Positions 1 to 36,591 of a stretch of 36,591 nucleotides of DNA are shown piece by piece (the stretch's first letter is position 1; each line of letters opens with the position of its first letter). The notes below the pieces were generated by a model. The model saw only the letters and a program-made list of their open reading frames with translations, was not told the DNA's origin and ran no database searches. This stretch comes from Muribaculaceae bacterium (GTDB lineage Bacteria > Bacteroidota > Bacteroidia > Bacteroidales > Muribaculaceae): positions 1 through 36,591 of the forward strand of contig JAFLTM010000011.1 of assembly GCA_022509225.1 (NCBI GenBank). Reading direction: 5' to 3'. The translations under genes were made by a program, and so were the position numbers.

Positions 1-447
1 GAGTTCCTGAAGTATTACCCGGGAGATATCTCGGATTTTCAAAACTTGTTATTAGGCAGGGTGGTATTTCCGGGGATTGGAGAACTGCGAGAAGAAATCA
101 TTGAATCATTAATCATCGAACCTACAGACGAGGGCCTTTCCCTGGTTCCCGAAGAGGAATTTAGAATTGATGGGTTTGACTATGGATATATCACTGACAT
201 CGACATGAAGCCATTGGTATTTCTTGCTTTTAGGACAGATGACCAAAACGACAGTGCATCTATAAATTATTACTATGATGCAACCCGATATTATATGGAC
301 CTGAATGTTCATTCCAACGGATTCTCCTTGCAGCCGTCGCTTGAATTAAATTATCCGGAATGGTCTGGTGAACCGTTGAAACCTCTCAATACCACCAGAT
401 TTACTTACCTTTCTCTACCTGAATTCATTAAAAATTTTGGCAAGTAA
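1..447 (+). CDS. DUF4292-type lipoprotein, C-terminal part (5' end outside window)
   Basis: The reading frame is open from base 1 (EFLKYYPGDISDF...) and runs to a TAA at 445-447, so the TTG at 46 used by the ORF track is internal and the gene starts upstream of the window. About 148 residues are visible. They look like the C-terminal half of a DUF4292 protein: alternating beta-strand-like stretches such as GFDYGYITDIDMKP and a closing segment WSGEPLKPLNTTRF. Proteins of this family are usually envelope lipoproteins, but the N-terminus that would show a lipobox is missing here. The stop codon directly abuts the ATG of the EnvC-like gene (TAAATG), a pairing common in Bacteroidetes, so the two are almost certainly co-transcribed. 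The molecular role is unknown. The family call comes from recognition of sequence style and neighbour, not from a profile search. Confidence 0.7.
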   Translation, partial: EFLKYYPGDISDFQNLLLGRVVFPGIGELREEIIESLIIEPTDEGLSLVPEEEFRIDGFDYGYITDIDMKPLVFLAFRTDDQNDSASINYYYDATRYYMDLNVHSNGFSLQPSLELNYPEWSGEPLKPLNTTRFTYLSLPEFIKNFGK

Positions 448-1980
448 ATGAAGAAGGTGCTTTATAAAACACTATTAGCCGTTTTGATTGTGGCTTTTAT
501 GCCTGCAATCATCCCTTCTTCGTCCCATGATATATTTGCGCAAAAGAAAACCACCAACCAAAAACAGAAAAAAACCCAGACAAAAAGTAATGCTCGTCAG
601 GTTCAAAACAACCGGACAAGGAAAGTTACCACACCGAAGACATCAGACGAGGCAAGAAAGAGAAAAGAAGCTGCAGAAAAAGAGATAAAACTAACTCAGG
701 AACAGATACGGCAAAATGACCTAAATGTTAAAAAAGGACTTTCAGAACTCGGAAAACTTCAGGGTGATATTGAATCAACGCAGGGAAAAATTAATGATCT
801 GACAACAAAACTAAACGGTATAAACAATAACATCAACTCTCTGGAAACCGGCATTGCAAACTCTGAAAAAGAACTGGAGAGATTAAGGGATGAATATCTC
901 AAGGCCATAAAAAAAATGCGTGTCAGCAAGAAAAATAATTCTGACCTTGCATTTATCTTTTCTTCAGGAAGTTTCAATCAGGCTATAAGAAGAATACGTT
1001 ACTTAAAAGAGTTTTCTACCTGGAGAGAGGGGCAATCGGGAGAAATTCAGGCTAAGCTAACCGATTTGCAGAACGAAAAAGATGCTTTGGCAAAAGCCAA
1101 GGAGGAGGAAACTAACGCTCTGTCTCTACAGCAAAAAAATCAATCTGAACTTGAAAGTCAGTATAAACGGCAGGAGGAAGTAGTGGCAGAGTTAAAAAAG
1201 AATGGAACTGCCCTTGCATCCCATCTTAAAAAGAAGCAAGAGGAAGCCAATGAGCTTAACAACATGATTTCCAAACTTATTGCCGAGGAACAAAGAAAAT
1301 CCGAGTTGGAACGGCAGGCTGAATTGGAGCGTCAGGCAAAATTGGAGCAAGAGGCAAGGGAGCGGGAACTTGCTCAAGCCCGGGAAGAAAAAAAAGTTGA
1401 TAAAAAACCTTCTCAAGAACAGATCAAGGCAGATAAAAATAATAGCAAGTCAAATAAGACCTCAACCGCGTCAAATAAAAAAGAATCAGGGGGAGATTAT
1501 GCCCAGGCAAGGAAAAGGGCACCAAGGAACACACCTGCCCAACCCGCTGCGGCGTCAACCTCCAATTTCAGTGATATGAAAGGGCATCTGCCCTCCCCCA
1601 CTTCCGGGAGCTTTAAGGTAACTTCAAGATTCGGAAGGCAAACTCTTCCCGACTTACCTGATGTTGTCTACGACAATCCGGGCATAGATGCCGAAACCGA
1701 TGCCGGAAGTACTGCTAAGGCTGTTTTTTCCGGCAAAGTGTCGGGAGTTTATCTGCTACCAGGCTACAACACTGTCATCATAGTTAGTCACGGTGACTAT
1801 TATACAGTATATGGCAATATACAGACACCAACAGTGAAAACAGGAGACAAAGTGGAAATAGGACAAAATCTGGGCACACTGGCTCCAAACGAGGAGGACA
1901 ATGGCCATTCTTCAATTCATTTTGAAGTGTGGAAAAACAGGGATAAACTGAATCCTTTAGACTGGCTTGCCCTTAGATGA
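448..1980 (+). CDS. EnvC-like murein hydrolase activator (degenerate M23/LytM domain, coiled coil)
   Basis: The 510-residue protein has an N-terminal signal peptide (about 1-31, hydrophobic LLAVLIVAFMPAII). A long Lys/Glu/Gln-rich coiled coil follows (about 75-300), then a low-complexity linker and a C-terminal LytM/M23 domain (about 385-510). The metal site is broken. The usual HxxxD is N410-P-G-I-D414, the HxH pair is S489-I-H491, and the catalytic His of the YxHL motif is Asn (YGNI). Such degenerate LytM domains with coiled coils are typical of EnvC, which does not cut peptidoglycan but activates amidases at the division site. That role is inferred here. It starts immediately after the DUF4292 stop codon. 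Its last 24 bases overlap the 3' end of the convergent flippase gene. Alternative reading: a general M23 endopeptidase, disfavoured because the zinc ligands are lost. Confidence 0.85.
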   Translation: MKKVLYKTLLAVLIVAFMPAIIPSSSHDIFAQKKTTNQKQKKTQTKSNARQVQNNRTRKVTTPKTSDEARKRKEAAEKEIKLTQEQIRQNDLNVKKGLSELGKLQGDIESTQGKINDLTTKLNGINNNINSLETGIANSEKELERLRDEYLKAIKKMRVSKKNNSDLAFIFSSGSFNQAIRRIRYLKEFSTWREGQSGEIQAKLTDLQNEKDALAKAKEEETNALSLQQKNQSELESQYKRQEEVVAELKKNGTALASHLKKKQEEANELNNMISKLIAEEQRKSELERQAELERQAKLEQEARERELAQAREEKKVDKKPSQEQIKADKNNSKSNKTSTASNKKESGGDYAQARKRAPRNTPAQPAAASTSNFSDMKGHLPSPTSGSFKVTSRFGRQTLPDLPDVVYDNPGIDAETDAGSTAKAVFSGKVSGVYLLPGYNTVIIVSHGDYYTVYGNIQTPTVKTGDKVEIGQNLGTLAPNEEDNGHSSIHFEVWKNRDKLNPLDWLALR

Positions 1981-3489
1981 GACTCGTCTTTTCAAATTCA
2001 AGAACGACCAGGTTAATATTAAAATCGTTGTCGCTCCCATCAACGCATACGATAAAAGTGAATCTTCAATTATAGAGAAAAGGAATACAGCAATCACCAT
2101 CACGGCACCCATGGCAGACTGACTTAGGGAACTTTGAGAAAAATCGTAATCATATAGTTTCCTGTTCACTGTGTAATATAGTATTATACATAAACCGTTA
2201 TCCAAAACAAGGGCATAACCCAGACCGATCAAACCAAAGAAATAAAAAAATACGCAAGCCAATAACAATGTAAGCAGATTGGCTGCCAAACCTTCTAAAA
2301 GAAAATATATTTTTTTGTCGCCTTTTGCATATGAAATATAGGCCATAGGGAAGGAAAACGCCCTTAACATAACGCCAAGTCCCATCCACCTCATAAGATG
2401 GGTTATCGGTTCAAAGCTTTCTGACAATAACAATCTGATCAATACGGGAGCCGTGAGTATCAAAAGCGCCATAGCCGGGGCTATCAGCCAAGCCACTACT
2501 TCAGTCTGACGATTCACTGTGTCTTTCATTTTCAAATTGTCACCGGCAACTTTTGTGAGTCTCGGGAAATAATCAAGCGAACATGCTGCAAAAACCGTAA
2601 CTGCATATTGATTTGTGACGGTGTTGGCAGCCTGATATAGCCCCACATCATCTATTGAACCGAATATCCTCACAAAGAGATTTATAAGATAGGTGACCAT
2701 TGTGGCTATCAATTCTCCCGACATCAGGACAATTCCAAATAACAAGAGATGCTTCAACAAGGGGACATGTTCTTTCCAGGAATATGAAGTCAGTGAGAGA
2801 TCCACAACCTTTCTCAGTGCTATGAAATAACTAATATAAAGAGATACGGAAATTGCAATAATGGCAGGCACAATACCATTAACACCAAACGCATAGTATA
2901 AAGGCACTCCCACGCATAGACCCGTGAGAGAACCTGCTATCGAGGAACGTGACAATTTTCTTACATCACGCAATCCTTGTAACACTGAAAATAATCCCGA
3001 TCCCGCTATACCGAATCCCACGGCTATCCCGAGCAGCATAAATTGCCATGACATCCTGTCGGTCCCGAAAGTAATCCTGCTCAAGGTTTTACTCAAAACA
3101 ACACACAGGAGAGCTCCAAAAACTGCCGTTACAGAATTCAGGAACAATGATGATTTCACAACCGAGGGAAGTTCCCTTTTATTATCTGAATTGGTTGCCG
3201 TGACCCTAATGATGGATTGTGTCACACCTAAGGAAGAGAACCTTTGCAATGTATTGGATGCAGACGTAAACAGTGAAGAAAATCCCATACCCTCCGGACC
3301 GAGGATAACGGCAACAAACTTACCTCTGACCAGATTGACAAGTATATTGAAAATCTGGAATCCCCCAAGAGTTGATGCACCCTTTAGAATATTCCTGTAA
3401 GATGACTCCCCATTCTCTTTATCGACCGATAAATCGACCGGGTGAATCGATCCCATTTCTTCATTATTTATGCAAGTTTCTCTCTCCAA
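1957..3489 (-). CDS. Polysaccharide flippase (Wzx/MOP exporter superfamily)
   Basis: A 510-residue, very hydrophobic protein with roughly a dozen predicted membrane helices. The N-terminal part (ILKGASTLGGFQIFNILVNLVRGKFVAVILGPEGMGF) is characteristic of O-antigen and capsule flippases of the polysaccharide transport/MATE-like MOP superfamily. These move lipid-linked oligosaccharides across the inner membrane. It lies downstream of, and in the same direction as, the glycosyltransferase gene, overlapping it by 22 nt, so the two form an operon. The annotated start gives that overlap. A second in-frame ATG 11 codons in (MGSIHP) would lie 11 nt after the upstream stop and is equally possible. The 3' end overlaps the EnvC-like gene by 24 bp in convergent orientation. 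The glycan substrate cannot be told from sequence. Confidence 0.85.
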   Translation of the reverse strand: MERETCINNEEMGSIHPVDLSVDKENGESSYRNILKGASTLGGFQIFNILVNLVRGKFVAVILGPEGMGFSSLFTSASNTLQRFSSLGVTQSIIRVTATNSDNKRELPSVVKSSLFLNSVTAVFGALLCVVLSKTLSRITFGTDRMSWQFMLLGIAVGFGIAGSGLFSVLQGLRDVRKLSRSSIAGSLTGLCVGVPLYYAFGVNGIVPAIIAISVSLYISYFIALRKVVDLSLTSYSWKEHVPLLKHLLLFGIVLMSGELIATMVTYLINLFVRIFGSIDDVGLYQAANTVTNQYAVTVFAACSLDYFPRLTKVAGDNLKMKDTVNRQTEVVAWLIAPAMALLILTAPVLIRLLLSESFEPITHLMRWMGLGVMLRAFSFPMAYISYAKGDKKIYFLLEGLAANLLTLLLACVFFYFFGLIGLGYALVLDNGLCIILYYTVNRKLYDYDFSQSSLSQSAMGAVMVIAVFLFSIIEDSLLSYALMGATTILILTWSFLNLKRRVSSKGKPV

Positions 3490-4571
3490 CTCTTTACAAA
3501 CTTATCTGCCACTATTCCCGAATCGTTAAATTTTTCCACCAAACGACGACCCTCCTTTCCTCTTTGAATTATTTCAGTTTTGTTTTCAACCAAAGCAAGT
3601 AATCTTTCATATATGTCATTGTCAGAGGGAGATATAGAGATCACAGGCTTTGTGTCATGCCATCCAAGGTAATCATAGTATTCCTTCTGCCCCCCCGTGA
3701 CAGCCACCTTTCCCAACGCCATGGCATATAATGCATTCATCGCCGGAGCATAGGCATATAGTTGATCAAGAACAATATTGGAAGATGATATCCTTTTGAC
3801 ATATTCTTTAAAGGAAAGATCTTTGAAGGTATCCACAATGACTTTGCCGGGATAGGAATCTTCTAATTTACGTGCTAATTTTAATAGTTTTAGAGTACCC
3901 TTCTTAAGTTCTGTACCTGATCTAATCCCAATTGTTATATTAACGGGATATCCTACTTCAAAAGTCGGTAGAGGAAGAGATTTGAGATCGATCGGCAAAT
4001 TGGTGAAAGTCAATTTTTCTCCTATTAAACCGCGTGCAGCCATATCATATTCAGGCAAAACTGACATGGCTCCGTCAATCTTGTACAGAATATATTCACT
4101 CCACATTTTATTTGCGTGGCTCATCCACCCGTATAAAACACCGGGATTCTCTTTATGAAACTCAGTGAAATCTTCGCCGATCTTAAATTCTGAATATCTA
4201 AAGATTTTTCCCTCGTAACAAGTTTTACAGAAATTGTAATCGTTTCCGGCCAAAGTCAAAAAAACTGTTGAGTTCTCACCTTTCAACCGATCAAAAAAAT
4301 ATTTGATTTTCCCGGGTCGGAGATTTAGGAAATTTGTATTGATCAGCTGGACAACATCATATCCTGTTAATCGAGGCAACAAAGAAAATAAATCATAGAG
4401 ATATTTTATCCCACCTCTGACACCTGACATCCTTTTTAGATAAAAATCGGATTCTACATCCATGTGTCCGCAACGGTCAGATATAATATATGTTTCATGA
4501 CCGGAATCTCTCAATGCCTTGGCAAGAGTGGAATGTAGATTAGAATAATCTCCTATAAATAGGATTCTCAT
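3468..4571 (-). CDS. Glycosyltransferase (GT-B, family 4-like)
   Basis: The 367-residue cytosolic protein opens with MRILFIGDYSNLHSTLAKALRDSGHE, the N-terminal Rossmann strand and helix of GT-B glycosyltransferases. The C-terminal half has the donor-side pattern PAMNALYAMALGKVAVTGG, matching the EAMA-G-PV region of GT4 enzymes but lacking a clear E-x7-E motif. A segment with several aromatic and cysteine residues (NDYNFCKTCYEGKIFRYSEFK) is distinctive and unassigned. It is the first gene of a two-gene minus-strand operon with the flippase, and it is divergent from a GT2 gene 67 bp away. It probably adds one sugar in assembly of a surface glycan. Donor and acceptor are unknown. Confidence 0.75.
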   Translation of the reverse strand: MRILFIGDYSNLHSTLAKALRDSGHETYIISDRCGHMDVESDFYLKRMSGVRGGIKYLYDLFSLLPRLTGYDVVQLINTNFLNLRPGKIKYFFDRLKGENSTVFLTLAGNDYNFCKTCYEGKIFRYSEFKIGEDFTEFHKENPGVLYGWMSHANKMWSEYILYKIDGAMSVLPEYDMAARGLIGEKLTFTNLPIDLKSLPLPTFEVGYPVNITIGIRSGTELKKGTLKLLKLARKLEDSYPGKVIVDTFKDLSFKEYVKRISSSNIVLDQLYAYAPAMNALYAMALGKVAVTGGQKEYYDYLGWHDTKPVISISPSDNDIYERLLALVENKTEIIQRGKEGRRLVEKFNDSGIVADKFVKSWREKLA

Positions 4572-4626
4572 ACATATTTAACGTGTGTTTTATTAAAGTT
4601 AATATGTCATAAAAGTCAATTTATTG

Positions 4627-4634
4627 TAATTTTG
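4627..4634 (+). promoter_or_regulatory. Candidate Bacteroidetes -7 element upstream of the GT2 gene
   Basis: TAATTTTG matches the Bacteroidetes -7 consensus TAnnTTTG and sits only 4 bases before the ATG of the GT2 gene. No good TTTG -33 element is seen at the right distance (only TATG at about 4603-4606). If used, the transcript would have almost no 5' leader. In AT-rich DNA an eight-base match can occur by chance. Confidence 0.4.
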
Positions 4635-4638
4635 TTTT

Positions 4639-5571
4639 ATGAATCCATTGGTCTCTATTGTAATTCCGGTATTTGAAAGGGAACACCTTATCGAAAGGAC
4701 TCTTGACACAATACACCGGCAAACCTACCGACCCATGGAAGTAATTATAGTCGATAACGGGTCCTCCGACAAAACTTTAGATAAGGTTCGGGCGTGGAGG
4801 CAAAAAACTGATAAAGAAATTACTGTTCAAATTCTTGAGGAAAAAAAACATGGGGCACCCTTTGCAAGACAAAAGGGATTTCATAATACACATGGGGAAT
4901 ATCTTATCTTTTTTGATTCGGACGATGAAATGCACCCCGATCTTATATCATTGGCAATCAATAATTTTCATAGGTATCCCGACACAGACATTGTGTGTTG
5001 GAAATGCAGGATTCATAAATTAGACGGAAAAGTAAAAATTCCTCCCCTCAATATAAAACATCCACTTGAAGGTCATCTAATCCATTCTTTGTTACGTACT
5101 CAAGGGTATATGACAAAAAAAACATTCTTCTCCAAAACGGAAGGATGGTCCAAACCCCTGCAGGTATGGAATGACCTTGAAACAGGATTCCGACTGCTGC
5201 AATTAAATCCCCGCATCCGAAGAATTAATAAAATATTGGTTGAAGTGAATTGCCAGCATCTGTCGCTCACAGGTAAAAGCTTTTCTGAAAAGAAGGGAGA
5301 ATGGGAAAAATCAATTGAAGAGATCAGAAGAAACTATATCTCCAGTGATGGGAGTTTTCAATTAAATACTGAGAAAATCTTAACCTATCGTGAAGTGATC
5401 CTGTCTGCCCAATATTTTCGGGAAGGTTCCTTTAAAGCTGCAAAAGAACTATTTGATAAAGCTTTGCAAAATAAGAAATTTGTTGATAAAATGCTATTAG
5501 CTTTTGCCTTTCATTACACACGGCTCGGAGGGAGAGGTGCCTGGAAGTTGATCCGTTGTTTTTATCTCTGA
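4639..5571 (+). CDS. Family 2 glycosyltransferase
   Basis: A 310-residue GT-A fold enzyme. The N-terminal strand and loop VSIVIPVFEREHLIERTLDTIHRQTYRPMEVIIVDNGSSDKT is a textbook GT2 nucleotide-sugar binding region. The DxD-type metal-binding motif is visible as LIFFDSDDEM (about residues 90-100). A later WNDLETGFRLL segment fits the acceptor-side ED region. The C-terminal about 90 residues are helical (TYREVILSAQYFREGSFKAAKELFDKAL) and resemble a single TPR-like unit. No membrane helix is obvious, so it is likely cytosolic or peripheral. It is transcribed divergently from the GT4-like gene and converges on gldN with a 17-bp gap. Involvement in the same surface glycan as the adjacent flippase is inferred from position. 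Confidence 0.88.
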   Translation: MNPLVSIVIPVFEREHLIERTLDTIHRQTYRPMEVIIVDNGSSDKTLDKVRAWRQKTDKEITVQILEEKKHGAPFARQKGFHNTHGEYLIFFDSDDEMHPDLISLAINNFHRYPDTDIVCWKCRIHKLDGKVKIPPLNIKHPLEGHLIHSLLRTQGYMTKKTFFSKTEGWSKPLQVWNDLETGFRLLQLNPRIRRINKILVEVNCQHLSLTGKSFSEKKGEWEKSIEEIRRNYISSDGSFQLNTEKILTYREVILSAQYFREGSFKAAKELFDKALQNKKFVDKMLLAFAFHYTRLGGRGAWKLIRCFYL

Positions 5572-5588
5572 AAGCACTTTCTACTCAA

Positions 5589-6620
5589 TTATTTTTTACG
5601 TCTTCTCACTGACTTCTCTGCAGCAGAATTTACAGAATTCGAGTTAAGGTTCTTTATTTTCTTGGTTGACTTTTTCTTAGATCTTGATGAAACCGATTTC
5701 CTTTCCGGAATTTCTTTAGCAGAGTCAACCACCGTTTCCTTTTGTTGAAACTTACGGCTTTCTTCCTTCCCCGCAAGATATTCTTCCCGGGTTGGTACCC
5801 ATTGATCCTTACCGTAATTAATCAATTTGGCATCGATTGAATCTTGTGCATGTTTCAGATCATCCTCATCCGGATACATCTGAGCGAGTGTCAGGTTCCT
5901 GTTATTTTTGGTTTTATAGATTTCACCGTCATATAGCCTTAAAGTGAAATAATCATTCAATGAATATTTCTGAAGATCATTTTCATCATCCGCAGCTACA
6001 AACACATTCATAAGGAAAGGTCTGATATCGGCATACCTTATCCAAAACATAGGATAAGGCAATCTGTCTCCGAAATCACTATATCGTTCAATAATAGGGC
6101 ATAGCGCCTCAAGCGAAGTTGTCATTGCATTTGAACGATTGTCGAATTCCCAATTTTCAATTATGTAATAGGCAGAAATCTGAGAGGAGGGAACCTCATC
6201 ACCGAGCTCAAACCTCTCTTTCATATCGCTGACATTTATTTTGTAATCGTCTGTGAAAATTTCTCTTCCATCAAGATATTCATAGGCAGGCACTTTCCCC
6301 TCTACAACCAAATTATACAAGATACTCATCAGATTACCTTGATTATCAGTCACCTCCTCCGGAAAATTCAATGCTGCATTCTTTTCTTTATTCAAATCTA
6401 ATTTTCGATAAACCCGTTTTTGATAAGAAATATCAGCATCAGAAGCCAGCTTGGTGCCATATATAGTCTGCATTTTCCCTGACAACTCGGTGTTGGCAGG
6501 CGTTTCTTTCTTTTCTCCGGAAACACGTTTTTTAACGACTCCTGCACTTTCAACCTGCCCCATCAAAGTGAAGGTAAGAATAATCGGAGTTATCAAAGTT
6601 ATGACTTTTCTTGATTTCAT
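5589..6620 (-). CDS. gldN: GldN/PorN, type IX secretion ring protein
   Basis: The 343-residue exported protein has a signal peptide (VITLITPIILTFTLMGQVESA). Its body is typical of GldN/PorN: KINVSDMKERFELGDEVPSSQISAYYIIENWEFD followed by IRYADIRPFLMNV. In the T9SS, GldN joins the lipoprotein GldK in a large periplasmic ring attached to the outer membrane. It is the last gene of the porT-porP-gldK-gldL-gldM-gldN operon, 11 nt after gldM. The final about 45 residues form a strongly basic low-complexity tail (SRSKKKSTKKIKNL... to SVRRRKK), longer and more charged than expected for the family. The start ATG follows the gldM stop closely and gives a good signal peptide. Confidence 0.93.
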   Translation of the reverse strand: MKSRKVITLITPIILTFTLMGQVESAGVVKKRVSGEKKETPANTELSGKMQTIYGTKLASDADISYQKRVYRKLDLNKEKNAALNFPEEVTDNQGNLMSILYNLVVEGKVPAYEYLDGREIFTDDYKINVSDMKERFELGDEVPSSQISAYYIIENWEFDNRSNAMTTSLEALCPIIERYSDFGDRLPYPMFWIRYADIRPFLMNVFVAADDENDLQKYSLNDYFTLRLYDGEIYKTKNNRNLTLAQMYPDEDDLKHAQDSIDAKLINYGKDQWVPTREEYLAGKEESRKFQQKETVVDSAKEIPERKSVSSRSKKKSTKKIKNLNSNSVNSAAEKSVRRRKK

Positions 6621-6631
6621 AGATGTTTGAT

Positions 6632-8209
6632 CTAATTCAGTGACACTTCCATGGGAGGGATTGACCTTATTATGCCGTCAGGCCCTTTTGCTTTCACATT
6701 AGATATGAAGAAACTCTTTCCAGGTTTCAACCTTCTTATCTGTTCTTTCTGACGTGGAGAGAAGTTCGCTCCGTCAGATTGTTCGGGCAAGGCATTTCCC
6801 ATTGCATCTAAAAACACAGTTGAAAAAGACACCACGGAATAAGAGACATTAAGCATATTATCGTCAATTGCAGCCCCAAGTTCTTCTGTAGCCAGTAATT
6901 GTGATTTTGAAATTCTGGATGGGCTTCCCTTATAAACAACCGGATTCCCCTGGGCATCTTTTATGCTGATAAAGGGAGATGGATCAGGCAAACGTCTTAC
7001 TCTGAAATTCATTGAACCTACGTTCATGGGTTTCCCTTCAATAATGGCCGTTACAGTTATAACAGCATCTTTATCAATTTGTGAGGGATGAGCCACCCAT
7101 TTGTCGCCTTTCCTTGTCAACGTGCCGTTGGTCATTGTTGCATTGACCGACTGCATTGGAACTCCCGGAACGGAAATACTTACAGGATTATCTATACCTG
7201 CATAAAGCACATTCATCATTTCAGGCGATATGGTAGCCATTGGTTCCATAACGGTAAATGACGATGTAAATGGCCTTTTTTCCACAGCACCGTTACTCTT
7301 CTTTATCTCTATATAACCTGAAAAATCGTGGCGACCGGGTGTGGCAGCGCCCAATTCAAGATATCCTGAAGGATCAGAAAGTTTCTCTCCGTTCACAAAA
7401 ATAGTTGGACGTTGAGTTGTGTCAACCGCAGCCATGACTATCTGAGCAGTGTATTTACCACCCTTCATAACAAGATTCGAAGTCGGGATAACATAAGGGT
7501 TCATCTGATTAACCCTATTGTCACCTATATCTACATTGGTTATGATATTTGCCAGGGCTTCGCTTTCAGCTTCCCGAATATCGTTTTGAATTTTCGAAAG
7601 ATGAGTCAATGCAGCAATAGCAGGAACATTTTCAAATAAAGCCTCCTCCCACATTACATCACTTTCACCGACATTCGATTTGCTTATATTTTCTGTAGAA
7701 AGCATGTCGTTTAATGCCTTTTTCTTGAGAGAATCAGCAACGATTGAGGCTATCATAATCCTGTAGTCATCAATTCCACTCCTTAATTTAGTTCCATGAC
7801 GCGTGACTGGATTCAACATAACCACTGATGCAGCTTCAAGATTGTCTAAATTCACAAGATTGTCAGGATTTCCGGCCTCACCGTCTGCAACCACTGCTAT
7901 AATGGTCTTTAAAGAGTCTATTGAATTCAACAAGATTTCTGAGTGCTGTCTCAATTCCAATCCCTTGTAATACCATGGACCCACTTTCTCAGGATTCCTA
8001 TTGTATAACATTGTGAGATAGGAAAACTGGGCATCATTCTTTGCCGCCATATTGACATTGGTTCTCTTTAATCCGTCATGGACCTTGTTGAATCCGTTGA
8101 GAACATCACTCGACACATTTAACGCCAAAAAAGCCGTGAGGACGATATACATCAAATTAATCATCCTCTGTCGCGGGGACATTCTTGTGACATGATTCCC
8201 GGAACCCAT
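6632..8209 (-). CDS. gldM: GldM/PorM, type IX secretion motor protein
   Basis: The 525-residue protein has a short cytosolic N-terminus (SPRQRMINLM), a single transmembrane helix (YIVLTAFLALNVSSDVL) and a long periplasmic region, the architecture of GldM/PorM. In the family, GldM dimers sit inside a GldL ring and form a proton-motive-force-driven motor, with the periplasmic part reaching the GldK/GldN ring. The N-terminus MGSGNHVTRMSPRQRMINLMY lines up with known GldM N-termini, which supports the chosen start over the internal Met10. Its length is close to the family norm. It starts 7 nt after gldL and is followed 11 nt later by gldN. Confidence 0.95.
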   Translation of the reverse strand: MGSGNHVTRMSPRQRMINLMYIVLTAFLALNVSSDVLNGFNKVHDGLKRTNVNMAAKNDAQFSYLTMLYNRNPEKVGPWYYKGLELRQHSEILLNSIDSLKTIIAVVADGEAGNPDNLVNLDNLEAASVVMLNPVTRHGTKLRSGIDDYRIMIASIVADSLKKKALNDMLSTENISKSNVGESDVMWEEALFENVPAIAALTHLSKIQNDIREAESEALANIITNVDIGDNRVNQMNPYVIPTSNLVMKGGKYTAQIVMAAVDTTQRPTIFVNGEKLSDPSGYLELGAATPGRHDFSGYIEIKKSNGAVEKRPFTSSFTVMEPMATISPEMMNVLYAGIDNPVSISVPGVPMQSVNATMTNGTLTRKGDKWVAHPSQIDKDAVITVTAIIEGKPMNVGSMNFRVRRLPDPSPFISIKDAQGNPVVYKGSPSRISKSQLLATEELGAAIDDNMLNVSYSVVSFSTVFLDAMGNALPEQSDGANFSPRQKEQIRRLKPGKSFFISNVKAKGPDGIIRSIPPMEVSLN

Positions 8210-8216
8210 GGCAGTT

Positions 8217-8870
8217 TTATTTGTTTGTATCTGGCACCATCGCCTTTATTATTCTTTCATACACAGCATTCAATTCTCTCATATTGGCAGTCATTTTCTC
8301 TGCCTCCATTTTATATTTCAAAGATTCCTGTGATGATCTTTCATAGAGATTTTTTATCTCCTCCAACTGCTTGCTTACACCATCCATATTTTGCAGCTGA
8401 GAGGAAACATCTCTTAACTGCAGCTCATAAATACTGTTGATTGCCGACAAATGACGATTGAGTTCGGACATTTGGCGTGAAACATTATCAATGGCCGAAA
8501 CAAATTGTTCCGATGTGTCATTTAGACGTTGAATACTCGCCTCTTCCATAAATGACACGGGCAAAGCAGCTGCACCAGATAATTGCAATTCATTCGATGT
8601 ATAGTTGTTTTCTTTTAGCACAGGCAACACTTCTTCCCAATCAACTTCCTTGTGAGGACGGTCGAAAGCAGTCAGGATAAACATGAAAATCTCTGTGCCC
8701 ATTCCAATGCAGAGCAAAAGATTACCTCCCGGCAGATGCAAAATCTTAAACAATGCACCCCAAATCACAATTGCGGCACCGACTGAATAGGCTATGTTAA
8801 AGAAACGTTGACCTTTTTCTCCCTGTAGGAATCTTTCAATCACATTCGCGTATCTCTTAATCTTAACCAT
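8217..8870 (-). CDS. gldL: GldL/PorL, type IX secretion motor protein
   Basis: The product has two closely spaced membrane helices near the N-terminus (AYSVGAAIVIWGALFKIL and LLLCIGMGTEIFMFILTAF) followed by a cytosolic helical, coiled-coil-like domain. This is the GldL layout. The glutamate inside the second helix (E60 in this numbering, GMGTE) corresponds to the conserved membrane glutamate thought to carry protons in the GldLM motor. The ORF track starts at 8903. The ATG at 8870 was chosen because it begins with the family-typical MVKIKRY and lies one base after the gldK stop (TGA-T-ATG), giving 217 residues. The longer form would overlap gldK by 32 nt. Confidence 0.93.
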   Translation of the reverse strand: MVKIKRYANVIERFLQGEKGQRFFNIAYSVGAAIVIWGALFKILHLPGGNLLLCIGMGTEIFMFILTAFDRPHKEVDWEEVLPVLKENNYTSNELQLSGAAALPVSFMEEASIQRLNDTSEQFVSAIDNVSRQMSELNRHLSAINSIYELQLRDVSSQLQNMDGVSKQLEEIKNLYERSSQESLKYKMEAEKMTANMRELNAVYERIIKAMVPDTNK

Positions 8871-8871
8871 A

Positions 8872-10341
8872 TCATTTATTCTTCTTTTTGGTGCCTTTTG
8901 CAAATCCTATCTGGGTCCTGACATTACGGAACCCTATATAAGACCTTTGTTCGTTCTGATATTCCCATTGACGAAGATCGCTACGAATATTCCTGGCCAC
9001 ATCTTTCCATGAACCACCCCTCACAATTTTCCGTTTCATCCGGTAGGGATCTTCAGGTGCTGCGTCATATCTGAATTCCGGATTCACATCCGATGTTATC
9101 TTATCTATACTTTCTGTATATGCGGTTGAGGTCCATTCGGAAACATTTCCGGCCATGTCATATAGTCCGAAATCATTTGGGGCATAGGTTCCCACAGGTG
9201 ATGTTATAACATGGCCATCCCGCACATAATCACCATCCATGGGTTTAAAATTGGCATAAAAACAGCCTCTCTCATCGTAGGGAAGAGTCTCTTCCCAGGG
9301 ATAGGGTGTTTCTGAATTTCCGGCTCTTGCTGCATATTCCCACTCCGCCTCCGTTGGAAGCCGGAACGGCTCTATATACACACCTTCCTTCCCTATTGAT
9401 CTTCTCAGAAAATCTGTACGCCAGTTTGAGAAGGCATTTGCCTGCTCCCAGCTTACTCCAACCACAGGATAATTGTTATAGCCGGCATGTGAAAAATACA
9501 TCCTTGTATATCTGTCGTTATTGGAATTGTCGAAATCATTGATCCAACAGGTAGTGTCCGGATAGACATTTACAATATATGTGTTGACAAAATCAAAATC
9601 TCCTGTCAATGGACGTGTAATTGTCTCCCTCACAATAGAGCCGTCTTCGGCATAATATGCAGTGTCTTTCGAGATTAAAGGAATTTCAACAGGCACCGGC
9701 AAATCGGTATTGTAGATCCTTGTGGCAGGATCAAGCCGATTCTTACGTTTTGCCGCCTCTGTGTGATTGTAGGTTTCATACCTGTAATTTAATTGAGTAG
9801 GGTCAAGCTCTCTTTTTCCTGTTATTGCATTAGTGCGATAAACACTTTCAATAGCCCTTTGCTCCTCTTCAGTCGGATTCCTCCATGGAATGGCCTTTGA
9901 CCAATTTATATATGGTGTCACAGGATTCCCCTCTTTATCCTCATCAATCTTAAATTCCTCATTCCCTCCAAAAGCTGGGTCTGCAAGTCTTTCACGGATA
10001 ATCGAGTCTCTCACCCAGAAAACAAATTGTTTGTACTTTGAATTGGTTATCTCCGTTTGATCCATCCAGAACGCATCTACCGATACTCCCCTCGGATCAG
10101 AAACAACTCCCGGTATTGAGTCCTCCTTTTTAGGACCCATTGCAATACTTCCACGGTCTATCAGTATCATCCCGTATGGATTAGGTTCAGTCAAGGATAC
10201 ACCTCCCACTCCCGTTACTTCTCCACCCGTTGCTACATTTCGGCTTCCAAAACATCCAGTGAGTGTGAATAGTGTCAAAGCTGACCCTATAAATCCCAAA
10301 ACCTTTAATGAAGCTATCTCAATTTTACAGGTTTGTTTCAT
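8872..10341 (-). CDS. gldK: GldK/PorK, type IX secretion ring lipoprotein (SUMF1/FGE-like fold)
   Basis: The 489-residue protein carries a lipoprotein signal with lipobox LTGC (lipidated Cys30). A formylglycine-generating-enzyme/SUMF1-type domain fills the rest. Landmarks are FWMDQTEITNSKYKQFVFW, FRLPTEAEWEYAARAGN, NDFGLYDMAGNVSEWTSTAY, RGGSWKDVARNIRSD and the closing IGFRNVRTQIG. The catalytic cysteines of true FGE enzymes are not apparent near GFRNVR, which fits a structural role. GldK forms the outer-membrane-anchored periplasmic ring with GldN. An insertion between the early QTEITNSKY segment and the LPTEAEWEY core (about residues 115-290) is typical of GldK. It lies 19 nt after porP and one base before gldL. 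Confidence 0.95.
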   Translation of the reverse strand: MKQTCKIEIASLKVLGFIGSALTLFTLTGCFGSRNVATGGEVTGVGGVSLTEPNPYGMILIDRGSIAMGPKKEDSIPGVVSDPRGVSVDAFWMDQTEITNSKYKQFVFWVRDSIIRERLADPAFGGNEEFKIDEDKEGNPVTPYINWSKAIPWRNPTEEEQRAIESVYRTNAITGKRELDPTQLNYRYETYNHTEAAKRKNRLDPATRIYNTDLPVPVEIPLISKDTAYYAEDGSIVRETITRPLTGDFDFVNTYIVNVYPDTTCWINDFDNSNNDRYTRMYFSHAGYNNYPVVGVSWEQANAFSNWRTDFLRRSIGKEGVYIEPFRLPTEAEWEYAARAGNSETPYPWEETLPYDERGCFYANFKPMDGDYVRDGHVITSPVGTYAPNDFGLYDMAGNVSEWTSTAYTESIDKITSDVNPEFRYDAAPEDPYRMKRKIVRGGSWKDVARNIRSDLRQWEYQNEQRSYIGFRNVRTQIGFAKGTKKKNK

Positions 10342-10360
10342 GAATCTGGTTATTTATTAA

Positions 10361-11359
10361 TCACATGATACGTATCGACCGTCGTGAATAGATATGTTTC
10401 TTATCAAAACCCAGCTTTATACGGTAGCCCAACACCAATTCATGGCTACCTTTTGAACCCTGTGAGAAATGTCCTGCCGGGATATCATATGCATATCCGA
10501 TAAAGATATTTTTGAAAGAAATGCCGAGCATGGCACTCACAGCATCGTTCAGCCTATAGGCCAATCCGAAATTCAACCATTTAGAATAGGTCGATTCTAA
10601 CTTGATTTCTGAGCAAAATCTCTTAAAATCGGATGCTATAAACAAAGCCGGTTGCAATGTAAATAACGTTTGAGGGATTGCAATATTGCCATCTGCACTA
10701 AAATATAATGTTGCCGGCAGTTTATTTAGAAAATTATAATTTAATGTGGAGGCACCATCTCCCTCTCTCATTTTAATGCTGGGAGAATTAAGATGCATCA
10801 CTGCAATTCCTATATTAAATGAATTTGTCTTATATGATATTCCGACTCCTATATCTAAGGCATTTCCCTTTGTCTTGAAAGAAGTTAGGTCATCGTTAAC
10901 TTCCATTGGTTGATAACTATCGCCTTCTTCCGGAGCAATTGTTTCCGGTTCACCTGTAAATCGTGACTGAATCCAGCCTATATCCACACCAAATGCAAAT
11001 GTTCCCTTTTTTAATTTTATCTGATAATTACCAAGAGCATCAACAACAAAATTGGAATAGCCACCGCAATTCAATTTAGAAACAGCAACACCGGCTCCAA
11101 TATATTTTGAACTTATCTCAATCGGTAGATCAATCACCCCTATAAAATTCCGGGCATAATCTTCAATACCGACATCTTGAAATCTTCCTCCCAGGTTTAT
11201 CCTAAGATATTCAGAATTTCCGGCCATCGAGGGATTATATAAACTTGAAAGATGATCTACCTGGGTGAATGAAAGTTGGGAGAAAGTATCAGCCTGAGAA
11301 TGTGTCTGAACCGACAGCAGACACAGCAACATAAAGATAATTTTCCCTACAAACTTCAT
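10361..11359 (-). CDS. porP: PorP/SprF family outer-membrane protein
   Basis: The 332-residue protein has a signal peptide (IIFMLLCLLSVQTHSQA). It continues with the family hallmark FSQLSFTQVDHLSSLYNPSMAGNSEYLRINLGGRFQ, then alternating beta strands to a terminal strand HELVLGYRIKLGFDKK. PorP/SprF proteins are 14-stranded outer-membrane barrels. In the T9SS locus this one serves the GldK-N machinery or a specific secreted partner. It is the second gene of the operon, 4 nt after porT and 19 nt before gldK, the usual porP-porK order. Several PorP paralogues usually exist per genome, so the porP symbol rests on this context. Confidence 0.9.
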   Translation of the reverse strand: MKFVGKIIFMLLCLLSVQTHSQADTFSQLSFTQVDHLSSLYNPSMAGNSEYLRINLGGRFQDVGIEDYARNFIGVIDLPIEISSKYIGAGVAVSKLNCGGYSNFVVDALGNYQIKLKKGTFAFGVDIGWIQSRFTGEPETIAPEEGDSYQPMEVNDDLTSFKTKGNALDIGVGISYKTNSFNIGIAVMHLNSPSIKMREGDGASTLNYNFLNKLPATLYFSADGNIAIPQTLFTLQPALFIASDFKRFCSEIKLESTYSKWLNFGLAYRLNDAVSAMLGISFKNIFIGYAYDIPAGHFSQGSKGSHELVLGYRIKLGFDKKHIYSRRSIRIM

Positions 11360-11363
11360 TCTG

Positions 11364-12113
11364 CTATTCGAAATAGAAAGTAAGCATCACCATATTGGAT
11401 TTTACCCTGCTTAATGATTTAGTGATTTTATACGTATGCATATCTTCTTCAAGTTCAGGTCTGTCATGGCGCAAAATGTCAGTGAGTCCGAAACAAAATT
11501 TCAATTCAGGAATCAGTTTGAAGAATGGAAGATAGAAGTCTGTACCGAAGCCAACACACAAATACGTGTCGCATGTGTTGAACACCAGATAATCAAGCCT
11601 CTTTTTTGTCACATCGAAAGTTTCCATAATTCCGGCAGTTATATATGGCCTTACGTTGTGTAGCCGTTCGCCGGAAAACTTTAAGTCAAGGGGAGTGACA
11701 ATATAGGCTGACTTCACATCCTGACGCATTATCATCCCTGTTTCGTATTCTCGCATCACAACTCCCTTTCCTCCAAAATAGAGGCCGGGTGAAAATCTTA
11801 GGTTAACATATTTATGAAGCTTAAGGTCGACAAGAAAATTAATGCAGAAACCCGGTGAAAAGCTTGGCACTTCCATCGACCATTTTTCTCCATCAGGTGT
11901 GATAAAGCCATTATGAGTGAATTTCAAATCCTGGAAATGCATGCCGACTGAAAATCCAAGATGCCATTTTTTTAAATCCGCATATTGCCTGTTTTGCAAT
12001 TTTTCTATAGGTTTGCCATCGGATATGGCGAAGGTGGCCGACGTAATTAGAAATACAATCAACCTTTGAAAAAAAATTTTGGCTATCTTTGATTGTGAAA
12101 TGAAAAGTCTCAT
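11364..12113 (-). CDS. porT: PorT-family outer-membrane beta-barrel protein
   Basis: The 249-residue protein has a signal peptide (about 1-30, RLIVFLITSATFA). A small beta-barrel follows with PorT-like landmarks: KKWHLGFSVGMHFQDLKF, VNLRFSPGLYFGGKGVV, NVRPYITAGIMETFDV, and the last strands FKLIPELKFCFGLTDIL and SNMVMLTFYFE. PorT is needed for T9SS function, probably in assembly of the outer-membrane part. Here it is the first gene of the T9SS operon, 4 nt upstream of porP, which strengthens the call. The start ATG gives a good signal peptide. It is divergent from dgt (63 bp between starts). No convincing promoter was found on the minus strand upstream. Confidence 0.85.
   Translation of the reverse strand: MRLFISQSKIAKIFFQRLIVFLITSATFAISDGKPIEKLQNRQYADLKKWHLGFSVGMHFQDLKFTHNGFITPDGEKWSMEVPSFSPGFCINFLVDLKLHKYVNLRFSPGLYFGGKGVVMREYETGMIMRQDVKSAYIVTPLDLKFSGERLHNVRPYITAGIMETFDVTKKRLDYLVFNTCDTYLCVGFGTDFYLPFFKLIPELKFCFGLTDILRHDRPELEEDMHTYKITKSLSRVKSNMVMLTFYFE
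12084..12091 (+). promoter_or_regulatory. Candidate -7 element for dgt
   Basis: TATCTTTG fits TAnnTTTG and lies inside the first codons of the divergent porT gene, about 85 bases before the dgt start. The only nearby TTTG upstream (12065-12068) is 15 bp away, shorter than the usual 19-21, so the match is incomplete. Confidence 0.35.
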
Positions 12114-12176
12114 TTAAAATATAACGACACGGTTCTTTTCATATTGCCATCTTTTTGCCTTAACAATAGATGATTC

Positions 12177-13496
12177 ATGATGAATTGGGAAAGATTGATT
12201 AGTGACAGACGACTAGGGCTCGAAGAACTTCACGACAACAACAACCAGATAAGAAGTGACTTCCAGCGTGATTATGACCGTCTGATCTTTTCTTCACCCT
12301 TCAGACGACTTCAAAACAAGACTCAGGTGTTCCCCTTGCCGGGGAGTGTCTTTGTGCATAATCGTCTGACACATAGTTTGGAAGTATCAACTGTGGGGCG
12401 CTCATTGTCAAAAGAGGTAATCAGGCGGCTTGAACATATTAATAAACAAGAGTTTGACCTGTTGAAACATATTCCTGACATTGTAGCAACCGCTTGTCTG
12501 TGTCACGATCTTGGGAATCCCCCTTTCGGCCATTCCGGAGAAAAAACGATATCAACATGGTTCAGCGAAGGGCCGGGGGTCGATCTTAAAAACCATCTCA
12601 GTATCCAACAATGGATGGATTTTGTGAATTTTGAAGGAAACGCCAACTCTTTCAGATTGCTGACAAATCAATTTGTGGGAAGGAGAAAAGGTGGGTTCGC
12701 CATGACATACAGCACCCTCGGAGCACTTATTAAATATCCGTGGTCGTCGGAACACGCGGGCTACAAAGGAAAATTCGGTTACTTTCAAAGTGAAGAATCA
12801 ACATATAGAAAAGTGGCTGAATGGCTTGACATCCCGGAACTTTCAAATGGTGTCTTCGCTCGCCATCCTCTTGTCTATCTCATGGAAGCGGCAGACGATA
12901 TCTGTTACCAGATTATGGATATTGAAGATGCGCACAGACTCGGAATTTTAACAACTAAAGAATCAACCCTGTTCCTATTGAATTTTTTTGACGCCGACCG
13001 AAAGGGAAAATTGGAACGGGGCATGAACTATCTGACTGATCCTAATGAAAAAATCGGGTATCTGAGATCGGCTGTGATTGGTGAGACTGTTGAAAGTTGT
13101 GCCGATACATTTGTCTACAATCTTGACAAGATCATGTCAGGTGAGCATGTCGGGTCTCTCGTCGATATAATGGCTGATAAGCTTGCGAATGCCTACCGGG
13201 ATTGCTCCGCAATGGCATACGAACGTATCTATTGTGCCCCTGATGTTGTGGATGTTGATCTGGCGGGACACCGGATTCTTACTTATCTCTTAGATAAATT
13301 GATGGATGCGGTTTTAAATCCCGAAAAAAATTACAGTAAGCTCCTGCTCAGCAAAATGCCTAAGCAATACGATATTAATTCCCCGACGCTATATGGACGC
13401 ATTCAAGCGGTGCTTGACCACATTTCCGGAATGACCGACGTTTATGCGCTCGACCTTTTCAGGAAACTTAACGGTCATTCATTGCCTGCAGTTTAG
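12177..13496 (+). CDS. dgt: Deoxyguanosinetriphosphate triphosphohydrolase (dGTPase)
   Basis: The 439-residue cytosolic HD-domain enzyme hydrolyses dGTP to deoxyguanosine and triphosphate, tuning the dNTP pool. The HD metal site is intact: RLTHSLEVS (H66), CLCHDLGNPPFGHSGE (H110-D111, then H118) and a later EAADDICYQIMDIED. FRRLQNKTQVFPLP near the N-terminus is a dGTPase signature. The length fits the Bacteroidetes-type family. Two ATGs are adjacent (ATGATG), so the start may be 12177 or 12180. The TPM-domain gene begins 13 nt downstream, so they are probably co-transcribed. Confidence 0.94.
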   Translation: MMNWERLISDRRLGLEELHDNNNQIRSDFQRDYDRLIFSSPFRRLQNKTQVFPLPGSVFVHNRLTHSLEVSTVGRSLSKEVIRRLEHINKQEFDLLKHIPDIVATACLCHDLGNPPFGHSGEKTISTWFSEGPGVDLKNHLSIQQWMDFVNFEGNANSFRLLTNQFVGRRKGGFAMTYSTLGALIKYPWSSEHAGYKGKFGYFQSEESTYRKVAEWLDIPELSNGVFARHPLVYLMEAADDICYQIMDIEDAHRLGILTTKESTLFLLNFFDADRKGKLERGMNYLTDPNEKIGYLRSAVIGETVESCADTFVYNLDKIMSGEHVGSLVDIMADKLANAYRDCSAMAYERIYCAPDVVDVDLAGHRILTYLLDKLMDAVLNPEKNYSKLLLSKMPKQYDINSPTLYGRIQAVLDHISGMTDVYALDLFRKLNGHSLPAV

Positions 13497-13509
13497 ACAA
13501 CATTTTGAA

Positions 13510-14790
13510 ATGAGAAATAGAAATAAAGCAAACATCATATTATCGATTTTTTTTGCATGCTTTGCGTTGATGTCATTTGGGATGAATTATTCGCCTTCAG
13601 ACATAATCAATCCCAATATTGCAGACCGTAGCCAATATCTTGCAGATCCCGAACATCTGGTCAGCACACAGGCGAAATCAAGGGTGAATTCAACACTTTG
13701 GAATCTCCGGCAAGCCACCGGAACAGAAGTTGTGATGGTGGTTGTGCCAAACACCGGTGACTACACTGAAGAAGACTTCGCAACTAAATTATTTGATGAA
13801 TGGAAAATCGGTAAATCTGATAAAGACAACGGTGTGTTGATTTTGATTGTGCCCGGTCAAAGAGCAGCAAGAATAGCAACCGGCTACGGGGTCGAGGGTA
13901 TAATACCTGATATTTCTGCTAAAAAAATAATCGATCGGTCAATAATACCTTATATGAGGAATAACGATCTTGACGGAGCTGCGCTTGCGGTGGCTAAGGA
14001 TATATCGGCAGTGTTAAGTGATCCTGAGGCAGCTGCCGAATTGAAAAGTTCACGAAAAGAAATATGGGAGGAAACACCTGAAAGCGACATCACAGTTGAA
14101 GACATATTTTATCTTGCAATTACTCTGGCAATTGGGGTTTTCCTTTTTGGTATGGGGAAATTCTTTTATGATTCTAACCGGTTCAGAAAGCGCGACCGAT
14201 ATGAAAGAGCCATAGGCTGGCACCGTGAGAAAAGTTCTTATCTGTTTTATGCGATAACTTCTCTAGGACTCGGTCTGATACCATATTGGCTCGCGCGTAG
14301 AAAATATAACCTTGCCAGAAACAAACCGTATGATTGCCCTGCATGCCGTGGAAAAATGCATAAATTAAGTGAGGAAGAAGATAACAATCTGTTAAGTCCT
14401 TCCCAGGATTTTGAAGAGAAACTTAACACGGTGGATTACGATGTATGGGTCTGTGACCAATGTGGCACTGTGGAAAGATATGCTTTCCCAACCCGTCAGA
14501 TGAAATATTTTAAGTGTCCTAATTGCCAAACTGTGGCAATGTGTCTGACGAGCGACAGGGTTGTTATACCGCCCACTACTAAATCAACCGGTACCGGCGA
14601 AAGGACTTATGAATGCAAGTATTGTGGTTTCAGAAAAAAAGACCGTTATTCTATCCCACCAAAAACTGATGTGGGACCTGCAATAGCTGCCGGCTCAATC
14701 CTTGGATCAGGAAGACACGGAGGTGGAGGATTCGGTGGAGGATTCGGTGGAGGAAGAACCGGCGGAGGTGGGGCAACCGGCAGGTGGTGA
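13510..14790 (+). CDS. TPM-domain membrane protein with two zinc-ribbon-like modules (YgcG-like)
   Basis: The 426-residue protein has a signal peptide (1-24, ILSIFFACFALMSFG) and a TPM domain (about 35-170, QATGTEVVMVVVP...TGYGVEGIIPD). Two hydrophobic segments follow (about 200-219 and 244-262), separated by a very basic loop. Then come four CxxC pairs (C276/279, C315/318, C336/339, C369/372) that read as two zinc ribbons, and a tail of GGGFGGGFGGG repeats. The ORF track starts at 13444. The ATG at 13510 is preferred because it begins the signal peptide and clears the dgt coding region. TPM/YgcG proteins are widespread in bacteria with unclear function; some plant relatives act in photosystem repair. 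No enzymatic role is assigned. The location of the zinc ribbons relative to the membrane is unclear. Confidence 0.85.
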   Translation: MRNRNKANIILSIFFACFALMSFGMNYSPSDIINPNIADRSQYLADPEHLVSTQAKSRVNSTLWNLRQATGTEVVMVVVPNTGDYTEEDFATKLFDEWKIGKSDKDNGVLILIVPGQRAARIATGYGVEGIIPDISAKKIIDRSIIPYMRNNDLDGAALAVAKDISAVLSDPEAAAELKSSRKEIWEETPESDITVEDIFYLAITLAIGVFLFGMGKFFYDSNRFRKRDRYERAIGWHREKSSYLFYAITSLGLGLIPYWLARRKYNLARNKPYDCPACRGKMHKLSEEEDNNLLSPSQDFEEKLNTVDYDVWVCDQCGTVERYAFPTRQMKYFKCPNCQTVAMCLTSDRVVIPPTTKSTGTGERTYECKYCGFRKKDRYSIPPKTDVGPAIAAGSILGSGRHGGGGFGGGFGGGRTGGGGATGRW

Positions 14791-14830
14791 AAGTTATGTC
14801 AGTAATTTTGATAAAAGCATTTGGTTCTTT

Positions 14831-15895
14831 CTATGGCATGCGCCGTAATCTAAGTTTTGAAGACTGGTAAGGAAACTGGAACAGAAGCGTTTCACCTTCT
14901 CCACGCTGAGCCCTGATCTCATATTTCAGTTTTTCTTTCATGGAATCAGTCCACTCCACATCATATAGACCCCGGAAGGGAGTGGGATGAAGAACGATTT
15001 TCTCATCACCGGGTGTCCAGGCATTTTGGTTGACAACTGCACCATCCAAATAGAGGAATATATAATCATCTCCATTTTTAATACATGCCATAACATACTG
15101 GCCACCCATTTTCAAAAGAGATTCCTCCAGATCTCGATCATAGATGGTCCAATATCCTTCCATCATATCGTTGCTTTGAGATAAATATTCATCAATCTTA
15201 TCTTTTATAAATGGCAACCTATTTCTTTCGTTGTCGCTGTCAGAAACCAGGGTGCACGCAATGTCATCTATCACAAGTCTGGCACCCCATCCGGCTATAT
15301 ACCCGAACCCGGTTAACAAATCTTTTCCAAGGGAAAGATTAAATATTTCCTGAATGCCTGTGTCTCCTCCTTTTATTCCTATAATTCCCTCATTAACTGT
15401 GACCTTCCAGATATTGTCTTTGTCGTATGGATTAAATCCGCTGATAAATTTCTTTGCATGAGAGCTTCCATCACTTAATTTATAAACCCGGATATCCAGA
15501 CAAGGTGTGGGTTCGGGCAGCGTTTCTTCCTCATTTCCCTGCATCATGACCACAACTGTGTCAGCAGGTGTGGTTATAAAAAATCCCCATTTAGGATTCT
15601 TAACATGGTTTTTTCTTCCGTCAGAATCATAATAGGGATATTTCTTAAGTGGATTGGCGTTTTCATTTTTTGCCCTAAAGACTATCTCTATCTTATTTAT
15701 ATCCTCTCCAAATTTCAGATAATCAAACTGTAAAGTATCGGTTAGATTCTCTATCACGAGACCTTCCTCACAACCATATCTGAATGGAGCGAATCCCCTT
15801 GTTTTGTTTAGATAAAGTGTCGTTTCATTTGCAGCTAAACAATCCGCAGCTAAACATGCAAGTAACATCAGGAATAAAAATAATCTTGTTTTCAT
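14831..15895 (-). CDS. Exported protein of unknown function
   Basis: The 354-residue product starts with a clean signal peptide (LFLFLMLLACLAADCLA). The mature part is rich in beta-like stretches and aromatic residues (LQFDYLKFGEDINKIEIVFRAKN, WGFFITTPADTVVVMMQ, MEGYWTIYDRDLEESLLKMGG). I do not recognise a family. The phrases YWTIYDRDLEE and YVMACIKNGDDYIFLYLDG suggest a C-terminal small beta-domain that could bind a ligand, but this is a guess. It is the last gene of the pyrE operon and overlaps the LysE-type gene by 4 nt (ATGA). It converges on the TPM gene with a 40-bp gap in which no terminator is evident. Confidence 0.8.
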   Translation of the reverse strand: MKTRLFLFLMLLACLAADCLAANETTLYLNKTRGFAPFRYGCEEGLVIENLTDTLQFDYLKFGEDINKIEIVFRAKNENANPLKKYPYYDSDGRKNHVKNPKWGFFITTPADTVVVMMQGNEEETLPEPTPCLDIRVYKLSDGSSHAKKFISGFNPYDKDNIWKVTVNEGIIGIKGGDTGIQEIFNLSLGKDLLTGFGYIAGWGARLVIDDIACTLVSDSDNERNRLPFIKDKIDEYLSQSNDMMEGYWTIYDRDLEESLLKMGGQYVMACIKNGDDYIFLYLDGAVVNQNAWTPGDEKIVLHPTPFRGLYDVEWTDSMKEKLKYEIRAQRGEGETLLFQFPYQSSKLRLRRMP

Positions 15896-16551
15896 CCTTG
15901 CACAAGATTTGAAATCCCTGTATAAATACCCACAAAAGCAAAAAGGAGGATAACCACACCTATTATCCGGTTAATTAGCCACATGGAACGAACATTAAAA
16001 TGTGCTCTCAGTTTATTAACAGAAAATGTTACAAATTCCCACCACAGAATAGCACCTGCAAATATTGCAAGATATCCTGCGATGTAATAGTAAAAGCTTA
16101 TTTCCGGTATAGAAAAGTTAAATCTTGCGAAAAGTCCTATTATCAAGAAAAGAATCAACGGATTTGAAAACGTAAACAAGAATCCCCCGAGAATATTTTT
16201 ATGGGGCGAGACATGGCTGATTTCTTCTGACTGTGACTTTAATGTGGCGGCAGGATTTTTTTTAAAAAGATAGATGGCGAATGCAATTAGCACAACACTG
16301 CCCACAAGTTGAATCACATTCTGATTCCTTTCGAGGAATTCTTCTATGAACGAGAGTCCAAAACCGGTCAAGATGCAATATATAAGATCTGACAGCGCAG
16401 CTCCGATACCGGTGTAGAGACCTGTTTTGCGTCCCTTATAAAGAGTGCGTTGGATACATAGGATTCCCACCGGACCCATCGGTGCGGATATAAGTATGCC
16501 GATAGCAATACCTCTCCAGAGCACATAGAATAAACTGTCGAAAAAAAGCAT
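15892..16551 (-). CDS. LysE-family translocator
   Basis: A 219-residue inner-membrane protein with about six helices. The first helix and loop GIAIGILISAPMGPVGILCIQRTLYKGRKTGLYTGIGAALSDLIYC is the LysE/RhtB signature. The FTFSNPLILFLIIGLF segment matches the conserved asparagine-proline region of the fourth helix. Family members export amino acids and related small molecules by proton antiport; the substrate here is unknown. The ORF track starts at a TTG (16569). The ATG six codons in (16551) is preferred and leaves 19 nt after the upstream gene. Its stop overlaps the start of the exported-protein gene by 4 nt. Confidence 0.88.
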   Translation of the reverse strand: MLFFDSLFYVLWRGIAIGILISAPMGPVGILCIQRTLYKGRKTGLYTGIGAALSDLIYCILTGFGLSFIEEFLERNQNVIQLVGSVVLIAFAIYLFKKNPAATLKSQSEEISHVSPHKNILGGFLFTFSNPLILFLIIGLFARFNFSIPEISFYYYIAGYLAIFAGAILWWEFVTFSVNKLRAHFNVRSMWLINRIIGVVILLFAFVGIYTGISNLVQG

Positions 16552-16570
16552 ACACCGACTATTGCACAAT

Positions 16571-17095
16571 TTAATTTGTTATCAGGTATCCACCTGAAAC
16601 ACTTGCGACACACCTGTATGATTTGAGGGCATATTTGTATTTTCCGGTTGCAGCCATTCCTCCAATGGGGGCACCTCTCTGCATTGTCACATCATAGACA
16701 GATTCACAAACCGGACATCGGGCCATATAATTTTCATCATCTATCACCACCCTGACATTTGATTGCCTTTCAACAGGGCAGGCAAGATCATACGCCATTA
16801 GTGCCGTTGAACTACCAGAGAACGGGTCAAGCCCTTCTATCAACAGAACGCCTCCAAAGCCCGTTGCACTTGTTGAAGTGTAAGGAAAGCCTGAAGGCAG
16901 TTTGACATCAGATGATAAAATAAAATTGCGAAATGAACCGAATCCCGAAACTCCGTAGGTGTTCCACAAACCTGAATTCTCCAGCGAGATATTGACAGGC
17001 TGATTTGGAATCCTGTCGCTGTCTACTGAATCACAGCTTGTTGTCAATAAATAGCTTAAAAATAAATAAATTGATATTTTTATTCCAGGCTTCAT
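16571..17095 (-). CDS. Rieske-like lipoprotein lacking the canonical histidine ligands
   Basis: The 174-residue protein has a lipoprotein signal (FLSYLLTTSC, lipid on Cys21) and a C-terminal domain laid out like a Rieske [2Fe-2S] protein. Box 1 is ACPVE where CxH is expected (C106, Val108). Box 2 is CPVCESVYD where CPxHxSxYD is expected (C127, Cys130). GAPIGGMAAT and ALKSYRC then match the usual G-x-P-x-xGPA and L-x-x-Y tail. Both histidines are therefore missing, while C106, C127, C130 and C162 could form an all-cysteine site. Whether a cluster, zinc or nothing is bound cannot be told. It overlaps the SRPBCC gene by 4 nt (ATGA) and precedes the LysE-type gene. Confidence 0.75.
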   Translation of the reverse strand: MKPGIKISIYLFLSYLLTTSCDSVDSDRIPNQPVNISLENSGLWNTYGVSGFGSFRNFILSSDVKLPSGFPYTSTSATGFGGVLLIEGLDPFSGSSTALMAYDLACPVERQSNVRVVIDDENYMARCPVCESVYDVTMQRGAPIGGMAATGKYKYALKSYRCVASVSGGYLITN

Positions 17096-17529
17096 GCGAA
17101 TGGAATGGCGCCCAGGACTTCTCCGAACTGGTTTGCCATTTTTTGTATTTGACCACCCACCATCGGTTTCAACATAACCGGGATGTCGATCTCGATGTCC
17201 ACACGAGCTTTCGATTCCGTTTCACCTTCCGGCTTCACATGCATTGCCAACGACATTGCAATGGGTATTCCCTCTCCATTTAGCTTGATTAATTCCGGTG
17301 GCCTCTTCTCTACAACTCGGAATATCAAAGACCCCATCGGGCCACCCGGAACCTCTATTGAGTCGGCTGTGATTTTGATGTTATCAAACATCTGCCGCTT
17401 GTCTGCAGGTATCTTGTCGGGCGATACTTTATCAAGCATTGTCCTTAGATTCTCAAGATTTGAAATCTTGGAAAAAACTGTTGAGGCATCCGCTTTCAAT
17501 GTAACCTCCGGTGATGAATATGTAGTCAT
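17092..17529 (-). CDS. SRPBCC (START/Bet v1-like) family protein
   Basis: The 145-residue cytosolic protein matches the SRPBCC helix-grip fold. The opening MTTYSSPEVTLKADASTVFSKISNLENL is the strand and helix typical of polyketide-cyclase/START-like proteins. The last helix LKPMVGGQIQKMANQFGEVL closes the hydrophobic cavity. Such proteins bind small hydrophobic ligands, and no ligand can be proposed here. It lies 40 nt downstream of pyrE, a neighbour arrangement recalled from other Bacteroidales genomes, and overlaps the Rieske-like gene by 4 nt, implying translational coupling. Confidence 0.82.
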   Translation of the reverse strand: MTTYSSPEVTLKADASTVFSKISNLENLRTMLDKVSPDKIPADKRQMFDNIKITADSIEVPGGPMGSLIFRVVEKRPPELIKLNGEGIPIAMSLAMHVKPEGETESKARVDIEIDIPVMLKPMVGGQIQKMANQFGEVLGAIPFA

Positions 17530-17569
17530 GGTGAATCTTTTTTATGTTCCCTTTCTATGAAACATGTTT

Positions 17570-18214
17570 TCATTCATGGTTGTCGGGCATCCAACCTGCA
17601 GGATTTTCCCTCCACTCTCTTAATGTCTCCGCTTCGGCTGCACTGATATAGTTTGTTTCTTCTGCAACCTCAATCATTGTTGAGTAGTCACACAATGAAA
17701 TAAGGGTGATATTGGCTTCGTGGAATCTTTTAACAGCCATAGGAAATTTATAATTAAACAGACAAGCCATTCCAATCACTTCACATCCATAGTTCTGAAG
17801 GATTTCCACAGTTTTCAGTGAGCTCCCTCCGGTTGACACAAGGTCTTCAATCACCACAACTTTTGTGCCCGGTTTCAAATTACCCTCTATGCAGTTTTCA
17901 AGGCCATGGTCTTTTGGAGTGTCCCTGACATAAACGTATGGCAAACCCAGTGTATCTGCTACTATAGCCCCTATCGAAATAGCGGAAGTAGCCACGCCTG
18001 CTATTGCCTCAACATCTGAAAAATTCTCCAAGATAGCCCTTGAATATTCAATTTTCACAAAATTACGGATGTCAGGATACGACAAAATTCTACGGTTATC
18101 ATTATATATAGGTGAATTCCAACCGGAAGCCCATATAAACGGGTTATTAGGTTGCAGTTTTATTGCACTGATTTGCAAGAGCTTTTCTGCCAATAGCCTA
18201 TCCGTCTTCATCAT
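17570..18214 (-). CDS. pyrE: Orotate phosphoribosyltransferase
   Basis: The 214-residue enzyme converts orotate and PRPP to orotidine 5'-monophosphate in de novo pyrimidine synthesis. The PRPP-binding signature VVVIEDLVSTGGSS is intact. The N-terminal FIWASGWNSPIYNDNRRILSYP and the flexible-loop region YVRDTPKDHGLEN are diagnostic of OPRT. The length is normal for the family. Two ATGs are adjacent (MM), so the start may be 18214 or 18211. It heads a five-gene minus-strand operon, and a well-matched promoter lies about 70 bp upstream. Confidence 0.96.
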   Translation of the reverse strand: MMKTDRLLAEKLLQISAIKLQPNNPFIWASGWNSPIYNDNRRILSYPDIRNFVKIEYSRAILENFSDVEAIAGVATSAISIGAIVADTLGLPYVYVRDTPKDHGLENCIEGNLKPGTKVVVIEDLVSTGGSSLKTVEILQNYGCEVIGMACLFNYKFPMAVKRFHEANITLISLCDYSTMIEVAEETNYISAAEAETLREWRENPAGWMPDNHE

Positions 18215-18282
18215 ATTGCTTGTTTTTGGATTAAACTTGTTGACTGCATCGGTTTCCTTTTGCCGCAGTCTTCCCTGTTATG

Positions 18283-18314
18283 CAAATTTAGAATATCATT
18301 ATTAATTACACAAG
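18283..18314 (-). promoter_or_regulatory. Bacteroidetes-type promoter of the pyrE operon
   Basis: Read on the minus strand: CTTG, 20 bp, then TAAATTTG followed by C. This is a complete match to the TAnnTTTG -7 element with a TTG-type -33 at the expected distance. It predicts a leader of roughly 60 bases before pyrE. No attenuator hairpin was evident in the leader. Confidence 0.7.
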
Positions 18315-18359
18315 CGAAAAATTCAAAGTCTGGCATTTTTCAATCTATATGCCTGAAAG

Positions 18360-18391
18360 GTTGCACAATTAATTCAGATATTTTAAATTTG
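18360..18391 (+). promoter_or_regulatory. Bacteroidetes-type promoter of tRNA-Leu
   Basis: GTTG, 20 bp, then TAAATTTG followed by C, ending 26 bases before the tRNA. Both elements and the spacing fit the Bacteroidetes consensus. Together with the pyrE promoter it forms a divergent promoter region (18215-18417) in which no protein gene was seen. Confidence 0.7.
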
Positions 18392-18417
18392 CCACGGATT
18401 TATTCCTTACTCTTATT

Positions 18418-18504
18418 GTCCAGGTGGCGGAATTGGTAGACGCGCTACTTTGAGGGGGTAGTGACCGTTTGGTCGTGTGAGTTCGAGTCTCATCCTGGAC
18501 ACCA
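18418..18504 (+). tRNA. tRNA-Leu (anticodon GAG)
   Basis: The acceptor stem GTCCAGG pairs with CCTGGAC. The D-arm reads GCGGAATTGGTAGACGC. The anticodon stem CTACT/GGTAG (one T-G pair) carries loop TTGAGGG, placing GAG at 34-36. A long variable arm (TGACCGTTTGGTCGT), as in class II leucine tRNAs, is followed by the T-arm GTGAGTTCGAGTCTCAT. The discriminator A and CCA are encoded (ACCA). Confidence 0.95.
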
Positions 18505-18509
18505 GAATC

Positions 18510-18556
18510 AAAAGGGATGTGTGAATATGCATGTTTTGTCACATATCCTTTTTTTT
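18510..18556 (+). terminator. Rho-independent terminator of tRNA-Leu
   Basis: The stem AAAGGGATGTGTGA pairs with TCACATATCCTTT (one bulged G, one G-U pair) around a loop of about 14 bases, and a run of eight T residues follows. It starts a few bases after the tRNA and insulates it from the rfb operon. Confidence 0.85.
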
Positions 18557-18572
18557 ATTTAATTTATTGATG

Positions 18573-18580
18573 TATTTTTG
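18573..18580 (+). promoter_or_regulatory. Candidate -7 element for the rfb operon
   Basis: TATTTTTG fits TAnnTTTG and lies 26 bases before rfbA, just past the tRNA terminator. The position about 20 bp upstream falls in the terminator T-run and has no TTTG. A promoter is expected here because the upstream transcript is terminated, but the sequence match is only partial. Confidence 0.35.
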
Positions 18581-18606
18581 AGATTATATTTTAAAATTTC
18601 TCGAAG

Positions 18607-19512
18607 ATGAAAGGCATTGTTCTCGCAGGTGGCTCGGGTTCACGACTTTATCCGGTCACAAAAGGTGTCAGTAAACAGCTGTTGCCTATCTACGACAAAC
18701 CAATGGTTTATTATCCGATTTCCACTTTGATGATGGCCGGAATCAGAGATATCCTTGTGATTTCTACACCACAAGATCTTCCCGCCTTTAAACGCCTGCT
18801 TGGCGACGGTTCCGATTTCGGACTTAATCTCGAATATGCCGAACAACCAAAGCCCAACGGCCTGGCACAGGCCTTTGTTATAGGCAAAGATTTCATCGGT
18901 GACGATTCAGTATGTCTGGTGCTTGGAGACAATATTTTCCATGGCTCAGGCTTTTCTCATATCCTGAAAGATGCCGTGGCAAATATTGAGCAAATGAATA
19001 AAGCAACTGTTTTCGGGTATTGGGTCGACGATCCCGAAAGATATGGAGTGGCTGAATTCGACTCTAATGGTAATTGTATTTCAATTGAAGAGAAACCTCA
19101 GCATCCTAAAAGCAATTATGCTGTGGTGGGTCTCTATTTCTATCCGAATGAAGTTGTGAAAATAGCCTCAACCATAGAACCATCGGCACGTGGGGAATAC
19201 GAAATCACGACAGTGAATCAGGAATTCCTGAAAAAAGGCAGGCTTATGGTGACCACTCTCCCCAGAGGTTTTGCATGGCTTGACACGGGAACTCATGATT
19301 CGCTTGCAGAAGCTTCAATCTATGTAGAAGTTCTGGAAAAAAGACAGGGGCTTAAGATCGCTTGCCTTGAAGGAATCGCCTACCGACAAGGTTGGATATC
19401 GCGTGAAAAAATAATGGAAGTGGCGAAACCTATGCTTCATAATCAATACGGTAAATATCTTATGAAAGTGGTTGAGGAAGTCGACCGCACATCTTCTCCA
19501 AATCTTGACTAA
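18607..19512 (+). CDS. rfbA: Glucose-1-phosphate thymidylyltransferase
   Basis: The 301-residue enzyme catalyses dTTP plus glucose-1-phosphate to dTDP-glucose, the first step of dTDP-L-rhamnose synthesis. The nucleotidyltransferase signature [32 protein letters not shown] is intact. Supporting motifs are [32 protein letters not shown] and [10 protein letters not shown]. Length is normal for RmlA. The TTG-free ATG start gives the standard [10 protein letters not shown]-terminus. It leads the plus-strand cluster rfbA-rfbC-rfbD-rfbB, 14 nt before rfbC. Confidence 0.97.
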
Positions 19513-19526
19513 GACATATTTTAGCT

Positions 19527-20078
19527 ATGCATGTTATTAAAACTGAAATAGAAGGTGTTTTTATTCTTGAACCGTCAGTGTTCAAAGATGCAAGGGGTTA
19601 TTTTTTCGAGTCTTTCTCAAAAAAACAGTTTGACAGAGAGGTTATGCCTGTGAATTTTGTTCAGGATAATGAATCAAAGTCAACTAAAGGGGTGTTGAGA
19701 GGGCTGCATTTCCAAAAGCCCCCCTATTCTCAGGCCAAACTCGTGAGATGTGTCGTAGGCAGTGTGCTGGATGTTGCCGTTGACCTCAGGAAAGGCTCTC
19801 CGACGTTCGGCAAATATGTTGCCGTGGAACTCTCCGGCGACAATCATCGTGAATTCTTTATACCCAAAGGTTTTGCCCATGGGTTTGAAGTGTTGAGTGA
19901 TGTTGCTGTCTTTCAGTATAAATGTGATGAATACTATCATCCTGAGTCAGAAGGTGGGCTTGATCCCTTTGATCCGGCACTATCAATATCATGGAGGATC
20001 TCTTCAGAAAAAGCCATTGTGTCTGAAAAAGATAAGACCCATCCACTCCTGAAAGATTTTGTTACTCCTTTTGAATGA
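19527..20078 (+). CDS. rfbC: dTDP-4-dehydrorhamnose 3,5-epimerase
   Basis: The 183-residue cupin-fold enzyme epimerises C3 and C5 of dTDP-4-keto-6-deoxyglucose. Family motifs are FFESFSKKQF, FVQDNESKSTKGVLRGLHFQ (catalytic His61), DVAVDLRKGSPTFGKYVAVELS and FIPKGFAHGFEVLSD. The length matches RmlC. Its stop codon overlaps the rfbD start by 4 nt (ATGA), indicating translational coupling. Confidence 0.97.
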   Translation: MHVIKTEIEGVFILEPSVFKDARGYFFESFSKKQFDREVMPVNFVQDNESKSTKGVLRGLHFQKPPYSQAKLVRCVVGSVLDVAVDLRKGSPTFGKYVAVELSGDNHREFFIPKGFAHGFEVLSDVAVFQYKCDEYYHPESEGGLDPFDPALSISWRISSEKAIVSEKDKTHPLLKDFVTPFE

Positions 20079-20968
20079 AGACAGTGATGGATAAACAATC
20101 GTTAAATATATTGGTTACCGGAGCTTACGGGCAATTGGGTAATAGTGTGAAAAGGGCAGCCCAAAAATCGACAGACCGATATTTCTTTACGGATGTTGAT
20201 TCACTCGACATAACAGATCATGCCGCAGTGAATGATTTTGTGGTCAAAAATAATATCGATGTCATTGTGAACTGCGCTGCTTATACTAATGTTGATGCAG
20301 CTGAAGACAACTATGAGGTTGCCGAACTTTTGAACGGGAGAGCTCCCGGAATATTGGCTGAGATCATGAAACAAAACAATGGCACCTTGATTCACATCTC
20401 AACTGATTATGTTTTTGGCGGTGACCTTGTGAACACTCCGGTTGATGAAAATTGCCCAACAAATCCCACTGGGGTGTATGGTTTGACAAAACTGCATGGT
20501 GAAAATGAAATTAAAGATTCGGGAGCCTCAGCTATAATTATTCGCACTTCATGGCTCTATTCTGAATTCGGTGCCAATTTCGTGAAAAAAATTATTTCTC
20601 TCCTTCAAGCCCGCGATTCAATAAAAGTGGTGTTCGACCAATGTGGAACCCCAACCTACGCCGGAGATCTTGCGGAGACTATTGTGACAGTGATATCAAA
20701 TAGGAAACTCAAAGGATTTGAGGGGATCTATCATTTTTCAAATGAAGGAGTATGTTCATGGTTTGATTTTGCTTCAGCCATCTGCAATTTGTCAGAATTT
20801 AAAGACAAAGAGATTTTACCTTGTCATTCAAATGAATTCCCTTCAAAAGTGACACGGCCACCCTATTCAGTGATGGACAAGACAAAAATTAAAGAAACTT
20901 TTAATGTGAAAATTCCTCACTGGCATGATTCCCTGAGAGTTTGCATGCGTAACATGGCATCTGAATAA
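20075..20968 (+). CDS. rfbD: dTDP-4-dehydrorhamnose reductase
   Basis: The 297-residue short-chain dehydrogenase/reductase makes dTDP-L-rhamnose, the last step of the pathway. The nucleotide-binding loop is LVTGAYGQLG. HISTDYVFGG and YGLTKLHGE supply the Ser/Thr-Tyr-Lys catalytic set. The C-terminal PSKVTRPPYSVMDKTKIKE is typical of RmlD. The annotated ATG overlaps the rfbC stop. A second in-frame ATG (20087, MDKQ) would also keep the full Rossmann fold. Confidence 0.95.
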   Translation: MKTVMDKQSLNILVTGAYGQLGNSVKRAAQKSTDRYFFTDVDSLDITDHAAVNDFVVKNNIDVIVNCAAYTNVDAAEDNYEVAELLNGRAPGILAEIMKQNNGTLIHISTDYVFGGDLVNTPVDENCPTNPTGVYGLTKLHGENEIKDSGASAIIIRTSWLYSEFGANFVKKIISLLQARDSIKVVFDQCGTPTYAGDLAETIVTVISNRKLKGFEGIYHFSNEGVCSWFDFASAICNLSEFKDKEILPCHSNEFPSKVTRPPYSVMDKTKIKETFNVKIPHWHDSLRVCMRNMASE

Positions 20969-21005
20969 AACTCCCCACGTAACAAGCTTTAAAAATTACA
21001 AAATT

Positions 21006-22148
21006 ATGAGTGATACCCCTAAAAATATAATGATAACAGGTGGCGCCGGTTTCATTGGATCGCATGTTGTCAGACTCTTTGTAACCAAATATCCGGAATC
21101 AACCATTGTCAATGTCGATAAACTCACCTATGCAGGTAATCTGGCTAATCTAAAAGATATTGAAAATGCATCGAATTATAAATTCTATAAGGCGGATATA
21201 GCCGATATAGATGAGATGAGAAAGATTATTAGTGAAAACAAGATTACCGGAGTGATACATCTGGCTGCTGAAAGTCATGTAGATCGTTCAATCAAAGACC
21301 CTTTCACTTTTGCAAGAACAAATGTCATGGGCACCCTCTCGCTCCTTCAGGCTGCCAAGGAGTATTGGGAATCTCTGCCGGATAAGTTTGAAAACAAGCT
21401 TTTCTATCATATTTCAACCGATGAGGTATATGGTGCGTTGGAACTGACAAATCCTGAAGGGGTAAAGGCTCCTTTCACAACAAAGGCATCGGCAAGCGAC
21501 CACACAGCTTTCGGGGTGGATTTCTTTACTGAAGAAACAAAATATAATCCACATTCCCCGTATTCTGCATCCAAAGCTTCAAGCGATCATTTCGTCAGAG
21601 CTTATCACGACACCTATGGACTCCCTACAATAGTCACGAACTGTTCAAACAATTATGGACCGTATCAATTTCCTGAAAAATTGATTCCTCTGTTTATCAA
21701 TAATATAATGCAAAACCGCCCACTTCCGGTTTATGGCAAAGGCGAGAATGTCAGAGACTGGCTATTCGTTGAAGATCATGCCCGTGCAATCGACCTTATT
21801 TTCCATAAAGGGAAACCGGGTGACACATATAATATCGGCGGATTTAACGAATGGAAAAATATTGACCTTATAAAGGTTTTGATCCGCACTGTCGACCGGC
21901 TTACAGGCAAACCGGAAGGATCCTCCGAACATCTTATCACATACGTCACCGACAGGCTCGGTCATGACATGCGTTATGCAATCGATAGCCGTAAACTCCA
22001 ATCAGAACTTGGTTGGGAGCCCAGCCTCCAATTCGAAGAAGGAATTGAAAAAACTGTGAAATGGTACCTCGACAACAAGGAATGGGTTGACAATGTCACC
22101 AGCGGTGATTACGAAAAATACTATGATAAAATGTATGGCGACCGTTAA
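21006..22148 (+). CDS. rfbB: dTDP-glucose 4,6-dehydratase
   Basis: The 380-residue extended SDR enzyme converts dTDP-glucose to dTDP-4-keto-6-deoxyglucose using bound NAD. Key motifs are ITGGAGFIGSHVV, HLAAESHVDRSI, HISTDEVYG (Thr-Asp-Glu active-site set) and YSASKASSDHFVRAY. NCSNNYGPYQFPEKLIP follows. It is slightly longer than the about 350-residue norm, with an insertion after DEVYGALELTNPEGVKAPFTTKASASDHTAFGVDFFTEET, a form I recall from Bacteroidetes. It is 37 nt after rfbD and converges on the MalY-like gene with a 6-bp gap. Confidence 0.97.
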   Translation: MSDTPKNIMITGGAGFIGSHVVRLFVTKYPESTIVNVDKLTYAGNLANLKDIENASNYKFYKADIADIDEMRKIISENKITGVIHLAAESHVDRSIKDPFTFARTNVMGTLSLLQAAKEYWESLPDKFENKLFYHISTDEVYGALELTNPEGVKAPFTTKASASDHTAFGVDFFTEETKYNPHSPYSASKASSDHFVRAYHDTYGLPTIVTNCSNNYGPYQFPEKLIPLFINNIMQNRPLPVYGKGENVRDWLFVEDHARAIDLIFHKGKPGDTYNIGGFNEWKNIDLIKVLIRTVDRLTGKPEGSSEHLITYVTDRLGHDMRYAIDSRKLQSELGWEPSLQFEEGIEKTVKWYLDNKEWVDNVTSGDYEKYYDKMYGDR

Positions 22149-22154
22149 AAGCCT

Positions 22155-23315
22155 TTAGATCGATGAGAAGAATTTTTTGATTCTTTCCAGACCCTCACAC
22201 AATCTTTTTCTTTGGCAGGCTATGTTGATTCTCATGAATCCTTCGCCTGCCTTTCCGTACATAGAGCCCGCGTTCAGCCACACTCCGGTCTCATCGATCA
22301 TTCTTTCCTCTAATATTTCTGAAGATATATTGAATTGCCGGCAATCCATCCATACCAGATAAGTTCCTTCAAGCTTGATTAACGGGATGTCAGGAAGTTC
22401 TCTTTTAAAGAAATCAACCACTGTCTGATAATTATCATATAAGTAGCCTACAAGAGCTTCAAGCCACTCCTCACCTTTTGTGTAAGCTTCGATTGTTGCA
22501 ATCACTCCGAACGGGTTAACATCGCACACTTCATTTATATTTATGGCCTTATCAATTTTTGCCCGCATTTGGTCATTCCGGCATACAATATTGGCAATTT
22601 GCAAACCTGCTATATTGAAGGCTTTTGAGGGCGAAAAACACACCACACTCTTTTCAGCGTGATCAGACAGGGATGCATAAGGAATGTATTTATATGGACG
22701 GTAAACCAATTCACAGTGTATCTCGTCACTAACCACTGTCACTCCGTTTTTTTCACAAATCTCTCCAATTCTGAGAAGCTCTTCTTCTGTCCAAACTCTA
22801 CCGGATGGATTATGAGGATTACATAAAAGCATGACCTTAGCCCCGGCATCTGAAGCTCTATTCTCTAAATCTGCAAAATCAATGTAATAAGATCCATCTC
22901 TTAATATAAGTTCATTCTCAGATACTTCACAGCCGTTATTACGTATGGAGGAAAAAAAACAATTATAGACCGGAGTTTGCACAATCACTTTATCCCCCGG
23001 ATTTGTCAGGGCTTTGATTACAGCAGAAACTGCCGGCACCACCCCGCTTGTGTATATCATTTCATCTGACCCGAAATTCCAGCCATGTCTTCTTGAAAAC
23101 CAATTCCTTACAGCATCATAATATTCCTGTGGCACCTTCGTATATCCGAAAATACCCTGTTCCACCCGTTTTTTTAACGCCTCTATTATGGGGGGAGCCG
23201 TCTTGAAATCCATATCGGCAACCCACAATGGAATCAAATCATCTTTTTCATTACTATCCCATTTATAGGAATTGGTTTTATGTCGATTGGTGGGTTCATC
23301 AAAATTGTAATACAT
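22155..23315 (-). CDS. MalY/PatB-family PLP-dependent C-S lyase/aminotransferase
   Basis: The 386-residue fold-type I PLP enzyme opens with YNFDEPTNRHKTNSYKWD and LIPLWVADMDFKTAP, hallmarks of the MalY/PatB group (cystathionine beta-lyase-like). The Schiff-base lysine is in CFSPSKAFNIAGLQ (K231). CNPHNPSGRVWTEEEL and SDEIHCELVY provide the cofactor-binding Asn and Asp. The likely reaction is beta-cleavage of cystathionine or cysteine conjugates, but members vary. The ORF track starts at 23366. The ATG at 23315 is preferred because it begins the conserved MYYNFDEP and the extension is low-complexity basic sequence. It stands alone, divergent from menB. Confidence 0.85.
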   Translation of the reverse strand: MYYNFDEPTNRHKTNSYKWDSNEKDDLIPLWVADMDFKTAPPIIEALKKRVEQGIFGYTKVPQEYYDAVRNWFSRRHGWNFGSDEMIYTSGVVPAVSAVIKALTNPGDKVIVQTPVYNCFFSSIRNNGCEVSENELILRDGSYYIDFADLENRASDAGAKVMLLCNPHNPSGRVWTEEELLRIGEICEKNGVTVVSDEIHCELVYRPYKYIPYASLSDHAEKSVVCFSPSKAFNIAGLQIANIVCRNDQMRAKIDKAININEVCDVNPFGVIATIEAYTKGEEWLEALVGYLYDNYQTVVDFFKRELPDIPLIKLEGTYLVWMDCRQFNISSEILEERMIDETGVWLNAGSMYGKAGEGFMRINIACQRKRLCEGLERIKKFFSSI

Positions 23316-23382
23316 CTTTTTTCGTCTTTTTTTGGGATATAAATTTAAGCAAAAATAATCACTCAAACTAATTTGGCTTTAT

Positions 23383-23414
23383 ATTGCAATTATCGTTTCT
23401 TAAAGTTAAGTTTG
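23383..23414 (+). promoter_or_regulatory. Bacteroidetes-type promoter of menBCE
   Basis: ATTG, 20 bp, then TAAGTTTG followed by C, ending 22 bases before the menB ATG. The -7 element is a full TAnnTTTG match and spacing is in the expected range. This predicts a short leader of about 15 bases. Confidence 0.6.
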
Positions 23415-23436
23415 CATATAACTAAATTGTTTTTTT

Positions 23437-24252
23437 ATGTTTGCTTGGAAACCTATTAAAAGTTATACTGATATACTGTTTGAAGAATTCGAGGGTATTG
23501 CAAAAATCACTATCAACAGACCCCAGGTATATAATGCCTTCCGACCCTTGACCAATATGGAAATGCTTGATGCTTTCTCAATTTGTAGGGAACGAGCAGA
23601 CATTGGTGTCGTGGTGTTAACAGGAGCAGGCGATAAAGCGTTTTGCAGCGGAGGTGATCAAAATGCCAAAGGAAGAGGCGGATATGTGGGAGATGATGGC
23701 GTGCCACGTCTGAATGTGCTGGATCTCCATAATGCAATCAGATCTATTCCGAAACCGGTTATTGCCATGGTTAACGGCTATGCAATTGGAGGCGGAAATG
23801 TTTTAAATGTGATTTGTGATTTATCGATAGCAAGCGATAACGCTCGGTTTGGACAGACAGGACCCAAGGTGGGAAGTTTCGATGCCGGATTCGGGTCATC
23901 TTATCTTGCCCGCTGCGTTGGACAGAAGAAAGCTCGCGAGATATGGTTCCTTTGCAGGCAATACACTGCAGAAGAAGCCTTGCAAATGGGAATGGTGAAC
24001 AAGGTGGTGCCTTTCGACAAACTGGAAGAGGAGGTGGTGGAATGGTGTCGCGTGATTATGAAGAGGTCGCCCCTGGCCATCAGAATGATCAAAAGAGGTT
24101 TGAATGCTGAACTTGACGGACAGCGTGGACTCATGGAATTTGCGGGAGATGCCACTCTGATGTATTATCTTATGGATGAGGCACAGGAGGGTAAAGAAGC
24201 TTTCCTTGAAAAACGAGACCCCGATTTCGACAAATTCCCCAAATTCCCATGA
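23437..24252 (+). CDS. menB: 1,4-dihydroxy-2-naphthoyl-CoA synthase
   Basis: The 271-residue crotonase-fold enzyme cyclises o-succinylbenzoyl-CoA to 1,4-dihydroxy-2-naphthoyl-CoA in menaquinone synthesis. Diagnostic segments are [45 protein letters not shown] and [21 protein letters not shown]. The last contains the active-site Asp and the MenB-specific GSFD sequence that separates it from general enoyl-CoA hydratases. [11 protein letters not shown] is the usual C-terminus. It leads a menB-menC-menE operon. menC begins one base after its stop. Confidence 0.96.
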
Positions 24253-24253
24253 A

Positions 24254-25312
24254 ATGAGACTGGAATTCGCACCTTATCTGCTTGATTTCAAAACACCGGG
24301 GGGAACTTCAAGAGGTATCCTCACGGAAAAACCCACTTTCTTGATTAAAATATACGATGAGAGAAATCCGGAAAAATTCGGTATAGGCGAGGCTGCCGTT
24401 TTCCCCGGTCTTTCTCCAGAAGCCGACGGAAATTATGTATGGAAACTTACTGAGCTCATGGCCAATATGGCCATAGGCAAGGAAACTGACCTGAGCCGGC
24501 ATTCCTCCATACAGTTCGGTTTGGAGCAGGCCATTCTTGACTTTTCTAATGGATGCAACGGCATATACTTCCCTGGTGATTTCACTGAAGGAAACTCTTC
24601 AATAGAAATAAACGGACTGGTGTGGATGGGTGATTTTGATGAAATGATAGAAAGAATTGAGAAAAAAATAAATGAAGGATTTCGTTGTATCAAATTAAAA
24701 ATCGGTGCTATCGACTGGGATAAAGAACTTGAAATGATAGAATTTATCCGGGGGAAATTCAATGAAACCGAGCTCATGATCAGGACTGATGCAAATGGTG
24801 GTTTTTCACCGGATAATTGCTTGGAGAAGCTATATGCGCTTGCCGAACTCGGAGTTCATTCAATAGAGCAGCCTGTAAAAGAAGGTAATCCCTCGGTTAT
24901 GGCTGAAATATGCAAGAATTCACCCCTCCCTGTAGCATTGGACGAGGAGTTGATTGGGAAAGGCTCAACAGAGGAAAGAATTGCAGTTTTAGAAGATATA
25001 ATGCCGGCTTATATCATCTTGAAACCCGCTCTTTGCGGAGGTTTTTCCGGTGCTGCCGAATGGATAGAGGAGGCTGATAAAAGAGGTATTGGATGGTGGG
25101 TCACTTCTGCATTGGAATCGAATGTGGGACTTAATGCCATAGCACAATGGACTGCGTCTGTCAGAGCAAAAGGTCCCCAAGGTCTTGGAACGGGTGCATT
25201 GTTTAACAATAATTTTGAAACCCCTCTCTTTTTGGAAAAGGATCAATTGATGTTTAAACCTGACTTGAACTTTGACTATAATCAGTTCGATAATTTAAAA
25301 TGGCACAGATAA
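24254..25312 (+). CDS. menC: o-Succinylbenzoate synthase
   Basis: The 352-residue enolase-superfamily enzyme dehydrates SHCHC to o-succinylbenzoate. The catalytic set is visible: K147-L-K149 in CIKLKIG; metal ligands D179 (RTDANGG), E205 (SIEQPV) and D230/E231 (VALDEEL); and the second base K257 (IILKPALCGG). The ORF track starts at 24176 inside menB. The ATG at 24254 was chosen because it begins the family-typical MRLEFAPYLLDFKTPGGTSRG and lies one base after the menB stop. menE follows after 3 nt. Confidence 0.94.
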   Translation: MRLEFAPYLLDFKTPGGTSRGILTEKPTFLIKIYDERNPEKFGIGEAAVFPGLSPEADGNYVWKLTELMANMAIGKETDLSRHSSIQFGLEQAILDFSNGCNGIYFPGDFTEGNSSIEINGLVWMGDFDEMIERIEKKINEGFRCIKLKIGAIDWDKELEMIEFIRGKFNETELMIRTDANGGFSPDNCLEKLYALAELGVHSIEQPVKEGNPSVMAEICKNSPLPVALDEELIGKGSTEERIAVLEDIMPAYIILKPALCGGFSGAAEWIEEADKRGIGWWVTSALESNVGLNAIAQWTASVRAKGPQGLGTGALFNNNFETPLFLEKDQLMFKPDLNFDYNQFDNLKWHR

Positions 25313-25315
25313 TAT

Positions 25316-26275
25316 ATGGATTATCCCCGGTTCTTGGATATATGGAGAAATCTTGACTCTGAAATTGAAGTATCAACTTCGGGATCCACCGGTACACCTA
25401 AAAAGATCTTTTTAGAGAAAAGGATGATGCGTGAAAGTGCCGAAAGAACCAATAACTTTTTTAATATTTCTGCTGCTTCTCATCTTCATTCTTGCATCTC
25501 ACCGGATTTTATTGGAGGCAAGATGATGGCCGTAAGGGCAGAATTGGCAGGATGCGGTTTTTCATGGGAGAATCCCTCCAACCGGCCTTTAGCTGATTTG
25601 CCTAAAAACAGAGTGCTTGATTTAGTGGCTGTAGTGCCGTCGCAAATGAATTTCATTACAGATAGTTTATCCCGTCTGCCTGACATCAAGAATATAATTG
25701 TTGGAGGTGCCCCGATTCCATCAATCTTGAAAGGTAAAATTCATGAAAGCGGAATAAATGCCTATGAAACCTACGGGATGACGGAAACAGCATCACACAT
25801 AGCGTTACGAAAGATTACATCCGACAGGATTCCTTTCGTTACTTTTGAAAATATTGGCATTGAAAAATCAGATTCCGGAACGCTTGTGATTAATTTGCCC
25901 GGACAACCTCCCGTTATAACCACTGATTTGTGTGAAATTGTTTCAGAAAGGGAATTTTTCATTATAGGCAGAAAAGACAACATTATTATCACCGGAGCAA
26001 AGAAAGTCAACCCTCTTGATATAGAAGAACGGATTAGACAATTTATACCTCAACGTTTTATTGTAACTGCATTCCCCCACAATCTATGGGGAGAACGTAT
26101 TGTCTTGATTATTGAAGGCCGGGATTTTTTCTCCTCAGACTCTCTGATGAAGCAAATCAGTGAAGTTTTGCCGGCATGGCAAAAGCCTAAAGAAATAATT
26201 TTTGTAGATAAACTTCCTGAAACTTCAAACGGGAAACTCAAACGTTCTAAAAACCCTGAAGATTATAGATCTTAG
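25316..26275 (+). CDS. menE: o-Succinylbenzoate-CoA ligase, compact form
   Basis: The 319-residue ANL-superfamily adenylating enzyme activates o-succinylbenzoate as its CoA thioester. The P-loop STSGSTGTPKKI (about 20-31), the YGMTETASH motif, FFIIGRKDNIIITGAKKVNPLDIEERI, and the catalytic lysine in SNGKLKR (K307) are all present. It is much shorter than the classical MenE of about 450-490 residues because the region before the P-loop is nearly absent. Compact MenE forms occur in Bacteroidetes, so this is unlikely to be a truncation. It is 3 nt after menC. menD and menF are not in the window. Confidence 0.88.
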   Translation: MDYPRFLDIWRNLDSEIEVSTSGSTGTPKKIFLEKRMMRESAERTNNFFNISAASHLHSCISPDFIGGKMMAVRAELAGCGFSWENPSNRPLADLPKNRVLDLVAVVPSQMNFITDSLSRLPDIKNIIVGGAPIPSILKGKIHESGINAYETYGMTETASHIALRKITSDRIPFVTFENIGIEKSDSGTLVINLPGQPPVITTDLCEIVSEREFFIIGRKDNIIITGAKKVNPLDIEERIRQFIPQRFIVTAFPHNLWGERIVLIIEGRDFFSSDSLMKQISEVLPAWQKPKEIIFVDKLPETSNGKLKRSKNPEDYRS

Positions 26276-26297
26276 ATTTAGCGATGAGCAATTCTCA

Positions 26298-26319
26298 ACA
26301 TTTTGTTAAAACAAAGTGT
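26298..26319. terminator. Possible bidirectional hairpin between menE and the small membrane protein gene
   Basis: The 10-bp inverted repeat ACATTTTGTT/AACAAAGTGT (one G-T pair) lies in the 52-bp convergent gap. There is no long T-tract on either side, so its use as a terminator is uncertain. Confidence 0.35.
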
Positions 26320-26327
26320 CTCGAATC

Positions 26328-26537
26328 TTATTCCTGTTTTTCACGTTCTTTACGCAACCGGTCTCTTTTCCGAAGTGCAAAATAAGCAAGTATAATTACA
26401 ATAATTTCAGCGCTAAGGGTAATCCAAAATCTTGCTATTTCTCCTGATTTCAGCAAATCCAGTCCGAAATAGAGAGTCATGAAAACAGCATAAATCACCA
26501 ACAGACAAGTAACTAACTGATATTTTCTTATTTTCAT
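26328..26537 (-). CDS. Small membrane protein, two helices, unknown function
   Basis: The 69-residue protein has two predicted membrane helices (LVTCLLVIYAVFMTLYFGL and FWITLSAEIIVIILAYFAL), a short basic N-terminus (MKIRKYQ) and a highly charged basic tail (RKRDRLRKEREKQE). Both ends are predicted to be cytosolic by the positive-inside rule. I do not recognise a family. It overlaps the exonuclease gene by 4 nt (ATGA), which supports it being a real, translationally coupled gene and not a spurious ORF. It is the last gene of the glyA operon. Confidence 0.8.
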   Translation of the reverse strand: MKIRKYQLVTCLLVIYAVFMTLYFGLDLLKSGEIARFWITLSAEIIVIILAYFALRKRDRLRKEREKQE

Positions 26538-27199
26538 GATTCTTCCTCTGAAATTTCCGCAGTTTCTTCATGGTATTTAAGATAGGCGGACTCAGCAGGT
26601 CTGAAATTGCCTTCTTTCAAATATCTGTAGATGCGTATGCATGCATAGGCATCTAACGCTGCATAGTTTTTTTGTGCATCTGTGAGTTCTTCTGCTTCCC
26701 AGTTCGAAAGTCGCTGATGTTTGCTGATCCTCTCTCCGAAAAGTATGCCGTATAATCTTGAAAGACTACTGTCGGTTATCTTGAATTCTTTTGCGTAACT
26801 TTGAAGCTCCACAAACGCCTGAGGATTCATTTCCGCTATTTTGGCAAGATTATGAAAATCATCTCTTATTGAAAGGCCAACCTTTAGCAATTCTCGATCT
26901 TCCAGAATATCAATAACCTCTTGGGGTAAACCGATTTTATTTATGCGGAAAAGAAAACTTTTTTCAGGAGTTGACAGCTGCACAAGAGCAATAGTGTGAT
27001 ATTCTCCTTTTTTAAAACTTGGTTTGGTTTCCGTGTCAAATCCGATTATTGAAGACTGTCGCAGTTCGGCGACGGCATCCCGGATGCCGTCGTTCCGATC
27101 CACTATCACAATCTCCTTATTATAGTTGGCTGCTGGAAGTCCTGCAAGAACTTCCTTTTCTATTGAAACGTAGGCTCTGTCGTTTAGCTCAACACTCAC
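26534..27199 (-). CDS. 3'-5' exonuclease domain protein (DEDDy, RNase D/WRN-like)
   Basis: The 221-residue protein is a stand-alone DnaQ-like exonuclease domain. The DEDDy residues are visible: [12 protein letters not shown] (D55, E57), a third Asp in [16 protein letters not shown], and [13 protein letters not shown] (Tyr-x3-Asp). The family trims 3' ends of RNA or DNA; the substrate here is unknown. No HRDC or helicase domain is attached. It overlaps glyA by 4 nt upstream and the small membrane protein by 4 nt downstream, so the three genes are translationally coupled. Confidence 0.88.
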
Positions 27200-28476
27200 C
27201 AGGCAAACATAGGATAATCATTCATCATCTCGTTGACTTCCCCAAGCACTTTTGCAATAACTTCCGGTTCATCTGCATGTGTAAGGACTTCATCGATCAT
27301 TTCTGCTATTGTCTCCATCAAATCCTCTTTTGCTCCGCGGGTTGTTATAGCTGCTGTGCCGAAACGTAATCCCGAGGTTAGGAAGGGAGAACGGCTATCG
27401 TAGGGCACCATATTTTTATTGGCTGTGATATCTGCTTCAACCAACACTCTTTCCGCCTTCTTTCCGCTCATCTCAGGGAATTTAGGTCTGAGATCCACAA
27501 GCATCGAGTGATTGTCGGTGCCGTCTGAGATTATCTTATAACCCCTCTTGATCAAAGCTTCTGCCAAAGCCGCCGCATTCTTTTTAACCTGTTCGGCATA
27601 TTCCTTCCATTCAGGCTGAAGTGCCTCTCCGAATGCAACTGCTTTAGCGGCTATCACATGTTCAAGTGGCCCACCTTGCACGCCCGGGAATACTGCAGAA
27701 TCTAAGAGAGCAGACATTTTCTTGACCTCTCCCTTCGGAGTTTTCTTGCCCCAGGGATTGTCGAAATCTTTACCCATCAATATCATTCCTCCGCGCGGAC
27801 CCCTTAGTGTCTTATGGGTGGTTGTAGTGACGATGTGAGCATGTTTCACCGGGTTTTCAAGAAGTCCGGCGGCAATGAGCCCTGCGGGATGAGCCATATC
27901 AACCATAAAAATAGCGCCTATCTCATCGGCAAGTTTCCTGATTCTGGCATAATCCCATTCCCGGCTATAAGCGCTTGCCCCGGCTATTATCAATTTTGGT
28001 TTATACTCCCTCGCCTTTTTTTCCATTTCATCATAGTCAACCCTTCCGGTCTCTGCATTCACAGAATAACTTATAGGATTAAATTGAAGACCTGAAAAAT
28101 TCACGGGACTGCCATGACTAAGGTGTCCACCGTGACTCAGATCCATACCCATAAATGTGTCGCCCGGTTGAAGGCAAGCCATAAAAACAGCCATATTGGC
28201 TTGTGCGCCACTATGGGGCTGAACATTTACCCATTCTGCATCAAACAGTTTTTTTGCCCTCTCGATCGCAAGGTTTTCTGCTTCATCCACCACCTGACAT
28301 CCTCCGTAATACCTGTGTCCCGGATAGCCTTCAGCATATTTATTGGTTAAACAAGAACCCATGGCCCTCATTACCTCGTCGCTTACAAAATTTTCACTCG
28401 CTATGAGCTCGATACCTCTACGTTGACGAAGATGCTCCCTGTCTATTATATCAAAAACTTCATTATCTCTTTTCAT
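27196..28476 (-). CDS. glyA: Serine hydroxymethyltransferase
   Basis: The 426-residue PLP enzyme interconverts serine and glycine with tetrahydrofolate, supplying one-carbon units. Core motifs are [56 protein letters not shown] and the PLP lysine in [15 protein letters not shown] (K222). Length is normal. It lies 77 bp downstream of nqrF on the same strand. No convincing promoter was found in that gap, so readthrough from nqr is possible. The exonuclease gene overlaps its 3' end by 4 nt. Confidence 0.97.
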
Positions 28477-28553
28477 GGTATTTGTTAGCTTTTTAGTTTT
28501 ATTTTTGAAAGTTGGGTGAATTATTATTCAATTTTATATGGTACCGGATATGA

Positions 28554-29846
28554 TTATCCACCAAAATTGTCATAATGAATTGATTCAGGTTCCACTCCAA
28601 GATTATAGAGCATATTGTTGACAGCATTGCTCATAGGTCCGGGGCCACACATGTAATATTCAATATCCTCAGGACTTTCATGGTTCTTCAGATATTTTTC
28701 ATACATCACTTCATGCACAAATCCCGGTGTGTATTCAACACCTGCAGCATCTGCTGCCGGATCCGGTCGGTCGAGTGCAAGGTAGAATTTGAAATTCGGG
28801 AATTCTTTCTCCAAATCAAGGAAATCTTGAAGATAAAACACTTCATTCAGCGCCCTTGCACCATAGAAATAGCTCATCTTTCGGTCGGTGCAATGTCTGG
28901 TCTTGGTCATCCACATTATCTGAGCCCGCAATGGTGCCATACCGGCACCGCCTCCAACCCATATCATCTCTGCCTTTGAGTTTATAATTGGATGGAAGTC
29001 ACCGTAAGGGCCACTCATCAAAACCTTGTCGCCCGGTTTAAGTGAGAATATATAGGAGGAGGCTATTCCCGGAGGCACATCCATAAAACCTGTCTGAGGT
29101 TTCGGTTTGAAAGGTGGGGTGGCTATTCTCACTGTCAGCATGAATCGGTCGCCCTCTTCGGGATAATTTGCCATGGAATAAGCCCTGACCGTTTCCTCGG
29201 TATTTTTAGCTTTCAATGTGAACAATCCGAATTTTTCCCATGCCGGGAGATACTCTTTTCCTATAAGTCCTTTATCAATATCCTTGTCGTAGTCTATTTC
29301 ATATTTTGGAATACGGATCTGTGAATATGAACCCGGGATAAAGTTCATGTGCTCTCCTTCCGGAAGCTGCACTATAAACTCTTTCATGAAAGTGGCCACG
29401 TTCTTGTTAGAGATCACTTCACATTCATATTCTTTCACGTCAAGGGCAGCTTCATCAATCTCTATATGAAGGTCGTTTTTAACTTTAACCTGGCACCCGA
29501 GTCTCCAGTGATCTTTAATCTGTTTACGTGTGAAATGAACCGCTTCTGTAGGGAGCATATCGCCTCCACCCTCGGTAACCTGAAGTTTGCATTGTCCGCA
29601 GCTCCCCTTTCCTCCGCAAGCCGACGAGAGATGCACCCCTCCTTCCGACAAAGTGGCCAATAGCGTTTTTCCCGCTTGAGCCGGCAATTCTTTTTTGCCT
29701 CCGTTTATTGTGATCATCACGTCACCTCCAGCTACAAGCCATTTCTTCGCGAATAGCAGGATTATAACCAAAACGAGTGCAATCGACAGGAAAATCAATG
29801 CCGCCACAACAACCGAGTTCCAATGAACCATATTCAGAACAGACAT
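28554..29846 (-). CDS. nqrF: Na+-NQR subunit F (NADH dehydrogenase subunit)
   Basis: The 430-residue subunit is the NADH entry point of the complex. An N-terminal membrane helix (VVAALIFLSIALVLVIILLFA) is followed by a plant-type [2Fe-2S] ferredoxin domain with ligands C77, C83, C86 and C118 (ACGGKGSCGQCKL, LGCQV). The FAD site is RAYSMANYP. The NADH-binding part has GGGAGMAPLRAQIMWM and YYMCGPGPM. It is the last nqr gene, 41 nt after nqrE. Confidence 0.97.
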   Translation of the reverse strand: MSVLNMVHWNSVVVAALIFLSIALVLVIILLFAKKWLVAGGDVMITINGGKKELPAQAGKTLLATLSEGGVHLSSACGGKGSCGQCKLQVTEGGGDMLPTEAVHFTRKQIKDHWRLGCQVKVKNDLHIEIDEAALDVKEYECEVISNKNVATFMKEFIVQLPEGEHMNFIPGSYSQIRIPKYEIDYDKDIDKGLIGKEYLPAWEKFGLFTLKAKNTEETVRAYSMANYPEEGDRFMLTVRIATPPFKPKPQTGFMDVPPGIASSYIFSLKPGDKVLMSGPYGDFHPIINSKAEMIWVGGGAGMAPLRAQIMWMTKTRHCTDRKMSYFYGARALNEVFYLQDFLDLEKEFPNFKFYLALDRPDPAADAAGVEYTPGFVHEVMYEKYLKNHESPEDIEYYMCGPGPMSNAVNNMLYNLGVEPESIHYDNFGG

Positions 29847-29887
29847 ATATATCGGTCTTTTAATTTCTTTTTTTAGTTTCTTTCAGA

Positions 29888-30502
29888 TTAAATCTTGATT
29901 CCGAGAAAACTCATGAAAGCTATTCCCATCAATCCTGTAATGATAAATGTGATGCCTATTCCTCTTAACGGCGCCGGAATTTGGCTATAGGAAAGTCTTT
30001 CCCTAATTGCCGCGAGACATGTGATGGCCAGAAGCCATCCAATTCCTGAGCCTGCACCGTAAACTGTCGCTGTCCAAGCATTTGAAAAATCTCGTTGTTG
30101 CATGAAAAGCACTGCCCCAAGGATAGCACAGTTAACAGCTATCAAAGGCAGAAAGATACCCAGAGAAGTGTAAAGCGACGGGGAGTATTTTTCTATCACC
30201 ATTTCAACTATCTGCACAAGCGCGGCAATTACCGATATGAACATTATCAAGCCTAAAAAGCTCAAGTCAAGATCCACATAATGCTCTCCGAGCCAAGATA
30301 AAGCCCCCGGAATCAGTATATACTGGTTTATACACCAGGTCACAGGCAATGCTATTATCAGCACAAAACACACTGCGATGCCAAGCCCGAATGATGTCTT
30401 GACATTTTTTGATACCGCCAGGAAGGAACACATCCCGAGGAAGTAGGCGAATATCATATTGTCGACAAATATCGACCGGATAAATAAGTTCAGATTTTCC
30501 AT
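29888..30502 (-). CDS. nqrE: Na+-NQR subunit E
   Basis: A 204-residue integral membrane subunit with six helices, homologous to RnfA. The start [34 protein letters not shown] is family-typical. The Cys in GMCSF and the Cys in [12 protein letters not shown] match the paired cysteines that, together with those of NqrD, hold the intramembrane iron centre. The gene is 6 nt after nqrD. Confidence 0.96.
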
Positions 30503-30508
30503 AATTTC

Positions 30509-31129
30509 CTATTCCTGAAGGTCCTTGTTTTTTGCTCTGTGCACCCAGATTATACAGGCTACCGTTATCAACGCCATCGGTGGCAATATCATCATTCCGT
30601 TGTTTTGGTAGCCGGCATCATACCACCATTGCGGTATCACCTGATACCCGAAAATTGTGCCACTTCCCAACAGCTCTCGGAAAAAGGCCACAATTATAAG
30701 TATCATGCCATAACCCAAGGCATTCCCTACACCATCAAGAAACGCCGGCCATGGCCTGTTACTCATCGCAAACGCCTCAAGACGTCCCATTATAATGCAA
30801 TTGGTGATTATAAGTCCTATGAATACCGACAAGGCCTTACTCACCTCGTAGTTCCATGCTTTCAAAACCTGATCAACTATCACCACAAGGGCGGCCACAA
30901 CCACAAGCTGCACTATTATTCGTATCGAATTGGGAATTGTGTTGCGTAACAAAGATATAATTACATTTGCTAATGCCAGAACTGCCGTGACGGATATTGT
31001 CATCACAACTGCCGGTTCAAGTTTAGCCGTAACCGCCAAGGCCGAACATATACCAAGCACTTGCACGATCACAGGATTGTCTTTCGACAACGGGTTCACA
31101 AATGGAAGCCAGGATTTACTTATTTTCAT
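30509..31129 (-). CDS. nqrD: Na+-NQR subunit D
   Basis: A 206-residue integral membrane subunit, homologous to RnfE and pseudo-symmetric with NqrE. The start WLPFVNPLSKDNPVIVQVLGICSALAVTAKLEPAVVM and VFIGLIITNCIIMGRLEAFAM contain the conserved cysteines of the NqrD/NqrE iron site. SNRPWPAFLDGVGNALGYG is also conserved. It lies 10 nt after nqrC and 6 nt before nqrE. Confidence 0.97.
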   Translation of the reverse strand: MKISKSWLPFVNPLSKDNPVIVQVLGICSALAVTAKLEPAVVMTISVTAVLALANVIISLLRNTIPNSIRIIVQLVVVAALVVIVDQVLKAWNYEVSKALSVFIGLIITNCIIMGRLEAFAMSNRPWPAFLDGVGNALGYGMILIIVAFFRELLGSGTIFGYQVIPQWWYDAGYQNNGMMILPPMALITVACIIWVHRAKNKDLQE

Positions 31130-31139
31130 AATCTCAGCT

Positions 31140-31940
31140 TTAAAGTTCTTGTGGATTCAAGCCTTCGCCGTTATCTTCAGAACCGGTGAAACCGGATTCT
31201 TCAACTTCAACCTGCGAGCTTGAGTTATCATCCTTATTTTTAAGCTCCTTAAAGAAGGCAGTGTAAGGTTCAAGGGAATCATAGAGCATTTTCTGGACAC
31301 CTTGACTCGTTATGGTGCCTCCACTCACGGCATGCACCCATGCCTGACCGGCCGGTTCCTTGCCAAGCTTGACAACTGCAACCGACGTGAAAGATCCGTC
31401 AGGCGAAAAGATATTCTTGCCGTCGAACTGACCTGAGAAAGCAGGTTTTTCAATCTCCGCTCCCAGTCCCGGAGTCTCACCCTGATGTGCAAAATATGCC
31501 CCATAGATGGTGTCGCCGTTGTCATTGAAGGCTATATACCCCCAAATCGGACCCCAAAGTCCGGCTCCATAAACCGGCACTATATATTTCAAACCGTCTG
31601 ATGTGGTGCACTCAAACACCGGCAGTAATCTTTCGTCGGCAGGTTTTTTAACCTCAAGAGCCATATTTATGTCAAAGGGATTTTCTTCCTCATCTATCCT
31701 TTTACCCTTAGAATTTACGATATAGCTTGACACTATATGTCGGTCAAAGAGTGATGATACGCTTTCATCCTTTTCAGGACTGAGTCTTGCCGATGCCAGT
31801 ATCTGTTTTTTCGTATCATTGGCTATATTTTCAAGCTGCGTGGGACGCAATACCTGATAAACAACAGATAAAACCACACCAACAACTAAAACAAGCACGA
31901 TGGCATAGATCACTGTGTAAACGTTACTTTGTCTGTTCAT
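31140..31940 (-). CDS. nqrC: Na+-NQR subunit C (covalent FMN subunit)
   Basis: The 266-residue subunit has one N-terminal membrane helix (VIYAIVLVLVVGVVLSVVYQV) and a periplasmic FMN-binding domain. The flavinylation site reads HAVSGGTITSQGVQ, so FMN would be joined to Thr209 by an ApbE transferase (not in this window). Compared with the consensus D-x-x-(S/T)-G-A-T, the Asp is His203 and the Ala is Gly208. GLWGPIWGYIAF and GETPGLGAEIEKPAF are typical. The last about 35 residues form an acidic, low-complexity tail (DDNSSSQVEVEESGFTGSEDNGEG) extending past the usual C-terminus. Confidence 0.95.
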   Translation of the reverse strand: MNRQSNVYTVIYAIVLVLVVGVVLSVVYQVLRPTQLENIANDTKKQILASARLSPEKDESVSSLFDRHIVSSYIVNSKGKRIDEEENPFDINMALEVKKPADERLLPVFECTTSDGLKYIVPVYGAGLWGPIWGYIAFNDNGDTIYGAYFAHQGETPGLGAEIEKPAFSGQFDGKNIFSPDGSFTSVAVVKLGKEPAGQAWVHAVSGGTITSQGVQKMLYDSLEPYTAFFKELKNKDDNSSSQVEVEESGFTGSEDNGEGLNPQEL

Positions 31941-31952
31941 ATCCGGAGCCTG

Positions 31953-33143
31953 TTATTGTTCTTTGATGATGGCACGCTTTAACCTGCGGTTGATATTCGA
32001 ATTCACTACTATATAGTCTATGAGCGGGGCAAAACAGTTCATTAGAAGAACCGAGAGCATGGCACCCTCAGGATATCCTGTGTTATAACATCTTATAAGA
32101 ATTGCTATCACTCCAACAAGAAATCCGTAGATATATTTTCCGGTTTCGGTGCGACAGGAAGTAACGGGGTCGGTTGCCATAAACACCACCGCGAAAGCAA
32201 ACCCGCCCAGGCTCATCTGTTCGAACGGAGTGAGATACGTCACAGGGTATAGGTCCATTGCAAAATGATGCGCCAGAAGCCCCATCAGGAAACCTCCTAC
32301 TCCTGCCGACAATATGATTCGCCATGAGGCAATCCCCGTAACAAGCAGTATCACCATACCGATAAGGATACAGAATGTTGAGGTCTCCCCCCATGACCCC
32401 GGATAAAAACCAAAGAACATGTCGGTAAGGGTCAAAGGATCGCCGGTCACACCCAGCACCTGAGCTTCTCCGCTCGATGCCGCAAGTTGTCCCAGAGGGG
32501 TGGCTCCTGAAAATCCGTCAACCGGAAGTTGGTTGCCTAATGACACAAACACGTTGTCGCCACTCATCTTCGAGGGATAGGCGAAAAACAGAAAAGCACG
32601 TGTCACCAGTGCGACGTTCAGGAAATTATAACCTGTGCCTCCGAACACCTCTTTTGCAAAAATCACGGCAAAGGCTACTGCCACTGCCAGCATCCAGCAT
32701 GGAGTATCCACCGGGCATATCATAGGGATCAATATACCCGACACAAGGAATCCTTCCTGAATCTCATGACCCCTTATCTGGGCAACCACGAATTCAATGC
32801 CAAGACCCACAATGTAGGCTGTGAGGATTTGCGGCAACACCGCGAAAAATCCGTAAAAGAACATCCTGAAAAATGCTCTGTCGGGATCTCCAACCGCCAA
32901 ATTGTGCTGGAGTCCTATATTCCACATGCCAAAAAGAACACACGGGAGCAAAGCTATGATCACCGTTGTCATTGTCCTTTTTGAATCGTTGGAGTCATGG
33001 ATGTGGACCCCGCTTTTAGATGTCTCGTTTGGCGTGAACAGAAATGTGTAAAAACCGTCGAAAACCGAATGGAGCTTTTCAAACTTGCCCCCTTTTTCGA
33101 AATGCGGCTTTACATTGTCTATTTTTTTCTTTAATCCTTTCAT
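31953..33143 (-). CDS. nqrB: Na+-NQR subunit B (covalent FMN, riboflavin; Na+ channel)
   Basis: The 396-residue polytopic subunit resembles RnfD. It contains the canonical flavinylation motif VDGFSGATPLGQ with Thr215 as FMN acceptor and Asp209 in place. FVAQIRGHEIQEGFLVSGILIPMICPVDTPCWMLAVAVAFAVIFAKEVFGGTGYNFLNVALVTRAFLFFAYP is highly conserved and family-specific. NqrB is considered the main Na+ path. The gene is 28 nt after nqrA and 12 nt before nqrC. Confidence 0.97.
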   Translation of the reverse strand: MKGLKKKIDNVKPHFEKGGKFEKLHSVFDGFYTFLFTPNETSKSGVHIHDSNDSKRTMTTVIIALLPCVLFGMWNIGLQHNLAVGDPDRAFFRMFFYGFFAVLPQILTAYIVGLGIEFVVAQIRGHEIQEGFLVSGILIPMICPVDTPCWMLAVAVAFAVIFAKEVFGGTGYNFLNVALVTRAFLFFAYPSKMSGDNVFVSLGNQLPVDGFSGATPLGQLAASSGEAQVLGVTGDPLTLTDMFFGFYPGSWGETSTFCILIGMVILLVTGIASWRIILSAGVGGFLMGLLAHHFAMDLYPVTYLTPFEQMSLGGFAFAVVFMATDPVTSCRTETGKYIYGFLVGVIAILIRCYNTGYPEGAMLSVLLMNCFAPLIDYIVVNSNINRRLKRAIIKEQ

Positions 33144-33171
33144 TGAAATGGATTTATGTTGTATGGCTTGT

Positions 33172-34503
33172 TTAAGAGAGTTCTTTCCTGAGATAATCTA
33201 ATCCCTCCCTGACTGTTTTCTGCAACTCCTGCTTTGAGGTATCTACAAACTCAGGCAGTGCAAAGTCTTCAGGGGCAACTTCATAGATGCCGAGTTTCTC
33301 CATGCGGTCGATATCTTTTGCCATTATGGCCTTCAAAAGATATTCGGGATATATGTCGAACGGGAAAACCTTGTCGTATTCTCCGCTAAGTATCATGGCA
33401 CGCTTGCCTCCTTTTATCCTTGCATCAAAATCAAAAGGCTTGCTCAATCCACGCAAAAAAGCCGGAAAATTCCTTTTCACGCTGAATTTACCCGGATTCA
33501 TCGACGCCCAGCCCATAAATTCATCGGCTTGATCCCCTTCCTCTATTACCGTGATCTGCCTGTAGGGATAATGAAGATAGCCGTCTATATTTACCTTTAC
33601 ACCTGTCAGGACATTCCCTGAAATTATACGCACCCCCTCTTCTGACTCTGTGAAACCTTTCAAAATTCCCTTTACGGATGCTCCCACAATAGTCTTGACA
33701 ATATGAGGATCTTTCACTTCAGGACCGGTGACTGCCACGATGGTATGAAAATCTATCACCCCCTTTTCAAACAGTTTGCCTATTCTGACCACTGTCTCTG
33801 CATCGGTTGTCCATACCGTTTCTCCTTTATTGACCGGCCGGATAGATGCTATCTGTGGTCCGACATTCCCCGCCGGATGGGGACCTTCCACTTCCACGAC
33901 CTCGGCCACCTTCGAAGTGATGCCTTGACTTTGACGCACGCCTAAATATACTTTCCCCGTGGTTAGTTTAGACAATACTTCCAACCCTTTCTCCAACGAG
34001 GGATAATCTTCTCTTATGATTATATCTCCTGCAAGTGGCGATGAATCGAATGCCGTCACAAATATATCACGTGGTGTTACTCCGGTTTGAGGAACAATGT
34101 CGTAGGGACGCTGTCGCATCATCGCCCATAAACCGGTGGATTGAAGGAGGTTTTCTATCCCCTCTTTGTCTGTCGAAATCTTCATTTCAGGGGGAGTGGC
34201 AACTGCTTTCCCCGCTTCAACACTCACATAATTTATGTGACGGCGTTCCCCACGGTTGATTTCCTTGACCATACCTCCGACCGGTGAAACCAATTTTATT
34301 GTTCCGGTAATCTTGTCTGCAAGTAACGCGTCTCCTGCCTTGACCTCGTCTCCCGGCTTTACAACGGCTTTCCATACCGGACCCGGAAAATCATCAGGAT
34401 AAATGGCATACATCACGGTTGTGGTGTCTTCACTTACTTCCGACGAAGGTTTTCCGGACAAGGGGATATCAAGCCCCCTTTTTATCTTTATTTTCTCAGG
34501 CAT
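33172..34503 (-). CDS. nqrA: Na+-NQR subunit A
   Basis: The 443-residue cytosolic subunit starts with IKIKRGLDIPLSGKPS, followed by VVKPGDEVKAGDALLADK, a biotin/lipoyl-like fold. GLWAMMRQRPYDIVPQTGVTPRDIFVTAFDSSPLAGD and HPAGNVGPQIASIRPVNKGETVWT are NqrA signatures. NqrA lacks redox cofactors and takes part in quinone binding at the cytosolic face together with NqrB. It is the first gene of nqrA-B-C-D-E-F and has its own promoter about 60 bp upstream. Confidence 0.97.
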   Translation of the reverse strand: MPEKIKIKRGLDIPLSGKPSSEVSEDTTTVMYAIYPDDFPGPVWKAVVKPGDEVKAGDALLADKITGTIKLVSPVGGMVKEINRGERRHINYVSVEAGKAVATPPEMKISTDKEGIENLLQSTGLWAMMRQRPYDIVPQTGVTPRDIFVTAFDSSPLAGDIIIREDYPSLEKGLEVLSKLTTGKVYLGVRQSQGITSKVAEVVEVEGPHPAGNVGPQIASIRPVNKGETVWTTDAETVVRIGKLFEKGVIDFHTIVAVTGPEVKDPHIVKTIVGASVKGILKGFTESEEGVRIISGNVLTGVKVNIDGYLHYPYRQITVIEEGDQADEFMGWASMNPGKFSVKRNFPAFLRGLSKPFDFDARIKGGKRAMILSGEYDKVFPFDIYPEYLLKAIMAKDIDRMEKLGIYEVAPEDFALPEFVDTSKQELQKTVREGLDYLRKELS

Positions 34504-34561
34504 CAGCTGATGGTGTTATAGTGGTTGTCTGTGCATTGGTGACCACACCTTTACAGATATG

Positions 34562-34569
34562 CAAATTTA
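34562..34569 (-). promoter_or_regulatory. Bacteroidetes -7 element of the nqr operon
   Basis: On the minus strand TAAATTTG followed by C, a full TAnnTTTG match, about 59 bases before nqrA. The -33 region about 20 bp upstream is a T-run (CTTTTTTT) without a clear TTTG. It lies just past the terminator of the upstream TPR gene, where a new promoter is expected. Confidence 0.6.
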
Positions 34570-34621
34570 AACTATTTTGGGATGTAAAAAAAGAACTTTA
34601 CCCCACGAATCTGCTTTTTCT

Positions 34622-34668
34622 CAAAAAAATAAGAGAGACATCCGCTTAACGGGGAAAGTCTCTCTTAT
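34622..34668 (-). terminator. Rho-independent terminator of the TPR-protein gene
   Basis: A perfect 11-bp stem, ATAAGAGAGAC/GTCTCTCTTAT, encloses an 18-base loop. On the minus strand it is followed by a run of T residues (ATTTTTTT). It lies 24 bases after the TPR stop codon and separates that gene from nqrA. Confidence 0.9.
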
Positions 34669-34691
34669 ATATCCTTTAAATCAGACTTATA

Positions 34692-36353
34692 TTACTTCTT
34701 TAAACCTTCAACAAACTTCCTGTAAGCTTCGTTGTCGGGATCCAAATCAAGATATTTGTTGAAATAAGTTATGGCAGTGTCAACATCTTTCTGATCAAGA
34801 TAATAATTACCCATATAGTTATACATCTCCTTGGCATCATTGATGTCGTTTCTGCTGGGATTAGCCTTTCCTTCAAAAAGGGCGATGCCCTCAGTGAAAT
34901 AAGGAACGGCAGCTGAAGCCACCTGGTCTTCCGATACCTTTTGTTTTGCTATATCACCCTTCATCTTTAACGGACGAGTGAAATCTGATGAAATGGCGGC
35001 AGCCTTGTCAACGCTTGTCTCGGCCATGTCATAATATTTGTTTGCATTGGCGGGATTCTCCTGCTGGTTCTGAACACCCGCATAGAACGCATAGGTAGCC
35101 TGCTGAATATAATCGTTGTATGACGGGTTCTCCGTGTGGTCGATATAACCCTGGAATGCATCTGTTGCACCTGGGAGGTCGTTCTCCTTCACATAAACCA
35201 ATGCCAGCTGTTTGTAATATTCGCGGTTTTCGGGATCATCGGCTATCGCCTCTTCAAACAATGCCTGTGCCTCTTTCGGACGACCTGCATTTGTAAGCTC
35301 GTCACCGATCAAAATATAGTCGATCGGTGCAAATTTGTTGGCGTTACGGTCGGCATTATGCACTGCAACAAGCTGTTCGGCCAAAGGGAGAAGCTGATCT
35401 TTCATTTCCTCCAACTGTGCAGCATTCATGAACTGATAACGTTGTGCCGTGAAATTCTTAGGATTCTCTTTATACAATTTTGAAGCGTAATTGTATCCGT
35501 CCTTATAGTCGCCACCATAGAACAAAAGGAACGCATAGCGGTCTTCGTCCTGCTTGAAGTGGTTGGGGTTGTTGACGTATTTCTGATATTCAGTCGCAGC
35601 TTCTTTGAATTTACCTGCGTTATAATATGCGCTTGCAAGCTCGCGCTGTCCAAGTGCTGACTGCGGGTTAACTTTCATCAGGCCGTTGAGCATGTCGATT
35701 GCATATTCCGGATTTACCTGAGTGAAAAGATTGGCATACTTAACATAAGCTTCAGTGGCATTCGGATTATAAGTTGTGGCCATCTGATACTGGTTACCAG
35801 CCTTTCCGAAATCTTTCTGATCTTTGAAACGGTCGCCCTCAAACAGATAGATGTCGGTGTTGGTAGGTGCCGGACCATCCTTAGGACTGTTTTTGGTTGC
35901 CTGCAGCACATTCTTGTCTATATCTTTGGCGTAGGCAGTGGGATCAACGTTATAATATGCCCGGGCGATGGCTATGTCAAGCGAAGCATCCTTTTTCACA
36001 TGGGTCCTGGCATCCTTGAACAATTTTTCTGCACCGGCCTTGTTGCCGTTCATGAGCTCGATCTCACCGAGACCCACATAATTATAAGCATATTCCGGAT
36101 TAGCGGCCACACCTTTATTGAAAAAATCGGCAGCCTCGGCCTTGTTGCCCTCCTCAAGAGCTATTCTTCCAAGATAATAATCGCTCACGGCTTTGTCAGT
36201 GCCGGGATTGTTGTAATTTCTTTGCAAAAGCTCTTTGGCGTTCGAATACTGGTCTGCCCGGTAGTATTCCTCGCCCTCCTTATGAGTCTGAGCTGTGGTC
36301 AGGATTGCTGTGCCGGCAACTAAAGCCGCTGATAATAAGAGATTAAGCTTCAT
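34692..36353 (-). CDS. Exported tetratricopeptide-repeat protein
   Basis: The 553-residue protein has a signal peptide (LLLSAALVAGTAILTTAQ) and then TPR-like helical repeats almost end to end. Examples are SDYYLGRIALEEGNKAEAADFFNKGVAANPEYAYNYVGLGEIELMNGN and the last unit DTAITYFNKYLDLDPDNEAYRKFVEGLKK. No enzymatic domain is seen, so it is likely a periplasmic or outer-membrane-associated scaffold. Large exported TPR proteins are common in Bacteroidetes envelopes; the partner is unknown. It stands as a single transcription unit with a promoter at 36415-36422 and its own strong terminator before nqrA. Confidence 0.88.
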   Translation of the reverse strand: MKLNLLLSAALVAGTAILTTAQTHKEGEEYYRADQYSNAKELLQRNYNNPGTDKAVSDYYLGRIALEEGNKAEAADFFNKGVAANPEYAYNYVGLGEIELMNGNKAGAEKLFKDARTHVKKDASLDIAIARAYYNVDPTAYAKDIDKNVLQATKNSPKDGPAPTNTDIYLFEGDRFKDQKDFGKAGNQYQMATTYNPNATEAYVKYANLFTQVNPEYAIDMLNGLMKVNPQSALGQRELASAYYNAGKFKEAATEYQKYVNNPNHFKQDEDRYAFLLFYGGDYKDGYNYASKLYKENPKNFTAQRYQFMNAAQLEEMKDQLLPLAEQLVAVHNADRNANKFAPIDYILIGDELTNAGRPKEAQALFEEAIADDPENREYYKQLALVYVKENDLPGATDAFQGYIDHTENPSYNDYIQQATYAFYAGVQNQQENPANANKYYDMAETSVDKAAAISSDFTRPLKMKGDIAKQKVSEDQVASAAVPYFTEGIALFEGKANPSRNDINDAKEMYNYMGNYYLDQKDVDTAITYFNKYLDLDPDNEAYRKFVEGLKK

Positions 36354-36414
36354 TATTGTTATATTATATGGTTTATCGTTATTTAATTGACCGGGAATGG
36401 TTGCCCTATCATTG

Positions 36415-36422
36415 CAAAGTTA
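36415..36422 (-). promoter_or_regulatory. Bacteroidetes -7 element of the TPR-protein gene
   Basis: On the minus strand TAACTTTG followed by C, a full TAnnTTTG match, about 62 bases before the ATG. The -33 position holds a T/C-rich stretch without a clean TTTG. Confidence 0.5.
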
Positions 36423-36534
36423 ATAATTTTTGTCAAAGAAAAAAGAAAATATTTACAATCACAATCTGTCAGACGGAAAAAACTGTTATAAGGCTGCCAA
36501 AAAGTGAAAAAAGAAATAAAAAGATAGGCTTTAA

Positions 36535-36567
36535 TTTTGTCACTCCCGAAGAATGTTGTAAATTTGC
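36535..36567 (+). promoter_or_regulatory. Bacteroidetes-type promoter firing rightward out of the window
   Basis: TTTTG, 19 bp, then TAAATTTG followed by C: both elements and spacing fit the Bacteroidetes consensus. The remaining 24 bases (ATTCGCAAACC...) contain no start codon in a credible context, so the gene or RNA it serves lies beyond base 36591. Confidence 0.7.
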
Positions 36568-36591
36568 ATTCGCAAACCGGATAACGCCGGC

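Follow-up and report, generated by a model that had tools for sequence, protein, structure and literature searches.

The stretch of DNA analyzed here (the window) comprises 36,591 nucleotides from a Muribaculaceae bacterium and harbors a minus-strand gene for a lipoprotein of the Rieske fold, which lies within an apparent operon. The features of the locus are as follows.

17570..18214, minus strand: pyrE, orotate phosphoribosyltransferase (TIGR00336, 135 bits, over the cut-off); first gene of the apparent operon and a conserved neighbor
17092..17529, minus strand: SRPBCC-fold gene immediately upstream of the lipoprotein gene (PF10604, E 0.0022, below the cut-off); a neighbor conserved in relatives
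16571..17095, minus strand: Rieske-fold lipoprotein with a putatively rebuilt metal site, 174 aa
17033..17095, minus strand: lipoprotein signal peptide and lipobox, with Cys21 as the predicted lipidated residue
16769..16783, minus strand: box 1, ACPVE, residues 105 to 109, with C106 as ligand candidate, V108 at the position of a lost His and E109 as candidate for the fourth ligand
16691..16717, minus strand: box 2, CPVCESVYD, residues 127 to 135, with C127 and C130 as ligand candidates, C130 being the second lost-His position
16658..16675, minus strand: G141-A-P-I-G-G146 loop of the Rieske fold (G141 in 154/169 and G146 in 161/169 Bacteroidales homologues)
16616..16627, minus strand: L157-K-S-Y160, the Rieske fold's conserved strand at the C-terminus (Y160 in 168/169, L157 in 156/169)
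16610..16612, minus strand: Cys162, lineage-specific and outside the conserved site (Cys in 24/169, V or T in most)
15892..16569, minus strand: LysE-type exporter gene directly downstream (PF01810, E 1e-20), in the apparent operon
14831..15895, minus strand: gene that closes the apparent operon, for an uncharacterized protein of 354 aa whose N-terminus has a signal-like stretch; a conserved neighbor in the genus

As seen, pyrE, the SRPBCC gene, the lipoprotein gene, the LysE-type gene and the gene of the 354-aa protein form an apparent operon. The SRPBCC gene overlaps the start of the lipoprotein gene by 4 bases, and the two are likely translationally coupled. The 354-aa product had no family match over the cut-off in Pfam or NCBIfam. 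The pyrE-SRPBCC pair lies upstream in the window's genus and in a few other families, whereas in many other Bacteroidales families the gene is preceded by argH (as which we take the PF00206 lyase) and/or by an aldo/keto reductase gene (L012, L013, L014, L044-L047, L051, L052, L054-L057, L060-L062, L065, L072, L073). Genome context was considered as a clue to the function of the lipoprotein, and none of these neighbors, pyrE-SRPBCC, argH or the aldo/keto reductase, suggests one. Elsewhere in the window, the plus-strand ORF at 13444-14790 looks, by eye, to encode a TPM-like secreted protein with Cys-rich stretches resembling zinc knuckles, and it overlaps the end of the ORF upstream of it (12177-13496) by about 50 bases.

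The lipoprotein contains no histidine in its 174 residues, and its cysteines are C21, C106, C127, C130 and C162. By inspection, the signal peptide carries the lipobox TTSC21, which places the protein among the bacterial lipoproteins, and C21 is kept in 202 of 209 aligned homologues, in agreement with the lipid anchor proposed when the sequence alone was read. The protein is predicted to reside in the envelope. Net acidic residues commonly occur just past the lipobox Cys in the homologues; in the window protein the acidic residues following Cys21 are D22, D25 and D27, which do not match SDDDD, the consensus of the surface lipoprotein export signal proposed for B. fragilis (PMC5080379).

Canonical Rieske proteins hold a [2Fe-2S] cluster with two Cys and two His ligands, arranged as C-x-H ... 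C-x-x-H. The window protein gave no match at E values up to 1 against Pfam and NCBIfam, a PDB sequence search with it returned nothing, and nothing was found when its own genome was searched with PF00355. In the profile check proposed in the sequence-only reading, copies with the altered site from four genomes passed the curated PF00355 cut-off; single members reached an E value of 1.5e-4 at best with that model, and some members matched the MocE/HcaC Rieske ferredoxin models (E 8e-6 to 9e-7). Aligned by hhalign, the family profile matched canonical Rieske proteins with a probability of 98% and a P value of 1.8e-13. A PDB search with a 25-row profile returned Rieske and zinc-ribbon matches, all of them weak. 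Searching with the AlphaFold model, whose confidence is moderate overall (pLDDT 68) and higher in the core, Foldseek listed hits that were nearly all Rieske proteins, several at a probability of 1.00, and no match at E 0.001 or below. The window protein is thus related by fold to the Rieske proteins, while it falls short of the PF00355 cut-off and lacks the 2Cys-2His ligand set.

The fold is shared with the bc1/b6f Rieske subunits, the arsenite oxidase small subunit and the Rieske ferredoxins, and so are the two-loop C..C layout, the G-x-P-x-x-G loop and the L-x-x-Y strand, all of which the earlier reading had picked out and which can be seen directly in the sequence together with ACPVE and CPVCESVYD. 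What differs is the metal site. The profile-profile alignment pairs C106 and C127 with both Rieske cysteines, and V108 and C130 with both histidines; with no His in the protein, the claim that both His ligands had been replaced is borne out. All 169 Bacteroidales members examined have Cys in place of the box 2 His of canonical Rieske proteins, the box 1 ligand stands at +2 in canonical proteins and its candidate at +3 in the window family, and the canonical box 1 Gly at position 110 is lost in the window protein.

Relatives occur in 282 of the 297 genomes of the window's bacterial family, and a 25-member profile found a match, usually single-copy, in 248 of 295 sampled Bacteroidales genomes, so the protein family is near-universal in this order. 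In a phylum-wide sample, 49 of 297 genomes gave a match, a number to which some canonical Rieske proteins and matches to short stretches at the N-terminus contribute. No description of a Rieske-like lipoprotein family of this kind was found in the literature searched, where the only find bearing on such a site was the review of designed Sulfolobus sites (PMC2946596). Eight positions are invariant in the diverse 25-member alignment, namely C21, V34, G79, D103, C106, C127, C130 and Y160. The invariance of C21, D103, C106, C127, C130 and Y160 indicates that the residue changes in boxes 1 and 2 are not due to chance.

None of the 169 Bacteroidales homologues departs from C106 or C130 (169/169 each), and position 127 holds Cys in 151 of them and Asp in 14. 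Position 108, the place of the Rieske His, drifts among V, Y, H, N, F and K, whereas position 109 is restricted, with one of Glu, Asp, Cys and His present in 99 of the 106 homologues of the plain three-Cys type. The homologue rows are related, so these counts are not independent and changes on the tree are the fairer measure; on the tree, position 109 turned to Cys some six times and to His some three times. A restricted position 109 next to a drifting 108 points to a two-knuckle arrangement, C-x-x-[E/D/C/H] ... C-x-x-C. Rubredoxins and zinc ribbons share these two knuckles, C-x-x-[C/E] and C-x-x-C, with the family, and among the weak Pfam matches of family members a zinc-ribbon model comes up most often. 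With two C-x-x-C-type knuckles and four co-conserved ligand-type residues, the family resembles the zinc-ribbon/rubredoxin type of site, the candidate ligands of the window protein being Cys3Glu and not Cys4; unlike in rubredoxin or a zinc ribbon, the knuckles are surrounded by the larger Rieske fold and the fourth Cys is replaced by Glu in most members. Glu109 occupies the conserved position of the site that is not a Cys, which the sequence-only reading had missed. Some canonical Rieske lipoproteins also have Glu at +3 of box 1 (CTHEG), and part of the conservation of E109 could therefore be inherited.

Several groups of homologues depart from the common pattern. In L170, L193, L202, L209, L226 and similar sequences, C127 is replaced by Asp while C106 and C130 are kept and position 109 is usually Asp; these proteins possibly have a Cys2Asp2 site or a C106-C130 disulfide. 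Homologues L112, L113, L117 and L118 carry C106, a Cys near +8, C127, C129 and C130 together, and their extra pair (near +8 and C129) resembles the disulfide of bc1-type Rieske proteins. Flavobacterial Rieske-like lipoproteins of the same superfamily share the lipoprotein anchor, the fold and, in most, C106 and C127 with the window family, but position 130 is Asp in most of them and position 109 is Gln or Asn. They also have an extra Cys pair, one near +8 of box 1 and the other at 129, similar to the pairs of bc1 Rieske disulfides; many of the flavobacterial relatives L075-L103 read CPNQ..SC in box 1 and C-x-C-D in box 2, with positions 109 and 130 lost.

A set of engineered proteins offers a precedent for the changes seen here. 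In the Sulfolobus Rieske ferredoxin, the H64C mutant carries a low-potential Cys3His [2Fe-2S] cluster, cluster assembly largely fails in H44C/H64C, and H44I/K45C/H64C (Iwasaki et al. 2005) has a mononuclear Fe site of the rubredoxin type instead of the [2Fe-2S] cluster, with Fe/Zn noted in the figure legend of the review (PMC2946596). Sulfolobus residues 44, 45 and 64 map to residues 108, 109 and 130 of the family. The ligand spacing of H44I/K45C/H64C is identical to that of the window family, with no ligand at +2, one at +3 of box 1 and a box 2 Cys at +3. The two differ in that the Sulfolobus site is designed, all-Cys and measured as mononuclear, whereas the window protein is natural and known from its sequence, with Glu at +3 of box 1 where the mutant, like some relatives of the window protein, has Cys. 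Among the relatives, L014 has a putative Cys4 set.

With moderate confidence, we propose that the window protein is an envelope lipoprotein of the Rieske fold in which a mononuclear site like that of rubredoxins and zinc ribbons has taken the place of the 2Cys-2His [2Fe-2S] site. The ligands in the window protein would be C106, E109, C127 and C130, in the knuckles C-x-x-E and C-x-x-C, and Asp, Cys or His would take ligand position 109 in other lineages. The metal would most likely be Zn(II), in a structural or metal-binding role, and less likely a rubredoxin-like Fe; of the two options named at first, zinc keeps its place as the leading choice and a [2Fe-2S] cluster becomes the less likely one, given the Sulfolobus mutants (PMC2946596). 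A mononuclear site is favored over [2Fe-2S] because H44C/H64C is largely without a cluster, H44I/K45C/H64C is mononuclear, and the family shows the latter pattern (PMC2946596). We infer this mechanism from the family's sequences and from the published Sulfolobus design.

Three other readings have to be weighed. The main rival, which we consider unlikely, is a cluster-free Rieske fold whose metal site is gone. A disulfide, most probably C106-C130, would then hold the loops together, C127 would be free or engaged elsewhere, and the protein would serve as a structural or binding lipoprotein. This reading would account for the presence of C106 and C130 in 169/169 homologues, even those with Asp at 127, including seven homologues without extra loop cysteines that keep only these two cysteines of the site along with Asp127, and the flavobacterial pattern of C106, a Cys at about +8, C127 and C129, with 109 and 130 lost, also reads as disulfides. 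Nevertheless, the commonest class has an odd number of site cysteines (three) together with a ligand-type residue at 109, where most of the substitutes are likewise of the metal-ligand type (D, C, H). As for the machinery, a VKOR-domain protein in the window genome is in line with disulfide formation; however, DsbB was found in none of the 80 sampled genomes (0/80) and a VKOR match in only 3 of the 63 Bacteroidales sampled beyond the window's family, which makes a disulfide a less natural explanation for most holders of the lipoprotein. VKOR is common in the window's genus and rare in other sampled Bacteroidales. The VKOR protein of the window genome (L251, G000:C16:18000-19600, minus strand) is a 336-aa membrane protein whose N-terminal part resembles, by eye, a C39-type peptidase region.

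An unusual [2Fe-2S] cluster bound by C106, C127, C130 and E109, or by H108 where it is kept, with a potential below that of Rieske clusters, appears to us quite doubtful. Its model is the low-potential cluster of the Sulfolobus H64C mutant (PMC2946596), and His108 beside C130 is indeed retained in some family members, but position 108 is not conserved and no cluster-handling or redox partner was recognized beside the gene, except the aldo/keto reductase in some families. The Cys4 site of C106, C127, C130 and C162, for [2Fe-2S] or zinc, was the original suggestion, and only its first three cysteines hold up. The window protein does have all four, and C162 is seen again in its near relatives within the genus; yet the predicted co-conservation of the four breaks down at position 162, which is Cys in only 24/169 homologues, changes about 9 times on the tree and lies two residues after the near-invariant Y160, on the C-terminal strand and not in a cluster loop. 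We regard this reading as highly improbable, and E109 is the better candidate for the fourth ligand. Within the window's family, C162 was found in 15 of 32 VKOR-positive versus 5 of 19 VKOR-negative genomes, so that VKOR presence does not clearly explain it.

The favored mononuclear site also allows a bolder version, which we advance as a very tentative idea: a natural redox-active iron site, rubredoxin-like or Cys3Glu, within a Rieske scaffold that a whole, mostly anaerobic order would carry on the cell envelope. Such a site would have evolved by the same ligand moves as those used in the laboratory design.

For microbiologists, these observations draw attention to a widely conserved, predicted envelope protein. 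If the mononuclear reading is right, the family would be a natural counterpart, near-universal across the Bacteroidales, of the published design in which a Rieske cluster site was converted to a mononuclear one. Bioinorganic chemists would gain a series of evolutionary steps in a single fold, running from 2Cys-2His to Cys3Glu, Cys4 and Cys3His sites and possibly to cluster-free forms.
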